This document shows positions 1-64,000 of a DNA stretch of 64,000 nucleotides, piece by piece. Position numbers and translations under genes: made by a program. The stretch is from an uncultured Spirochaetota bacterium. Lineage in GTDB: Bacteria; Spirochaetota; Brachyspiria; Brachyspirales; Brachyspiraceae. The notes beneath the pieces are model-generated. The model was given only the letters and a program-made list of their open reading frames with translations. It was not told where the DNA came from and ran no database searches. The DNA lies in NCBI GenBank assembly GCA_944390575.1, contig CALXQJ010000003.1:1-64000 (forward strand), given 5' to 3'. Every line of letters starts with the position of its first letter. The first letter of the stretch is position 1.

Positions 1-292
1 TCTTATCAAGAAAATCATCTGAATCTACAAAAGTAATATATTCACCTTGAGAAACTCTAATACCAATATTACGACTAGGACCTGCACTCATATTCTCTTG
101 ATTCCTAAATATTATAATCCTATTATCTTTTTTAGAATATTCTTCTAATATACCATAACTATTATCACTAGAACAATCATCTATACAAATTATTTCTATC
201 TCTTTTAGTGTTTGATTAATTATACTATCTAAACATTCTCTCAAATATAACTCTACATTATATACTGGAACTATTACACTTACTTTTATCAT
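1..292 (-). CDS. Glycosyltransferase family 2, N-terminal part (cut by window edge)
   Basis: The first 97 codons of a GT-A fold glycosyltransferase begin at the ATG at 292 and run off the left edge. The start MIKVSVIVPVYNVELYL is the nucleotide-sugar-binding beta strand typical of GT2, followed by the ICIDDCSSDNS segment; a VDSDD motif near residue 90 is the metal-binding DxD. The opening 100 bases are nearly identical to those of four other genes in this operon. It lies 22 bases downstream of the GT9 gene on the same strand. The acceptor sugar cannot be inferred because the specificity-determining C-terminal half is outside the window. Confidence 0.9.
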   Translation of the reverse strand, partial: MIKVSVIVPVYNVELYLRECLDSIINQTLKEIEIICIDDCSSDNSYGILEEYSKKDNRIIIFRNQENMSAGPSRNIGIRVSQGEYITFVDSDDFLDK

Positions 293-314
293 TCATTTCT
301 CTCATAAAATTAAA

Positions 315-1505
315 CTAAGTATTAAGAAAATTAGAATATTTTCTATCTATCAAACAACATAATAAATCTGGTGTAATAGAATTTATGTTATCTTTACTAT
401 GAAAATACTCTATATAATGATTATTTCCTTTAAGTATATCATCTTTTAATAAAGGAGGCAATACTATAGATACATTTTTATCTTTTTTATAATATTTAGG
501 ATAATTTAAAAACCTAATATATGCTGATCCATTTGAAATAACTATATTATTATTTGAAGTTGCAATTCCTATATGGGCTCCTCCAGTATCACATGACAAT
601 ACTAATTTTGCTTTACTAGTAATATATGGAACTTCATTTATACTATATTTTCCAAATAATGAAATTATATATTTAGATTGATTAGAAATCTTATAACCTA
701 TTTTCCTATCCTTATAAGGACCCAAAATATAGACAATTAAATTATATTTTATACTTATATAATTAGCAACATAATAAAAATTTTTATAATCCCAATCTTT
801 TAAAATAGATGTAGATGTAGGAAAAATAACAACATATCTTTGGTTAAAATTAAAATCTATATTTTTATATTCTTCATCTAATAAATTAAAGTTAATAGAA
901 TCTATATTTATTTTTTTATTTAAAAGTTTCTCAAAAAACTCTTTATTTCTATCAAGCTCAAACATATCTCCATTAAGATTATCTGAATATATAACTTTAG
1001 TATACATACTTATATCAGAACGCTCCTTCAAATTCATAGCTATTAAACCACCAAAAGTACTTATTTTCTCCTTAGAATGAATCATAGAAATAAGCTTATC
1101 TTTAACAGAAGTTCTTAAAAAATAATGAGATATCAAAATATCATATTCTAAATTGTCAAAAAAATATTTAAACTCTAAATGATCATATTTATCAATATAG
1201 TAAATATATTCATCTATATATTCTTTATCAAAATGTAAAACTAAATCCTTAAATCTATTATTACCAATAAATGTAATTTGATAATCAAAATAATAATCAC
1301 GTATATGAGGTAAAAAATGCCTAAGCATTAAATAATCACCTATACCTGAATCAAAATAAATTGCCAATTTTTTTTTATAAATCTTATCATTTAAATTAAT
1401 AGAAAGAAATTTTATTTTTATTTTTCTCTTAAATGAAATAACTATACCTAAAAATATTATTTTAATATAAAAACCATCTTTTTTAATTGAAAATAATTTA
1501 CTCAT
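315..1505 (-). CDS. Glycosyltransferase family 9 (heptosyltransferase-like)
   Basis: Predicted GT-B enzyme of the ADP-heptose:LPS heptosyltransferase family (396 aa), acting at the inner membrane in LPS/LOS or related glycan assembly. Residues 49-66 (IYFDSGIGDYLMLRHFLP) resemble the GT9 N-terminal GD loop. Residues 225-250 begin the C-terminal nucleotide-sugar domain, and 301-315 contain the conserved CDTGGAHIGIA sugar-nucleotide motif. Residues 4-29 (LFSIKKDGFYIKIIFLG then a basic stretch) are an N-terminal copy of the module found at the ends of most neighbouring enzymes. It follows the ATP-grasp gene by 72 bases. Heptose as donor is an inference from the family only. Confidence 0.8.
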   Translation of the reverse strand: MSKLFSIKKDGFYIKIIFLGIVISFKRKIKIKFLSINLNDKIYKKKLAIYFDSGIGDYLMLRHFLPHIRDYYFDYQITFIGNNRFKDLVLHFDKEYIDEYIYYIDKYDHLEFKYFFDNLEYDILISHYFLRTSVKDKLISMIHSKEKISTFGGLIAMNLKERSDISMYTKVIYSDNLNGDMFELDRNKEFFEKLLNKKINIDSINFNLLDEEYKNIDFNFNQRYVVIFPTSTSILKDWDYKNFYYVANYISIKYNLIVYILGPYKDRKIGYKISNQSKYIISLFGKYSINEVPYITSKAKLVLSCDTGGAHIGIATSNNNIVISNGSAYIRFLNYPKYYKKDKNVSIVLPPLLKDDILKGNNHYIEYFHSKDNINSITPDLLCCLIDRKYSNFLNT

Positions 1506-1566
1506 AAAACAAAAACCTATTATAAGTAATATATATTAACTTGTAATTTATATAATTTTAATATAG

Positions 1567-2804
<1,238 letters not shown>

Positions 2805-2817
2805 ATAGAGTTAGTCC

Positions 2818-3846
2818 TTAAATATCATCTTTTATTATTTTATCTTTTAATTTATCACCATAATAATCTAATATTCTTAAAAAAGTTTTATAATTTACTC
2901 CTGTCTTATTTATATCATATAGCCTACTATAATACGAATAACCAATATCAATAATATTAGGTATATTATTATCAACAACATTAATTTTAGTATTATTTAA
3001 AAGTGCCATAGCAAAAAACCACTTATCATCTTCCGTTGGAGCTAACTCCATAAATAATGCCTCATTAAAAATATCTTTATATAAAAATTCAGATTTATAT
3101 AGAACTCCACCAACACCTGTAAAATAATTTCTATAAGATTTATGTATATTATCCTTATTGGTATCTAAAACACCATATTCTTGCCATTTTGTTATAGGAA
3201 GTATATTATAGTTTTCATCAATTTGAATCCTAAATGCTCTATGACAGTGTATAGAATGAGGATCTTTTAAATATGCTATATAAAGCTTTTCCAACCAATT
3301 ATAAGGATAATACACATCATCGTCAGCTGTAACAATAATATCATCAGGATATTCTTTTAATGCAAATATAAGTTTCTTATATGAAAAAATATTATTACAA
3401 AATTTAATTTCTACACCTAATTTAATAAATCTTAATATATGAGATGGAATATCATCATAACCATTAGGAAATTCTTCATTTGATAACCATAATATAATTT
3501 TATCTGCTTTAATAGATTGATTTACAAGAGAAAATAAAACAACATCTATATCAGAAATTCTCTCTGGATATGTAGTTAAACTTATTATTAACTTCTCATT
3601 ACGAATTTCTCTTATTATTTTATCATTAAAAGAAAATATAGAAAGTCTAGCCTTATTTCTTAAATCTAAATTTCTTAGTTCATTAGAAAAATGATATAAT
3701 CTTAAATTCAAATTTTTCTCAAGAATACTAAGTCTATCACAAATATCATTATAATAATACATTTTATTTTTTATAGTAAATTTTATACCAAAAAAATTAA
3801 AAATAATATATTTATCTTTTATTTCTATAGAAAAAAATTTTATCAT
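2818..3846 (-). CDS. Glycosyltransferase, GT-A type with DDD motif
   Basis: A 342-residue protein with a predicted GT-A fold. Residues 86-120 (KLIISLTTYPERISDIDVVL onward) form the nucleotide-binding strand and helix, and VTADDDVYYPYNW (172-184) holds the metal-binding DDD at 175-177. A later APTEDDKWFFAMAL segment resembles the catalytic ED region of related transferases. The N-terminus (2-28, IKFFSIEIKDKYIIFNFFG then IKFTIKNK) is another copy of the module shared across the operon, here at the front of the protein. It sits 13 bases upstream of the ATP-grasp gene. Donor and acceptor cannot be told from sequence. Confidence 0.75.
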   Translation of the reverse strand: MIKFFSIEIKDKYIIFNFFGIKFTIKNKMYYYNDICDRLSILEKNLNLRLYHFSNELRNLDLRNKARLSIFSFNDKIIREIRNEKLIISLTTYPERISDIDVVLFSLVNQSIKADKIILWLSNEEFPNGYDDIPSHILRFIKLGVEIKFCNNIFSYKKLIFALKEYPDDIIVTADDDVYYPYNWLEKLYIAYLKDPHSIHCHRAFRIQIDENYNILPITKWQEYGVLDTNKDNIHKSYRNYFTGVGGVLYKSEFLYKDIFNEALFMELAPTEDDKWFFAMALLNNTKINVVDNNIPNIIDIGYSYYSRLYDINKTGVNYKTFLRILDYYGDKLKDKIIKDDI

Positions 3847-3865
3847 TATTATACCTATATAAAAA

Positions 3866-5017
3866 TTACTTTTTCTTTTTTATTACTATTTTTATACCAA
3901 ATAAAATAATAGTAAAATATTCTTTATTATTTTTAATACTAAATAAGTCTAATCTACTATTACTATCAGTATATAACTTATCAATTTTATCATCTATTTT
4001 TTTTATATTTATTAATAAATTTTTATTAATAATATAGTTCTCATATGATATATTTGAGTAAAAAAGAATATATTCATTATAAATATTATTTTCAAAATAG
4101 TTATTAAAATCTACAGATTTAGAATCTATATAAATTTTATTTATAAATTCTTTTATTAAAATATACAAAGAACTTACACTATTATCAAATGAATACTTAT
4201 CAAATAAATTTAATAATGTAGCAATCATATTAATATATAAATAATATAACAAAGATGGATTATTAGATATATATAAATCAATAATATTATAATAATTATT
4301 AATAATATTATTAATTATATTATAATAATTTTCACTACTTCTTATTATAGAATTACCCCTAATTCTATAATAATACACAGCTTTATTATTAAAAGAAGAT
4401 TTTGGATTATATAATAATACTTTAAAAACAAAATATGCATCATAAGCTGCACCTATTTTATTTTCTGGAGAGCAAATATTATTTTCTAAAATAAAAGAAC
4501 GTTTAAATAATTTAGTCCAAAGTGTATAATATATACGTAAATTATTATCACTTGGATGAATATTATTAAAATTTATTGTAACCTCATAGTCATTTTTCAC
4601 ATTAATAGAGTCACTACTTCCCCAAAATCTTGATATAATATCATTCTCATTATTATATATATTATTTGTATTTACTATATCAGAATTATACTTAACAGCT
4701 GTATTATAAAGTTCTTCTAAAAAATTTAATGATATATAGTCATCTGGATCTATAAAATAGATATAGTCCCCTATAGCTGAAAATTGTCCTACATTTCTAG
4801 CAAAGCCAACTCCATTATTTTCAATATTCTTAATAATTTTTATCCTACTATCTTTATTAGCATACTCTAATAATATATTATAGCTATTATCTGTAGAACA
4901 ATCATCTATACATATTATTTCTATATCTTTTAATGTTTGATTAACAACACTATCTAAACATTCACTTAAATATGACTCTACATTATATACCGGAATTATT
5001 ACACTTACTTTTATCAT
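3866..5017 (-). CDS. Glycosyltransferase family 2
   Basis: Inverting GT2 glycosyltransferase (383 aa), likely adding a sugar to the LOS or capsule-type glycan built by this operon. Residues 1-100 contain MIKVSVIIPVYNVESYL, an ICIDDCSTDNS segment and FIDPDDYISL near residue 91, the DxD metal site. The middle (about 120-225) keeps the family acceptor-side pattern with LWTKLFKRSFIL. The C-terminal 25 residues (LFSIKNNKEYFTIILFG then IKIVIKKKK) are the shared terminal module. It starts 2 bases after the preceding gene ends, indicating one transcript. The coding region is extremely rich in Asn, Ile and Tyr, as are its neighbours. Confidence 0.88.
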   Translation of the reverse strand: MIKVSVIIPVYNVESYLSECLDSVVNQTLKDIEIICIDDCSTDNSYNILLEYANKDSRIKIIKNIENNGVGFARNVGQFSAIGDYIYFIDPDDYISLNFLEELYNTAVKYNSDIVNTNNIYNNENDIISRFWGSSDSINVKNDYEVTINFNNIHPSDNNLRIYYTLWTKLFKRSFILENNICSPENKIGAAYDAYFVFKVLLYNPKSSFNNKAVYYYRIRGNSIIRSSENYYNIINNIINNYYNIIDLYISNNPSLLYYLYINMIATLLNLFDKYSFDNSVSSLYILIKEFINKIYIDSKSVDFNNYFENNIYNEYILFYSNISYENYIINKNLLINIKKIDDKIDKLYTDSNSRLDLFSIKNNKEYFTIILFGIKIVIKKKK

Positions 5018-5019
5018 AA

Positions 5020-6141
5020 CTATTTTTTCTTTTTTATTACTATTTTTATCCCGAATAGAATAATTATTAAATAATCTTTATTATTATTAATACCAAATAA
5101 TCTAAACCAAGAGTTAGTTATTTCCTGATTAACCTCTATTTTATAAATATATTCAAACATTATATTTTTATATAAATAGTCATCTATAGATAAACTGGAT
5201 CTAATATTAATAAATTCTTGATATAGATAGCGTATGCAAATATTCTTATCTAACAAATCTATACTTTTAGAAAAAATATGTATATCTTCATAAAATTTAT
5301 TTTTATCCTGTGCCTGATTAAACTTAGTAAGAATGGTTTCAAAAGCTATAATATAAACAAAAGGCAAAAATTTAATATCTTTGACTTTACAATATTCTAT
5401 AGAATTATACATTAATTTTATACTATTTTTAAAACTATCTAAACTAATAGGAGCTTTATTAGTGAGAGAACCTTTTCTAATTCTATGATAATAAATACTA
5501 TTATGATTATATGAAGTCTTAGGATTATTTAAAAGCTCTCTTATATAAAAATCAACATCTTCAGAACCAGATTTTATATCCATAAAAAATAAATTATTAT
5601 CTAATATAAACTTTTTTCTATGTATCTTATTTGTAGAAGTAACATATAAGTACTCCTTGCTATTATTTTTCTCATCATTAATACTAATATAACTTTTACC
5701 TTCAATATTTTTATCTTTTTTAGAAATATATTTATTTATATGACAATATTTTTCAGTTAAAACACCTTCTTCATAATAATATAAATTTAATGTGCTAACT
5801 ATATCTGAATCATACTTCTTAGCAGTATTATATAAATTTTCTAAATAATCAGTAGATAAAAAATCATCCGAATCTATAAAAGCAATATATTCACCATTAG
5901 AAGCATATATACCAGTATTACGAGCTGGACCTAAACCTTTATTTTGACTATGTCTTAATAATTTTACTCTATTATCTCTTTTAGAATATTCATCTAATAT
6001 AGAAAAACTATTATCAGTAGAACAATCATCTACACAGATTATTTCTATATCTTTTAATGTTTGATTAATTATACTATCTAAACAATCTTGTATGTACAAC
6101 TCAACATTATATACTGGAACTATTACACTTACTTTAATCAT
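5020..6141 (-). CDS. Glycosyltransferase family 2
   Basis: GT2 glycosyltransferase of 373 residues. I place the start at the ATG at 6141: AAGGT lies 6 bases upstream of it, whereas a TTG codon two codons earlier would abut that ribosome site, and MIKVSVIVPVYNVE matches the paralogues. DCSTDNS (about residues 40-46) and FIDSDDFLS (near 90) are the donor and metal motifs; STNKIHRKKFIL (around 168) matches the paralogues' acceptor-side segment. The C-terminus repeats the shared module (LFGINNNKDYLIIILFG then IKIVIKKKK). It overlaps the end of the epimerase gene by 8 bases, implying translational coupling. Confidence 0.88.
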   Translation of the reverse strand: MIKVSVIVPVYNVELYIQDCLDSIINQTLKDIEIICVDDCSTDNSFSILDEYSKRDNRVKLLRHSQNKGLGPARNTGIYASNGEYIAFIDSDDFLSTDYLENLYNTAKKYDSDIVSTLNLYYYEEGVLTEKYCHINKYISKKDKNIEGKSYISINDEKNNSKEYLYVTSTNKIHRKKFILDNNLFFMDIKSGSEDVDFYIRELLNNPKTSYNHNSIYYHRIRKGSLTNKAPISLDSFKNSIKLMYNSIEYCKVKDIKFLPFVYIIAFETILTKFNQAQDKNKFYEDIHIFSKSIDLLDKNICIRYLYQEFINIRSSLSIDDYLYKNIMFEYIYKIEVNQEITNSWFRLFGINNNKDYLIIILFGIKIVIKKKK

Positions 6142-7048
6142 ATACAACCTTATTATAAAAATATTGATACGTACTTTTTAACCCTAAATTAATATCTGTA
6201 AAATTAAAATCTATTAGACTTAGTAAAAGAGAATTATCTAATACACTGTTTTTTATATCACCTTCTCTTGTATTTAAATAATTAACTTTTACTTCTCTAT
6301 TAGAGATAATTGTTAAAGTTTTATATAAGTCATTTATTGTTGTAGAAATATTAGTAGATATATTAACTATTTTATTTACAATATTTTTATTTAAAAACTC
6401 TAAAAATATATTAGCTATATCTAATACATAAATAAAATCTCTTGTTTGATTACCATCTCCAAATATATTAATTTCTTTATATGAAATAATATTATCTATA
6501 AAAATAGATACAACTCCAGCCTCACCATGAGCTGTTTGACGAGGCCCATAAACATTTGAAAATCTACAAATAATATAATCAATGCCATAAAGCTCTATAT
6601 ATTTTTCCATTGTTATTTTTGATAGAGAATAATAAGATAAAGACTCTAATCTATGATCTTCTCTGATTGGAAAATAGATAGGATTACCATAAACAGCAGC
6701 AGATGAGGATACTATAATTTTTTTTATATTATATTTTTTAGCCAGATCTAAAACATTAATAGTAGCTAAAATATTTTCTTTAGCATCATTAATAGGATCT
6801 CGCATAGAACTAGGAACTGATACTTGGGCTGACAGATGAATAATATATTCTATATCTTCTTTTATAAATACTTTTTCTAATTCTTGATAATCTTTAATAT
6901 CTACTTCATAAAAAATAGCTTTATTATTAATATTATCTTTTTTACCAGAACTTAAATTATCAACTATAACAACACTATAATTATTAGATATTAAAATATC
7001 AACTATATGAGAACCTATAAAACCAGCACCACCTGTAACAAGTACCAT
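6134..7048 (-). CDS. NAD-dependent sugar epimerase (UDP-glucose 4-epimerase-like)
   Basis: Extended short-chain dehydrogenase/reductase of 304 residues that probably epimerises a UDP-hexose supplied to the surrounding transferases. Visible are the Rossmann VTGGAGFIGSHI motif (4-15), VDNLSSG (30-36), the SSSAAVYG strand (113-120) with catalytic Ser, and the catalytic YYSLSK pair (136-141). FSNVYGPRQ and GDGNQTRDFIYVLDIA in the C-terminal half are typical of the GalE/WbpP group. It is the only enzyme inside the operon that lacks the shared hydrophobic terminal module, as expected for a soluble sugar-nucleotide enzyme. The exact sugar (Glc/Gal or GlcNAc/GalNAc) cannot be decided. Confidence 0.87.
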   Translation of the reverse strand: MVLVTGGAGFIGSHIVDILISNNYSVVIVDNLSSGKKDNINNKAIFYEVDIKDYQELEKVFIKEDIEYIIHLSAQVSVPSSMRDPINDAKENILATINVLDLAKKYNIKKIIVSSSAAVYGNPIYFPIREDHRLESLSYYSLSKITMEKYIELYGIDYIICRFSNVYGPRQTAHGEAGVVSIFIDNIISYKEINIFGDGNQTRDFIYVLDIANIFLEFLNKNIVNKIVNISTNISTTINDLYKTLTIISNREVKVNYLNTREGDIKNSVLDNSLLLSLIDFNFTDINLGLKSTYQYFYNKVVYD

Positions 7049-7060
7049 AAAAACCTCTAA

Positions 7061-8197
7061 TTAAATTATAGTCCACTTTTTCTTAATACTAATTTTAACA
7101 CCAAATATAATAATAGTAAAGTAATATTCATCATTATTTATAGCAAAAAACTTGAAATAATTATCTGCATGAATAACTTGATAATTTATTTTACTCATTT
7201 TTCTTAAAGAATAAATCCTATATAAATAATCTTTGTAATCATTACTAGATATTAAAGATAAATAATTTTCATAAGAATCAACTTCTGCTATAGATTTTTT
7301 ATTTATATGATAGTCTTTAATATATAATTTTTTAGCAATTTTCTTAATATCATTAAAAAGTTCTATTTTATATACTTCAGAACTGCCAGAATAAAAATTA
7401 AAAATAGGAATCCATACCTTAAAGTAAATACTATCTAATAAATCAGGAAAGTTATTACTATAATATTCAAGTACATCTAACATATGAATCAAAGCACTTT
7501 TAGTACTTTCTATATTATTTTTTACAATATTTGTCAAAGAATTACTACGCTGTCTATAATAAATAATACTTTTATTATTAAAAGAAATACTTGGTTTATG
7601 AGCCATATATTTAATAGTAAAGTTAGCATCTTCACAACCAAATTTAATATTCATAAAAAATAATTCATGCGATAATAAGAAATCACGTCTATAAATCTTA
7701 TTCCAAGCATAAGGAGCTATAGCATTATAACTAAATGGATTTTCAATATCATAAAGATTCCAAGTAGAAGCATATTCTTTTTTCTTAAAAGAATAATAAA
7801 AATGCTTAATTTTATTATTATGCATCTCATATAATTTAATATTTAATGTAGATACTATATCAGAATTATACTTTTTTGCTGTATTATACAGATTTTCAAA
7901 ATAATCTAAAGATATATAATCATCAGAATCTATAAACCCTATATACTCACCTTGTGCCACATTAATTCCTGTATTACGAGCTGGACCTAACCCTTTGTTA
8001 ACATTATGCTTTAACAATTTTATTCTACTATCTTTTTTAGAATATTCATCTAAAATAATATAACTATTATCAGTAGAACAATCATCTACACAAATTATTT
8101 CGATATCTTTTAATGTTTGGTTAATTATACTATCTAAACATTCTCTTAAATATAACTCTACATTATATACTGGAACTATTATACTTACTTTTATCAT
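7061..8197 (-). CDS. Glycosyltransferase family 2
   Basis: GT2 glycosyltransferase of 378 residues beginning MIKVSIIVPVYNVELYL, with DCSTDNS, GLGPARNTGI and FIDSDDYISL in the first 100 residues as donor-binding and DxD elements. The acceptor half has NKIYRRDFLLSHELFF and KFGCEDANF motifs. The C-terminus (FFAINNDEYYFTIIIFG then VKISIKKK) is the shared module, here followed by WTII. Its ATG overlaps the TGA of the upstream gene by four bases (8194-8197), so the two are translationally coupled. It precedes the epimerase by 12 bases. Confidence 0.88.
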   Translation of the reverse strand: MIKVSIIVPVYNVELYLRECLDSIINQTLKDIEIICVDDCSTDNSYIILDEYSKKDSRIKLLKHNVNKGLGPARNTGINVAQGEYIGFIDSDDYISLDYFENLYNTAKKYNSDIVSTLNIKLYEMHNNKIKHFYYSFKKKEYASTWNLYDIENPFSYNAIAPYAWNKIYRRDFLLSHELFFMNIKFGCEDANFTIKYMAHKPSISFNNKSIIYYRQRSNSLTNIVKNNIESTKSALIHMLDVLEYYSNNFPDLLDSIYFKVWIPIFNFYSGSSEVYKIELFNDIKKIAKKLYIKDYHINKKSIAEVDSYENYLSLISSNDYKDYLYRIYSLRKMSKINYQVIHADNYFKFFAINNDEYYFTIIIFGVKISIKKKWTII

Positions 8198-9366
8198 AAA
8201 TTATTATACCTTTTATTCTTTATTATTATCCTTATTCCAAACAATATTAAAATCGTATAATGACCATATTTATTAAACCCAAATAATCTAAACCAACTAT
8301 TATTCATATTTAATTTATTATCTAACTCATTAAGTTTATCATCTACAGTCATAAAATTAATTAATAATCTTTTATTAAATAAATAATTATCATAATTAGT
8401 AGAAGCTCTAATTAACATATATTCTCTTTCTAAATTTGAATAAAAATCTATACTCTTATTTTTTAAATTAAAATCAATAAAAATATTAGAAACAAAATCT
8501 TTAATAATAGGAAATATAAATACACCTTCTTTTAAAGATATATTAGATATAGTAAATAGAATAGAATCCAATATATGTATATATAAATCGTTTATTAATC
8601 TAATGTTCACTTTTTCAAATAACTTAATTGTATTAGTATAATTATCTAGCATATATTTAATTCTACTACCTTTAGAGTTTATATTAGCAACAATAGATTG
8701 ACTATGTTTTCTATAAAAATATATAGCCTTATTATTAAATGCACCAGAAGGGCAATATAGTAATGCTCTAAATACAAAATCAGCATCATAGGCAATTCCT
8801 TCTCTACTCTCTGGTGAAAATATATTATTAGAAATTAAAAAATCTCGTCTAAATAATTTTGTCCATAATGTAAAATGTATTCTATAAGAATTGTTTGTAG
8901 GTTGGAAATTATCAAAATTCATCTCTACTAAATAATCACTACTTTTATTAATATTATAAGAGCACCATATTAATTCTATTTTTTTATCAGGTTCAAAAAT
9001 ATGATAAGCGTTATTCGTATTTACAATATCTACATCATACTTTTTTGCTGTATTATAAAGATCCTCTAAAAAATTTAATGATATATAATCATCAGGATCT
9101 ACAAAATAAATATAATCTCCTTTTGCTTGTTTTTGACCAAAATTTCGAGTATAGCCAATACCCATATTTTCATTATTTCTTAATAAAAATATACGACTAT
9201 CTTTCTTAGAATACTCTTCTAATATAGAATAACTATTATCAGTAGAGTTATCATCTATACAAATTATTTCTATTTCTTTTAATGTTTGATTAATTATGCT
9301 ATCCAAACATTCTCTTAAATATAACTCTACATTATATACTGGAATTATTACACTTACTTTTATCAT
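8194..9366 (-). CDS. Glycosyltransferase family 2
   Basis: GT2 glycosyltransferase of 390 residues. The N-terminal 100 residues carry MIKVSVIIPVYNVELYL, ICIDDNSTDNS, GIGYTRNFGQ and FVDPDDYISL. The acceptor-side HFTLWTKLFRRDFLI segment is close to that of the gene at 3866-5017, and both have VDPDD/IDPDD rather than DSDD, so these two are probably the closest pair of paralogues. The C-terminus (WFRLFGFNKYGHYTILILFG then IRIIIKNK) is the shared module. It lies 4 bases after the first gene of the operon. Confidence 0.88.
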   Translation of the reverse strand: MIKVSVIIPVYNVELYLRECLDSIINQTLKEIEIICIDDNSTDNSYSILEEYSKKDSRIFLLRNNENMGIGYTRNFGQKQAKGDYIYFVDPDDYISLNFLEDLYNTAKKYDVDIVNTNNAYHIFEPDKKIELIWCSYNINKSSDYLVEMNFDNFQPTNNSYRIHFTLWTKLFRRDFLISNNIFSPESREGIAYDADFVFRALLYCPSGAFNNKAIYFYRKHSQSIVANINSKGSRIKYMLDNYTNTIKLFEKVNIRLINDLYIHILDSILFTISNISLKEGVFIFPIIKDFVSNIFIDFNLKNKSIDFYSNLEREYMLIRASTNYDNYLFNKRLLINFMTVDDKLNELDNKLNMNNSWFRLFGFNKYGHYTILILFGIRIIIKNKRYNNL

Positions 9367-9370
9367 AAAA

Positions 9371-10561
9371 CTACTTAATAGGTATTTTAATAAATAAAAT
9401 TGTCATATATTTGTCTATAGCATTAATAGAAAATATATTTTTTAGTAAAGAATTAAAGCTAACAATATATGGTTTACTAAAACAATTCTTTGTTGTAAGA
9501 TTTATTCTAATACCCAAAATTTTTATATTAATATAATATTCATATAGTATAATAGAAAAGAAATAAGGTGTCAATTTATCTATCAAATAAGTATATTTTT
9601 TTATATTATCTTTTTCATAATTTATAATATCTATATATCTATCATAATTATTATTTGAAAAGTATTTATTTAATATAGTAGTATATCTTTCATCTCTAAT
9701 CTTAGATTTTAATAAGTTAAATTGTCTAAAATATATTTTATTATAGTAGTTAGAATAAATATTATATACATTCTGAATCTTTAGAAAATCATCTATGTAA
9801 GAACAAGCTTTAGAATTACTTTCACACATATATTCAAATTCTTCTAAAGAAAGCCTATCAGTATTTTTATTACTATCTCCAGAACTAATAAAGTAATAAT
9901 AAAGAGAATCAGATATAGAAATATAATTTTTAGCAAAATAAAATATTATAAAAGATTGAAGCATATCCTCTGCATTAACAAGTCTTATATCTGGAATAAA
10001 AGGTATAATTTTATCTATAATACATTTTTTATATGCCTTACCCCACATATTATGCCCAATTTTCTCTTCTAAAAACTCTAAAAATAAATAATCTCTATTT
10101 ATTAAAGATCTTGTAGAAGAAGCATATCTTTCTACTTTTTTTATTTCTCTAATATATTCCTTTTTATCATTAAATAATGACGTATCAACAAAAGCTTGTA
10201 TAGAAAAATGAACTATATCAACTTTTTTATCACAAACTACTTTATAAATGGTATCACACATATTAAAATCAACATAATCATCACTATCAACAGTTATAAT
10301 ATACTCACCTAAAGCTTTTAAATATCCAGTTTTTCTAGCTACTAATAAACCTTTATTTTCATTATGCTTAATATAAATAATTCTATTATCATTATAAGAA
10401 TCTATAATACTATCACATTCTATAGTATTTGGAGAACAATCATTAACTACTATAATTTCTATATTCCTAAATGTTTGATTAACTACACTATCTAAACAAC
10501 GCTTTAAATATTTTTCTGTATTATAAACAGGAATTATAATAGAAAAAAAAGGCATATACAT
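9371..10561 (-). CDS. Glycosyltransferase family 2, first gene of the operon
   Basis: The most divergent GT2 member here (396 aa). It begins MYMPFFSIIIPVYNTEKYL and has VVNDCSPNT, the VDSDDYVDF metal site (about 91-99) and an acceptor-side MWGKAYKKC segment. Its tail seems to hold two copies of the shared module: FFSIILYEYYINIKILG then IRINL, and the extreme C-terminus IFSINAIDKYMTILFIKIPIK in two pieces of under twenty residues each. A TAGGTTGA ribosome site lies just upstream; ATG at 10561 and the ATG two codons in are both possible. A TTGACA-16-TATACT promoter precedes it, so it heads the operon. Confidence 0.85.
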   Translation of the reverse strand: MYMPFFSIIIPVYNTEKYLKRCLDSVVNQTFRNIEIIVVNDCSPNTIECDSIIDSYNDNRIIYIKHNENKGLLVARKTGYLKALGEYIITVDSDDYVDFNMCDTIYKVVCDKKVDIVHFSIQAFVDTSLFNDKKEYIREIKKVERYASSTRSLINRDYLFLEFLEEKIGHNMWGKAYKKCIIDKIIPFIPDIRLVNAEDMLQSFIIFYFAKNYISISDSLYYYFISSGDSNKNTDRLSLEEFEYMCESNSKACSYIDDFLKIQNVYNIYSNYYNKIYFRQFNLLKSKIRDERYTTILNKYFSNNNYDRYIDIINYEKDNIKKYTYLIDKLTPYFFSIILYEYYINIKILGIRINLTTKNCFSKPYIVSFNSLLKNIFSINAIDKYMTILFIKIPIK

Positions 10562-10588
10562 TCAACCTACATATATAATAACTATTGT

Positions 10589-10616
10589 AGTATAAATAAA
10601 ATAAAAAAATTGTCAA
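10589..10616 (-). promoter_or_regulatory. Sigma-70 promoter of the glycosyltransferase operon
   Basis: On the minus strand TTGACA (10616-10611) and TATACT (10594-10589) are separated by 16 bases, placing the start site about 20 bases before the first gene. No other comparably good promoter was seen inside the tightly spaced operon downstream. Confidence 0.75.
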
Positions 10617-10652
10617 AATTTAGTATTAATTATATTAATATAAAATTTGACT
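10612..10652. repeat. Imperfect dyad between divergent promoters
   Basis: The arms GTCAAAATTTAGTATTAAT (from 10612) and ATTAATATAAAATTTGAC (to 10651) are near-perfect inverted repeats and contain both -35 boxes. This could be a shared operator for the two divergent units or a by-product of two TTGACA boxes facing away from each other in AT-rich DNA. Confidence 0.5.
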
Positions 10653-10675
10653 TAATAAATATTTATAAGTAAAAT
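10647..10675 (+). promoter_or_regulatory. Sigma-70 promoter of the GT-C-like membrane protein
   Basis: TTGACT (10647-10652) and TAAAAT (10670-10675) are separated by 17 bases and lie 22 bases before the ATG at 10698. It is back to back with the promoter of the glycosyltransferase operon. Confidence 0.6.
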
Positions 10676-10697
10676 TGATAAAAGTTATTAAAAAAGT

Positions 10698-12848
10698 ATG
10701 AAGATAATACAACAAACTATTTCAAAAATAATATGTATTATATCTATAATATATTGTATTACATATATCACCTTATTATTATTATCTATACAGGAAAGGG
10801 AAGGATATTTAGAAAATATTAAACTAAATATTGAAGAAACGTTATTATATAATAATATAATATATAAAGTAGAACGTATAGAAAAAAAAGATGAAAATAT
10901 ATTTTATATTCTAAATAAAGAATATAAAGAAGATGATATAATAGAATATATTCATAATAACATAGAGCCAAAAATATACACTTTTAAAATAGGATATTAT
11001 AATAAGTTTTTTAGGAATAATGATATTTATGATGTTTACATAGATTCTGATAATATATTACAAAATAATAAAGAGATTTTAAGCATAAAAATGAATAATA
11101 GAGGAAGTCCTTTTGGTAGTTTAGTTTCCAAAAGTAAATTAAAAGAGTCTGAAAAAATAGGAAATATACTATATACACTTAGAATTAAACTATCTTTTTC
11201 TACTATTTCTATAATATCAATGCTATTATTTTTTATAATAATATTACTATTAAATATTAATAATATTAGTAACAATAAAATATACTATTTACTTATTTTT
11301 ATAATATTAATATTTTCTATATCTGTAAGACTATATTGGGTAAACAAAAAAGAATATTTATATGTAGATGAATTATATAGTTTATTAGCTGCAAATAATA
11401 CAACTTTAGAATATGAAAACTACTATAAAAAATTTGATAATACAAAAGGTGAAGAAGTATTTAAAAATACATTATTTAATGATAAATCTAAAAAAGATTT
11501 AATTAATGATATAAAATCTTTATACTATGATTCTAAAGATCCATATATTAGTAATTTATACTATACTCTTTTAAGAATAATGTTTGTAAATAAATCTACA
11601 TATAATATAAATGAAATAGCATTAAGAAATACAATATTAAACTGTATATTTTTTATATTTACTTTTGTTTTTTTACTTAAGATACTTAATATAATCTTTG
11701 AAGACAAAAGATTTATAATTTTATTTTCATTATTAATACTATCATTAAATCCACAGTCTATTACATTTTCAATATTTATAAGACCATATCAAATGCAAGA
11801 AGCATTTTTTGTATCAATACTATATATAGTTATTAATACTATTATATATAATAATTATTCTATAAAAAACTTTATAATAAATACAATTATTACAGGATTA
11901 GGATACTTAACACTATCATCATCACTAGTTTATATTCTTGTAATATCATTTTTACTACTATTATATTTTACTATACAAAAATTAATAAAAAGAGAAAATT
12001 TTTATTTTGCAAATATAAATATAAAAACATTAATATATTTTGCACTATCATTTAACTTAGCTCTATTATTATCTAATGTTATATATCTAAATTTCTATAA
12101 AATAATATTTATGCAAAATCAAAGAAGTTCTAGAACAATAAAAGGAATAGGCAGTCTATTTAATTATATAAATAAATATTCTTTTGACGATCTATTACCA
12201 TTTATTATAGGAGTAATTATAGCTATTATAATATTTAGTATAGATAAAAAGTATAATTTAATACGTAACATACAAAAAGAAAAATTACAAATACTAATAT
12301 TTATTATTACAATAGGTACTATATTTTCTATAATATCACATATATTAGCGCCTTACGATTTACCTAGATACTCTGCCAATGGATATATGCTTATATTATT
12401 TATAATACCTATGATAATTTCAATCTTTAATAATAAATATATTCAATATATATTATTAATATTTATATCATCTATTTATATTTATAATATAACAAATTAT
12501 AAAAGAATTAGTTATCTTATATTTGATTATGATAATAGAGCTATTTTGCAAAAAAATATACATGTTTACTCATATAAAGATTTTATAAAAGAATGGGGAA
12601 TAGCTCAAGAGTTAAGAACAAATTTAATATATACACATAGTGAAACTATACATGAACTACAAAATAAAATAAATAAATATAACTCTTCAAATTTTTATCT
12701 TATTGTAAATAGAAACGATACCAATATATTAACTAATAATGTATTTAATAAATACGAAAAATATACAATAAGAGATAAGGTATTCTATACAGATAAAGCT
12801 ATATATGAATTAAAAGAAATTAATTGTAACATAAGTGATACTATTTAG
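10698..12848 (+). CDS. Polytopic membrane protein, GT-C glycosyltransferase-like
   Basis: A 716-residue protein with about a dozen predicted membrane helices. A first helix (about 10-30) is followed by an extracytoplasmic domain of some 140 residues, then repeated hydrophobic segments to about residue 605, and a soluble tail. After the third helix the loop reads YVDELYSLLAAN, and a later loop has SKDPYISNLYYTLLR. These match the DE and H/DPPxYY positions of GT-C enzymes such as ArnT and dolichyl-phosphate mannosyltransferases, which use lipid-linked sugar donors. I infer transfer of a sugar to a surface glycan or protein. The large loop before the DE motif is unusual. No clear ribosome site is seen; the last 8 bases overlap the convergent gene. 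Confidence 0.6.
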   Translation: MKIIQQTISKIICIISIIYCITYITLLLLSIQEREGYLENIKLNIEETLLYNNIIYKVERIEKKDENIFYILNKEYKEDDIIEYIHNNIEPKIYTFKIGYYNKFFRNNDIYDVYIDSDNILQNNKEILSIKMNNRGSPFGSLVSKSKLKESEKIGNILYTLRIKLSFSTISIISMLLFFIIILLLNINNISNNKIYYLLIFIILIFSISVRLYWVNKKEYLYVDELYSLLAANNTTLEYENYYKKFDNTKGEEVFKNTLFNDKSKKDLINDIKSLYYDSKDPYISNLYYTLLRIMFVNKSTYNINEIALRNTILNCIFFIFTFVFLLKILNIIFEDKRFIILFSLLILSLNPQSITFSIFIRPYQMQEAFFVSILYIVINTIIYNNYSIKNFIINTIITGLGYLTLSSSLVYILVISFLLLLYFTIQKLIKRENFYFANINIKTLIYFALSFNLALLLSNVIYLNFYKIIFMQNQRSSRTIKGIGSLFNYINKYSFDDLLPFIIGVIIAIIIFSIDKKYNLIRNIQKEKLQILIFIITIGTIFSIISHILAPYDLPRYSANGYMLILFIIPMIISIFNNKYIQYILLIFISSIYIYNITNYKRISYLIFDYDNRAILQKNIHVYSYKDFIKEWGIAQELRTNLIYTHSETIHELQNKINKYNSSNFYLIVNRNDTNILTNNVFNKYEKYTIRDKVFYTDKAIYELKEINCNISDTI

Positions 12849-13485
12849 TTAATAACTTTAATCTTATTAAGAATTCTTTATTATACTTTACAGAAAGATT
12901 AATTTGATTATTTGTTATAGGATGTAAAAATGATATTTCTTTAGCTATTAGTGCAAAAGAATTCATTTTATATATATGTGCATTTTTAGAATAAATTTTA
13001 TCTCCTATTATAGGGTGACCTATAGATGATAGATGAACTCTTATTTGATGTGTTCTACCTGTTATAGGTTTCAATTCAAGTAAAGTATGATTATTAAGCT
13101 TTTTTAATACTTTATAATAAGTAGTAGCACTCTCTCCACCATCTTTTGTAGATAGTATAATTCTTTTATTTTTATTATTTTTATCAATACCTATAGAAGA
13201 ATTTATCACACCATTATCTTTTTTTAATACACCTTCTACAATTGCATTATAAACCTTATTAATATTTCTACTTTTAAAAGCCTCTTCAAAATATTCTTTA
13301 ATATTTTCACTACGAGCTATTAATACTATGCCAGAAGTAAATTTATCTATTCTATGAACTAAGTATAAATTATCTAAATGTTTATAATTATCTTTTATAA
13401 GTTTGATAATAGAATTATCAACCTCAATACCAGCTTCTTTATTTATAGCTATAAAATAGTCATCCTCATAAATAATATCAATCAT
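12841..13485 (-). CDS. RluA-family RNA pseudouridine synthase
   Basis: Isomerises uridine to pseudouridine in rRNA or tRNA. The 214-residue protein is a bare catalytic domain without an N-terminal S4 domain. YLVHRIDKFTSG (41-52) holds the catalytic aspartate D47 in the RluA signature (usually HRLD). Further family motifs are VYNAIVEG, the ITGRTHQIRVHL segment with its conserved arginine, and GHPIIGDKIY. The short form resembles RluC/RluD relatives, and the target base cannot be assigned. It follows the DUF115 gene by 11 bases on the same strand. Confidence 0.88.
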   Translation of the reverse strand: MIDIIYEDDYFIAINKEAGIEVDNSIIKLIKDNYKHLDNLYLVHRIDKFTSGIVLIARSENIKEYFEEAFKSRNINKVYNAIVEGVLKKDNGVINSSIGIDKNNKNKRIILSTKDGGESATTYYKVLKKLNNHTLLELKPITGRTHQIRVHLSSIGHPIIGDKIYSKNAHIYKMNSFALIAKEISFLHPITNNQINLSVKYNKEFLIRLKLLTK

Positions 13486-13496
13486 AAAACAAACTC

Positions 13497-15212
13497 TTAT
13501 TTATTTCTAATCATAGATATTCTTGTAAGAAAATAATTTAAAACTTTAGTAGACTCAAGTATAATAAATAATAACTTGTTTTTATAATCAGCTTCTCCAC
13601 GCTTAGAAAGAAATAAAGCATTATCAAGTATAGTTTTTATAGTGCTACATTTTTCAAGCTCTACTTTATTTATTATACTCATAAATATATTTTCAAACTC
13701 TTCTTCTGTATTTATATTAGATAATTTATTATAAATATCTATAATATATTCTCTAAAACTAATTAAAGAATCTTCTAAGTATATATAAAAATTTTTAATA
13801 TCATAACTGTTAGATAATATGTTATTCATTTTTTTTAATATAGTTTCTCTTGTATCAGAAAGTATATAATCATCTATAGCACCTTCTTTAAAGCAGTCTA
13901 TATTAATAGCATTTAATGTTACTCTTTCTATAATAAAGTTATCATACTTGGTAAACTTAAAATATTCTATCTGTTCATTAAAAATAAACTCTGTAGGAGG
14001 ATAATGACTAATATCAGTATTGTGCCTAATAGTATCAAAATAATAAGATTCTATAGTATCTAATTTATTAATATTATTAATTTTATATTCATAAGAAAGT
14101 GAATGCTTAGAATGACGCTCATAAAAAGGATATGAATTATCAAAACCTATTAGCAATACCCTATCAAAACCAACATAATAAGCAAACTCTATCATAGTAG
14201 TAGTTACAGTATTCGATGTTGTAAGCTCAGATATAGGAATATAATTATTTATATCTTTTATAATACCTAAATTAACTGTAGAAGTAAATCTAATAATATT
14301 TGCTCTACTACATATATTTTTAGGTATAATCTTATTACAAGCAATATCCATAACCAAATATGGAAAATTACCATCAGCATAAACAAAATCTAAAGAATTA
14401 TAAAATCCACCATCTACCGTAACAACAAAATCAGGAGTAATACCATATTTTAATAATACAGCCAAAGCAGTATCAACACATATTATAATAAGATTATCTC
14501 TATTTTCTTTTATTTTTAAAATAGAAAATCTTAAAGTAGGTCCAGGACAAATTAATAAAGCACAAAGACCATTAAAAATATTTTTAAAAGATGAAATATC
14601 AAAAGAATTATTAAGATACTCACTATTAAATATAATATTCTTAGTCCAAATATTTTCAAAATATATATTAGTAAATATATTTGAAACTTCTCTCTCTATA
14701 CTATGTAGAATATCTATATAAATCTTATTAGCATAATCTTTTTCTTCTTTTGATAGTGATGGAAGTAAAACTAAATTAACACCATTAACCTTTTTATAAT
14801 CTATTAAAGAATAAAGATAATTAATATCCTCAGAAGAAGAAACAAAATATATTTTATCACTAAAGTTAAAACTACTAAATATATTTTTATAAGAATAAAT
14901 AAACAAATCAATATCATCAACAATAACTATAATTTGTAAATTATCTATATTGGAAAAGTAATTATAAATATTATCAGTTAAATATTTAACAATATACCCA
15001 AGACCATAACCATACACAATTATAAGATTTTTATTAATACCCTCTAAAACCCTTTTGCACTCTACTTCTATATTATACTTACTATGTACAGCACGCCCAT
15101 TTTTATAAAATATAGTATAACCATCTTTAGACTTATCAATTTTATATATACTATCATCTAAAGTATTTTTATAATTTATTATATCATTATGAAGCTTTAT
15201 AGATATATTCAT
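13497..15212 (-). CDS. DUF115 / Maf-type motility accessory protein
   Basis: A 571-residue member of the family called motility associated factor (Maf) or 6-hydroxymethylpterin diphosphokinase MptE-like. In flagellated bacteria several members transfer nonulosonic acids to flagellin. The core, about residues 215-370, has LLICPGPTLRFSI, the IICVDTALAVLLKYGITPDF segment, VTVDGG and the VLLIGFDNSY motif, all characteristic. The N-terminal 200 residues are a second Rossmann-like domain with VYGYGLGYIVKYL. Flagella are internal in spirochaetes, and fliD lies elsewhere in the window. The role in flagellin glycosylation is inference from family. Confidence 0.72.
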   Translation of the reverse strand: MNISIKLHNDIINYKNTLDDSIYKIDKSKDGYTIFYKNGRAVHSKYNIEVECKRVLEGINKNLIIVYGYGLGYIVKYLTDNIYNYFSNIDNLQIIVIVDDIDLFIYSYKNIFSSFNFSDKIYFVSSSEDINYLYSLIDYKKVNGVNLVLLPSLSKEEKDYANKIYIDILHSIEREVSNIFTNIYFENIWTKNIIFNSEYLNNSFDISSFKNIFNGLCALLICPGPTLRFSILKIKENRDNLIIICVDTALAVLLKYGITPDFVVTVDGGFYNSLDFVYADGNFPYLVMDIACNKIIPKNICSRANIIRFTSTVNLGIIKDINNYIPISELTTSNTVTTTMIEFAYYVGFDRVLLIGFDNSYPFYERHSKHSLSYEYKINNINKLDTIESYYFDTIRHNTDISHYPPTEFIFNEQIEYFKFTKYDNFIIERVTLNAINIDCFKEGAIDDYILSDTRETILKKMNNILSNSYDIKNFYIYLEDSLISFREYIIDIYNKLSNINTEEEFENIFMSIINKVELEKCSTIKTILDNALFLSKRGEADYKNKLLFIILESTKVLNYFLTRISMIRNK

Positions 15213-15236
15213 AAACTACTATTTAAAATCCATAAT

Positions 15237-16856
15237 CTAATCTATAGAATTAAAATTAGCTCTAAAGTTTATATTAATATGAGTATAATCTTTATGTATA
15301 GTAGATGAGTATATAATATCATTAGGATAGCTATAAACTCTAAGAGGTATATTAAGCTCTCTAAGCATACTATGAGCTTTTGATAAATTAAGAGTTAATA
15401 AATAATTAGGTTTATAATTTCTCTCTACTTTTTTATTAATATATTGTGTCAAGCTTTCAGAGTCATAACTATTATCAATCAAAGTTTGTACAGCTGCCTC
15501 AGACTCACTAAAGAAATATATACCATTAATAAATGCATAAAATAACCTACTATTATCAGGAAGTACATAAGAGTAAATAAAGTTATTATTATATCCCTTT
15601 TCATCCTTACGCAATGTAGGATACTTCTTTGTAAGCTCTGTTTCTAATTTAATAAGTAAATTCTCCCCATTTCTTATATCAAAAATAACAACAGGATATA
15701 TAAGCTTATTCTTTTGAGACTCTATATAAGCAATAGCAAAATCACCATATAAATCACTAATAATACTTAAAAAAGAATACTTATGATTCATAATAAAAAA
15801 TAAATTAAGTAATTTTCTTCTAAGAACAGAACTATTATTATTAATTAAATCATTATAAAGTATAGGATAAAGTCCAGATAAATATGATTTAAGAGCAACA
15901 TAAAATACAGTATTTTCTTTTGATAAATAATTTGATATTCTAAAATTATCATTTCTTATATCATAAAGAGAAACTCTATCAGATCCCCCCATATGATAAT
16001 TAACAAAAATATCAATATTTCCATTATTATCACTTAGGTTCATATTAGCATATATAGAATAAGTATCCTTAAAATATTCCAAAGGCTTAAATAAAATAGA
16101 GCCAGATATCTTTTTATAATCAAAATAATCTTTATTAATATAAAGAGACATATCAGGAGAATAATTTACTTTAGCATTATTTAATATATTAATATCCCCC
16201 AAACTGCTTGACTTAGAGTTTAAAAAATCTATAATCTTTCTAAGAGAAGTGTATGTAGGAGCCACTATTAAAAGCCCATCATAAAAAACAAAAAAAGAAG
16301 TATAATTGCCACGTTCAAGAGAATAAAATTTATACTCATTATAATCAACAATATTAACATTATACTTTACTTTATCTAAATAAACTTCATCAACTCTAAA
16401 TAAAGCATTCGCTATAAAAGTAGTAATATATCCAAGATCGAAAAAGTAATATATATCAGAATCTTCTAAACTATTATTATAATTCCAAAGTAGTATAGAT
16501 GCATTTCTTTTAGTTATAGAATGAGTAATCATTCTTATTAGTAAATTAGAGTTTTCTCTTAAATTAAAAAATAAAGCCTCTATAGATTTAATCATAAAAG
16601 AAAAATTATACATAGATTCATCATGTGATACTCTATATGCATAAATAGACTTAGAAAATTTAAACAAACTCTTATCCAAACTTTTAGCACTCATATATAT
16701 AATACTATCTTTAGGCATCTTAACCTTAGACATATCCTTCTTATGAAGTCCATAAGGGAAATATCCAACTACTAATGCCACACTAATAAAAATACCACAT
16801 ATAATAGTAGTTATAAAAGCTCTTTTAATTTGTCTTCTTCTTTTGATGCTTATCAT
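15237..16856 (-). CDS. Membrane-anchored protein of unknown function
   Basis: I do not recognise this 539-residue protein. A basic start (MISIKRRRQIKR) is followed by a single helix (about 13-33) and a large soluble domain predicted to face the periplasm. The domain is rich in beta-prone Tyr/Asp/Ser segments, with IYMSAKSLDKSLF early on and repeated VALKSYLSGLYP-like stretches, loosely reminiscent of DUF3352-type bacterial surface proteins. It lies 24 bases upstream of the DUF115 gene and probably shares its transcript. No catalytic motif was found. Confidence 0.65.
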   Translation of the reverse strand: MISIKRRRQIKRAFITTIICGIFISVALVVGYFPYGLHKKDMSKVKMPKDSIIYMSAKSLDKSLFKFSKSIYAYRVSHDESMYNFSFMIKSIEALFFNLRENSNLLIRMITHSITKRNASILLWNYNNSLEDSDIYYFFDLGYITTFIANALFRVDEVYLDKVKYNVNIVDYNEYKFYSLERGNYTSFFVFYDGLLIVAPTYTSLRKIIDFLNSKSSSLGDINILNNAKVNYSPDMSLYINKDYFDYKKISGSILFKPLEYFKDTYSIYANMNLSDNNGNIDIFVNYHMGGSDRVSLYDIRNDNFRISNYLSKENTVFYVALKSYLSGLYPILYNDLINNNSSVLRRKLLNLFFIMNHKYSFLSIISDLYGDFAIAYIESQKNKLIYPVVIFDIRNGENLLIKLETELTKKYPTLRKDEKGYNNNFIYSYVLPDNSRLFYAFINGIYFFSESEAAVQTLIDNSYDSESLTQYINKKVERNYKPNYLLTLNLSKAHSMLRELNIPLRVYSYPNDIIYSSTIHKDYTHININFRANFNSID

Positions 16857-16952
16857 AAAAAATCAAACTCTAATTTTATTATATAATTTTACGTGTAAAG
16901 TATTTTATACTAATTTTAACTTATAGTAAATTATTTTTAAATACTTAAAATT

Positions 16953-18536
16953 TTATTCTATATAACAATAAAAAAATCTTCTAATCTCTAAAGTATCAAC
17001 AACAACACCTTTAAGTTTCTTACTCTGCATAGAAGGTGCAGTATAATAGTAAAGAGGAATAAAAGCAAAGTCTCTACCTATAAGTAAATCCTCAGCCTCA
17101 TGCATATTAGCCATTCTAATACCATTATCAACAGTAGATTTAGCCTCTAATATAAGTTTATCATAATCTGAATCATTATAAACAACTCTATTACCAGAGC
17201 TTGTAGAAACAAATAAATCTAAAAAAGTCATAGGATCTAAATAATCACCTATCCAATCAGCCCTACATATCATATAATCCTTACTCTGTCTACTTCTTTG
17301 AAATACTGCCCATTCTTCTTGAATAATTCTCATATCTATATTTAAATGTTTTTTAAGCATATCCTGAACAGCCTCAGCAATAATAACTCCATTACCAGGA
17401 TTAGTTTTAAACTCAATAATAGGAAAATTATTAGAATAACCAGCCTCAAGAAGTAAAGCACGAGCTTCTTCTATATTAGCCTCATAATCATCTTTAGATA
17501 CACTATAATAATCGCCACCATTTTCTCTAAAATCACCTTCTATATCATTTAACCCATAAGGTACAAATGCTCCAGCAGGACGCTCGCCACCTTTAGTAAT
17601 ATTTTCTACTATATAATTTCTATCAATAGCAAGAGTTAAAGCCTTACGCACTCTAACATCCTGAAATATAGAATTGGTATTATTAATAGCATAATAAGCA
17701 GTTCCAAGAGAAGGAGTAGAAACTAAATAGCCTTCTTCTCTTATTAAGTCTATATTATCCTTTGGTACATTAACTGAATATAATATATCCCCACTTTTTA
17801 ATGCATTATAAGATGTAATAGTATCAGCAAATATAACAAAATCTATTCTCTTAGCTTTGATACTATCTTTATTCCAATAATTAGTATTAAGTTCTAAAGA
17901 TATAATCTCATCTTGACGTCTTTCTATCATTTTATAAGGACCATTTCCTATATAAGTATCAGAAGAAAAAGTCCAATTATCATTACCTTCTATATACTCA
18001 GCTCTTAGTGGAGAAAACATAGGTGTAGCCGTAAGCTCTAAAAAATATGCTGTAGGATATTCAAACTCCACAACAAAAGTCCTATCATCCAAAGCATAAA
18101 CACCAAGCTCTTCTACAGGAAGTTCACCTTTCATAATAGCATTAGCATTCTTTATACTTCCCATCAAAAAAGAATAAGTAGCAGAAATTTTTGGATTTAC
18201 TAATCTTCTAAAAGAATAAACAAACTCAGAAGCCTCAACAGTTTTACCATCAGACCACTTAGCATTATCTCTCAAATGAAATACTATTTTTAAACCATCC
18301 TCAGATATATCCCAACTCTCAGCAACTCCAGCAACTATATTATTATCTTTATCCTTAGTAGTAAGTCCTTCAAAAAAATGAGTAGTATATATCATACTAT
18401 CAATAGCAGATACAAAAGTAGGATCTATACTCTGTGGCTCAGAACCTACAGAAACTCGAATAATATTATCAAAAACTTTTTTATTAGAACAAGATAAAGA
18501 AAATATTAATAACAAAAAAAAGCAAATCTTTTTCAT
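16953..18536 (-). CDS. oppA: Oligopeptide ABC transporter substrate-binding lipoprotein
   Basis: Family 5 extracellular solute-binding protein (527 aa) that captures oligopeptides outside the inner membrane for an Opp/Dpp-type importer. The signal peptide MKKICFFLLLIFSLSCSN has a lipobox ending at Cys16. Typical motifs follow: VSVGSEPQSIDP, AESWDISEDGLKIVFHLRD, WSDGKTVEASEFVYSFRRL, GNGPYKM and VRKALTLAIDR. No permease or ATPase gene is adjacent, so the partner importer must be encoded elsewhere. The gene has its own promoter. The peptide range is unknown. Confidence 0.92.
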   Translation of the reverse strand: MKKICFFLLLIFSLSCSNKKVFDNIIRVSVGSEPQSIDPTFVSAIDSMIYTTHFFEGLTTKDKDNNIVAGVAESWDISEDGLKIVFHLRDNAKWSDGKTVEASEFVYSFRRLVNPKISATYSFLMGSIKNANAIMKGELPVEELGVYALDDRTFVVEFEYPTAYFLELTATPMFSPLRAEYIEGNDNWTFSSDTYIGNGPYKMIERRQDEIISLELNTNYWNKDSIKAKRIDFVIFADTITSYNALKSGDILYSVNVPKDNIDLIREEGYLVSTPSLGTAYYAINNTNSIFQDVRVRKALTLAIDRNYIVENITKGGERPAGAFVPYGLNDIEGDFRENGGDYYSVSKDDYEANIEEARALLLEAGYSNNFPIIEFKTNPGNGVIIAEAVQDMLKKHLNIDMRIIQEEWAVFQRSRQSKDYMICRADWIGDYLDPMTFLDLFVSTSSGNRVVYNDSDYDKLILEAKSTVDNGIRMANMHEAEDLLIGRDFAFIPLYYYTAPSMQSKKLKGVVVDTLEIRRFFYCYIE

Positions 18537-18569
18537 AAAAATACCTAAAATATAATTGTCTTTTCTATA

Positions 18570-18598
18570 ATTATAAATATTATTTGCATAATAATCAA
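18570..18598 (-). promoter_or_regulatory. Sigma-70 promoter of oppA
   Basis: On the minus strand TTGATT (18598-18593) and TATAAT (18575-18570) are separated by 17 bases and lie about 35 bases upstream of the oppA ATG, in the divergent gap shared with the MATE gene. Confidence 0.7.
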
Positions 18599-18671
18599 TG
18601 TATATATATTTTTTCTAATTGATTTTTCATCATAAAAATATAAAATATTATATAAAGAGATAAAGATAATA

Positions 18672-20027
18672 ATGAATACTATAGACAATAAACTCATAAA
18701 TGGAAATGTAAATATAGAATTAATAAAATTAGTTCTACCTATGATATTTGCTAATTTACTAAATGTAGCTTATAACATAGTAGATACTATATGGATAGGT
18801 CAGATAGTAGGTTCATCTGGTCTTGGAGCTATAGCAGTTAGCTTTCCTATTATTCTAATACTAATTTCTATAGCATCAGGTCTTACAACTGCAAGCAATA
18901 TTTTAGTAGCAAGATATTATGGTGCAAATGATATAAAGCAAGTTGTTTATGTGTCTAAAATATCTTCTAATATAAGTTTTATTATCTCTATAGTTGTATC
19001 TATAATAGCATATATTACAGCACCTGCTTTAATGAAATTTTTAAATACTGCAGATAGTATATTAGAATATTCTATTAGTTATTTTAGAATAAGTATGATA
19101 GGATTTCCTCTAATATTTTTCTATTTTCTAATATCTTCACTTCTTAGAGGAATAGGAGATACTGTACGACCTTTAGTATTTCTTGCTATATCTTCTATTA
19201 TAAATGTTATATTAGATCCTATTATGATTAAGGGATTATTTGGATTTCCTAGAATGGGGCTTGATGGAGCTGCGTATGCAACTTTAATATCTCAAGCTAT
19301 TGCTATTGTAGTTAGTTTTGTATATTTAAAAATTAAAAAAACTATTTTAGTTATAAATCCTTTTTATTTTATTTTTGATTTTAAAGTTATTAATCTTCTA
19401 ATAAAAATAGGTCTTCCAATAGCTACTACTCAATTAATAGTATCATTTAGCTGGTTAATATTAAATAGACTTATAAATCAATATGGAGAAATAGCATCAG
19501 CAGCCATTGCAATTTGTGTTAGAATAGATTCATTAACATATTTGCCACTACTTGCTCTATCTGCTGGTATTGCAACTATGACTTCTCAAAATATAGGTGC
19601 TGGTAAAATTGATAGAATAAAAGATATATACAAGTCAGGACTTCAAATTTCTATAATCATTTCTATACTAATGGCATTAATAGCTGTTATTTTTCCTGAG
19701 TATATTATTAAAATGTTTACTTTAGATCAAAGAGTTGTAGATGTAGCTAAAGTATATATGTATATTGTTATGCCTTCTTTTATTTTTCTTTCTATAATGT
19801 TTACAGCTTGTGGAATTATAAATGGTGCTGGAAATACTATAGCTCCTATGATTTTTACATTTATAGCTAATATATTGGTACGTATACCTGCTGCATATAT
19901 TTTATCTCCAAAAATAGGATTAATTGGTATATGGATATCTATGTCTCTTGGATATTTTACTGTTATGATATTAAGTTTTTTATACTATCACTCTAATAGA
20001 TGGAAAAGAGGTATTAATTTAAGTTAA
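18672..20027 (+). CDS. MATE family multidrug/sodium antiporter
   Basis: A 451-residue integral membrane protein with about twelve helices in two homologous halves. It exports organic cations or drugs in exchange for Na+ or H+. Family marks include FANLLNVAYNIVDTIWIGQ (residues 25-43), the ASNILVARYYGA segment, GIGDTVRPL and, in the second half, TSQNIGAGKIDRIKDIY. Length and pattern match the DinF/NorM-type MATE group common in anaerobes. It is monocistronic, and its stop overlaps the end of convergent folA by four bases. Substrate unknown. Confidence 0.9.
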   Translation: MNTIDNKLINGNVNIELIKLVLPMIFANLLNVAYNIVDTIWIGQIVGSSGLGAIAVSFPIILILISIASGLTTASNILVARYYGANDIKQVVYVSKISSNISFIISIVVSIIAYITAPALMKFLNTADSILEYSISYFRISMIGFPLIFFYFLISSLLRGIGDTVRPLVFLAISSIINVILDPIMIKGLFGFPRMGLDGAAYATLISQAIAIVVSFVYLKIKKTILVINPFYFIFDFKVINLLIKIGLPIATTQLIVSFSWLILNRLINQYGEIASAAIAICVRIDSLTYLPLLALSAGIATMTSQNIGAGKIDRIKDIYKSGLQISIIISILMALIAVIFPEYIIKMFTLDQRVVDVAKVYMYIVMPSFIFLSIMFTACGIINGAGNTIAPMIFTFIANILVRIPAAYILSPKIGLIGIWISMSLGYFTVMILSFLYYHSNRWKRGINLS

Positions 20028-20512
20028 AGATTTTTTGTATATTTTTTTATATAAACATCTATATTTTGATGCTTAAAATTACTTATAACTTCAATATTAA
20101 AATCATTCATATCAAAACTTGGAAAAAATCTATCACAATTATAATCTTTATCAATATGTGTTAAGTATACTATATCAGCATAATATATAGCTTTATTATA
20201 TATACTCTCCCCACCTATTATAAAAACCTGCTTTTCTTTTTTTATTAATAACTGTTTTAGAACTTCCTCTAATGATTTTTCAGCACATACATCTTCAGTA
20301 GTAGTAATAGTATTAGAAATTATAATATTCTTTCTATTTGATAAAGGCTTAGAGTTTAATGATTCAAAAGTAACTCTACCCATAACAACAGGATAATTTA
20401 AAGTAGTTTTCTTAAAAAAAGCCATATCCTCTTTAATATATCCCCAAGGCATAATACCATTAAGCCCTATACCCATATTACTATCAACAGCAGCAATTAA
20501 AGAAATAATCAT
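20024..20512 (-). CDS. folA: Dihydrofolate reductase
   Basis: Reduces dihydrofolate to tetrahydrofolate with NADPH, regenerating the cofactor oxidised by thymidylate synthase. The 162-residue length is standard. MIISLIAAVDSNMGIGLNG is the N-terminal strand and Met20-like loop, MPWGYIKEDMAFFK (22-35) holds the active-site acid, VVMGRVTFES binds NADPH, and VFIIGGESIYNKA is the conserved GG motif. It follows the predicted outer-membrane protein gene by 17 bases and is close to thyA, with which it works. Confidence 0.95.
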   Translation of the reverse strand: MIISLIAAVDSNMGIGLNGIMPWGYIKEDMAFFKKTTLNYPVVMGRVTFESLNSKPLSNRKNIIISNTITTTEDVCAEKSLEEVLKQLLIKKEKQVFIIGGESIYNKAIYYADIVYLTHIDKDYNCDRFFPSFDMNDFNIEVISNFKHQNIDVYIKKYTKNL

Positions 20513-20529
20513 AAAATAAACATCCTTTT

Positions 20530-21651
20530 TTATTCTTTAATAGGAACTAAATAAGTAAAGTCAAACTTTAATGTTTGATCATATCTAATACCTACTTTAT
20601 GTTCTTCAGTTAAAAATACTCCATTAACAAAACCAATACCAAGAACTATACCATTACCAAAATCCCAATCCTTAGTAATATTAAGACCAAAATAAAAAGG
20701 AACTCTATAAAAAGGATCTCCCTCAACACTAATAAACTGATGATTTTTATCTATATACCATCCAGACACCCAAATGATAGGCTCTATCATAAACCAATTA
20801 ACTACAGGTATATTTCCTCTCAAAAATAAGCCATGTCCAAACTTAGTTATATTATTGTCTCTATCAGTTATATTATAAGAAGCCATATATAAAATAGACA
20901 CCCACTCACTATTAATACCAATACTACCAACATAGTTTTCAGTAATAGCAGGAGTACCTTCTACAAATGCATATTCATGTCCACCATTATGCCAATAATG
21001 TAATCCAAGATAAGGAGTCCAAACTTCTATAAAGTCTAAAGCATAAATTAAACCACTATCAAATCTCTCTCTATGATTTTTATCATGTAAAAGTTGCCAA
21101 TTCATATAAATCTCACCACGACCACCCTTAAACCACTCAAAAGACATTCCATACTCATAAAAACCATGAGTAAAAGACTCATTATATTTATACTTTTCAG
21201 GACCTTTTGCTATTAAAGTATTATCTGGAGTAGAGCGTATAACAGGAGTCATATCTAATAATCTATCTCTAATAGGTTCAGGTAAATTATGACCGCCTTT
21301 CATAGTTCCTATTCTCAAAGCTACATTCTCATTAGATATAGTAGTAGTTACAATAGGAAATACTCTTATACCATCAGGAAATTCAAATGTAAATGGAAAA
21401 AATACTGATAAACCAACTTCAAGCTTTATAAAGTTATTAAAGTTAATATCAAAAACGCCTTCTGTAAAATTCTCAAAATATGTTAAAGTAGTGCGAGTAT
21501 GCTCCCACTGAGTATTTTCACCATTATAAGCATATGCACTATTAAATAACTTAAAATCTACTTTTATATTATTATCATTAGAAAATGTTTGCGAATAAAG
21601 TATAGTGCTTATCAAAAACACAAATACCAAATATTTAATTTTATAAAACAT
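20530..21651 (-). CDS. Exported beta-rich protein, predicted outer-membrane barrel
   Basis: No family recognised. The 373-residue product has a signal peptide (MFYKIKYLVFVFLISTILYS, cleavage likely after about residue 20) and then alternating hydrophobic/aromatic strands with glycine turns, and it ends in aromatic-containing strands (LKFDFTYLVPIKE). That pattern suits an outer-membrane beta-barrel or surface protein. There are no cysteines of note. It sits between thyA (65 bases upstream) and folA (17 bases downstream), and is probably cotranscribed with folA. A substrate pore role is speculation. Confidence 0.65.
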   Translation of the reverse strand: MFYKIKYLVFVFLISTILYSQTFSNDNNIKVDFKLFNSAYAYNGENTQWEHTRTTLTYFENFTEGVFDINFNNFIKLEVGLSVFFPFTFEFPDGIRVFPIVTTTISNENVALRIGTMKGGHNLPEPIRDRLLDMTPVIRSTPDNTLIAKGPEKYKYNESFTHGFYEYGMSFEWFKGGRGEIYMNWQLLHDKNHRERFDSGLIYALDFIEVWTPYLGLHYWHNGGHEYAFVEGTPAITENYVGSIGINSEWVSILYMASYNITDRDNNITKFGHGLFLRGNIPVVNWFMIEPIIWVSGWYIDKNHQFISVEGDPFYRVPFYFGLNITKDWDFGNGIVLGIGFVNGVFLTEEHKVGIRYDQTLKFDFTYLVPIKE

Positions 21652-21716
21652 AATGGTCTCTCTTTTTATATATAAAAGACTATTATATAATTATTTACAA
21701 AAAAAGTAAAATAATA

Positions 21717-22517
21717 TTACACAGCAACATCAGCCTTAATAGTAGGATGACAATTATAATTCTCTATAACAAAATCTTCATAAGTATGACTAAATATATT
21801 CTTAGCATCTCTTATATATATTTTATGCTCTTGAGGATAAGGTTCTCTTGAAAGTTGAAACTTTACTTGCTCTATATGATTATTATATATATGAGCATCT
21901 CCAAAAGTCATAATAAGTTCAGAAGCTTTAAGTCCACTATGCATAGCTAAAAGTTTTGTAAGTATAGCATAAGAAGATATATTAAAAGGAACACCCAAAA
22001 ATAAATCAGCAGAACGTTGATATAAATGTGCAATTATACCTCCATCCTTATTTACAGAAAATTGACACATCATATGACAAGGTGGTAAAGCCATTTTCTC
22101 TATTTCACCAACATTCCAAGCATTTAATATTATTCTTCTACTTGTAGGATTATTTCTCAAAGTATTAACTATATTTGAAATTTGATCAACACTGTTACCA
22201 TCAGAAGTCTCCCAATTTCTCCACTGCTTACCATAAACAGGACCAAGCTCTCCCATTTCATCTGCCCACTCATCCCATATATGAACATTATTTTCTAATA
22301 AATATTTAATATTAGTAGAACCCTGTAAAAACCAAAGTAATTCTATAATAACACCTTTTAAAAATACTTTTTTAGTTGTTATAATAGGAATAGAATCTTC
22401 TTCAAACTTAAATCTTAATTGAGGTCCAAATATTCTTCTGGTACCAACACCTGTTCTGTCTAAAGTCTCTTCACCTTCTAATAAAACTTTTTTTAATAAG
22501 TCTAAATAATTTTGCAT
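21717..22517 (-). CDS. thyA: Thymidylate synthase
   Basis: Methylates dUMP to dTMP using methylenetetrahydrofolate, producing dihydrofolate for FolA. The 266 residues match the ThyA length. LDRTGVGTRRIFG (19-31) is the phosphate-binding start, PPCHMMCQFSV holds the nucleophile Cys147, and QRSADLFLGVPFNISSYA (about 167-184) binds dUMP and folate. It ends with the typical C-terminal IKADVAV. It is downstream of pepT (72 bases). Confidence 0.97.
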   Translation of the reverse strand: MQNYLDLLKKVLLEGEETLDRTGVGTRRIFGPQLRFKFEEDSIPIITTKKVFLKGVIIELLWFLQGSTNIKYLLENNVHIWDEWADEMGELGPVYGKQWRNWETSDGNSVDQISNIVNTLRNNPTSRRIILNAWNVGEIEKMALPPCHMMCQFSVNKDGGIIAHLYQRSADLFLGVPFNISSYAILTKLLAMHSGLKASELIMTFGDAHIYNNHIEQVKFQLSREPYPQEHKIYIRDAKNIFSHTYEDFVIENYNCHPTIKADVAV

Positions 22518-22589
22518 ATCTATATAAACCTGTATAAAATTAGTTTGTGATTATAACATAAAATTAATAATATAGATATATTAAAAATA

Positions 22590-23837
22590 CTATTTTACTT
22601 TATTAGCAATAAGTTTTATAATCTCTAAAGTTGTAAGTAAACTCTTTTGAAAAGATTCTACTGGTAAAAACTCATAAATAGAATGAAAATTATGAGCACC
22701 TGTAAAATAATTAGGAGTAAGAAGCCCTTTCACAGATAAAGCAGAACCATCAGTACCACCTCTCATAGAAATGGTCTTAGCCTCTATATCTAAATTTTTC
22801 ATAGCCTCATAAATAACATCTATAGGAAACTTATCATCCTTAATAGAATCAGCAATATTTCCATAAACATCTTCAATATTTAATTCTATCTTTGCACGAG
22901 GTTCTTTTTTTCTATACTTTTCAATAACTTCTTTTATTTTTAATTTTTTATTTTCAAATAATTGCTTATTATGATCTCTAATATTTAATGTAAGTGTAGC
23001 TGTTTTTTGATTACCACTTATTCCTTGCACCCAAATATATCCTTCTTTATTTTCAGTGTTCTCAGGAGTATCTTTTCTATCAAACTCATTTGCAATATCT
23101 ATAGCAATAAGTATAGGATTCACTAATACTCCCTTAGCACTCATAGGATGAGCTGTAACACCTTCTATATTTATATAAGCCATACCAGCATTAAATGTCT
23201 CATAACAAACTTCACCAAGCTCACAGCAATCTATAGTATATGCAAAATCAGGATTAAAAACATTTAAATCCAATTGCTTAGCACCTCTAAGACCAATCTC
23301 TTCATCAGGAACAAAAGCAATATGAATATCACCATGATCTAAATTATTATCTATAATAACTTTTAATGTACTCATAATAGTAGCTATAGCAGCCTTATTA
23401 TCAGCGCCAAGTACACTACAACCATCAGAAAATATAATATCCTGATTTATATAATTCTTTATTTCTGGATGTTCTTCTACTTTCAAAAATATATTTTTTT
23501 CTTTATTCAAACAAATATCAGAACCATCAAATTTTACAATATGAGGTTTTATATCAGCACTAAGTCCAACATCAACAGTATCCAAATGTGCAACAAAACC
23601 TATTGAATGAACATTATCTTTATTTTTTGGTAATAATGCTGTAACTATTGAATTGTCATTTAATACAATATTTTTAAGTCCTAAAGCTTCTAAATCCTTA
23701 GCAAGTACCTTAGCAAGCTCCATCTGACCTAAAGTACTAGGCAAAATTTTAGAAGAAGCATTACTTTGACTTGATATAGCAATATACTTAAAAAAACTAT
23801 CTATTTGAAATTTTTTAATATCATCACTTAAAATCAT
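22590..23837 (-). CDS. pepT: Peptidase T (tripeptide aminopeptidase)
   Basis: M20B metallopeptidase that removes the N-terminal residue from tripeptides in the cytoplasm. The 415 residues show the zinc ligands in AHLDTVDVG (about 83-91), SVLGADNKAA, and the PDEEIGLRGA catalytic glutamate pair, with IDCCELGEVCYETFNA following as in PepT. It is directly downstream of the AbgT transporter (23 bases), suggesting uptake and cleavage of a small amide or peptide. The ATG is preceded by a TTAGGAGT-like ribosome site. Confidence 0.93.
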   Translation of the reverse strand: MILSDDIKKFQIDSFFKYIAISSQSNASSKILPSTLGQMELAKVLAKDLEALGLKNIVLNDNSIVTALLPKNKDNVHSIGFVAHLDTVDVGLSADIKPHIVKFDGSDICLNKEKNIFLKVEEHPEIKNYINQDIIFSDGCSVLGADNKAAIATIMSTLKVIIDNNLDHGDIHIAFVPDEEIGLRGAKQLDLNVFNPDFAYTIDCCELGEVCYETFNAGMAYINIEGVTAHPMSAKGVLVNPILIAIDIANEFDRKDTPENTENKEGYIWVQGISGNQKTATLTLNIRDHNKQLFENKKLKIKEVIEKYRKKEPRAKIELNIEDVYGNIADSIKDDKFPIDVIYEAMKNLDIEAKTISMRGGTDGSALSVKGLLTPNYFTGAHNFHSIYEFLPVESFQKSLLTTLEIIKLIANKVK

Positions 23838-23860
23838 AATTAATAAAACTCCTAAAATAT

Positions 23861-25426
23861 TTATTGTATAGGTGGATATACATAACCACTATTAAAACCC
23901 AAAGGTATATTCAAAGCCCAAAATAAATATAACATTATCATAAGAGCAATTAAAAGCCCTATACTATATGGAAGCATCATAGAAGATAATGTACCAACTC
24001 CTGTTTTTTTACAATATTTCTGACAGTATGAAATAATAAGAGGGTAAAAAGCAAATAATGGTGTTACTACATTTATAGCAGAATCACTTATTCTAAAAGC
24101 AGCTTGAGTCAATTCTGGTGAAATATTTACATACATAAGCATTGGAACAAAAATAGGAGCAAGTATAGCCCACTTTGAAGAAGCTGATGTAATAATTAAA
24201 TTTAATAAAGCTGTAAAAAATATTATACCAGCAATTGTAATTTGAGGGGGTAAAGCTAAAGATTTCAATAATTCAGCTCCAGATACAGCAAGAAGTGTTC
24301 CAACTTGAGATTTCCCAAACACATATAAAAACTGAGAACAGAAAAAAGCAAATAACATAAATGAAGCTAAATTCTTAATAGAACTAGACATAGCTAAACT
24401 AAACTCCTTAGTAGTTTTAAATTTATTAGTTAGCTTTCCATAAATAAATCCAGGTATAGTTAAGAATAAAAAAAGTAAAGGAACTATAGACTTCATTACA
24501 GGTGCATCTGGTGTTGTAAGTTTTCCTGAAGGGGATCTTAATAATGAATCTTTAGGAATTAAAAGAATAATTAATAATACTATCATAGATATTAATACAA
24601 TAGTAGAAATCATAAAAGCTCTATTCTCTTCTTTTGAAAGAGATGTAATATTTGTATCTTCTTTTTGACAGTCTTCATCTATAGGCATTGTTTTCCACAA
24701 AAAAGGTTCTACTATCTTATCTGTAACAAACCAACAAACTAAAATAACAGCAACTGTAGATGATACACTCAAAAAATAATTACATAATACATTAACACTA
24801 TAAGTAGGATCTATTAAGCGTGCAGCTCCCTCTGTAAACCCTTGCATAATAGGATCTATAGTAGCAGGAGTAAAACTAGCAGAAAAACCACCAGCAAGAC
24901 CGGCAAAAGAAGCTGCTATTCCTGCAAGAGGATGGCGACCTACAGCATAAAACATCATAGAAGCTATAGGCATTAAAATAACATAAGAAGAATCTGATGT
25001 TATATGACTCACTACAGAAATAAATATTATAGATGGTGCTATAGCATTCTTAGGAATAATATTTAAAAGTTTAATAAGAACTGTTCTAATATAACCACTT
25101 CCCTCAGCTACTCCAATTCCTATAGTAGCTACAATTGTAATTCCAAGTGGTGGAAAATTAATAAAGTTACTAACTATTTGTGTTAAAAATATTGTTAGTT
25201 CTTTTGGAGATAAAATATTTAATATTTTAATTTGTTCTTTTGTAGTTGGATGAATATAATCAAAATTAACAAATGATAATGCAAAAGATATAAATAACAT
25301 TATAAAAAATGCAAATAAAAATAGAATAGTAATATCTGGTAGCTTATTTCCAATTACTTCTATGGTATTTAAAAATTTTTCAAAAAATGATGATTTTTTT
25401 ATAGTAGTATTATTCTTATTATCCAA
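23861..25426 (-). CDS. AbgT family transporter
   Basis: A 521-residue transporter of the AbgT family, whose characterised members import p-aminobenzoyl-glutamate or export sulphonamides. About eleven helices are visible. SPSIIFISVV, SDSSYVILMPIA and GLAGGFSASFTPATIDP are family hallmarks in the first half; SSASSKWAILAPIFVPML is the second re-entrant motif. The start codon is TTG at 25426: GGAGG lies at 25433-25437, correctly spaced, and no ATG fits. With pepT 23 bases downstream and folA and thyA nearby, folate-fragment or peptide uptake is plausible but not proven. Confidence 0.9.
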   Translation of the reverse strand: MDNKNNTTIKKSSFFEKFLNTIEVIGNKLPDITILFLFAFFIMLFISFALSFVNFDYIHPTTKEQIKILNILSPKELTIFLTQIVSNFINFPPLGITIVATIGIGVAEGSGYIRTVLIKLLNIIPKNAIAPSIIFISVVSHITSDSSYVILMPIASMMFYAVGRHPLAGIAASFAGLAGGFSASFTPATIDPIMQGFTEGAARLIDPTYSVNVLCNYFLSVSSTVAVILVCWFVTDKIVEPFLWKTMPIDEDCQKEDTNITSLSKEENRAFMISTIVLISMIVLLIILLIPKDSLLRSPSGKLTTPDAPVMKSIVPLLFLFLTIPGFIYGKLTNKFKTTKEFSLAMSSSIKNLASFMLFAFFCSQFLYVFGKSQVGTLLAVSGAELLKSLALPPQITIAGIIFFTALLNLIITSASSKWAILAPIFVPMLMYVNISPELTQAAFRISDSAINVVTPLFAFYPLIISYCQKYCKKTGVGTLSSMMLPYSIGLLIALMIMLYLFWALNIPLGFNSGYVYPPIQ

Positions 25427-25455
25427 TTTTCACCTCCATAAATTAATAATAAGTA

Positions 25456-25483
25456 AGTATATACAAAAAAAGAAGAGTGTCAA
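25456..25483 (-). promoter_or_regulatory. Sigma-70 promoter of abgT-pepT
   Basis: On the minus strand TTGACA (25483-25478) and TATACT (25461-25456) are separated by 16 bases, about 30 bases before the TTG start of the AbgT gene. Confidence 0.75.
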
Positions 25484-25534
25484 TTTTATAAGAGAAAAAA
25501 GATAACTTTAATTTTACTTTATACAAAATAAAAC

Positions 25535-25563
25535 AGAGAAACCTTCACAAAAAAGATTTCCCT
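25535..25563 (-). terminator. Rho-independent terminator after rpoD
   Basis: On the minus strand AGGGAAATC and GGTTTCTCT form a 9-bp stem (two G-U pairs) with an 11-base loop, followed by GTTTTATTTTG. It lies 20 bases past the rpoD stop codon. Confidence 0.75.
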
Positions 25564-25582
25564 ATTTTTATATATTAATAAC

Positions 25583-27340
25583 TTAAAAATCTAAATAATC
25601 CTTAAGTTCTTTTTTCTTAGATGTAGCTCTTAAACGTCTTATAGCTTTAGCCTCAATTTGACGTATACGCTCTCTTGTAACCTTAAAAACATATCCCACT
25701 TCTTCTAAAGTATGACTATATCCATCATCAAGGCCAAAACGCATTCTTATAACTTTTTGTTCTCTCTCTGGAAGATTATTCAAAATAGAAGCTATTTGCT
25801 TTTGTAGTATTTTAAATGTAGTAATGTTTTGTGGACTTTCAAACTCTTTATCCTCTATAAGTTCTCCAAGTATAGTATCTTCTTCATCACCTATAGGAGC
25901 ATTTAAAGATACAGGATCTTTAGCTACATTACGAACACTCTTAACCCTACTTTCAGGCCAACTAAGAGCTTTTGCTATCTCTTGAATAGAAGGTTCACGA
26001 CCATACTGTTGCATATACTGTCTTAATACACGAGTAACCTTATTTATCTGCTCTATCATATGTACTGGTACTCTTATAGTTCTTGCTTGGTCACTTATAG
26101 AACGTGTAATAGCTTGACGTATCCACCAAGTTGCATAAGTAGAAAATTTATAACCCTTTTTATACTCAAACTTATCCACAGCCTTAATAAGTCCAATATT
26201 ACCCTCTTGTACAAGGTCAAAAAAGTGTAATCCTCTATTAACATATTTCTTAGCAATAGCTATAACAAGTCTTAAGTTTGCTTTTACAATATGATCTTTA
26301 GCTTGTGATATTTTTCTACGAGAAGAATCTATCTTACGTACCCACTCAACTAAAGTCTCTTTATCTACACGTACTTCATCATAAATATCTTCCATACGTA
26401 TTTGATATTTATTAAAACTATAAACAACAGCCTCAACAGCCTCTTTATTAGTCTCCATTATATCAACAAGTCGTATAAATATCTCTTCATTACCATTAGA
26501 TATTTCAGTATAAAATATTTCAAAGTCGGAAATACCCTTATTATATCTTTTTTCTAATTTCTCAAAATACTCTTCTATCTGATTAATTCTATGTAAGTAA
26601 AACTTTAACTTCTCTGCTATTCTGTCTATTTCCATTCTATTAAGTTTTACTTTTGTTAGAAGTTTATTAATACTTTGTTTTATTTCTGCCTGCTCTTCTT
26701 GTAAAGTTTTAATAGTTTTTTTAGTGGTAATCTTTTTTATTTTTTTATCTATCTCTAAATACTTTTCAGCTAAAGCAGTATACTCTTTCTCAAAGTTTTT
26801 ATATTTTCTTTCTAATTTTCTCTTTTCTTGAGTAGATACATTATATATACGAGGAGGCTCTAACACTTCGTGAATAGATACCTTACCAGTTTGTACATTT
26901 TTTAATGTAGTTAGAACTTCTGATACCACTAAATGAGTAGATAAAATAATATTTTCTATCTCTGATTCTCCAGACTCTATTTTCTTAGAAAACTCTACTT
27001 CATCATCATGAGTAAGAAGATTAACTTTTCCTATCTCTTTTAAATAAAGTCTAATAGGATCATCATTATTCCCAACCTTATCCTCAACTTGTATAAACTT
27101 AGTATCTTCTAATCTATTTTGCTCATTATGAATATTTTCAAATTCTCTCTTATCTTCTACAATAGCAATATTACGAGAGTTTAAAAGCTGAAATAAAATG
27201 TCCATAGTGTCAGAATCAACATTATCAACAGCACTATTAATCTCTTTAAAAGTAAGATACTTATTTGTATTTCCTCTCTCTAATAGCTTTTTAATCTTTT
27301 CATTTTTTATGAGTAAATCACACTCTTCTTCCATCATCAT
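25583..27340 (-). CDS. rpoD: Primary RNA polymerase sigma factor
   Basis: Housekeeping sigma-70 factor (585 aa) directing core polymerase to promoters of the TTGACA/TATAAT type seen throughout the window. An N-terminal region 1.1-like part (about 1-80) is followed by region 1.2 ([17 protein letters not shown]), a long coiled non-conserved insert, region 2 ([19 protein letters not shown], then [18 protein letters not shown] at 2.4), region 3 and region 4.2 ([20 protein letters not shown]). The start overlaps the dnaG stop by four bases (ATGA), so the pair is translationally coupled, as dnaG-rpoD is in many bacteria. Three ATG codons in a row begin the gene. Confidence 0.97.
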
Positions 27341-29160
27341 ACTTCACTTCCTTGATGTAATTGTTCCTTAAGCTTATTTAATTTATGTATTTCTCTAGCC
27401 TTGGTACAAATAGATTCAAAGTTAATACTTTCTTCTTTAGAGTTGTTACTATTTAATATCTCTCTCTTAGTATAATCTATCTCGGCACTCTTTAACTTTA
27501 AAATAAGCTCCTCTAACTTTTCATTTACATTTTCTGAATATAGTTTCTCTTTACTTCTTATCTTATTAGCAATAGCATCATCTCCTAATATATTAAGAGC
27601 ATCATCTACACTAGCATCCTTATCAAGAGTAAGCAGTCTTATATAAAATTCTCTTGTGTTATCTTTCTTAAGTAAGTCTACACCTATACTCTTCTCTGCA
27701 ACTCTAATCAAAGAAGGATTCAAAGTAAGTAAATATATCAAACTATTTTCATAATATAATTTATTATCCTTTTTCTTAATTACCTTAGGTATATTATTAT
27801 TAACTTTTACTATATTTGTATTAAAATATTTCAAATAATCCTTTCTAAAAGCATCTTTGTCTATCATAAGCTTAGAAGATAAATAGTTTATAATCATTTC
27901 TTTTTCTGTTTCACTATTTAATACATCAAAATATTTATAAAATATTTGTACTATCTTTAACTTCTCTTCTATAGAAGTATCTTCTATACTTTTATTACCT
28001 ATATTACCTAAAGCAGATTTTATTATAAAATCATACCAAGTAAGTTTATTACTATATAAAATATCAAACCTATCTTTATTATAAAGAGTAAAATACTCAT
28101 CTAAATCTTTAGTTTCTGATATAGTAAGTATATGTAAATTTATACCATACTTAAGCATAAGAAGTATAGCCATCTTAGTAGCCTTAATACCAGCCTCATC
28201 ATTATCAAGTGCAAGTACAACATTACTAGTATACTTCTTTATTTCTTTAATATGATCCTCAGTAATAGCAGTACCAAGAGAACCAACTACATTTTTAATC
28301 CCAACTTTATGACAAGCAATGGTGTCCATATACCCTTCTACAAGTATAATCTCATCTTCTTTTAGTATATACTTTTTTGCTATATTAATACCATAAAGAG
28401 TAGATTTCTTTTTAAAAATTAAACTTTCTTTAGAGTTTAAATACTTAGGTTCACGTCCATCAATACTTCTACCACCAAAACCTATAACTTCTTCCCTATC
28501 ATTAATAATAGGAAACATAATTCTATTAATAAAAGTATCATAAAAATGATTTGGATTATTACGACTAACATTAGAAAGCCCCAAAGCATTAATACTTTTC
28601 ATAGATACTTTATTATTTTCTAAAACACTAATAAGTCCATTCCACATAGGAGGAGCATACCCTATCTTAAAATCTCTTACTATATCAAAAGGAATTTTTC
28701 TATTTTTTAAATAATCAGTAGCATCTTTATAAATATAATTTCCATTTTTATCTTTTAAAAGAAGAGTTTTACCATAATAATTAGAAGCTATTCTATTAAT
28801 CTTTCTACTCTCCAAATATATTTGCTCTTTTTGAGTATTCTTCTTAGAAAAAAAGTCAGAAGTATCAACTCCAAAACGACGCCCCAAGTATGATACAGCA
28901 TCTTTAAAGTCCATACCTTCTTTTTCTTTTAAATATGTTAATACATTACCCTTAGAACCACAAGTAAAACAGCGATATATACCCTTAGAGTCATCAACAG
29001 ACATAGAAGGATTAGTTTCCATACCATCTTTATGAAAAGGGCATTGTACTGTATAACTACTACCTCCTCTATGTATCACCTTATATTTTTCACGAAGTAA
29101 ATCAACAAGTGAAACCATAGATAAAAGTCTATTTAATTTCTCTATAAATATACTATTCAT
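27337..29160 (-). CDS. dnaG: DNA primase
   Basis: Synthesises RNA primers for replication. The 607-residue protein has the N-terminal zinc finger (CPFH ... CFTC, about residues 40-67). The central TOPRIM domain has [16 protein letters not shown] and [14 protein letters not shown] with its metal-binding acids, and [17 protein letters not shown] is the conserved polymerase motif before it. The C-terminal helicase-binding part is diverged, as usual. A good promoter precedes it and rpoD overlaps its end. Confidence 0.96.
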
Positions 29161-29192
29161 AAAAACTGTCTATTTTTCTCAAAATCAAAATA

Positions 29193-29220
29193 TATGATAA
29201 GAATTATTAAAAAAATGTCA
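29193..29220 (-). promoter_or_regulatory. Sigma-70 promoter of dnaG-rpoD
   Basis: On the minus strand TTGACA (29220-29215) and TATCAT (29198-29193) are separated by 16 bases; the expected start site is about 25 bases before the dnaG ATG. Confidence 0.72.
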
Positions 29221-29285
29221 AGTAATTGTTATCATAACTATAAGAAAAAAAAGAAATAAATATTATAAAAAATTTAATTTAATAG

Positions 29286-29313
29286 TTGACATTTTCATTA
29301 TTGTTGTTATAAT
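29286..29313 (+). promoter_or_regulatory. Consensus promoter of tRNA-Asn
   Basis: TTGACA (29286-29291) and TATAAT (29308-29313) are both perfect, with a 16-base spacer, 30 bases before the mature tRNA. It is the best promoter in the window, as expected for a stable RNA. Confidence 0.88.
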
Positions 29314-29342
29314 AACTAAACATTAATTGAAAAATTAATTAT

Positions 29343-29415
29343 TCCGAGATAGCTCAGTCGGTAGAGCAGGTGACTGTTAATCACCGGGTCGCAGGTTCGA
29401 GCCCTGTTCTCGGAG
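29343..29415 (+). tRNA. tRNA-Asn (anticodon GTT)
   Basis: Complete cloverleaf of 73 bases. The acceptor stem pairs TCCGAGA (29343-29349) with TCTCGGA (29408-29414), with discriminator G at 29415. The anticodon stem GGTGA/TCACC (29369-29373 with 29381-29385) encloses loop CTGTTAA with anticodon GTT at 29376-29378. The T arm GCAGG/CCTGT encloses TTCGAGC. The 3' CCA is not encoded (CATG follows the discriminator region), so it must be added by nucleotidyltransferase. A single-gene unit with its own promoter and terminator. Confidence 0.98.
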
Positions 29416-29431
29416 CATGTACAAAATAAAA

Positions 29432-29462
29432 AGCTAGTCGTTTTATAGACTGGCTTTTTTTT
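29432..29462 (+). terminator. Terminator after tRNA-Asn
   Basis: AGCTAGTC (29432-29439) pairs with GACTGGCT (29448-29455, one G-U) around an 8-base loop and is followed by seven T residues. Confidence 0.88.
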
Positions 29463-29489
29463 ATTTATAAAAAATAAAGTTAAAATAAA

Positions 29490-29524
29490 AAAACTACTAT
29501 AAATACAAAATTAATAGTAGTTTT
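29490..29524 (-). terminator. Terminator after the hisS-mltG operon (possibly bidirectional)
   Basis: An 11-bp stem AAAACTACTAT/ATAGTAGTTTT encloses a 13-base loop. The minus-strand reading ends in TTTTTTTATTTT, suiting termination after mltG, whose stop codon lies about 24 bases before it. The plus-strand reading also has T residues. Confidence 0.75.
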
Positions 29525-29547
29525 TTATATAAAGCTTTTATCTCTAT

Positions 29548-30561
29548 CTATTTCTTTAATATATACTTATTGATATTATCAACATGCTCTTCATAAGTAA
29601 CAGAAAAAGCATGCTTACCAGTACCATCTGCAACAAAGAAAATATAATCAGTCTTAGCAGGATCAATAGCAGCATTAATAGCCCTTTCCCCACTAGAACA
29701 AATAGGTCCAGGTGGAAGTCCTATATTTTTATAAGTATTATATGGATGTTCTCTTCTTAAATCATCATATCTTAAATTTGGTCTACCCAATGCCTTACCT
29801 GCAAGTAATGTCATAGAATATATAGTAGTAGGATCTGCCTCAAGTCTTTTATTAATCTTTAATCTATTATAATATACAGAAGCTATAATCTTAGGATCAT
29901 CTAAAGGTCCCATTTCCTTTTCAACAATAGAAGCCATAGTTAATAATTGATGAGTTGTAATACCAAGTTTCTTAGCTTTATTATCTAATTCTTCTCTTGG
30001 AAATTTTTTAAATAAAGAATCTATCATTAAAGTAAGTAAAACCTTAGCAGGATTTCCCTTAACTATATAATAAGTAGAAGGAAAAATATATCCCTCAACA
30101 CTCTTAGCAGGTATTTTATACTTATCTAAAAACTCCTTACTATAGCATAATTCTAAAAACTCATCTCTTTTTACAAACCCTTCAGCATCAAGATAATCAG
30201 CAATTTCATATATATTACGTCCCTCAGGAATAACAATCTTACTAAGTGCCTGCTTACCACTATTGATATATTTAAGTATATCAATCATATTCATATCTCT
30301 ATTAAGTTCATAATAACCACTTAAAAGCTTTTTATCATAACTTAAATACTTAGCAACAATAGCAAAAACTCTATAATTTCTAATAAGCCCCTGCAACTCT
30401 AATTTTTTTCCAATAGAATAAGCACCCTCACCCTGTTTGATTTCAAAGTATACTTTCCCCTTTTCTTTACTTGCAGGTGAAATCATATATCCTAAAAAAG
30501 AACCAACTATAATAACTCCTACAATAGCAAAAATAGAAAATAATATCAAAACTTTTTTCAT
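29548..30561 (-). CDS. mltG: Endolytic murein transglycosylase MltG
   Basis: Inner-membrane lytic transglycosylase that cleaves nascent glycan strands and so sets peptidoglycan chain length. The start is placed at the ATG at 30561 (MKKVLILFSIFA), with GAGGA about 11 bases upstream; an in-frame TTG at 30579 overlaps that site. One N-terminal helix (about 3-25) precedes a LysM-like part (EIKQGEGAYSIGKKLELQG) and the YceG domain: PEGRNIYEIADYL, GYIFPSTYYI, the catalytic MASIVEKEMG with its glutamate, and YYNRLKINKRLEADPTTIYS. It follows hisS by 20 bases. Confidence 0.93.
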   Translation of the reverse strand: MKKVLILFSIFAIVGVIIVGSFLGYMISPASKEKGKVYFEIKQGEGAYSIGKKLELQGLIRNYRVFAIVAKYLSYDKKLLSGYYELNRDMNMIDILKYINSGKQALSKIVIPEGRNIYEIADYLDAEGFVKRDEFLELCYSKEFLDKYKIPAKSVEGYIFPSTYYIVKGNPAKVLLTLMIDSLFKKFPREELDNKAKKLGITTHQLLTMASIVEKEMGPLDDPKIIASVYYNRLKINKRLEADPTTIYSMTLLAGKALGRPNLRYDDLRREHPYNTYKNIGLPPGPICSSGERAINAAIDPAKTDYIFFVADGTGKHAFSVTYEEHVDNINKYILKK

Positions 30562-30581
30562 AAAAAACAAAATCCTCAAAA

Positions 30582-31826
30582 CTAAAATAACTCTATATTC
30601 TCTATAGAACTCTCTCTCTCTTCAGCTATATCCAAATTCTTAATTTTTACAACCCCACGCTTAATCTCTTCTTCTCCAACAATAACAGCATACTTAGCCC
30701 CAATCTTATTAGCAACCTTAAATTGATTTTTTATATTCTTAGAAGAAAAAGAATAATCACAACTAATACCCTTAGCTCTTAACTTCTGCATAATATCAAG
30801 TACATATTTTTCAGTAGAGTCAAAAGCTATAATAAAAACATCAAGTCTATCATCATCTATCTTTTTTTCTTGATTTTCCAAAACAATAAGAAGTCTTTCA
30901 ATACCAATAGCAGAACCAACAGCAGGTATATCTTTACCATTATTAAATATACCAATCAAATTATCATATCTACCACCACCAAGTATAGCACTTTGTGCAC
31001 CTAATGTATTAGTTTGAACTTCAAATGTAGTTTTAGTATAATAATCTAAACCTCGAACTAATTTTGGATCTATTATAAATTTTTGATTAAGTTTATTAAG
31101 TTCATCACATACAATATCAAAATGCTCTCTACACTCATCACAAACATAATCATAAAATTTAGGAATATTATTAGTAATCTCTCTACACTTTTCATTCTTA
31201 CAATCTAATATTCTTAAAATATTATTATCATACCTATTCTTACAAGTATCACAAAGTTCATCTTTTCTGCTACTAAGTGCCTCTTTGAGTGCATTATCAT
31301 AATTAGGCTTACACTTAGAACAACCTACAGTATTAATAAGTAAATTAATATTATCAATTCCAAATTCTTTTAAAATATGAATATTTAAAGATATAACTTC
31401 AGCATCTATAACAGGAGAATGAGACCCTATACACTCTATACCAAATTGATTAAACTCTCTATATCTACCCTTCTGTGGTCTCTCAGCTCTATACATAGTT
31501 CCAATATAAAAAAGCTTATTAATATAAAAATCTTGATTAATATTATTCTCTATAAAAGCTCTAACAACAGAAGCAGTACCCTCAGGACGAAGTGTTAGAG
31601 AACGCCCACCCCTATCTTCAAAAGTAAACATCTCCTTTCCTACAATATCAGTACCACTACCAATACCACGAGTAAAAAGATCCGTATACTCAAATAAAGG
31701 AGTTCTTATTCTGCTATAACCATAAAGCTTTGCAATATGTTTTATCTTGTTTTCTATAAATTCAATTCTATTTGCCGACTCATAATAAAAATCATTCGTA
31801 CCACGTGGTCTATTTATATTAAGCAT
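30582..31826 (-). CDS. hisS: Histidine-tRNA ligase
   Basis: Class II aminoacyl-tRNA synthetase charging tRNA-His. The ATG at 31826 is chosen because GGAGAG sits 4 bases upstream and MLNINRPRGTNDFY is the family start; an upstream in-frame ATG has no ribosome site. Motif 1 surroundings (TPLFEYTDLFTRGIG), motif 2 (MYRAERPQKGRYREFNQFG), the histidine signature (LVRGLDYYTKTTFEV) and motif 3 (GSAIGIERLL) are all present. An insert with four CxxC-like pairs (around residues 175-230: CSKC, CDTC, CDEC) suggests a zinc-binding knuckle. The C-terminal anticodon-binding domain is complete. Confidence 0.96.
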   Translation of the reverse strand: MLNINRPRGTNDFYYESANRIEFIENKIKHIAKLYGYSRIRTPLFEYTDLFTRGIGSGTDIVGKEMFTFEDRGGRSLTLRPEGTASVVRAFIENNINQDFYINKLFYIGTMYRAERPQKGRYREFNQFGIECIGSHSPVIDAEVISLNIHILKEFGIDNINLLINTVGCSKCKPNYDNALKEALSSRKDELCDTCKNRYDNNILRILDCKNEKCREITNNIPKFYDYVCDECREHFDIVCDELNKLNQKFIIDPKLVRGLDYYTKTTFEVQTNTLGAQSAILGGGRYDNLIGIFNNGKDIPAVGSAIGIERLLIVLENQEKKIDDDRLDVFIIAFDSTEKYVLDIMQKLRAKGISCDYSFSSKNIKNQFKVANKIGAKYAVIVGEEEIKRGVVKIKNLDIAEERESSIENIELF

Positions 31827-31852
31827 TATCTCTCCATAAAAATCATATATCA

Positions 31853-33094
31853 TTATTTAGAATAAACTAAATAATCATCTTTATTAAGATTAGTATCAGC
31901 TCCACTTGTTCTAACACCATTTCTTTGAATAACAATAGAAAGTAAGTTATAAGCCCTACTATTCACATTGAAACTATTAGTATAAGTGTTTCCTAAAAAA
32001 GATACAACAACTGTATGTCTACCCTCTTTAACATTAAGATTAAAAGTTTGCGATTTTGTAGTATTAAAAGTACTTCCTGCTATTGAAATTTTAACATTTC
32101 CATATGACTCTTTAGTATTAACTAATATTGTGAGAGGAAATGAGTTTGATTGTTTTTGCTGTTGTGGGGCTACAACTGGAGGTTGCTGTCTTATAGTATT
32201 TGTATTATCTCTTCTTATAGTATTAGTATATGCACCACCTCTTCTATATATATTGGTATTATTATTATTTGTTGTCATATTTGTAAATATTCTATCATTA
32301 TTTGCCTTCTCTGATACTCTACTATTTAATATTCTATTTTTAGGTGGATATTCCTCAAAGTATATATATTGATAAGCACCATATTTTGATAAATTAGGGT
32401 CTTCTGGTAGAACTTTAATATATTTTCTTATAGCCTGATAAACATCAGTTCTTGCTGTAAGCTCTTTATAGCTTTTTTGTACATATTCTTCTGGATAATA
32501 TAGTTTTCTCATCATTTGTTTAAGTGTTGAGTACTCACCTACAAAATAATCAAATATAATACGAGAAGGATAAAGTTCATTTTCTGCTATTTTCTCTAAT
32601 CTCTGATAATAAAGTGTATATGTAGATTTATCTAAAAATCCAAGATATAAACTCCAATATAAAGATGTAGGATAAAAATCATCATAAGGTACAGCATTAT
32701 CTGCATATTCTTTAAATATTAAAGAAGCAAGCTCTGTATTATTACTCTGAATAGTAAGTATCCCCCCTATATACAATAAAGCTCTTGTATTAAAATTATA
32801 CTTAGAATCATAAGGAATTTCTAAAGCATATCTAAAGTCACTTAAAGCTTTATTTAACTCATTTGTAGAACCTCTATAATGTACGTATGAATAATATTCA
32901 CTAATACCTCTATAAAACATAAAAATATCTCTACTAACATTATATGTAGTAGAATAAGCATTCTTTGAAAACCAATCTATAGCTTTAGTAGGAACATCTC
33001 TTTGTAATTTCTCCATATATTCTGGAAAAGTATATGTATACTGTGCCATCAAAATAGTAGCAAAGATTAGTATCAAAAATAAATACTTTTTCAT
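31853..33094 (-). CDS. Exported protein with PEGA-like C-terminal domain
   Basis: A 413-residue secreted protein of unknown role. A signal peptide (MKKYLFLILIFATILMAQ) is followed by an alpha-helical part (about 25-240) with TPR-like spacing of aromatic residues, an Asn/Arg/Gln-rich linker (about 265-315), and a beta domain (about 318-400). That domain, PLTILVNTKESYGNVKIS ... VKEGRHTVVVSFLG, resembles PEGA surface domains. It is the first gene of a hisS-mltG transcript, 26 bases before the hisS ATG. Surface or periplasmic scaffold function is a guess. Confidence 0.65.
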   Translation of the reverse strand: MKKYLFLILIFATILMAQYTYTFPEYMEKLQRDVPTKAIDWFSKNAYSTTYNVSRDIFMFYRGISEYYSYVHYRGSTNELNKALSDFRYALEIPYDSKYNFNTRALLYIGGILTIQSNNTELASLIFKEYADNAVPYDDFYPTSLYWSLYLGFLDKSTYTLYYQRLEKIAENELYPSRIIFDYFVGEYSTLKQMMRKLYYPEEYVQKSYKELTARTDVYQAIRKYIKVLPEDPNLSKYGAYQYIYFEEYPPKNRILNSRVSEKANNDRIFTNMTTNNNNTNIYRRGGAYTNTIRRDNTNTIRQQPPVVAPQQQKQSNSFPLTILVNTKESYGNVKISIAGSTFNTTKSQTFNLNVKEGRHTVVVSFLGNTYTNSFNVNSRAYNLLSIVIQRNGVRTSGADTNLNKDDYLVYSK

Positions 33095-33165
33095 ACTTAA
33101 TTCCTTATAAACAAAGTACTAATTATAATATAACAAAAAAACATATTATACACAATATTAGAACT

Positions 33166-34653
33166 CTATTTTTTACCTGAGTACATATTAATAACTAAAT
33201 TTGATAATTCCTTTTCTAATATTCCATACCATATAGATTTTCTCCTTTTTAAAGCCTCACTATTCATGGCTACATCCAAGAGTTTATTATATGTTATATT
33301 TGCTTTTTGAACTGTTTGAAATAAAGTAATATGATTAGAAGCAAATATTTTATTAATATTTAAATCTATTTCTTTTTTCATTATAATATCATACATAGGT
33401 AAAACTTTATTATACCCTTCATAAATGTTCTCAGAATATTCTAATACCATCTTATCAAAATTAGGTATCTTCTTAAGTAGTGATACTATAAGACCAAAAT
33501 TATCAATAGCCTCTTTATAGCTTTCTCGAATAATATAAGCACCCTTACAGTTTTCACATAATTCAATAATTGTAGAATTAGAATATCCAGATATATAATC
33601 ATTAACCTTTTCATTAACAGTAAATTCAGGCATAGACTTCATTACTTTAATAATTAAATCAATAATATCAACAAACAACTTCTGTTTCCACAAATTACCC
33701 TTAACACTATTAACAACCTCTTCCATCTCAGAGAAAAAATTCTCTTTATATTTATCAGTATCATTAAATATAATCTCAACAATAGGTATATCCGTACCCT
33801 TAAATGAAATCATACCATTATCATAAAAAGATAAAAGATTATATAGCTCACAAGGATTTTTAGTATTATCCTTAATAAAACTAAATTGTAAATTCTTAGT
33901 AACAATAACCTTATTATCACTCGGAGATAAACTATTAGCTCGAGCCTGCATACGAGCAGCATTATTAATTAAGAAACCAGATAAATCCCCATCCTCAGTT
34001 ATAATTAAAGAGCTATTAGTGTTCCCCCCAGCAATACCGGCAGAAACCTTAAACTCAGGCATAGAAGAAGTGTCAATATTAGGACAATCTGATAAATACT
34101 TCTTTTTACTCAATACTCCAATAATAGCAATAGTAGCATTCAAAGCATCAGTAGCAGAAGGAGATACTAATACAATTTCATCTCCTTGTTTTCTACTTGA
34201 TATAACATTATAATGCCTCGCTACTTCGCTAATCTTATTCTGAAGTAAATCGTCTAAAGAATGCATCTTAGATAAATTATTCTTATTTTCATCACAAAAC
34301 TTAGTATAACCATGTACATCAAGCATACCAATATACATATCAGCAATGCTTAAACTAAGCTTCAAATCTCCAGCAAAATCATACTTAGGATGTTCTATAA
34401 CAAACATCTCCCAAAGCTTAGAATAAGACTCCTTATCTAAACTATTGAAAAAACCCCAATAAGTTTTACGTATAAGAAAAAATAATTTCTTTAAAATTTC
34501 ACGCCCATCAGATATACTATCAAAATTAATATTCTTAGCATATTCTAAAATACCAGAAAAAGTTCTAATATCACCAAAAACTATTTTATCAATCAAATGA
34601 GAATATAATTCATACTTAGAAGTAGAAGAAGTATACTCCTCTATTTTTTGCAC
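33166..34653 (-). CDS. Class III nucleotidyl cyclase-like protein
   Basis: A 495-residue cytoplasmic protein with a central class III cyclase homology domain (about 103-245). MLDVHGYTKF (110-119) gives the first metal aspartate D112; RKQGDEIVLV places the second at D158; and GFLINNAARM keeps the catalytic N230 and R234. D223, three residues before the conserved glycine, occupies the position that selects adenine in adenylate cyclases, so cAMP is the more likely product. The flanking 100 N-terminal and 250 C-terminal residues are helical and unrecognised. No membrane helix is seen. Activity is inferred from preserved residues only. Confidence 0.62.
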   Translation of the reverse strand: MQKIEEYTSSTSKYELYSHLIDKIVFGDIRTFSGILEYAKNINFDSISDGREILKKLFFLIRKTYWGFFNSLDKESYSKLWEMFVIEHPKYDFAGDLKLSLSIADMYIGMLDVHGYTKFCDENKNNLSKMHSLDDLLQNKISEVARHYNVISSRKQGDEIVLVSPSATDALNATIAIIGVLSKKKYLSDCPNIDTSSMPEFKVSAGIAGGNTNSSLIITEDGDLSGFLINNAARMQARANSLSPSDNKVIVTKNLQFSFIKDNTKNPCELYNLLSFYDNGMISFKGTDIPIVEIIFNDTDKYKENFFSEMEEVVNSVKGNLWKQKLFVDIIDLIIKVMKSMPEFTVNEKVNDYISGYSNSTIIELCENCKGAYIIRESYKEAIDNFGLIVSLLKKIPNFDKMVLEYSENIYEGYNKVLPMYDIIMKKEIDLNINKIFASNHITLFQTVQKANITYNKLLDVAMNSEALKRRKSIWYGILEKELSNLVINMYSGKK

Positions 34654-34670
34654 TATAATACTCCTAAAAA

Positions 34671-35141
34671 CTAACGCTTTCTAAACTTATAAGGATCTGA
34701 AAAATCTCGCCTACCTTGATACTTAGAAAGATATAAAATATTTGTAGCAATAGTATAAAATCCACTATCACCATATTTAGTTATAGTTTCCTTTGCTTTC
34801 TTTTCTCTAATAAAATCATAAGATAATAAATGATTATCATCTACTATCAAATGACATAATACTCTACCAAAGATATCATAATTAGAAACTATAATATAAA
34901 CATTATCGGTATTGCTTATTCTTTTTATAAGGTAGTTTTTTACTTTTTTACCAGTTTTTTGACTAAGTTCTGGGGCGTCTATACCTATAAATCTATAGTA
35001 AATATTATTATATTCTATAGTGTCGCCATCTACTACTCTTATAAGGTTTTTATTTAATTTCTTTTTATAATTATAAAAATTTGTATAATAGTCTGAGTTT
35101 GTAATAGATAATAATATTTTTTTATTATTAGAATCTCTCAA
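34671..35141 (-). CDS. Staphylococcal-nuclease-like domain protein (3' part of a split frame)
   Basis: Thermonuclease (SNase) fold cleaving DNA/RNA with Ca2+. Numbering from the TTG at 35141: VVDGDT (36-41), RFIGIDAPE (50-58) with R50, D55 and E58, and FGRVLCHL with R93 correspond to the catalytic Arg35, Asp40, Glu43 and Arg87 of staphylococcal nuclease. There is no good start: the frame is open upstream to 35264 and beyond without ATG or GTG, and TTG at 35141 lacks a ribosome site. The upstream frame (35252-35590) joins it by a -1 shift at a TTTTTTA heptamer, giving a 306-residue membrane-anchored enzyme. Either the gene is frameshifted or frameshifting is programmed. Confidence 0.7.
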   Translation of the reverse strand: MRDSNNKKILLSITNSDYYTNFYNYKKKLNKNLIRVVDGDTIEYNNIYYRFIGIDAPELSQKTGKKVKNYLIKRISNTDNVYIIVSNYDIFGRVLCHLIVDDNHLLSYDFIREKKAKETITKYGDSGFYTIATNILYLSKYQGRRDFSDPYKFRKR

Positions 35142-35251
35142 AGTAATATACTCATTATCATCAATACTATTAATATCTAAAACAACTTTAATATATTTAA
35201 TATCATTACGAAATGCATAATCTAAAATATCATCATAAAAAGAATATAAAA

Positions 35252-35590
35252 CTATACTACTTCTAAAAAAATAGAGTATATAAAAAAACGAATTTTACCT
35301 ACAAAGAAAATATCAGGAAAGTATTTTTTTATATATTCTTTATTTTTATCTTTAAAAAATAAATTATAAGTATCAAAACAATATACTAAATCCCTATCTA
35401 AAAAATAAGAGTATATAATATCTGTATTATTATTGTCTATTAATGATTTTATACTAATAGAATCTATAAATAAAATTTTTCTATCCGAATATAATACTTT
35501 AGAGAATATAAAAAATATAATAATTATTATAAATATAAAAATAATAAAATATCTTAATAACTTTTGATTTTTTGTATAATAGATTCGCAT
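35252..35590 (-). CDS. Membrane-anchor frame preceding the SNase domain
   Basis: A 112-residue reading frame starting MRIYYTKNQK with one strong helix (about 11-30, nearly all Ile/Phe) and a soluble tail. It overlaps the last 37 bases of thiE. Zero-frame translation stops at TAG (35252-35254), three codons after a U UUU UUA heptamer. A -1 shift there continues into the SNase frame. On its own it matches nothing I know, so I regard it as the 5' part of one gene with the nuclease. Confidence 0.55.
   Translation of the reverse strand: MRIYYTKNQKLLRYFIIFIFIIIIIFFIFSKVLYSDRKILFIDSISIKSLIDNNNTDIIYSYFLDRDLVYCFDTYNLFFKDKNKEYIKKYFPDIFFVGKIRFFIYSIFLEVV
35264..35270 (-). other. Candidate -1 slippery heptamer (T TTT TTA)
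   Basis: In the zero frame the codons read ATT TTT TTA GAA GTA GTA TAG, so the heptamer sits in X XXY YYZ register just before the stop. It is the same slippery heptamer used by HIV-1 gag-pol. It is also part of a T7 homopolymer, so an indel (or sequencing error) there would equally split or join the frames. Confidence 0.55.
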
Positions 35591-36237
35591 TTTAATTTTA
35601 TACTATCAGAAGAAACTATATCACTAAGCATACAAATAGATTGAGCATTATGCTTATAAAGCTCTTCAATATTATCAAACTTAATACCACCAATACAAAC
35701 AAAAGGAATATCAAAACTATTTATATAATCTATTATTTCAACACCTGTTGGAGCATCCGCATCTTTTTTTGTATTAGTAGAATATATAGGACCTATACCT
35801 ATATAATCTGCTGTTGTATTTATAGAGTTTAAAATTTGTTCTCTGTTAGAAGTAGAAAGTCCTATAATAAAATCATACCCCACAATATTTCGTACAACCT
35901 CTATAGGAAGATCGCTCTGACCAATATGAATACCATCAGCTGATACTGCCAATGCCAAATCTACATAATCATTAATAATAAGTAGTGCATCATATTTTTT
36001 AGTGAGTTTTCTAATCTCTATACACTCATTATACTGCTCTCGCATACTTTTATAATTTTTTTCTCTATATTGAATAATTATAACTCCAGCATCAAGCATC
36101 TGAGAAACAACTTCTATATTAGTACGTCCATTAGAATAATCATTAGCAGTACAACAGTATAAACTCTTATTAAAATATCTATCTTTTAATAAAGCCCTTC
36201 GCTTAGAAATATCTTTACTTTGTTTAATATCATTCAT
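35554..36237 (-). CDS. thiE: Thiamine phosphate synthase
   Basis: Couples hydroxymethylpyrimidine diphosphate and thiazole phosphate to thiamine phosphate. The 227-residue TIM barrel shows IIQYREKN, LLIINDYVDLALAVSADGIHIGQ (written here as two overlapping motifs LLIINDYVDLA and DGIHIGQSDLP), IIGLSTSN, YIGIGPIYSTNTK with the pyrophosphate-binding serine/threonine loop, and VCIGGI. It lies 5 bases after the MoxR-like gene. No other thi genes are in the window and no TPP riboswitch is seen upstream, as it is internal to an operon. It may serve salvage of thiamine precursors. Confidence 0.93.
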   Translation of the reverse strand: MNDIKQSKDISKRRALLKDRYFNKSLYCCTANDYSNGRTNIEVVSQMLDAGVIIIQYREKNYKSMREQYNECIEIRKLTKKYDALLIINDYVDLALAVSADGIHIGQSDLPIEVVRNIVGYDFIIGLSTSNREQILNSINTTADYIGIGPIYSTNTKKDADAPTGVEIIDYINSFDIPFVCIGGIKFDNIEELYKHNAQSICMLSDIVSSDSIKLKCESIIQKIKSY

Positions 36238-36242
36238 AAAAT

Positions 36243-37130
36243 CTATATAAGCTCTTCATCATTACTATTTTCATTAGAATTATTCTTTTTATTAATATCA
36301 AGATTAAGACTAAGTATTCTAAGCCCATCTTCTCCAAGAACACTTCTAAGAGCAATTAAAAAAGCAGAATCCTTATTAGCAGTAATATTAGAACTATAAA
36401 GCTTCATAGCATAACGAGCCATATTAATACCATCACGTACAGAAAAAGATGCATTAGTCATATGAGATTTTTGTAAAAAACCAACAGTTATTTTTAATAT
36501 CTCTTCATCAGCAAAAGGAAGATTCATTTTTAATATATCATACTCTTCTTTAATATCAGGAAAAGGTAATTCTATAGTAGGTTGTAATCGTGAATGAATA
36601 TATTCAGGAAGTTCAAATGTAGAAGCATCATCATTCATAGTAACTATTATTCTAAAGTCTGGATGAGCTTTTATTTTAATACCAGCTATCACACTTTCAA
36701 CATAACGTCTATCATCAAGTAAAGGAGCAAGAGAAGCCCAAGTTTTCTCTCCCATCCTATTTCCTTCATCCAATATACATACCCCACCTTTAATCATAGC
36801 AGTAACAAGACTAGAAGCATGATATATTATCTTATTATCATCAGAAATAACAGGTATAACAATCAAATCTTCAGGACGAGTATCTACAGTACATTGAAAT
36901 ATATAAACATCTTTTTTTAATATTTCTTTAGCAACATAATAGGATAATGTAGTTTTACCAGCACCAGGCTTTCCAACTAATCTTGGATTTAATGGTATAT
37001 CATCTTCTGAGATAATATGCCAAGAAGCTGTTATTTGTCTAACTAAATCCTCTTGACCTGTCCATTTTGTTGTAATATTATCTGGATTTGTTAATACTAA
37101 TTCTACATTGTCAATTTTTACTTTTTCCAT
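36243..37130 (-). CDS. MoxR/CbbQ-like AAA+ ATPase
   Basis: ATPase of about 295 residues likely acting as a chaperone that remodels or loads cofactors into a partner protein. Walker A VGKPGAGKTTLSYYVAKE and Walker B GGVCILDEGNRMGEK are clear, followed by sensor-1 RIIVTMNDD and an arginine-finger region HSRLQPTIELPFP. The ATG at 37130 gives the usual start; an in-frame ATG at 37157 upstream is equally open but overlaps the ribosome-site-like AAGGT. MoxR proteins normally pair with a VWA-domain partner, and none is nearby. Confidence 0.8.
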   Translation of the reverse strand: MEKVKIDNVELVLTNPDNITTKWTGQEDLVRQITASWHIISEDDIPLNPRLVGKPGAGKTTLSYYVAKEILKKDVYIFQCTVDTRPEDLIVIPVISDDNKIIYHASSLVTAMIKGGVCILDEGNRMGEKTWASLAPLLDDRRYVESVIAGIKIKAHPDFRIIVTMNDDASTFELPEYIHSRLQPTIELPFPDIKEEYDILKMNLPFADEEILKITVGFLQKSHMTNASFSVRDGINMARYAMKLYSSNITANKDSAFLIALRSVLGEDGLRILSLNLDINKKNNSNENSNDEELI

Positions 37131-37293
37131 AAATATAAATACCTTATTAATAAACATAGTTATAATAAATGAATTCTGTAAAAAGTCAATTATAAATAAA
37201 ACTCATTAAAGATTTATAATATTTAGGTAAAATATAGTTTACAAAAAGAAATTTATTCTATAAACTATTTCTAAAAAGGAAGGGTATAGATAA

Positions 37294-38316
37294 ATGAAAA
37301 TATACGATTTAAGAAGCGATACTATAACAAAACCTTCTTTAGCTATGCGTAAAGCTATGTATGATGCTGAAGTTGGGGATGATGTTTATTTGGAAGATCC
37401 TACTGTAAATAAACTTCAAGAAATGACTGTAGAGATTACAGGTAAGAAAAAAGCATTATTTGTATCATCTGGAACTATGGGCAACTTAATATCTCTTATG
37501 ATATTATCAAAAAGAAATAAACAAGTTTTATTAGACAGTGAATCTCATATTATACACTATGAGCTTGGAGGAGTTAGCTCTATTGCAGGACTTATGCCTC
37601 TACCTATAAAAACAGAAAGAGGATTTCTTACTAAAGAATTGATAGAAAATCATTTAATACAAAAAAAATATGATATGTCTAATGTAAATATGGTCTCTAT
37701 AGAAAATACACATAATAGATATGGTGGTAGTGTTTATCCTATTCATATATTAAGAGATTTATATTCATTAACTAAGTCAAAAAATGTACATCTACATATA
37801 GATGGTGCTAGAATATTTAATGCCTCTATTGCTTCTAAAACTTCTGTTAAAGATATTGCTAATAATTGTGATAGTATTACTTTTTGTTTATCTAAGGGGC
37901 TTGGTAGCCCTTTTGGTTCTATACTTTGTGGGGATGAAGATTTTATAAATGAGGCTTATAGTATGAGAAAGCTACTTGGGGGCGGACTTAGACAAAGTGG
38001 TATAATGGCTGCTGCTGGTATATATGCACTTGAAAATAATATTTCTCTTTTAGAAGAAGATCATATAAAAATAAAAAAATTAGCTAATGCTGTATTAGAA
38101 TCTGGTATTGGAAAAGTAAATTTAGATGAAGTTGAAACTAATATACTAATATTTAATACTGAGAAAAAAGCTTCTGATATAGTTGCAAAATTAGATGAAG
38201 TTGGAATTAGATGTATTGCTTTTGATGAATATAGAGTTAGATTTGTTAGTCATTTAAATATTAGTATGAATGAAATAGATGAAGTTTGTGATATTATAAA
38301 AAAAACAAAGTTCTAA
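37294..38316 (+). CDS. ltaE: Low-specificity L-threonine aldolase
   Basis: PLP enzyme cleaving threonine or allo-threonine to glycine and acetaldehyde. The 340-residue protein begins MKIYDLRSDTITKPSLAMRK, the family start, with AEVGDDVYLEDPTVNKLQ after it, then VSSGTMGNLISL, LHIDGARIFNAS (PLP pyridine-N aspartate) and CLSKGLGSPFGS, which holds the Schiff-base lysine. A strong AAGGAAGGG ribosome site precedes the ATG. It is a single-gene unit ended by a bidirectional terminator. Confidence 0.95.
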   Translation: MKIYDLRSDTITKPSLAMRKAMYDAEVGDDVYLEDPTVNKLQEMTVEITGKKKALFVSSGTMGNLISLMILSKRNKQVLLDSESHIIHYELGGVSSIAGLMPLPIKTERGFLTKELIENHLIQKKYDMSNVNMVSIENTHNRYGGSVYPIHILRDLYSLTKSKNVHLHIDGARIFNASIASKTSVKDIANNCDSITFCLSKGLGSPFGSILCGDEDFINEAYSMRKLLGGGLRQSGIMAAAGIYALENNISLLEEDHIKIKKLANAVLESGIGKVNLDEVETNILIFNTEKKASDIVAKLDEVGIRCIAFDEYRVRFVSHLNISMNEIDEVCDIIKKTKF

Positions 38317-38347
38317 TTTAATAAACTTTAATAAATATAATAAATAA

Positions 38348-38387
38348 AAAAAGAAGATAAAGTACATAAAAACCTTATCTTCTTTTT
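38348..38387. terminator. Bidirectional terminator between ltaE and the SPOR gene
   Basis: A 13-bp perfect stem AAAAAGAAGATAA/TTATCTTCTTTTT surrounds a 14-base loop. A-tracts and T-tracts on both flanks let it act for the two convergent units. Confidence 0.88.
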
Positions 38388-38395
38388 ATTCTATT

Positions 38396-39268
38396 TTAAC
38401 TATTTTTCTTATCTGAGTAAATATAACTATCCTTATAAGCAGGTATCTTTCTAACCTCACTTAAAGCAGCAAGAGCATCTTCTCTACTATCATACCTACC
38501 TATTTTTAATTTATACATCATAGTACCATCATTTGTAGTTTCTTCTTTAACAAAAGCTTTTGGAAACTTTTTCTTTAAATTATCTCTTTCAGAATATGTA
38601 TGCTCCTTATCATATCCAACAGCAACTTGTATAAAATATACAGAGTTTACAGAAGAACTTTTAGTATAAGGAACTCTTGTTACTTCTGTAGAGCTTTTCA
38701 TAGGAGAAACACTTGCAAGTTGACCTGGAGGCGTATATGTAGTATTTGGTTTTAATCCACTAAAATCTTTTTTTCTTATATTACTATTAATACTGTCAAG
38801 TTCTAATGCAAGACTTTGAGTATATTCATTATATCTATCTTCAGGTGTGCTACCCTCTCTTATAATACTATCATTATCATTAGAAACTATAATAAAATCA
38901 GATGATTCACTAACATCATTATTAACAGGTACATTATCTATTAAATTATCAATATTCTCATCATTTCTTAAAAGAAGATTAGTATCAGTATTATTATTAT
39001 TAATATCATTATAAGCATAAACGCTCTTAGACTTACCAACCTGAACACCTATTACAAATACAAATAAAATTATAGAAACAAAGATTAATAAAAATGATAA
39101 TAATCTTGCCGTAGTAAAGTTGAATACATATAAGGTTTTTCTTCTATTATTAGTATGAGTGCTATGAGACGACATTTTAGTGTTAAAATTAGGACTCTCT
39201 GCTTTATCTGCTTTAATAGAAGATTCTTTTTCTTTTTTGTTTAAAAATTCTCTTTGATTTAAAGTCAT
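38396..39268 (-). CDS. SPOR-domain membrane protein
   Basis: A 290-residue bitopic protein probably targeted to the septum. A cytoplasmic head (1-52) is followed by one helix (about 53-75), a long Asn/Ser/Asp-rich periplasmic linker, and a C-terminal SPOR domain (about 211-287: VYFIQVAVGYDKEHTYSERD onward, ending with RYDSREDALAALSEVR). SPOR domains bind glycan strands stripped of stem peptides at division sites. The start overlaps the 3' end of coaE by 56 bases; TAGGGA 8 bases before the ATG supports it. It closes the ftsZ operon. Confidence 0.85.
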   Translation of the reverse strand: MTLNQREFLNKKEKESSIKADKAESPNFNTKMSSHSTHTNNRRKTLYVFNFTTARLLSFLLIFVSIILFVFVIGVQVGKSKSVYAYNDINNNNTDTNLLLRNDENIDNLIDNVPVNNDVSESSDFIIVSNDNDSIIREGSTPEDRYNEYTQSLALELDSINSNIRKKDFSGLKPNTTYTPPGQLASVSPMKSSTEVTRVPYTKSSSVNSVYFIQVAVGYDKEHTYSERDNLKKKFPKAFVKEETTNDGTMMYKLKIGRYDSREDALAALSEVRKIPAYKDSYIYSDKKNS

Positions 39269-39839
39269 AATGCATCCCTAACTTTTTTGCTATTATACAT
39301 AAGTTATTATAATCTTTCATATTGTTAACTATTATATCGGAATATAATTTTTTATTTTTAACATCTCTTTGAGCTTTTAATATTTTACGAGCATCATATT
39401 CAGAAATATTTCTTGATTTTTTCATTCTTTTAATAATGCTGGAAGTTGTAGAATTAACATATATAAGACTATTACAAAGTTTATAAATATCAGTACGCAT
39501 TATAAGTGCAGCTTCTATTACAATATCTTTATCTGTTGTATTTATAAGTTCTTTTATTTTTTCAAATATATAAGAGTGAGATATACTTTCTAATAATTTT
39601 AATTTTTCTTTATTATTAAAAACTATTTTGCCTAATTTTTTTCTATCTATATTATTATAAATATCTAATATATCATCATTATAAAAAAGTTTTAATATAT
39701 CATCTTTTTTTTCTATTAATGCACTATGCCCTATTTTATCTGCATCAATATATAAAGCATTTAGATTTTCTGCAAGCATCTTAGAAAAAGAGCTTTTGCC
39801 ACTACAAATAAGTCCAAAAACACCAATTATATTTCTCAT
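39213..39839 (-). CDS. coaE: Dephospho-CoA kinase
   Basis: Last step of coenzyme A synthesis, phosphorylating the ribose 3'-OH of dephospho-CoA. The 208 residues contain P-loop GVFGLICSGKSSFSK (6-20), the IDADKIGH motif (31-38), IVIEAALIM and the lid region with KRMKKSRNISEYDARKIL. It is 9 bases after the TPR gene. The C-terminal tail is unusually basic (KSKRIFKQKRKRIFY) and is partly encoded in the 56-base overlap with the SPOR gene. Confidence 0.92.
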   Translation of the reverse strand: MRNIIGVFGLICSGKSSFSKMLAENLNALYIDADKIGHSALIEKKDDILKLFYNDDILDIYNNIDRKKLGKIVFNNKEKLKLLESISHSYIFEKIKELINTTDKDIVIEAALIMRTDIYKLCNSLIYVNSTTSSIIKRMKKSRNISEYDARKILKAQRDVKNKKLYSDIIVNNMKDYNNLCIIAKKLGMHYDFKSKRIFKQKRKRIFY

Positions 39840-39848
39840 AATAAAGAG

Positions 39849-41720
39849 TTATTTATTAGTAGATACTGGCATAACTATATTATTAATAGAAACTCTGTTT
39901 AAAAATCTACTATCTAATAATTTAATTAAAGAAACATTCTCATCAGCATTAATAACCTTAGCCATAGCAATAGTATCTATAATATTAGCTTTATCTAATA
40001 ATTCAGTAGAAGGAGTTGTAGTATCATAAATATTAAATACCATATCATTAGTAATACCTTGCAACTTTCCAACATTAATATAAATATTATCATTATGTAT
40101 TTTTATAACCTGACCATAAATAGGTATAACACTACTTAAAACACGACCAACAGTCACAGCAGATGATACTAATTTTTCTTTTCCTTTAGTAGTAATACTA
40201 AAGTTTGTAACAACCTTTCCAGTTCTAACATCAACTAAATCTAATATAGTAGTAAAGCTATCATAACTATCAAAAGCAGAACCTTTTAAATAATAATCTA
40301 TTTTTCTACTATTAAGCTCACTTATAAAATTATCCATCTTATTATTATATAAGTCTACAACTTGAAATTTTGCATATTGAGGTAAAACATAAGAAAGTGT
40401 TTGATAGAATGCAGTATTTAAATATAATGAACTTTCTTTTTGTAAGTTAATAGAATCTACTATAGCAACCTTAAACCCAGCATTAGGAACATTATACTGA
40501 TTATCAAAGCCCCAAGCCTTAGATGGAATTTCTCTATCTAATTTTCTTTTATATGAATCATATTTATAAGCAATAGATTTATCATTAGGATTAACATTTT
40601 TAGCAATCTCTAATTCCTCTAAAGACTTAGCATTTAATTTCATTCTTCTATATACATCTGAAAGCATAAGCCTTGCAAAAGTATTAGCAGGATTAAGTTT
40701 AAGCATATGTTTTAAATATGCTTGCGATCTAATATTATCTGCAAGTCTTGTATAATATGAAGCTAAGTTTCCATAATATAAAGCAGCTCTATCTCTTTCA
40801 TAATCAACAGTAGGATTAGTCTCTAATAAAACTCTCTCATAAGCTAATCTTCCTATTTCACTTTCAGGATGAGATTTCAAATATCTAATATATGATAATT
40901 TTGCATTATTATAATTTTTAGCATTCTCATAAACATTGCCTATATAATAATACTTACTATCATTTTTAAACTTATCCTCAGATAAAGAATCAAAAACCTT
41001 AATAGCATCCTCATACCTATTTAATTCTATATCAATATTAGCCTCAAGTATTTTTGCATCTATATAATCAGAATAATAATAAAAAGCATTTCTAAGTTCA
41101 TTTAAAGCATTATTATAATCTTTAATAAGATAATAATAATTAGCCAAATTATAATAAGACTCAGCAATTCTAGGATTATTCTCTACATTTCTATTAAATA
41201 ATCTCAAAGCCTCAGTTCTATTTCCATTAGCAAGCTTCAAATAAGCCAAAGCAACAACTGCCTCATATCTATTAGGATTAATAATAATAGCTCTTTCATA
41301 TAAAGTCATAGCTGTTTTATAATATCCAGCTTGCTCACTTAAAAGTCCTTCAGCATAAGTTGCATAGTAGTTTTTACTATCTAATGCTCTGATAGAATTT
41401 ATAATAGCCCTAGCCTCAGAGTTTCTATTTCTTAAAATAGCTACTTTTAATTTACGCTCTAAAACTCTATAGTCTTTAGGATGATAGCTTTCAGCATCCT
41501 TTATTAAATTATCAATAACATTAAAGTCTTTAATTCCTATATAATTATCTATTAATAATAAATAAGAATCTATATCACTAGGCTTAATTTTCATAGCCTC
41601 TAAAATAGAAATAGAATGAGTATAATTTCTATTATTATATGCCTCTAAAGCTGTATTATAATTATTAACCTGAGCAAATAAGAATATATTTAATAATAAA
41701 AATAATAATATTACTCTCAA
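39849..41720 (-). CDS. Exported TPR-repeat protein with FlgT/CsgG-like C-terminal domain
   Basis: A 623-residue periplasmic or lipid-bilayer-associated scaffold. A signal peptide (MRVILLFLLLNIFLFAQ) is followed by about ten tetratricopeptide repeats (about 20-390), with typical pairs such as AVVALAYLKLANGNRTEALR and AESYYNLANYYYLIKDYNNA. Residues 415-620 form a beta-rich domain (YYLKGSAFDSYDSFTTILDL, then GQVIKIHNDNIYINVGKLQG) resembling the CsgG/FlgT-type module in outer-membrane secretion partners. It lies 12 bases after ftsZ, so a role at the division site or envelope is inferred. Confidence 0.75.
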   Translation of the reverse strand: MRVILLFLLLNIFLFAQVNNYNTALEAYNNRNYTHSISILEAMKIKPSDIDSYLLLIDNYIGIKDFNVIDNLIKDAESYHPKDYRVLERKLKVAILRNRNSEARAIINSIRALDSKNYYATYAEGLLSEQAGYYKTAMTLYERAIIINPNRYEAVVALAYLKLANGNRTEALRLFNRNVENNPRIAESYYNLANYYYLIKDYNNALNELRNAFYYYSDYIDAKILEANIDIELNRYEDAIKVFDSLSEDKFKNDSKYYYIGNVYENAKNYNNAKLSYIRYLKSHPESEIGRLAYERVLLETNPTVDYERDRAALYYGNLASYYTRLADNIRSQAYLKHMLKLNPANTFARLMLSDVYRRMKLNAKSLEELEIAKNVNPNDKSIAYKYDSYKRKLDREIPSKAWGFDNQYNVPNAGFKVAIVDSINLQKESSLYLNTAFYQTLSYVLPQYAKFQVVDLYNNKMDNFISELNSRKIDYYLKGSAFDSYDSFTTILDLVDVRTGKVVTNFSITTKGKEKLVSSAVTVGRVLSSVIPIYGQVIKIHNDNIYINVGKLQGITNDMVFNIYDTTTPSTELLDKANIIDTIAMAKVINADENVSLIKLLDSRFLNRVSINNIVMPVSTNK

Positions 41721-41732
41721 AATAATAAAACC

Positions 41733-43496
41733 TTATTTAGTGTTTTTTGCATGTATAAGTCTTCTTAAACAAGCTGGAATATCTAAGTCTATAGCATCAT
41801 AAGATGATGTATCTGTATTATTAAAAGACATAGATTTATTTGCCATATCTTGATGTAGCTTCATTTCCTCATCTGATAATAACTCAAATTTAGGTTTTGA
41901 TACTACTTCTTCTTGTTGTTTAGTATCTTCTTCTACTTCTGTCTTCATCTTTACTGCTGTAGCTGTATTTGAATTTTGTACTTGTTGCTCTCCACCATTA
42001 GAAGATATATTTCTATTAGGAGTATTGCTAGTAGAAGTAAATACACTATTATAAGAAGTATTCTTTTCAAAAGGATTGATAAGCCCACTACTATTATTAA
42101 TTCCGCTACCTAAAGCATCTTTAACACTATAATTATTAGGAATAATAGAATCACTAAACTCTATAATCTTATCTTCTTCAATAACTTCCATATAATTATC
42201 TAAGTTTAATTCTTTAGCACTATTATTAAAAATACTATCTCTATTAACATTATTTTTAATATTTTGATTTATATTTCCATTATTAAATCTATTAATAGGA
42301 GTTTTCATAGCATTAATAGTATTTTTAAAATTATTGTTAAAATGAGTAGTTTGAGGCTCTTGTTTTACTATATGTTTAACCTCTTCTTTAACTACTTTAA
42401 CTTCTTCTACTAATGCAGTATTATCCTCTTTTTTTTCTATTTTTTCTAAACTATTATTAGCATTTTCATCAGATTTATTACTATCAAAACCAGTAGCAAC
42501 AATAGTAACCGCTATTTCATCATTAATTTCATCTCTTCTACAAACACCAATTTTAATATTAGCATTATCACTAGCATAACTATTAATAATTCTACTAGCC
42601 TCTCTATATTCTTTCATAGTAAAATCTTTAGGACAAACAATATTAGCTAAAATACCATTAGCATTTTTAATACTAGCCACATCAAGAAGAGGATTTTCAA
42701 ATGCATTTTTAATAGCCTTATGAAGTCTATCATCACCCTTACCAACCCCAATACCAAGATGAGCACGTCCATTAGAAATAGAAATCATAGTCTTAACATC
42801 AGCAAAATCTACATTCATAGTACCACTTTGAGTAATAATATCAGATATACCCTGAACACCCTGACGTAAAATATCATCAACAACAGCCAAAGCCTCTTCA
42901 TAAGTATAATCATCTAAATCAACCATACTATATAAGTTTTCATTAGGTATTATAATAAGAGAATCTACAACATTAAGCATTTTCTCAATACCAGCCTCAG
43001 CACGTTTCATCTTAAACTTACCCTCATCAACAAAAGGCTTAGTAATAACACCAATAGTTAAAGCTCCAGCTTTCTTAGCAGCCTCAGCAACAATAGGACT
43101 AGCACCAGTACCAGTACCACCCCCAAAACTACTAGCTATAAAAACTAAATCAGTATTAGAAACAATCTCTTCTATCTTAGCAATATCCTCACGAGCAGCC
43201 TCAGCACCCTTCTCAGGATCTGTACCAGCACCTTGACCACCAGTAGTTCTACTTCCAAGTACCATTCTATTTTGAGCATTAGAACGAGATAGTGCCTGTG
43301 CATCTGTATTCATAGCAATAAACTCTACACCATCAAGACCCTCTTCTATCATTCTATTAACAGCATTACAGCCACCATTACCAATACCTATAACTTTGAT
43401 AACTGTTTTTAATCCTGAAAAGTCTATATTATTGTTATTAGAATTATCTGCTAATTCTATGCTATTATAATTAGAATTCATCTTTTTCTGCTCCAA
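41733..43496 (-). CDS. ftsZ: Cell division protein FtsZ with long C-terminal linker
   Basis: Tubulin-like GTPase that forms the division ring. The GTPase core (about 28-345) is canonical: VIGIGNGGCNAVNRM, MNTDAQAL, tubulin signature FGGGTGTGASP, PNENLY and NGRAHLGIGVGKG. The protein is 587 residues, about 200 more than usual: an Asn/Ser/Glu-rich disordered linker (about 350-565) leads to the conserved tail DLDIPACLRRLIH, which binds FtsA-like partners. ftsA is not adjacent. It heads an operon with the TPR protein, coaE and the SPOR protein. Confidence 0.96.
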   Translation of the reverse strand: MEQKKMNSNYNSIELADNSNNNNIDFSGLKTVIKVIGIGNGGCNAVNRMIEEGLDGVEFIAMNTDAQALSRSNAQNRMVLGSRTTGGQGAGTDPEKGAEAAREDIAKIEEIVSNTDLVFIASSFGGGTGTGASPIVAEAAKKAGALTIGVITKPFVDEGKFKMKRAEAGIEKMLNVVDSLIIIPNENLYSMVDLDDYTYEEALAVVDDILRQGVQGISDIITQSGTMNVDFADVKTMISISNGRAHLGIGVGKGDDRLHKAIKNAFENPLLDVASIKNANGILANIVCPKDFTMKEYREASRIINSYASDNANIKIGVCRRDEINDEIAVTIVATGFDSNKSDENANNSLEKIEKKEDNTALVEEVKVVKEEVKHIVKQEPQTTHFNNNFKNTINAMKTPINRFNNGNINQNIKNNVNRDSIFNNSAKELNLDNYMEVIEEDKIIEFSDSIIPNNYSVKDALGSGINNSSGLINPFEKNTSYNSVFTSTSNTPNRNISSNGGEQQVQNSNTATAVKMKTEVEEDTKQQEEVVSKPKFELLSDEEMKLHQDMANKSMSFNNTDTSSYDAIDLDIPACLRRLIHAKNTK

Positions 43497-43545
43497 ATAA
43501 ATAATACTATTATCGTAAATTTTATAATAAACATAATAATATTAA

Positions 43546-43563
43546 CATAATAAATTTATTATG
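43546..43563. repeat. Perfect 18-base palindrome between ftsZ and mtaB
   Basis: CATAATAAATTTATTATG reads identically on both strands. It sits 50 bases upstream of the ftsZ ATG and 128 before that of mtaB, in the only regulatory space of the division operon. An AT-rich operator is possible; chance is not excluded in such DNA. Confidence 0.5.
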
Positions 43564-43691
43564 CAAGTAAATAACTATAGAAAAAAAGAAAAAATATGTT
43601 ATAATCTTAAAACTTTTTTGAAAGTGTATTTTACTAATTTATATAGTAAATAGTAATAAAAAAATAAATCATTATAAAGAGAATAATAAAA

Positions 43692-44948
43692 ATGAATATA
43701 CATATACATACATTCGGATGTAGGCTAAATCAATATGAAAGTGAAAAGATAGCCTATGAGCTTCAAAATATGGGTGCAAATATTACTGAATTAAAAAATG
43801 CTGATGCTATTGCTGTAAATACTTGTACAGTTACAGGAGAAAGCGATAAAAAATTAGAGCACTATATAGAAAAACTTGGAGACATTTCAAATAAAAAAGT
43901 ATTTTTAATAGGTTGCTATGTTTCTAAAAAAGAAGAAGAAACTAAATCTATACTAAACAATAATAATATTATAGCTATCACTAATGATCAAAAAGAAGAA
44001 GCATCACAAATAATATTTGATACAATGTCTTTGGCATATAATAAAGAAGCAAAAACACCAATATTCTTCCCTCAAGAACAAAGCAGAGCATATTTAAAAA
44101 TACAAGATGGATGTGAGGTGTTTTGTACATATTGTATAGTAGCACGTGTACGTGGTAAACATAGAAGTGTTGAACCAAGCAGAATATATGAGGCTATAAA
44201 AATGGCATCAGAGTATAATTATAAAGAAATAGTTCTAACTGGGCTTAATTTAGGTTCATATAATTATAATAATGAAATAAAGTTTACAAAAATAGTACAA
44301 AATATTTTAGAAGAAGCTTCAAAGTATGGTATAAGAATAAGACTTTCATCAGTAGAGCCTATACACTTTGAGGATGAACTTATAAATCTATTTAAAAATG
44401 ATGATGTATTATGCTCTCATGCTCATATACCTCTACAGTCTGGAAGTAATAAAATATTAAAACTTATGAATAGAAGATATACAAGAGAGTATTATTTAAG
44501 CGTCATAGAGAAACTTTATAAAGCAAACTCTAATATAGCAATTAGTAGTGATGTAATGGTTGGATTCCCTAATGAAGATAAAAAAGACTTTGATGATACT
44601 TATGAAGTATGTGAGAAATCTAAATATATTAAAATGCATATATTTAGATATTCAAATAGAGAAAATACCCCTTCTGCAAAAATGGATGGACAAATCGGAT
44701 ATCGTACAAAATTAAAAAGAGCAAAAATACTTAATCAATTAAATAATAAAATGCGTGAAGAGTATTATAAAAATGCTGTAGGTAGAGATGTCAATATAGT
44801 AATAGAAAGCATACTTGATGATAATTATTATATAGGTACAAGTAGCGAGTATATGAAGTGTAAGTTTAAAACTGATAGTACATTAAACAAAAAAGATATT
44901 TTTAAATCTAAAGCAATAAGCTTTGAAAATGATCTTATGATTTGTTAA
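43692..44948 (+). CDS. mtaB: tRNA t6A37 methylthiotransferase MtaB
   Basis: Radical SAM enzyme converting t6A to ms2t6A at position 37 of tRNAs reading ANN codons. The 418 residues contain the N-terminal auxiliary cluster cysteines C10 (HTFGCRLNQYE), C45 (NTCTVTGES) and C75 (IGCYVS), and the SAM cluster C141, C145, C148 in DGCEVFCTYCIVARVRG. The TRAM-like C-terminal part is short and diverged. HTFGCRLNQ distinguishes MtaB from MiaB. It is divergent from ftsZ and monocistronic. Confidence 0.94.
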   Translation: MNIHIHTFGCRLNQYESEKIAYELQNMGANITELKNADAIAVNTCTVTGESDKKLEHYIEKLGDISNKKVFLIGCYVSKKEEETKSILNNNNIIAITNDQKEEASQIIFDTMSLAYNKEAKTPIFFPQEQSRAYLKIQDGCEVFCTYCIVARVRGKHRSVEPSRIYEAIKMASEYNYKEIVLTGLNLGSYNYNNEIKFTKIVQNILEEASKYGIRIRLSSVEPIHFEDELINLFKNDDVLCSHAHIPLQSGSNKILKLMNRRYTREYYLSVIEKLYKANSNIAISSDVMVGFPNEDKKDFDDTYEVCEKSKYIKMHIFRYSNRENTPSAKMDGQIGYRTKLKRAKILNQLNNKMREEYYKNAVGRDVNIVIESILDDNYYIGTSSEYMKCKFKTDSTLNKKDIFKSKAISFENDLMIC

Positions 44949-44960
44949 TAAACTTAATTA

Positions 44961-45467
44961 TTAAACATTATCAATTGCATCTTTAAACTTATATCTACCA
45001 GAATAATTCCAGTAAGTTATATCTTGTTCTATAAATAGCCATTTTATTATTTTTAATAATAATTCTACAGGAATACCTACAGTAAAATTTAATCCAAAAG
45101 AATTAGTAGGATCAATTTTGCAATTAAATATATCAAGTATAATATTATATAATCTATTATATTCTTGTGGTGATTCATTTTTTTTATTAATTAAATCTTC
45201 TAAAATATCATTATGACTTGGATTTCTTTTCATTCTATTTTTTCCAAAATTATATTTTTCAGTATATATAATAAAATCAAAACCTTTATTTAAAGGAGCT
45301 GGTCTACTTAAATAAATCAAATCATTTTCTAAAAACTCTACGTTATATCTATATTTAGAAGTAAATCCCAATTCTCCAGGGGTCTCTTCTTTAAACACTT
45401 CTATTAATTGTTCTCTAATAAATCCTCTACCAATGGCATTATCTATAGATAAATTAATAATTTCCAT
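44961..45467 (-). CDS. Unknown protein downstream of the DNA methyltransferase
   Basis: A 168-residue soluble protein that I do not recognise. It begins MEIINLSIDNAIGRGFIREQ, contains a FIIYTEKYNFGKNRMKRNPS basic segment, and ends in an aromatic patch (WNYSGRYKF). The strong GGAGGATAT ribosome site supports the ATG at 45467. It follows the methyltransferase by 24 bases, so it may be its restriction partner, a remnant of one, or an accessory factor. R.DpnII-type nucleases are longer (near 290 residues), and no PD-(D/E)XK motif is obvious. Confidence 0.6.
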   Translation of the reverse strand: MEIINLSIDNAIGRGFIREQLIEVFKEETPGELGFTSKYRYNVEFLENDLIYLSRPAPLNKGFDFIIYTEKYNFGKNRMKRNPSHNDILEDLINKKNESPQEYNRLYNIILDIFNCKIDPTNSFGLNFTVGIPVELLLKIIKWLFIEQDITYWNYSGRYKFKDAIDNV

Positions 45468-45491
45468 ATATCCTCCAAAAATTATAATTAC

Positions 45492-46274
45492 CTATAAACA
45501 TAACATACTATTTAAATCTTCCAACCTCATATAAGTAGTATCTAAATAATTTTCATCTAATTCTATACCTATATAATTTCTACTACCAACTAATTTGCAA
45601 GCCACAGCAGTTGTACCAGAACCATTAAAAGGATCTAGTATTATATCTCCTTCTTTAGTTGAAGATAAAATAATTCTTGTTAAAAGATTAAGAGGTTTTT
45701 GAGTCGGGTGTTTTCCATATTTCTTTTCACTTTTAGGAGTTGTAGAAATAGACCATACACTACGCATCTGTTTACCTTCAGACTTTAATTTATCCTCAGA
45801 ATAAATACCATTTTTCATTAACTCATAATTAAAAAAGTGCTTAGTATTTTTATCTTTTTTAGCCCATATCAAAGTTTCATGACTATGAGCAAATACATTA
45901 CAACTTAAATTAGGAGAAGCATTAGGTTTATACCAAGCTATATCATTAAGAATATGATAACCAAGTTTTTGTAATAAAAATCCACATTTATAAATATTAT
46001 GATTGGTTCCACTTATCCAAATAGTACCTGATGGCTTTAAAACTCTTCTACATTTCTCTATCCATAATTCATGGAAATTAAGATCCTCTTCAAATCCAAA
46101 ACTTTTATCCCATTCACCTTTGTTAACGCTAACTCTACGTCCATTCTGACAAGTAGTTCCATTATTAGATAAATTATAAGGTGGATCTGCAAATATCATA
46201 TCTATACTATTTTCTTCTATAGTATCTAGTATACTTAAACAATCACCATTAATTAATTTTATTTCACTATTCAT
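45492..46274 (-). CDS. Beta-class DNA methyltransferase, DpnA-like
   Basis: SAM-dependent N6-adenine (or N4-cytosine) DNA methyltransferase of about 260 residues. The order of motifs, catalytic ADPPYNLS first (residues 29-36 from the ATG at 46274) and AdoMet-binding DPFNGSGTTAVA near the C-terminus, makes it beta class. VSVNKGEWDK, GTIWISGTNHNIY, ASPNLSC and GKHPTQKPLNLL closely resemble DpnA of the DpnII GATC system as I remember it, so GATC is a possible target. The ATG at 46274 is preferred to an upstream TTG because homology begins there. It pairs with the unknown gene downstream; no clear nuclease is present. Confidence 0.85.
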   Translation of the reverse strand: MNSEIKLINGDCLSILDTIEENSIDMIFADPPYNLSNNGTTCQNGRRVSVNKGEWDKSFGFEEDLNFHELWIEKCRRVLKPSGTIWISGTNHNIYKCGFLLQKLGYHILNDIAWYKPNASPNLSCNVFAHSHETLIWAKKDKNTKHFFNYELMKNGIYSEDKLKSEGKQMRSVWSISTTPKSEKKYGKHPTQKPLNLLTRIILSSTKEGDIILDPFNGSGTTAVACKLVGSRNYIGIELDENYLDTTYMRLEDLNSMLCL

Positions 46275-46325
46275 AAACAAACAAAATACTATATTATTTT
46301 GAATAAAAATCAATAATAAAAACTA

Positions 46326-46355
46326 CAGGGTATAACTCAAACGAATTATACCCTG
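46326..46355 (-). terminator. Terminator after katA
   Basis: A perfect 10-bp inverted repeat CAGGGTATAA (46326-46335) / TTATACCCTG (46346-46355) with a 10-base loop. The minus-strand reading continues TAGTTTTTATT. It lies about 43 bases past the katA stop codon. Confidence 0.7.
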
Positions 46356-46397
46356 ATAAACAATTTAGTATCTTAAATATATAATAATGGAGTTTTC

Positions 46398-47855
46398 CTA
46401 GATCTCTGATTCACTAATACCTAAAGCCTTAGCAACACCAAGACCATAAGCCTTTTCTACTTGCATACAATGTCTTATATGCTTTAATTGTATGTCTTTT
46501 GTAACACCATTCATATCACGAGCAGTATTTTCAAATAATACTTGCTGTTGAGCTGGAGTCATTAAATTAAATAATGCTCTTGCATCTGTATAATAATCAT
46601 CATCATCTTCTCTATGATCATATCTATAAGCCGCATCCGACCAAATTGGTAAAGGTGGTTCCTGCATTCCAGATTCTTGCCACTCACCCTGAGAGTTTGG
46701 TTCAAACTGTACTTTAGCACCATTGTTATTATCTACTCTCATAGGACCATCTTTATGATAGCTATTTAAATTCTTAACAGCCTTAGGTGAGTTTACAGGT
46801 ATACTAGAATAATTAGCACCAAGTCTGTATCTCTGAGTATCAGTATAAGAGAATAATCTACCCTGTAGCATTCTATCAGGAGAGAATCCAATACCAGGAA
46901 CTATTGTAGATGGACTAAACGCAGATTGTTCTACCTCAGCAAAATAGTTCTCAGGATTACGATTAAGCTCTAATACACCAACATCTATTAATGGGAACTC
47001 TTTTTGAGACCAAGTCTTAGTTAAGTCAAAAGGATTTCTCTTAGATGCTTTAGCTTGCTCTTCTGTCATTATCTGAATCTTCATATTCCATTTTGGATAA
47101 TCACCCTTCTCTATAGCATCAAATAAATCTTTTTGAGAACTTTCTCTATCTTTAGCAATAATAGCTTCAGCCTCTTGATCTGTTAAGTTTTTAATACCTT
47201 GCTGAGTTTTGAAATGGAACTTAACCCAATATCTCTCATTCTTAGCATTGATGAAACTATATGTATGGCTACCAAAACCGTGCATATGTCTATAACTCAA
47301 AGGAATACCTCTATCACTCATATCTATTGTAATTTGGTGAATAGCTTCTGGTAAACCAGTTAAGAAATCCCACTTGTTTTGAGCAGAACGCATATTAGTT
47401 TTAGGATCTCTTTTTACAGCATGATTAAGATCAGGGAATTTTAGAGGATCTCTAAAGTAAAACACAGGAGTATTATTACCTACTAAATCCCAGTTTCCTT
47501 CTTCTGTGTAAAACTTAATAGCAAAACCTCTAATATCTCTCTCAGCATCAGCAGCACCACGCTCACCTGCTACAGTAGAAAATCTTACAAATAAGTCTGT
47601 TTTCTTTCCTACTTCTGAGAATAACTTAGCTTTAGTATATTTTGTAATATCATTAGTAATTGTTAAAGTACCATAAGCACCAGAACCCTTAGCGTGCATT
47701 CTTCTCTCAGGAATAACCTCTCTATCAAAATGTGCCATCTTTTCTAAAAACCATACATCTTGAAGCAACATTGGACCTCTTGGGCCTGCTGTTAATGAAT
47801 TCTGATTACTTTCTACAGGAGCACCAAACTCTGTAGTTAATTTTTTATTAGACAT
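46398..47855 (-). CDS. katA: Haem catalase (clade III)
   Basis: Converts hydrogen peroxide to water and oxygen. The 485 residues are standard small-subunit size. [18 protein letters not shown] holds the distal catalytic histidine (about residue 53), [12 protein letters not shown] the distal asparagine (about 126), and [14 protein letters not shown] the proximal haem tyrosine. The coding region is noticeably less AT-rich than its neighbours, and with an oxygen-scavenging function in an otherwise fermentative gene set it may be an acquired gene. A consensus promoter and a PerR-like inverted repeat lie upstream; AAGGAG precedes the ATG. Confidence 0.97.
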
Positions 47856-47865
47856 AAACCGCTCC

Positions 47866-47888
47866 TTATTAATAATAATTATTAATAA
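47866..47888. promoter_or_regulatory. PerR/Fur-like operator at katA
   Basis: Two copies of TTATTAATAA (47866-47875, 47879-47888) are separated by three bases, giving a 10-3-10 inverted repeat over the predicted start site. It resembles but does not equal the Bacillus PerR box TTATAATNATTATAA. Catalase genes are typical PerR targets. Confidence 0.55.
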
Positions 47889-47892
47889 ATAT

Positions 47893-47921
47893 ATTATACT
47901 AAATGAAATATTTTATTGCAA
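47893..47921 (-). promoter_or_regulatory. Sigma-70 promoter of katA
   Basis: On the minus strand TTGCAA (47921-47916) and TATAAT (47898-47893) are separated by 17 bases; the start site should fall inside the adjacent inverted repeat. Confidence 0.78.
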
Positions 47922-47993
47922 TAGCTTTTAATACTTTTTTATAATTTTTTTAAGCATTTTTTTCTTTTTGAAAGAAAAAAGAAGAAAAAATAT

Positions 47994-48024
47994 AAAATAG
48001 GGGCATAAAAGAAGCCCCCATTTT
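47994..48024 (-). terminator. Terminator after adhE
   Basis: AAAATGGGGGC and GCCCCTATTTT (minus-strand reading) form an 11-bp stem with one G-U pair and a 9-base loop, followed by T-rich DNA. It begins 32 bases after the adhE stop codon. Confidence 0.85.
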
Positions 48025-48055
48025 AAAAATTTAGATGAAAAACTATAAAAAATAT

Positions 48056-50630
48056 TTAATAATAAACCCCATTATAAGCATCTATATATATTTGTTTCAT
48101 ATCTTTCATTAGAGGATAAGCAGGATTAGCACCTGTACACTGATCATCAAATGCCAAATCTACTATTTCATCGACCTTAGACATAAACTCTTTTTCAGGT
48201 ATACCATATTCTCTAATAGACATAGGTATATCAAGTTCTTTTTTAAGTTTATTTATAGCATCTATTAATAGTTTTAACTTTTCATCTTCATCTTTACCAC
48301 CAAGATGTAGCATATCTGCAATTTCAGCATATCTTCTTTTAGCATCTGGATATGGATATTGAGAGAAAGAAGGAAGTTTATGAGGTACATCTAAAGCATT
48401 ATACTTAATAACCTGACAAATAAGCATAGCATTAGCAAATCCGTGAGGAACATGGAAAGCTGCACCAAGTTTATGAGCAAGAGAGTGACAAATACCAAGG
48501 AATCCTGAAGCAAAAGCCATACCAGCAATAGAAGCAGCATAGTGCATTTTTTCACGAGCTATTGGATTATTAGCACCTTCTTTATAAGAAGCAGGTAAAT
48601 AATTAAATACTAAATCTATAGCCTCTTTAGAATTACATTTAGTAAACTCAGTAGCAACAATAGAAACATAAGATTCAAGAGCATGAGTTAATGAATCTAT
48701 ACCAGAGCATACCCATTACTAAATTAGCATCTAATATAGCCATAGAAGGAGTGAGTGCATAATCTGCTAATGGATATTTAATATCAGTTTCATCATCAGT
48801 AATTACAGCAAAAGGAGTAACCTCAGAACCCGTACCTGAAGTAGTAGGAATAGCAACAAAATCAGCCTTAATACCTAAAGCAGGACTCTCACAAATACGT
48901 TTTCTAATATCCATAAATCTCATAGCAATATCTTCAAACTTAGTATCTGGATGTTCATAAAGCATCCATACTACTTTAGCAGCATCAATAGGTGAACCAC
49001 CACCAAGTGCTATTATCAAATCTGGTTTTAATGTTTCTGCTATTTTTAAGGCCTGTCTTACTGTACTTAATGTTGGGTCTGGTTTTACTTCTGAGAAAAT
49101 AGAATATCTAATACCTATTTCATCTAAAACGTTTGTAACACTTTTAGTCATACCACTTTCAAAAAGATAAGCATCTGTTACAATTAAAGCTGTTTTCTTA
49201 ATACCAGCATAATCTTTTAAAGCAAGATCTATACAACCTCTTTTTAAATAAATTTTAGGTGGAACTCTGTACCAAAGCATATTCTCTCTCCTTGCAGCTA
49301 CAGATTTAATATTAAGTAAATGTTTAATACCTACATTCTCACTAGTAGAATTATGTCCCCAAGAACCACAACCTAATGTCAAAGATGGCTCTAATCTAAA
49401 GTTAAAAATATCTCCTATAGCTCCGTGAGATGATGGAGTGTTTATTAGAATTCTACCTGTAGGCATCTTTTCATAAAATTTCTTAATTTTCTCTTCACTA
49501 ATATCTTCGTTAATATATAAACAAGAAGTATGACCAACACCAGCAAATTGAAGCATATCATAAGCCTTCTGAACTCCCTCTTCATAATTATCAACACAAT
49601 ATAAACCAAGAACAGGAGATAACTTCTCATAAGAGAAAGGCTCATTAACACCAATATCAGATGCCTCACCTATTAATATTTTAGTATCTTCAGGAACTTT
49701 AATACCAACCCAAGTAGCTATTTCATAAGCACTATGTCCTACTATTTGAGCATTTAATTTACCATCTTGAATAACAAAACTTCCAACTTTTTTCTTCTCA
49801 TCAGAATTAAGTATATAACAACCTCTAAAAGCAAACTCTTTTTTAATCTCTTCATAAATACTTTTTACAACTATAACACTCTGCTCAGAAGCACAAATCA
49901 TACCATTATCAAAAGTCTTAGACAAAATTATCTGACTAACAGTCATTCTAACATCAGCAGTATCATCAACAACAACAGGAGTATTACCAGCTCCAACACC
50001 AAGTGCCGGCTTACCAGAAGAATATGCCTCCTTAACCATACCAGGACCACCAGTAGCAAGTATTAATTTAGTATCAGGATGCTTCATTAAAGCTGCAGAT
50101 AATTCTACAGTAGGTTCTTCTATACAAGCAATAAGTCCATCAGGTGCTCCATGTGCTACCGCTACATCATTAATAATCTTACAAACCTCATAAGTACATT
50201 TTTTAGCTGCAGGGTGTGGAGATACTACTATTGCATTTCTTGTCTTTAATGTTATTAAAGCCTTAAATGCTGCTGTAGAAGTAGGATTAGTAGTTGGTAT
50301 TACTCCTGCTATAACTCCTACAGGTTCTGCAACTCTTTTAATACCTTGTGCCTTATCTTCACTAATAACACCACAAGTCTTCTCATTCTTAAACTTATTA
50401 TAGATATACTCTGAAGCAAAATGATTCTTAATTATCTTATCTTCAACTATACCTCTACCAGTCTACTCAATCGCCATCTTAGCAAGAGGAATTCTTCTCT
50501 GATTAATAGTAATAGCACATGCTTTAAATATTTCATCTACTTTTTCTTGTGAGAATGTAGAATATTCTTTTTGAGCTTTTTGTGCTTTTGATATTAGTTT
50601 ATCAAGTACAGAATTTGCATCTTTATTCAT
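48056..50630 (-). pseudogene. adhE: Bifunctional aldehyde/alcohol dehydrogenase AdhE, broken by two lesions
   Basis: AdhE reduces acetyl-CoA via acetaldehyde to ethanol. Reading from the ATG at 50630 (AAAGGAGG upstream), the aldehyde dehydrogenase half keeps KNHFASEYIYN, VISPTTNPT-like PTTNPTSTAAF and CASEQSVIVV (catalytic Cys). The iron-dependent alcohol dehydrogenase half keeps ALGGGSPIDAAK, GSGTGSEVTPF and HSLAHKLGAAFHVPHG. Two faults break it: TAG at 50463-50465 where a Glu codon is expected (MAIE*TGRG), and an apparent deletion at about 48707 that removes the PKSLTAY region and shifts frame. The present 2575 bases plus 20 equal exactly 865 codons, a normal AdhE length. Internal ATGs at 50087 and 48547 open fragments only. 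Confidence 0.9.
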
Positions 50631-50854
50631 TTGATACCTCCTTTCAACTAATATATATTGTATATATTAGTATCAATAAATTCAAGTTTTTATAAAAATA
50701 AATTCTATAAAAATACAATAAAATATAAAAATAAATCTTTAATCAAGATAAAAATAACATATATATTAAATTAATCTATTATATAATAATAGTTGATAAT
50801 ATATTCACATTCATATATAATAAAATCTATTATTTTTTGGAGTATACAATAAAG

Positions 50855-51925
50855 ATGTCTATAATAGATAAATTATCAGCTGTAGAAAATACTTATAATG
50901 ATATAGTACAAAAATTAAATGATGCAAATATAAAAGATAATAGAGTCATTCAAGATTTAATGAAAAAAAAGTCTGAAATAGAAGATGTTGTATTTGAGTA
51001 TCAAAAATTAAAAGAAGTATTAAAACAGATAGATGATAATAAAGAGCTTATTGATGGAGATGATAAAGACTTAAAAGAGATGGCTTTATCAGAGATGGAC
51101 TCTTTAGAAGAACAAAAAGAAAAAATTATAAATGACTTAAGACTTTTACTTCTACCTAAAGATAAAAATGATGGAAAAAATATTATAGTAGAAATTAGAG
51201 TTGGTACTGGTGGTGATGAATCTGCATTATTTGTTGGTGATTTATTTAGAATGTATACAAGGTTTATAGAAAGAAGTAATTTAAAAATGGAAATTATAGA
51301 TATAAGCCCTACTGAACTTGGTGGATATAAAGAAGTGATATTTTCTGTATCTGGAAAAGATGCTTATAGAACTCTTAAGTTTGAGAGTGGTACACATAGG
51401 GTGCAGAGAATACCTGCTACAGAATCTGGTGGACGTATACATACTTCTGCTTCTACTGTTGCTGTTATGCCTGAAGCTGAAGAAAGTGATGTTATTATAA
51501 AAGAAGAAGATATTAGAGTAGATATTTTCCGTTCTAGTGGTCCTGGTGGGCAATCTGTAAATACTACTGATAGTGCTGTTAGAATTACTCATTTACCTAC
51601 TGGAATTGTAGTTCAGTGTCAGGATGAAAAAAGTCAGCATAAAAATAAGGCAAAAGCTCTAAAAGTATTAAGAAGTAGAATATATGAAAAAGAAGAAGCT
51701 GAAAGAAAGGCTAAAGAAGCAAAAGAGAGAAGAGAGCAAATAGGTTCGGGTGATAGAAGTGAAAGAATCAGAACTTATAATTTCCCACAAAATAGAGTGA
51801 CCGATCATAGAGTTAATATAACTCTTCATAAGTTAGATAGATTTATGGATGGAGATATTACTGAAATTACAGATGCTTTATTTAGACAAGAACAGGAAGA
51901 ATTATTAGCTTCTTATTCTGATTAA
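50855..51925 (+). CDS. prfA: Peptide chain release factor 1
   Basis: Recognises UAA and UAG and triggers peptide release. The product (356 aa from the ATG at 50855, [16 protein letters not shown]) has the family length. [19 protein letters not shown] holds the GGQ catalytic motif, and [19 protein letters not shown] precedes it. GGAG is 12 bases before the ATG; an upstream in-frame TTG would abut it. The first gene of a short plus-strand group followed 22 bases later by the spiro-SPASM gene. Confidence 0.96.
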
Positions 51926-51947
51926 TATTATAGGGTGTGTATATTTT

Positions 51948-53399
51948 ATGAGTTTTTTAATATTGATTGATAACACTTTTAATAATAAATTTAATGCTAA
52001 GTTTAGAGATATTTTTATAAATAAAATAAACTTGCTAAAAGAAAAATTAAATTGTGATATAAAAAGTATAGATCATAATGATGATATTAAAGACTTATCT
52101 ATAGAACAATATTTAAATAATATATATATAGCTACTGAAAATTATGAGAATATTATTTATGTACCTTCTACTATGATTATGATTAATGTTGAAGATACTA
52201 TAAAATTATCTATACAGCATAGAGATAATATATCATACTTTAGCTATGGTGAAAATTATCCTAATGGTATGATACCTTTTATTATTAGAAGGGATGCTTT
52301 TGAAAAATTATTTAATATTATAAAAAATAAAAATATAGAAACAATAGATGAAGATACTATAAAAAATATAGTATTTATAGATCCTAACTTCTTTGAAATA
52401 GAAATTATAATATCTAAATATGATTTGCGTTATTATAGATTGAATTTTTTTGCAAATAGCAAGAGAAATAATATTTTAATAAAAAACTTTATTGAATATG
52501 ATAATTATGACAATATAGCAAAGCAAATAAAAGAAAATCCAAAGTTAAGAAGAACTATTCCATCATACATAGAATTAGATATTACAAATAGACAAAATGT
52601 TATAAATAAATCTTTAAGTTTTATTTTAGAAGAAGAAAATACTAAAAAAGAGAAATATATAAATTTGCAAGACTTTAAAGAAATATATAATAAAATAATA
52701 CACTTCTCTGAAGACTTTCATATAAGTATAGGTGCACATTATGAGCCTTTATTAAATGATGATATTTTTGATATATTAAGTTTTGCTACAGAAAATAGTA
52801 ATGTAAAAGTATATTTAGAGACTAATGCTTTACTACTATCAGAAGACAAAGTAAAAAAACTACTATCTATACAAGATAAAAGAAATAACCTATATACTAT
52901 AATACATATAGATGCTGTAGATGAAAATATATTTAAAAGTATATATAAAGATAATGAGAACCTTAAAACTATATTATCTAATATAGACTATTATCTTATA
53001 AGAGAGCCTAAAAATACATATATTCAAATTACAAAACAAACTGATAATTTTGAGCATTTAAAAGATTTCTATAAATACTTTGAAAAATATCAAAATATAA
53101 ATATTATAATGCAAAAATACTATACATATAGAAATATAGTAGAAAATAAGAAGATTGGTGATATGACTCCATTAATTAATGTAGGGTGTTGGCATTTATC
53201 TAGAGATTTATTTATTGATTCTTATGGGGATGTTTATATTTGTAGATTTGATATAAAAAAAGAAAAAAAGATAGGCTCTATTTATAATGAAAATATAGAA
53301 AGTATTTGGGATAACTTAGAGAAATATTATATACAAAATGTTTCTAAAGAAATAGAGTTTTGTAATAATTGTGATGAGTGGTATTTATACAACTTTTAA
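51948..53399 (+). CDS. Spiro-SPASM protein (radical SAM-like, cluster cysteines lost)
   Basis: A 483-residue protein of the spirochaete-restricted spiro-SPASM type. Residues 1-200 look like a GT-A nucleotidyltransferase-like domain (IYVPSTMIMINVED). The centre aligns with radical SAM enzymes, but the cluster site reads ITNRQNVINKSLSF (212-225), with Gln, Asn and Leu where CxxxCxxC should be. The C-terminal SPASM domain is kept: GCWHLSRDLFIDSYGDVYIC, then FCNNCDEW, giving the auxiliary-cluster cysteines. It therefore probably cannot make the 5'-deoxyadenosyl radical by the usual mechanism. Function unknown. Confidence 0.75.
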   Translation: MSFLILIDNTFNNKFNAKFRDIFINKINLLKEKLNCDIKSIDHNDDIKDLSIEQYLNNIYIATENYENIIYVPSTMIMINVEDTIKLSIQHRDNISYFSYGENYPNGMIPFIIRRDAFEKLFNIIKNKNIETIDEDTIKNIVFIDPNFFEIEIIISKYDLRYYRLNFFANSKRNNILIKNFIEYDNYDNIAKQIKENPKLRRTIPSYIELDITNRQNVINKSLSFILEEENTKKEKYINLQDFKEIYNKIIHFSEDFHISIGAHYEPLLNDDIFDILSFATENSNVKVYLETNALLLSEDKVKKLLSIQDKRNNLYTIIHIDAVDENIFKSIYKDNENLKTILSNIDYYLIREPKNTYIQITKQTDNFEHLKDFYKYFEKYQNINIIMQKYYTYRNIVENKKIGDMTPLINVGCWHLSRDLFIDSYGDVYICRFDIKKEKKIGSIYNENIESIWDNLEKYYIQNVSKEIEFCNNCDEWYLYNF

Positions 53400-53402
53400 T
53401 TT

Positions 53403-53816
53403 ATGATATTTAAATATATTGAGTTTGTAATATTAGTTTATATTATTCGATTCTTAACTGTTAGAATTATTAATGAGTTTACATTTGTAAAAAACTTCTA
53501 CAATAGAAGAAAGATTCTACCTGGGGTGAGAAACTGGAATAATAGAATAGAAATGATTTTTAGATTAGAATTATTTGCCCTATTAGAGAGTATATTCATA
53601 GTGGTATATTTTCTGATATTTACAAGATATATTCCTTTTAATGAATATATATCATTTTTTATATACTCAACATTAGTAATAATAGAAAAAGTAAGATACT
53701 CTACAATGCTTACAAACTACCCTATATCATTATTATTAATGGATATACTAATATTTATATTAATATCATTCCTACAATTTTCAACTTGTATACTATTTCA
53801 AGATTTTACTCTATAG
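53403..53816 (+). CDS. Small integral membrane protein
   Basis: No family recognised. The 137-residue protein has about three hydrophobic helices (about 5-20, 58-80, 85-100 and a C-terminal 108-132 stretch) separated by short basic loops such as YNRRKILPGVRNW. It starts 3 bases after the spiro-SPASM stop and so is likely cotranscribed with it. Its last 11 bases overlap the convergent nucleotidyltransferase gene. Confidence 0.6.
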   Translation: MIFKYIEFVILVYIIRFLTVRIINEFTFVKNFYNRRKILPGVRNWNNRIEMIFRLELFALLESIFIVVYFLIFTRYIPFNEYISFFIYSTLVIIEKVRYSTMLTNYPISLLLMDILIFILISFLQFSTCILFQDFTL

Positions 53817-54786
53817 TAATATTAGCTCCAATATCCATAGAAGTAGTTTTGCATTTATAAGTAGCATTCTCAGAAAGAATACAATCTTCAAGAATAACAT
53901 TCTCTACTCTTGCTTCTTCAAATAATATACAATTCTTTAAAATAGAACTTTCAATAATAGAATCTCTACCAATATGAACATAAGGACCTATAACCGACCC
54001 TTCTATTTTGACATTTTCATCTATAAATACAGGAGGTATAATAGCAGTATCTTTAATCCCCTTACTTAGTATATTATGTTTTATAATATCTCTATTAGTT
54101 TCAAGCATAGTATTTTTTAATCCACAATCATACCAAGCATCTAGGTTAAATGTTTTAAAAATACTTCCATTTTTTATCATATACTCTAAAGCATCTGTAA
54201 GCTGATACTCATTTTTTGTTTTTATATTATTAGATATAATATAGTCTATAGCATTAAACAGTTCTTTAGAACTTACAATATTATATATTCCAGTTAAAGC
54301 TAAATTACTAATAGGCTCCTGAGGTTTTTCTACAAGTTTTGTGATAACTCCATTACTATCAAGTAAAGCAACTCCAAATCTTGAAGGATCTTCTACCTCA
54401 CATACACCTAAAGCATTTTCTTTTTTACTTACAACATCATCTAAATTAACTTTAAAAATGGTATCTCCAAGAATAATAAGTATATTCTCATCTTCATTAA
54501 TAAAATCTCTCGCGAGTAAAACCGCATCAGCAAGCCCTCTAAACTTTTTTTGCTCTACAAATGTTAACTTAATATTCGTATATTTATTTAAAAGATGCTC
54601 TATAATCTTTTCTTTTAAATATCCAACTATAAAAATAACTTCATTAACACCATTAATTGTAAGAACTTCCTCCATTATAGAGTCAATAATAGTAGAACCT
54701 GCAACTGGCAATATTGGTTTTGGTTTAGTAAGAGTATGAGGTTTTAATCGAGTTCCCTCTCCTGCAGCGGGTATTATAACTTTCAC
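53806..54786 (-). CDS. Sugar-1-phosphate nucleotidyltransferase
   Basis: Activates a sugar phosphate with dTTP, UTP or CTP. The 326-residue protein begins with the signature IPAAGEGTRLKPHTLTKPKP (4-23), followed by FIVGYLKEKI, ILGDTIFKVN and VEKPQEP motifs of the RfbA/GlmU/GCD1 family. The C-terminal 70 residues are a left-handed beta-helix with hexapeptide-type repeats (VIGPYVHIGRDSIIESSILK). Which nucleotide and sugar are used is not visible. It could supply the glycosyltransferase operon elsewhere in the window. Confidence 0.88.
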   Translation of the reverse strand: MKVIIPAAGEGTRLKPHTLTKPKPILPVAGSTIIDSIMEEVLTINGVNEVIFIVGYLKEKIIEHLLNKYTNIKLTFVEQKKFRGLADAVLLARDFINEDENILIILGDTIFKVNLDDVVSKKENALGVCEVEDPSRFGVALLDSNGVITKLVEKPQEPISNLALTGIYNIVSSKELFNAIDYIISNNIKTKNEYQLTDALEYMIKNGSIFKTFNLDAWYDCGLKNTMLETNRDIIKHNILSKGIKDTAIIPPVFIDENVKIEGSVIGPYVHIGRDSIIESSILKNCILFEEARVENVILEDCILSENATYKCKTTSMDIGANITIE

Positions 54787-54850
54787 TAGACAAATCCTTT
54801 TTTATTTTTTATATCATATTAATATATAAAAAAAATTAATAAAATCAAGA

Positions 54851-55414
54851 CTACTTAGAAATTAAAGGCATTAACAAAGCATTTTTAAGATCTTGATTAT
54901 CAGAATTAGTTAAATAATCAACTATAGCCAAAGCAAATAATATAGAAGTAGCTGGGCCTTTAGATGTTATAACATTATTATCTATACAAACTAAATCTTT
55001 TTCTTGATAAGCACCATTACCCTTAACAGATCTCTCTAAAGAAGGATAACAAGTAAATTTTCCATTAATAACACCAGCCTCTCCAAGAACAATAGGTGAA
55101 GCACACATTGCTGATACTAACTTTTTATTATCATAAAGTTTTTTTATCAAATTAAGTATTCTATTATCACTTTTTAAATTATTCATTCCACCCATTCCAC
55201 CTGCCAATGATATACCATCAAAATCTTCTTCAAGCACATTAGATAAAGTATTATCTGCTTTTATAATAACATTTCTAGCACTTGATACTTCAAGATTATC
55301 AGTTAAAGAAGCAGTAACAACTTCAATATTAGCTCTTCTTAAAATATCTATAATAGAAATAGCTTCTAACTCTTCAAAACCCTCAGCAAGAGGAACTAAA
55401 ACTCTCTTTGACAT
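54851..55414 (-). CDS. DJ-1/PfpI family protein
   Basis: A class I glutamine-amidotransferase-like fold (187 residues from the ATG at 55414). Members act as glyoxalase/deglycase, chaperone or peptidase. MSKRVLVPLAEGFEELEA contains the conserved glutamate, and VSAMCASPIVLGEAG has the nucleophile cysteine in the elbow. AGGA 8 bases upstream sets this start rather than an upstream ATG lying 21 codons earlier in the divergent region. It is alone and divergent from the histidine phosphatase. Confidence 0.85.
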   Translation of the reverse strand: MSKRVLVPLAEGFEELEAISIIDILRRANIEVVTASLTDNLEVSSARNVIIKADNTLSNVLEEDFDGISLAGGMGGMNNLKSDNRILNLIKKLYDNKKLVSAMCASPIVLGEAGVINGKFTCYPSLERSVKGNGAYQEKDLVCIDNNVITSKGPATSILFALAIVDYLTNSDNQDLKNALLMPLISK

Positions 55415-55547
55415 AATAAAAATCCTAATTTTAATATAATATACAATTTTATACGATTTGAATATATATATCAACAAAAATATTATATATAAAATAAGTA
55501 ATTACTCGATAATAAAACATAAAACTTTAATATTTAATGGAATAAAT

Positions 55548-56135
55548 ATGAAAATACTATTTATAAGACATGGACAAACTGAGTATAACCTTAAACGAAG
55601 ATGGTCTGGAAGTACAGATATAGATGTTTGTGAAAATGGAATTAATCTATTAAAACAAAGAATAAATCTATTTGATAAATACAGAGATAATATTCAAAAA
55701 CTATATTCAAGTCCAATGAAAAGGTGTATACAAACATCAAATATATATTTTCCTGAAAAAAGTATAATAAAGATAGAAGAACTTAGAGAAAGAGATTTTG
55801 GAGATTGGGAAGGAAAAAGCTATGAGGAAGTTCATAGCACTAAAGAATTTGAAATATTTGCTAAAAGCGAGTGGCATAGTAATACACCTAATGGAGAGGA
55901 TTATAATTATTTCTTTGATAGAATAAAAACTGGATATAAAAAGATAGTTGATGATATGATAGAAAATAAATTAGAATGTGTAGCTTTAGTTTCACATGGT
56001 GGTGTCACTATGGGTATATTGAGTTTATTTGAAAAACAAAAACTTAAGATGTATGACTATGCTATATCTAATGGAGAATGTTTTCTTACAAATATAGATA
56101 AAGATTATAGTATAAGTATCATAGAAAAATTCTAA
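55548..56135 (+). CDS. Histidine phosphatase (CobC-like)
   Basis: Phosphoglycerate-mutase-fold phosphatase of 195 residues. The start MKILFIRHGQTEYN holds the phosphorylated histidine (RHG, residues 7-9), KRRWSGSTDIDVCENG is typical of the alpha-ribazole phosphatase/PGM group, RERDFGDWEGKSYEEV has the acid, and VSHGGVTMG the second histidine. The ATG at 55548 starts the family homology; longer starts overlap the divergent gene. The CbiB-like gene follows closely (20 bases), suggesting a cobalamin-related pair, but assignment as CobC is an inference. Confidence 0.82.
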   Translation: MKILFIRHGQTEYNLKRRWSGSTDIDVCENGINLLKQRINLFDKYRDNIQKLYSSPMKRCIQTSNIYFPEKSIIKIEELRERDFGDWEGKSYEEVHSTKEFEIFAKSEWHSNTPNGEDYNYFFDRIKTGYKKIVDDMIENKLECVALVSHGGVTMGILSLFEKQKLKMYDYAISNGECFLTNIDKDYSISIIEKF

Positions 56136-56154
56136 TATATTGGACTTAAATATT

Positions 56155-57123
56155 ATGACAACTCTATTAATACTACCCATCTCATTTATATTAAGTATAT
56201 TTATACCAAAAACTAAATTTAATATATTTCTTTTTATAAAAGAATTAGTAGAAGAAATAGAAGATATATTAAAAGAAAAAGTATATAAAGAAAATAAAAA
56301 ATTAGAGATACTATTATCTATCTTCTCATATATAATAATATTATCTATAGCATTCTTTATACCACTTATTATAATAATGCTACTTTATAAACTAAATATG
56401 GTATTAGGTTTTATAATAGAGTTAGTTTTATTTACTCTAATCTTAAACATAAGAAGAACTTTAGAAGAAAGTTCAGAAATAGCAAATCTATTAGAAAGTA
56501 ATGATAATGCAAACGAAATAAAAGAAATATTAGAAAAAAATGTTAATATAGACACACAAGATATAGAAAAAAATAATATCATAAAAAGAACAATAGAATA
56601 CTCTACTATTAGTATATCTGAAAATTATATTTACCTACTATTATTATTTTTTATCGGAGGTATACCTTTATGTTTTGTATATAAAATAATAAATACAATT
56701 TCATATTATGCTTCTAAAGAAAATACTATAATATCAGATTATAATTCAGATAATTACTTCAATTTAATAATAGTAAAAACTAATAATATAATTAGTATAC
56801 TACTTTCATTATTTGCTGTACTATCAATATCACTTTCTCTTATTATTAATAAGTATAAGGTAAAAGAGATATTTAAACATATTTTAGAAAATATAAAATC
56901 AAGTAAAGATATAATAAAAACTTCTATTAGCTATAGTTTTAATATTATGCTAGGTGGTGAGTATGAAAAAGATGGAGAGTTTCACTACTTAAAAGAAATA
57001 GGAAATGAAAATAGTATAGAATACCCAAATATAAAAACTGTAAATAGAATAATGCTTATAAGCTCTATTATATCAATATGTATATTAGTGCTTGCATCTT
57101 TTTTTAGCTTACTATTTAAGTGA
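56155..57123 (+). CDS. CbiB/CobD-like membrane protein, degenerate
   Basis: A membrane protein of about 322 residues with four to five helices that I align with adenosylcobinamide-phosphate synthase (CbiB). Matching stretches are NIRRTLEESSEIANLLE, VNIDTQDIEKNNIIKRTIEY, the FIGGIPLCFVYKIINTI segment (family GGxPxxxxYKxxNTLDSM) and MLGGEYEKDGE near the end. Several family invariants are missing: RDT is IDT and DSM is ISY. It follows the CobC-like phosphatase. It may be a repurposed or dying B12 enzyme. The TTG at 56140 is an alternative start. Confidence 0.5.
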   Translation: MTTLLILPISFILSIFIPKTKFNIFLFIKELVEEIEDILKEKVYKENKKLEILLSIFSYIIILSIAFFIPLIIIMLLYKLNMVLGFIIELVLFTLILNIRRTLEESSEIANLLESNDNANEIKEILEKNVNIDTQDIEKNNIIKRTIEYSTISISENYIYLLLLFFIGGIPLCFVYKIINTISYYASKENTIISDYNSDNYFNLIIVKTNNIISILLSLFAVLSISLSLIINKYKVKEIFKHILENIKSSKDIIKTSISYSFNIMLGGEYEKDGEFHYLKEIGNENSIEYPNIKTVNRIMLISSIISICILVLASFFSLLFK

Positions 57124-57657
57124 GTATAAAAAACTATATATATCCTCATAGCCTTCAAACTCAGCTAAATCAATAGCCTTTAAATTATAATTATCTTTTA
57201 AGTTATTATCAGCTCCAAGCTCTATAAGAGTTTTTACAGCATTTATATTATTATAATAAACAGCAATATGTAAAGCACTTCTACCATCATCATCAACACT
57301 ATTAATACAATCCTTACAGTTTTTAGCTATTTCTCTAATAATATCAGAATCTCCATAAAATGTGGCATACATCAATAATGTTTTTTTATTATTATCTACA
57401 ATACTATAATCAATATTCCTTCTATTTTCAAAAATAAATTTCCTAATATCTTTAGAATCTATACTGTTTTTTGTATCTTTATTATTAATTAATAGTTTCA
57501 TTATAGGAGTAAGACCATCTTTATCTTTTTCATTTATATATTGTATTTTGTTTTTATTATATAAGTAAAAGAATATAAAAATAGATAATAGTAAAATTGA
57601 AATTATGATAATAAAGGTATTATTTCTCTTTTTATAGTTTGTATATATTTTTTTCAT
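57112..57657 (-). CDS. Membrane-anchored ankyrin-repeat protein
   Basis: A 181-residue protein with a basic N-terminus, a helix (about 14-32) and about three ankyrin repeats on the outer side of the membrane. DKDGLTPIMKLLINN, NKKTLLMYATFYGDSDIIRE and GRSALHIAVYYNNINAVKTL keep the ankyrin TPLHxAA/LL pattern. Such proteins bind partner proteins; none is apparent. It is convergent with, and overlaps by 12 bases, the CbiB-like gene. Confidence 0.85.
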   Translation of the reverse strand: MKKIYTNYKKRNNTFIIIISILLLSIFIFFYLYNKNKIQYINEKDKDGLTPIMKLLINNKDTKNSIDSKDIRKFIFENRRNIDYSIVDNNKKTLLMYATFYGDSDIIREIAKNCKDCINSVDDDGRSALHIAVYYNNINAVKTLIELGADNNLKDNYNLKAIDLAEFEGYEDIYSFLYSLK

Positions 57658-57719
57658 ATAAATTATAACTTTAATTAGTATTTATTATCGTAATTTAGAA
57701 TTTTTAATATCAAATTTAC

Positions 57720-57748
57720 TTGAAAATAAACTATTTTTTTTCTATAAT
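57720..57748 (+). promoter_or_regulatory. Sigma-70 promoter of the trpR-like gene
   Basis: TTGAAA (57720-57725) and a perfect TATAAT (57743-57748) are separated by 17 bases; the start site is expected near 57755-57757. Confidence 0.82.
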
Positions 57749-57756
57749 CTATAAAA

Positions 57757-57776
57757 TATACATTTTAATATGTATA
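57757..57776. promoter_or_regulatory. Candidate operator (7-6-7 dyad) of the trpR-like gene
   Basis: TATACAT (57757-57763) and ATGTATA (57770-57776) are a perfect inverted repeat with a TTTAAT spacer, lying on the predicted start site and ending 15 bases before the ATG. Such a position suits autorepression. Confidence 0.55.
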
Positions 57777-57791
57777 AGACACGGAGGAAAG

Positions 57792-58106
57792 ATGCAGTTA
57801 TTAGCTCGTATTTTAGCAAAAGAAACAGATGAAAAGTTTATAAATAAACTATTAGTAGAGTTATTTACAAAAGATGAACAAGAAATGATAAATCAAAGAT
57901 TAAAAATAATAACTTTATTAAGAAAAAAAATGCCTCAATATGAAATAGCAAAAAATTTAAATGCAAGCTTATGTTCAATTACAAGAGGTGCTAAAGAATT
58001 AAAAAAAGCAGATAGTGCATTAGCCGTAATAGTAGATAAATATATTAAGTATGATGAAAATTTTCAAAATAACTTGCCACAATCAGATAAAAAGAGAGAT
58101 GATTAA
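57792..58106 (+). CDS. TrpR/YerC-type repressor
   Basis: A 104-residue DNA-binding protein of the Trp repressor superfamily. LVELFTKDEQEMINQRLKII and MPQYEIAKNLNASLCSITRG (the helix-turn-helix, ending in the conserved ITRG) match E. coli TrpR. It starts at MQLLARILAKE after a strong GGAGG. Whether tryptophan is its co-repressor cannot be told: the YerC group is less well defined. It has its own promoter with an inverted repeat, and converges on hemW. Confidence 0.82.
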   Translation: MQLLARILAKETDEKFINKLLVELFTKDEQEMINQRLKIITLLRKKMPQYEIAKNLNASLCSITRGAKELKKADSALAVIVDKYIKYDENFQNNLPQSDKKRDD

Positions 58107-59218
58107 AAAAATAATAAACTAATTTCATCTACATAATGTAAGTATTCTCTTTTAATAGATATAAAATTATTAGAAATAGAAAAATAATATTCGTAATTTT
58201 TTAATATAGTAGAATAATCTTTTAGAAAGTTACTATTAAACATATTTGTATATTTAATTAAATCTAATCCTCTAATAGTTCTAAGTGATAAAAATATAAA
58301 CTCTTTTTTAAGCATTGTATCATCTAAAGTTTCACTATACTTAATAGCAAGATTATTTTCTTTTATACTATTAATATAATCATTAATAACTCTAATATTT
58401 TCATATCGTACATTATTATAAAAACCACAAGCAGAAACACCAATACCAATATACTCTTTTAAATCCCAATAATTAGAATTATGTATAGACTCAAATCCTA
58501 AAATAGCATAATTAGAAATTTCATATCTATTAAACCCTAACTCTTCTATAGTAGCAGATGCTATATCATAATAAATAACACTATCTTCTATAGTAGGTAA
58601 ATATTCATTCCAACGCTTTATTAGTGCATCTGTAAGCTCTAAATCATAAAGTGATATATGCTTCATTTTTGGAAGAAGTTTATATGCAAGTAGTATATCT
58701 TCTTTTGTAGTATTTATACTATTAAGAGGAAGTGCAGATATAAAATCTACAGATATATTTTCTAACTTTGAATTTTGAACCGTCTCCAAAGCCTTAATAA
58801 TATCATTTTTATCAGTATGCCTATTTATAATAGACAAACTTTTCTCATTAAATGTTTGAAGACCTATAGAAAGCCTGATATTATTAATAGCCTCTAAGAC
58901 TTTAATTGTGTCATTATTGATTTCATTAATATTAAATTCTATTGTAATTTCTTTTAAGGAGTTTAAATTAATAATTTTTTCTAATCCATTAAATAAATAC
59001 TCAATTAAAGAAGCTCCAATAATTGAAGGAGTTCCCCCTCCTATATAAATAGTGTCTATACTATTATTATAATCTTTTATTCGAATATTATACTCATTTA
59101 ATAAAGAATCTAAATATAACTTATAAACATCCTTATCATTATAATGTACAACAGAAAAAAAATTACAATAAGTGCATTTATAAGAACAAAATGGAATATG
59201 TATATAAAGTCCAGACAT
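58103..59218 (-). CDS. hemW: HemW-type radical SAM protein
   Basis: Annotated in many genomes as oxygen-independent coproporphyrinogen oxidase but better considered a haem chaperone. The 371-residue protein begins MSGLYIHIPFCSYKCTYC with C11, C15 and C18 binding the SAM cluster, then TIYIGGGTPSIIG and SIGLQTFNEKSLSIINR. The extra N-terminal motifs of true HemN are absent. It starts within the sigma factor stop (one-base overlap), so it belongs to the fliD-lpxC-sigma transcript. No other haem genes are in the window. Confidence 0.9.
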   Translation of the reverse strand: MSGLYIHIPFCSYKCTYCNFFSVVHYNDKDVYKLYLDSLLNEYNIRIKDYNNSIDTIYIGGGTPSIIGASLIEYLFNGLEKIINLNSLKEITIEFNINEINNDTIKVLEAINNIRLSIGLQTFNEKSLSIINRHTDKNDIIKALETVQNSKLENISVDFISALPLNSINTTKEDILLAYKLLPKMKHISLYDLELTDALIKRWNEYLPTIEDSVIYYDIASATIEELGFNRYEISNYAILGFESIHNSNYWDLKEYIGIGVSACGFYNNVRYENIRVINDYINSIKENNLAIKYSETLDDTMLKKEFIFLSLRTIRGLDLIKYTNMFNSNFLKDYSTILKNYEYYFSISNNFISIKREYLHYVDEISLLFF

Positions 59219-60057
59219 TAGTTTAGAAAATCTTTTAAAGAGCTATATCTTTTAGAATACATTTTTCTAAGAGCTTTTTTTTCTATTTGTCTAATACGTT
59301 CTTTTGTTAGTGAATATTGTTCGCCTACTTCTCTTATTGTTTTTCTATCTTGATCTATACCATATCTTGCATTTATAATATTTTTTTCCATATCAGTAAG
59401 CTCTTCCATAGCTATTTTTAACTCTTCTATAAGTTCTTTATTTTCAACAGATTCTTGTGCAGTTGGTGACTTTTTATCTTCTATAATATCAACAAGCTTA
59501 TCATTAGTATTTTCAAATGTAGTATCAGCATCAAGTGAAATATGTTCATTACTCATCATAAGTATTTGTAATATATCACTAGGATCTTTTTTTAATATAG
59601 TAGCAAGTTCATCAATATCAGGCTTTTCACCACTTTGATAATAATATTTATGTATAACACGTTCCAAATCAAGTAGATCCATAGCCTTATTTAATGGAAG
59701 TCTAATAAGACGAGATTTTTCATTAATAGCTCTTAAAATACTCTGTCTTATCCAATACACAGCATAAGAAATAAAATGATAACATTTATCAGGATCAAAT
59801 TTATCAGCAGCTATTATTAATCCTAAATTTCCTTCCCCAATCAAATCCTCAAGTAAAAGCCCACTATTTCTATACTGCTTAGCAATAGTAATAACAAATC
59901 TTAAATTACTCTTAATAAGCAAAGCACGAGCCTTAGGATCATTCTCCTTAACCCTCTTAGTAAGCTCTATCTCCTCTTCTCGGGTAAGTAATCTTTCCTT
60001 CTTAGCATCTTCAAAATATAAAGATATATTATTTTCTTCCTTTTTTATATTTCCCAT
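59218..60057 (-). CDS. Alternative sigma-70 (group 2/3) factor
   Basis: A 279-residue sigma factor lacking region 1.1. Region 1.2 (LYFEDAKKERLLTREEEIEL), region 2 (RFVITIAKQYRNSGLLLEDL, YHFISYAVYWIRQSILRAI), region 3 and region 4.2 (KTIREVGEQYSLTKERIRQI) are intact. The window also carries the primary sigma (25583-27340), so this is a second one, similar in layout to RpoS-like or group 2 factors. It follows the REC-LpxC gene by 11 bases and is coupled to hemW. Its promoter target is unknown. Confidence 0.92.
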   Translation of the reverse strand: MGNIKKEENNISLYFEDAKKERLLTREEEIELTKRVKENDPKARALLIKSNLRFVITIAKQYRNSGLLLEDLIGEGNLGLIIAADKFDPDKCYHFISYAVYWIRQSILRAINEKSRLIRLPLNKAMDLLDLERVIHKYYYQSGEKPDIDELATILKKDPSDILQILMMSNEHISLDADTTFENTNDKLVDIIEDKKSPTAQESVENKELIEELKIAMEELTDMEKNIINARYGIDQDRKTIREVGEQYSLTKERIRQIEKKALRKMYSKRYSSLKDFLN

Positions 60058-60068
60058 AATACTAAAAA

Positions 60069-61382
60069 CTATAAATACCTATGTGCAAGATCATGTACTA
60101 CTGAGTGATTAAAAGAATGAGAAGTTTTATTAGCCACTATTTTAGCCCTAACAGGTCTTGCCAAAATATATAAATCCCCAATAATATCTAAAATTTTATG
60201 TCTCACAAACTCATTATCAAAATGTAAATTAGTGTTAATAACCTTACCATCATAAAGTATAATATGACTTCCAATCATACCACTACCAGCCATACCCATT
60301 TTCTGAGCATAATCTATATTATCAATAGTATTAAAAGAACGAGCCCTTCCAATCTCTTGTGTAAATTGATCAAAACTCTCAAAAGTATAAGTATACTCCT
60401 GAACACCAATAGAATTAGCAAAATCTATACGAAGAGATATTTGAAGTCCATCATAAGGATATAGTTTAACATAAGTTTCATTATCATTATTAATATCCCC
60501 ATAAGTTAATTCTCTATCTATAATAATAGGCTCTATATAATCATCTTGTTCTACAAAACCAGCCTCTTTTAAAGCATCACAAAATACTAAAGCAGAGCCA
60601 TCAACATTAGGTACCTCTCCATCACACTTAACTATTAAATTAGTAATACCCATCATATGTAAAGCACCTAAAAAATGCTCAGTAGTTCTAATAGATCTAT
60701 TACCGCTTACTAAAGCAGTAGAATTAACAGCACCAGATTTACCCTTAGGCAAAATATTATGATTAGATAATTTAATTTCAGTATTTGTATTAATATCAAT
60801 AAAAATAATTCCAGAGTTTTCAGGAGCAGGTAAAAGCTTCATAGCAGTCTTACGACCTTCCATCAAAGCAAAACCACTAATTACAACGCTTTTTGCTATA
60901 GTTCTTTGCTTTATCTTATAATTAGACTCTGCTACTTTAATATTTTTTTCTTTTTCATTATTACTATTTATTTTAGTATTATTAATTTCCTCTTTATTAT
61001 CAAAACTATCAAAAACCTTTTCACAAGCACCTATAAGCTTTGATATATTAATAGGTTTTTCTAAAAAATCATAAGCCCCCATTTTAGTAGTTCTAACAGC
61101 AGTTTCAACTCCAGCATGCCCACTCATCATTATAACAAATATATCAGGATAGTTTTCCTTAATAAAGCTTAATATATCAAGTCCATCAATATTAGGAAGC
61201 CATACATCCAAAAATACAAGCTTAATATCCTTAGAAGACAATATATCTTTAGCTTCATTAAAGTCTGAAGCAACACTCACATCATAATCTTCTAAAACAG
61301 CCTTACAAGTATTTAATATATCTAACTCATCATCTATAATTAAGATGCTATTTTTTACTTTTACATTTTCTACACTTTGCAT
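60069..61382 (-). CDS. lpxC: Response-regulator receiver fused to LpxC deacetylase
   Basis: A 437-residue fusion. Residues 10-125 are an NtrC-type receiver domain: acidic pair D17-D18 (IIDDEL), phosphoacceptor D59 (FLDVWLPNIDG), S87 (MMSGHA) and K109 (FLEKPI). A charged linker (126-160) follows. Residues 160-437 are complete UDP-3-O-acyl-GlcNAc deacetylase, the committed step of lipid A synthesis. E235-H236 (TTEHFLGAL), H395 and D399 (RHKILDIIGD) and H422 (KTSHSFN) match E. coli E78-H79, H238, D242 and H265, with identical spacing (23 residues) between the last two. It sits between fliD and a sigma factor. Phosphorylation control is inferred. Confidence 0.93.
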   Translation of the reverse strand: MQSVENVKVKNSILIIDDELDILNTCKAVLEDYDVSVASDFNEAKDILSSKDIKLVFLDVWLPNIDGLDILSFIKENYPDIFVIMMSGHAGVETAVRTTKMGAYDFLEKPINISKLIGACEKVFDSFDNKEEINNTKINSNNEKEKNIKVAESNYKIKQRTIAKSVVISGFALMEGRKTAMKLLPAPENSGIIFIDINTNTEIKLSNHNILPKGKSGAVNSTALVSGNRSIRTTEHFLGALHMMGITNLIVKCDGEVPNVDGSALVFCDALKEAGFVEQDDYIEPIIIDRELTYGDINNDNETYVKLYPYDGLQISLRIDFANSIGVQEYTYTFESFDQFTQEIGRARSFNTIDNIDYAQKMGMAGSGMIGSHIILYDGKVINTNLHFDNEFVRHKILDIIGDLYILARPVRAKIVANKTSHSFNHSVVHDLAHRYL

Positions 61383-61446
61383 AATAATAAAACCTATTTT
61401 TTATATAACCTAATATAATATAACACTATTATAGACTAAAATCAAA

Positions 61447-63660
61447 TTAATTATTACCACCACTCAAACTATTTTCAATTCTTTTTCTCTCACGTTCAGC
61501 AGATTCCAACTGAGATTGTAATCTATAATATGTATTAAGTCTATCTTGTCTATATTCTTCTATTCTATCTCTCTCACTATCCATACGTTTTTTATTATTA
61601 TCTAATTTACTCTTAGTCATAGTAATACTATTTTCCACTATACCACGAGTTTGAGAATAAGGAAGAATAAAATCATTCATAGTATATGCAACACCAGAAT
61701 CTGGAATATTATCTCCTGTAGTATCATTAGCAAATAGCTCTTCAATACCATCAATTTGAGTTTCTAATTTTTGAGTAAACTTCTCTTCATCAATATTTAA
61801 AAAACCCTTCTTTACAATAGTCCAATCCTCTCCAGCCTTACCCCTACTAATACCAATCTGATCTAATAAAGCAAGCTCATCACCATAAGCAGTTTCATAA
61901 GAATCAGCTATAATAAGTTTCACCTTAGAAGATATTGTACTTACAAGAGGATTTCCACTAAATACACCTACATAAGATAATTTTTTTCTAAGTGCATCAT
62001 CAGACATATCATAAGAAAATTCAATACCCAATGTAGTAGCAAGATCATCCATATCAACTCTATTCATATTCTCTAAACTCTCTCGAACTTCTCTAGATAA
62101 TGGTCTTGCTGTAGTATCATTAAGTAAGTCATTAAGCTCATTATATGCACGAACAAAATTAACTATAGCATCTACAACCTTTTCTTTATCAACCTCAATA
62201 GTAGTAGCAAATGCATTTGGAGTAGGCTTTATAGCAGTAATATTAAGTCCATTAACAACATCATTAAACTCATTATTTTCACTAAGAACATCAACTCCAT
62301 CTATAGAAGCCCTAGCATCTTTAGCTTCAGATATAAGATAATTAGGAGCATCCTCTTCCATAGAAGTATTTTCTACTAATAAATCTTTATAATATACATT
62401 ATAAGAAGGATTTTTATTAATAAGTACAACCTTAGTAATAACATCTCCATCTTCAAATTGTCCACCAATAGGAATATTAAGTCTCTGCCAAGAAGAACTT
62501 ATTGTAGGAAGAGCAAAAAATTTCTCAACCTCATCTCCAGCCTTATTTATATACTTAACCCCAATAATTTCAGAATTAAACCCATTCTCACTAGCATTAA
62601 CAGGTTCAGGTGCCTCTGCAACCTTACCCTCCTTCTCAGCTCTCTCTTTCTCTAAAGCTTCTTGATATTTCTTTATATCCTCAAAAGTACGAGAACTATC
62701 AGCAGGAGATAATCCCTCACCATATAATTCCACATCCTTAAATTTAACACTATCTATTTTGTCAAATACAACTCCAGTATCAGGAATAGATAAATCTACT
62801 GTAGGTGGTATTATAGGAGGAGCCTCATCCACCATATCTTCATCATTACCAGTAGATACTCTTGCTGTTATTGATATTGTAATATTTGGATTTGCTTCTG
62901 CTTCTCTATGAAGTGGTAATGATAATTTATTTTCTCCTTCTAAAACTAAAAAATCATTTTTTACCATATAATTTGTTTTTAAGTTTTCAGATTCATCAGT
63001 CCACTTACTTAAAAGCTCTTGATTAAATATATGCCCTAAATATCTATAAGGTCTTCTTGTAAACATATTTAAATTTGAAAGTATACCAGCCTCATCAGAT
63101 ACCACTTCTACTATATTCTTAGAGCCTGTTTTTACTAAATCAAATGTTAATACTTGTAGATTTCTTGATTTTTGAGTAATTGTTGTTTTTATCTTCTTTT
63201 TGAACACATTTTCAAATGATTTTTGTAATGCTACCAATGAACCTCCTGCAAAATTTACAGTATATTCATCTTCACCCACTTTTAACTTTATAACACCAGC
63301 GGGTAGTGTATCATTCATATTAAATGCTCTAGAAGAAAATTTTTGACTTGATGCTATTTCTTTTATTGCTATATCATAGGTAGTAGTACTTGCAAGCCTA
63401 TTTGCAGACACTGTAAAATAATCAGGTACCCCATCACCCTTACCTACAAAGTTCTTAAAAGGAGATCTAAAGCCAAATAATTCCTTAGATGCTGTAGAGA
63501 GTGTGTTTAATCTTGATCTTAAATCTTCATAAGCTGATATTTGTCTTTGATATTCTCTTGAGTTCTCTGCTAAATTCGACAAAGTAGTGCTTCTCTTATT
63601 TACCTCAGCTTCCACTGCATTTTTATAAGATTCTTGTAAAAAAGCATCAGTTGTAGCCAT
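61447..63660 (-). CDS. fliD: Flagellar hook-associated protein 2 (filament cap)
   Basis: FliD caps the growing flagellar filament and promotes flagellin assembly; in spirochaetes this happens in the periplasm. The 737-residue protein is longer than enteric FliD (about 470) but keeps the order: N-terminal coiled coil (about 20-45, NLAENSREYQRQISAYEDLR), D2-D3 body with AGGSLVALQKSFENVF, and C-terminal coil (MTKSKLDNNKKRMDSERDRI onward, 680-735). A Pro/Glu-rich insert (about 270-370) accounts for part of the extra length. It starts the fliD-lpxC-sigma-hemW cluster; a GGGGGAAA ribosome site precedes it. Confidence 0.9.
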   Translation of the reverse strand: MATTDAFLQESYKNAVEAEVNKRSTTLSNLAENSREYQRQISAYEDLRSRLNTLSTASKELFGFRSPFKNFVGKGDGVPDYFTVSANRLASTTTYDIAIKEIASSQKFSSRAFNMNDTLPAGVIKLKVGEDEYTVNFAGGSLVALQKSFENVFKKKIKTTITQKSRNLQVLTFDLVKTGSKNIVEVVSDEAGILSNLNMFTRRPYRYLGHIFNQELLSKWTDESENLKTNYMVKNDFLVLEGENKLSLPLHREAEANPNITISITARVSTGNDEDMVDEAPPIIPPTVDLSIPDTGVVFDKIDSVKFKDVELYGEGLSPADSSRTFEDIKKYQEALEKERAEKEGKVAEAPEPVNASENGFNSEIIGVKYINKAGDEVEKFFALPTISSSWQRLNIPIGGQFEDGDVITKVVLINKNPSYNVYYKDLLVENTSMEEDAPNYLISEAKDARASIDGVDVLSENNEFNDVVNGLNITAIKPTPNAFATTIEVDKEKVVDAIVNFVRAYNELNDLLNDTTARPLSREVRESLENMNRVDMDDLATTLGIEFSYDMSDDALRKKLSYVGVFSGNPLVSTISSKVKLIIADSYETAYGDELALLDQIGISRGKAGEDWTIVKKGFLNIDEEKFTQKLETQIDGIEELFANDTTGDNIPDSGVAYTMNDFILPYSQTRGIVENSITMTKSKLDNNKKRMDSERDRIEEYRQDRLNTYYRLQSQLESAERERKRIENSLSGGNN

Positions 63661-63784
63661 ACGTTTCCCCCTATAACAATATGAACTTATATTTTTAAGT
63701 AAAGTAAAATATTTAAAAAACTTAAATAATTTACATAATACTTTACAGTGTCGGAAATAAAATAAATTATCTAAGCAATAATTT

Positions 63785-64000
63785 TTATTGTAATATATTA
63801 TTAAGATCTTCTATAATAACCTCTATATTATTAAGTTGTACGTTAGAAAAACTCTTAAGCTTATTTGCAATATTTAAAAGTGTTTTAGTTTTTTCTATAT
63901 GATCATAGCTAAATAAAACCCCAACTTGAATATCTAATACAGATGCTATTCTATTTAAATTAGTAATAGATATATTTCTCTTACCAACCTCAACACCTTG
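63785..64000 (-). CDS. Xre-type HTH regulator, C-terminal part (cut by window edge)
   Basis: The last 71 codons of a small Cro/CI-type regulator enter from the right edge and stop at 63785-63787. The visible start QGVEVGKRNISITNLNRIAS is the third and fourth helix of the HTH domain, with SVLDIQVGVLF completing the fold. A short helical tail follows (IANKLKSFSNVQLNNIEVII). Its gene lies 124 bases upstream of fliD on the same strand; a shared transcript is possible. Confidence 0.8.
   Translation of the reverse strand, partial: QGVEVGKRNISITNLNRIASVLDIQVGVLFSYDHIEKTKTLLNIANKLKSFSNVQLNNIEVIIEDLNNILQ

Follow-up and report, generated by a model that had tools for sequence, protein, structure and literature searches.

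An NtrX-type receiver fused to LpxC in Brachyspiraceae and relatives: probable two-component control of the enzyme of lipid A commitment

In the genome of this uncultured gut spirochaete of the Brachyspiraceae the lpxC gene codes for a phospho-receiver domain followed by a complete LpxC deacetylase (REC–LpxC), and the comparison of sequences makes it quite probable that an NtrY-type kinase sets the phosphorylation of this NtrX-derived receiver with LpxC itself as the output. LpxC commits the cell to lipid A synthesis for the outer membrane; with a phospho-receiver fused to it, the enzyme would be open to control after translation, and a candidate for the kinase can be named. A search of the 2.0-Mb genome gave one copy of LpxC, namely the fusion. 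The gene lies in the window, i.e., the whole stretch of 64,000 nucleotides that was analyzed, together with the following features:

60069–61382, minus strand: REC–LpxC fusion gene, 437 aa, sole lpxC of the genome (ORF and Pfam)
61026–61346, minus strand: NtrX-type receiver, residues 13–119, with D17, D18, D59, S87 and K109 (Pfam PF00072, E 1e-24; NCBIfam NtrX)
61206–61208, minus strand: codon (GAT) of the predicted phospho-acceptor Asp59, invariant in alignment A2 and nearly so in the 94 alignable fusions
60927–60998, minus strand: flexible linker, residues 129–152 (AlphaFold2 pLDDT <50)
60084–60908, minus strand: LpxC deacetylase domain, residues 159–433, zinc ligands and catalytic residues complete, C-terminal tail absent (PF03331, TIGR00325, Foldseek)
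59218–60057, minus strand: RpoS/RpoD-like sigma-70 family factor, downstream of REC–LpxC after a gap of 11 bases
58103–59218, minus strand: HemW-like radical SAM protein, overlapping the sigma factor gene by 1 base; outside the proposed mechanism
61447–63660, minus strand: fliD, flagellar cap protein, upstream of REC–LpxC; position not conserved

The original prediction that a receiver is joined to LpxC in one gene proved right: both Pfam domains (Response_reg, residues 13–119, E 1e-24; LpxC, residues 159–433, E 1.2e-67) lie in a single unbroken frame of 437 codons which occupies exactly positions 60069–61382 of the minus strand. The ten residues that had been named (D17, D18, D59, S87, K109, E235, H236, H395, D399, and H422) are all present and correctly numbered. 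We could rule out a frame or assembly artefact, i.e., a chance join, because the architecture recurs in all genomes of the genus, the family, and the order. Besides this genome, the genus has a full-length REC–LpxC in 25 of 25 genomes (one broken by a contig end), the rest of the family in three of three, and the sister family of the same order in two of two, down to ∼50% identity.

The receiver match to PF00072 spans 107 residues and the quintet D, D, D, S/T, K is complete. The assignment as a phospho-receiver thus stands, whereas the NtrC type had to be refined to NtrX, which is the best curated receiver-type NCBIfam model (E 1.5e-29 versus 3.5e-18 for NtrC). In the receiver tree the domain falls among NtrX receivers, the deep forks being weakly supported. 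By Pfam, the protein of this genome has neither an AAA+ sigma-54 domain nor a helix–turn–helix (HTH) domain. These comparisons indicate that REC–LpxC derives from NtrX and yet is not an NtrX, because the AAA+ and the HTH parts are absent. The quintet is maintained over the 94 alignable fusions and forms invariant columns in the alignments A1 and A2; Asp59 itself is kept in ∼93 of the 94 from three phyla, a few rows being gapped from misplaced starts.

The enzyme half is equally complete. It covers positions 1–267 of the 268 of the PF03331 profile and reaches the equivalog model TIGR00325 (lpxC) barely above the curated cut-off, and the top 50 matches of the modelled protein in a Foldseek search of the PDB are all solved LpxC structures. 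None of the 94 alignable fusions, which come from three phyla, has lost any of the LpxC residues E, H, H, D, and H. An LpxC–FabZ-like fusion was ruled out, as there is no C-terminal FabZ and the score against NF009667 is far below the cut-off. What differs is the C-terminus, which ends 15 aa beyond the catalytic His and 4 aa past the LpxC domain, so that the C-terminal FtsH degron tail of the E. coli type is not present on REC–LpxC. Fused LpxC proteins have 13–23 aa after this His in comparison with a median of 39–45 aa in standalone LpxC, where the only short-tailed exception is one spirochaete protein (15 aa). The degron tail defines the E. coli type of control, not the identity of the enzyme. 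As control of E. coli LpxC runs through its C-terminal degron (PMC12444477) and the fused tails are short, control by the receiver may have replaced control by the tail. In addition K252, C268, Y405, H242, and other residues separate fused from standalone LpxC; all of these are candidate residues for contact with the receiver.

An AlphaFold2 model built from 17 fused sequences has a mean pLDDT of 85 and a pTM of 0.78. The structure prediction that had been proposed for the interdomain contact did not establish one between receiver and LpxC, and residues 129–152 have pLDDT values <50. Within the genus the mean identity is 81% for the receiver and 90% for LpxC but 36% for the linker (residues 127–156). 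Thus, the linker is predicted to be disordered and appears to evolve fast.

The gene order downstream of the fusion is conserved to some extent. REC–LpxC, the RpoS/RpoD-like sigma factor, and the HemW-like gene (window 58103–61382) keep their order in the genus and at L037 and L038; the order of lpxC and the sigma factor gene is also maintained at L172, where a different gene takes the place of the upstream fliD. The fusion gene and the sigma factor gene are probably co-transcribed, and from the conserved order lipid A control may share its expression with an alternative sigma factor.

As had been suggested, the domain order was searched in other genomes, and it also turned up outside the order, namely in Nitrospinota and one deltaproteobacterial phylum. 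Among the spirochaetes REC–LpxC extends to three genomes of more distant relationship, G040, G052, and G062; the remaining LpxC-bearing spirochaetes sampled contain mostly ordinary LpxC ORFs of ∼275–400 aa. Scans of genome contigs showed that the deltaproteobacterial locus L040 encodes REC–LpxC and that the Nitrospinota loci L041 and L042 encode longer REC–AAA–LpxC proteins (∼700 aa). LpxC is present in 65 of 77 Nitrospinota genomes, 56 of them with ORFs of 670–797 aa, and a receiver was found on 28 of 30 loci scanned, the remaining two ending at contig ends. In the deltaproteobacterial phylum full-length REC–LpxC matches occur in 39 of the 247 sampled genomes; 12 further genomes carry LpxC in ORFs of 630–820 aa, and the 12 fetched consist of receiver and AAA in front of LpxC. 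The fusion was not found in 20 genomes picked from other phyla (Acidobacteria, Nitrospirota, Rokubacteria, and others), and a search for plasmid-borne REC–LpxC gave no match spanning 80% of the query.

Some ORFs of 1007–1423 aa looked like kinase–REC–LpxC hybrids and were rejected as read-through frames of GC-rich genomes; at L235 and L236 the kinase has a gene of its own, which lies upstream and in a different frame. In one genome of the deltaproteobacterial phylum (G678) a fused LpxC, which is most similar to the Brachyspira type, occurs together with a standalone LpxC (L243 and G678:C122:31603-32424). Five spirochaete genomes (G146, G175, G186, G192, and G198) contain a second, very weak LpxC-like match (40–68 bits) in ORFs of 353–439 aa, possibly LpxC-like enzymes of different function.

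How did the fusion arise? In a tree of the LpxC domains of 94 fused and 14 standalone proteins a single clade (100/100) unites all fused proteins and leaves standalone LpxC outside. The same fused clade is obtained with 20 further standalone LpxC of spirochaetes in the tree, and these form a clade of their own (100/98). As the clades are separate, the fused LpxC of this lineage did not arise inside the standalone spirochaete clade. The proteins of the Brachyspira order group with L243 of the deltaproteobacterial phylum (100/99), and a second group consists of G040, G052, and G062; the branches of the fused clade are long and its inner details unsure. The simplest reading of these trees is that a transfer brought the fused LpxC to this lineage. 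The longer forms hint at the earlier steps. In REC–AAA–LpxC proteins the GAFTGA loop needed for sigma-54 work is gone and Walker B is mostly gone, and many fusions that retain the middle region have an HTH-like segment just ahead of LpxC. The existence of proteins composed of an NtrX receiver, a decayed AAA+ domain, an HTH remnant, and LpxC suggests that the output of NtrX was replaced by LpxC, and the simplest history would be a fusion of an entire NtrX to LpxC, followed by decay of the transcription parts and then by their loss.

No kinase gene adjoins REC–LpxC in the window on either strand, as judged from the ORF list and Pfam. Outside the spirochaetes the neighbourhood is more telling. 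At 18 of 55 fused loci a full ntrY with sensor and kinase parts lies directly upstream of the fused gene, the distance between the end of ntrY and the receiver match being 0–133 bases, and at L245, L256, and L284 a DUF4390 gene precedes ntrY. DUF4390 corresponds to the PlrP family; genetic evidence favours a role of this family as third component of NtrYX systems (PMC13001219). In the genomes of L040–L042 (G393–G395) NtrY is located elsewhere and no regulator follows it. The position of ntrY upstream of the fusion and the NtrY genes without a following regulator both point to the fusion occupying the slot of NtrX.

Also unfused lpxC genes are found next to this system. The order lpxC, DUF4390, ntrY, ntrX is present at L043, L048, L075, L080, and L254, and L044 has lpxC, ntrY, and ntrX with no DUF4390 detected. 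This operon, which occurs in several phyla, is apparently a widespread envelope-control unit.

The Brachyspiraceae genome has few kinases. Besides two CheA there are two kinases with a partner regulator, which is of the OmpR type for one and an NtrC for the other, as well as a GAF kinase, a NUDIX–HisKA protein, and an orphan membrane kinase. Topology and profile comparison located the last as the candidate partner:

G000:C14, about 22401–24176 (= L163:3902-5677): orphan NtrY-like histidine kinase, 591 aa

The protein has the layout of NtrY: three hydrophobic segments at the N-terminus are followed by a part presumed to be extracytoplasmic and then by a fourth segment. Its sensor part aligns with the NtrY sensor part in hhalign (98.7%, E 1.7e-16, 278 columns) and its H-box AHEIKNPL fits the NtrY-type AHE[IV]KNPL. 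The PAS domain between HAMP and HisKA is missing in the spirochaete kinase family and Pfam NtrY_N gives no match on the orphan kinase; therefore we call it NtrY-like only. Its best full-length NCBIfam match is the LIC_11548 family, under the cut-off, and with a deltaproteobacterial NtrY as query no spirochaete NtrY of the standard form, having both PAS and NtrY_N, was found. Fused spirochaetes carry relatives of the kinase, in most at full length and in a few cut or partial. In unfused spirochaetes a relative lies directly before ntrX in 13 of 13 examined, whereas in the fused spirochaetes (L163, L174, and L338–L343) no regulator follows the orphan kinase. This difference strongly suggests that the NtrY-like kinase and REC–LpxC form a pair in spirochaetes; we infer the pairing in this indirect way since the two genes are unlinked. 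The search for the kinase that the original prediction had called for was thus successful in part: there is a candidate, which is encoded on another contig and not adjacent to the fusion.

Some further observations on the signalling genes should be mentioned. The NUDIX–HisKA protein (511 aa, L162:5304-6839, G000:C17, about 28303–29838) combines a NUDIX hydrolase domain with a soluble HisKA–HATPase kinase and has no adjoining regulator. Tail to tail with the NtrY-like kinase lies a gene for a receiver-like protein of 115–118 aa (L163:5680-6027 on the minus strand, and L174:6515-6871; G000 and G016), which is also near the kinase in L343. It has no Pfam match and keeps the N-terminal DDD, the acceptor Asp being seemingly absent, and could be a pseudo-receiver which modulates the kinase. 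At L164 the order cheY-cheA-cheW-cheR-cheD-cheB resembles that reported in B. hyodysenteriae (PMC2897892); this order and the AT-rich genome make Brachyspira the very probable host.

We propose the following mechanism. An envelope signal would shift the kinase/phosphatase balance of an NtrY-type membrane sensor, in this genome most likely the orphan protein on G000:C14. The kinase would phosphorylate, and probably also dephosphorylate, Asp59 of REC–LpxC, and this would alter, in one direction or the other, the activity, stability, or location of the attached LpxC. The outcome would be post-translational control of the commitment to lipid A. Both the phosphotransfer and the resulting change in LpxC activity or stability are parts which we infer. 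Since the fused gene lies next to that of a probable sensor kinase in relatives from two other phyla, the membrane signal probably acts on LpxC itself. Comparative genomics therefore favours the direct phosphorelay control that had been predicted (Asp59 in ∼93 of 94 fusions, ntrY upstream at 18 of 55 loci, and the orphan kinase); for the lpxC transcript, control by two-component systems had been published before. In a more general form, we lean towards the view that NtrY kinases gate LpxC directly and that an NtrX–LpxC fusion with decayed transcriptional output has spread across Spirochaetota, Nitrospinota, and the deltaproteobacterial phylum and replaced tail-based control.

The effect on LpxC could be brought about by proteolysis and not by allostery. 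The receiver would then be a phosphorylation-dependent stability tag, and a protease of the FtsH, Lon, or Clp type would take over from the C-terminal degron. The lost tail, the disordered, fast-evolving linker, and the degron-based regulation of the E. coli enzyme (PMC12444477) fit this sub-mechanism of the proposed control. Nevertheless, a degron motif or an adaptor was not identified, a short tail could mean the mere loss of one control, and many LpxC proteins elsewhere lack the degron of the E. coli enzyme; we regard it as possible but rather doubtful. That the receiver serves location or assembly, by docking on the membrane kinase or by phosphorylation-driven dimerization with the intrinsic activity unchanged, is in our opinion unlikely. 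NtrX-type receivers do dimerize, and the presumed kinase is a membrane protein with four hydrophobic segments. Moreover, LapB/Ght of N. meningitidis has been reported to place LpxC at the inner membrane (PMC12444477). However, pure docking needs no conserved phosphorylation quintet, yet the quintet is kept across phyla.

The two remaining alternatives concern the receiver and its partner. The unlinked genes in spirochaetes and the other orphan kinases of the genome (NUDIX–HisKA at L162 and GAF–HisKA at L167) would also allow that another kinase or acetyl phosphate phosphorylates the receiver, or that it is a phosphate sink, NtrY not being the spirochaete partner. But ntrY adjoins the fused gene at 18 loci elsewhere and the fused spirochaetes that were examined retain the NtrY-like orphan, with no NtrX found beside it, which makes this reading improbable. 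It is very hard to regard the receiver as a non-functional leftover of the gene fusion. The variable linker could well be a passive join of two domains, but the phospho-site is fully conserved even among fusions as diverged as those of alignment A1 (33% identity), identity within the genus is 81% for the receiver as compared to 36% for the linker, and the receiver remained intact where the AAA+ and HTH parts have decayed or disappeared. Phosphorylation of the NtrX-derived receiver by an NtrY-type kinase accordingly remains our preferred explanation.

Several published findings connect two-component systems with lpxC. NtrYX represses transcription of lpxC in Rhodobacter and Caulobacter (PMC12444477), and loss of NtrYX in R. 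sphaeroides raises the lpxC transcript 8.8-fold, an effect judged indirect (PMC7240162). In D. vulgaris lpxC is the only mapped target of DVU2934, and in S. fumaroxidans the operon orthologous to that of DVU2934 follows lpxC (PMC3333781). The genome paper of B. hyodysenteriae lists lpxC and does not remark on the fusion (PMC2650404). Domain databases surely list the architecture; among open-licence papers we found none which describes a REC–LpxC fusion, in line with the earlier statement that no established system of this kind was known. The claim of a new regulatory design can be upheld in so far as no description was found, but many other genomes share the design, which extends over Spirochaetota, Nitrospinota, and the deltaproteobacterial phylum. 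The published links between NtrYX and lpxC could reflect an old envelope circuit which acts through transcription in some lineages and through direct fusion in others. In the REC–AAA–HTH–LpxC intermediates a transcription factor is apparently becoming an enzyme regulator. LpxC inhibitors might also act differently where LpxC is gated by a receiver.

Response regulators with enzymatic output are well known, for example the CheB, GGDEF, EAL, and HD-GYP types. REC–LpxC follows the same logic with a phospho-receiver ahead of an enzyme; a lipid A or LpxC output domain on a response regulator was not found described in open-licence papers. With standalone LpxC (UDP-3-O-acyl-GlcNAc deacetylase, PF03331, TIGR00325) the protein shares the complete domain, the residues, and the fold but differs by its N-terminal receiver, its short C-terminus, and its separate clade. 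LpxC–FabZ (PRK13188, NF009667) is likewise a gene fusion of LpxC, found in some phyla (PMC3087551), but it joins two enzymes of the pathway with FabZ at the C-terminus, whereas REC–LpxC has a signalling domain at the N-terminus. DVU2934 is also a two-component regulator aimed at lpxC (PMC3333781); it is a separate DNA-binding protein which acts on transcription, in contrast to the one fused protein described here. The closest system is NtrYX (NtrY PF19312; NtrX REC–AAA+–HTH) with its known tie to lpxC and envelope control (PMC7240162, PMC12444477). The likeness consists in the NtrX-type receiver, the NtrY-like candidate kinase, and the ntrX slot which appears to be filled by the fusion in relatives. 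On the other hand, the spirochaete kinase has no PAS domain and is unlinked, and REC–LpxC has LpxC in the place of AAA+ and HTH, so that its output would be enzymatic and not transcriptional.
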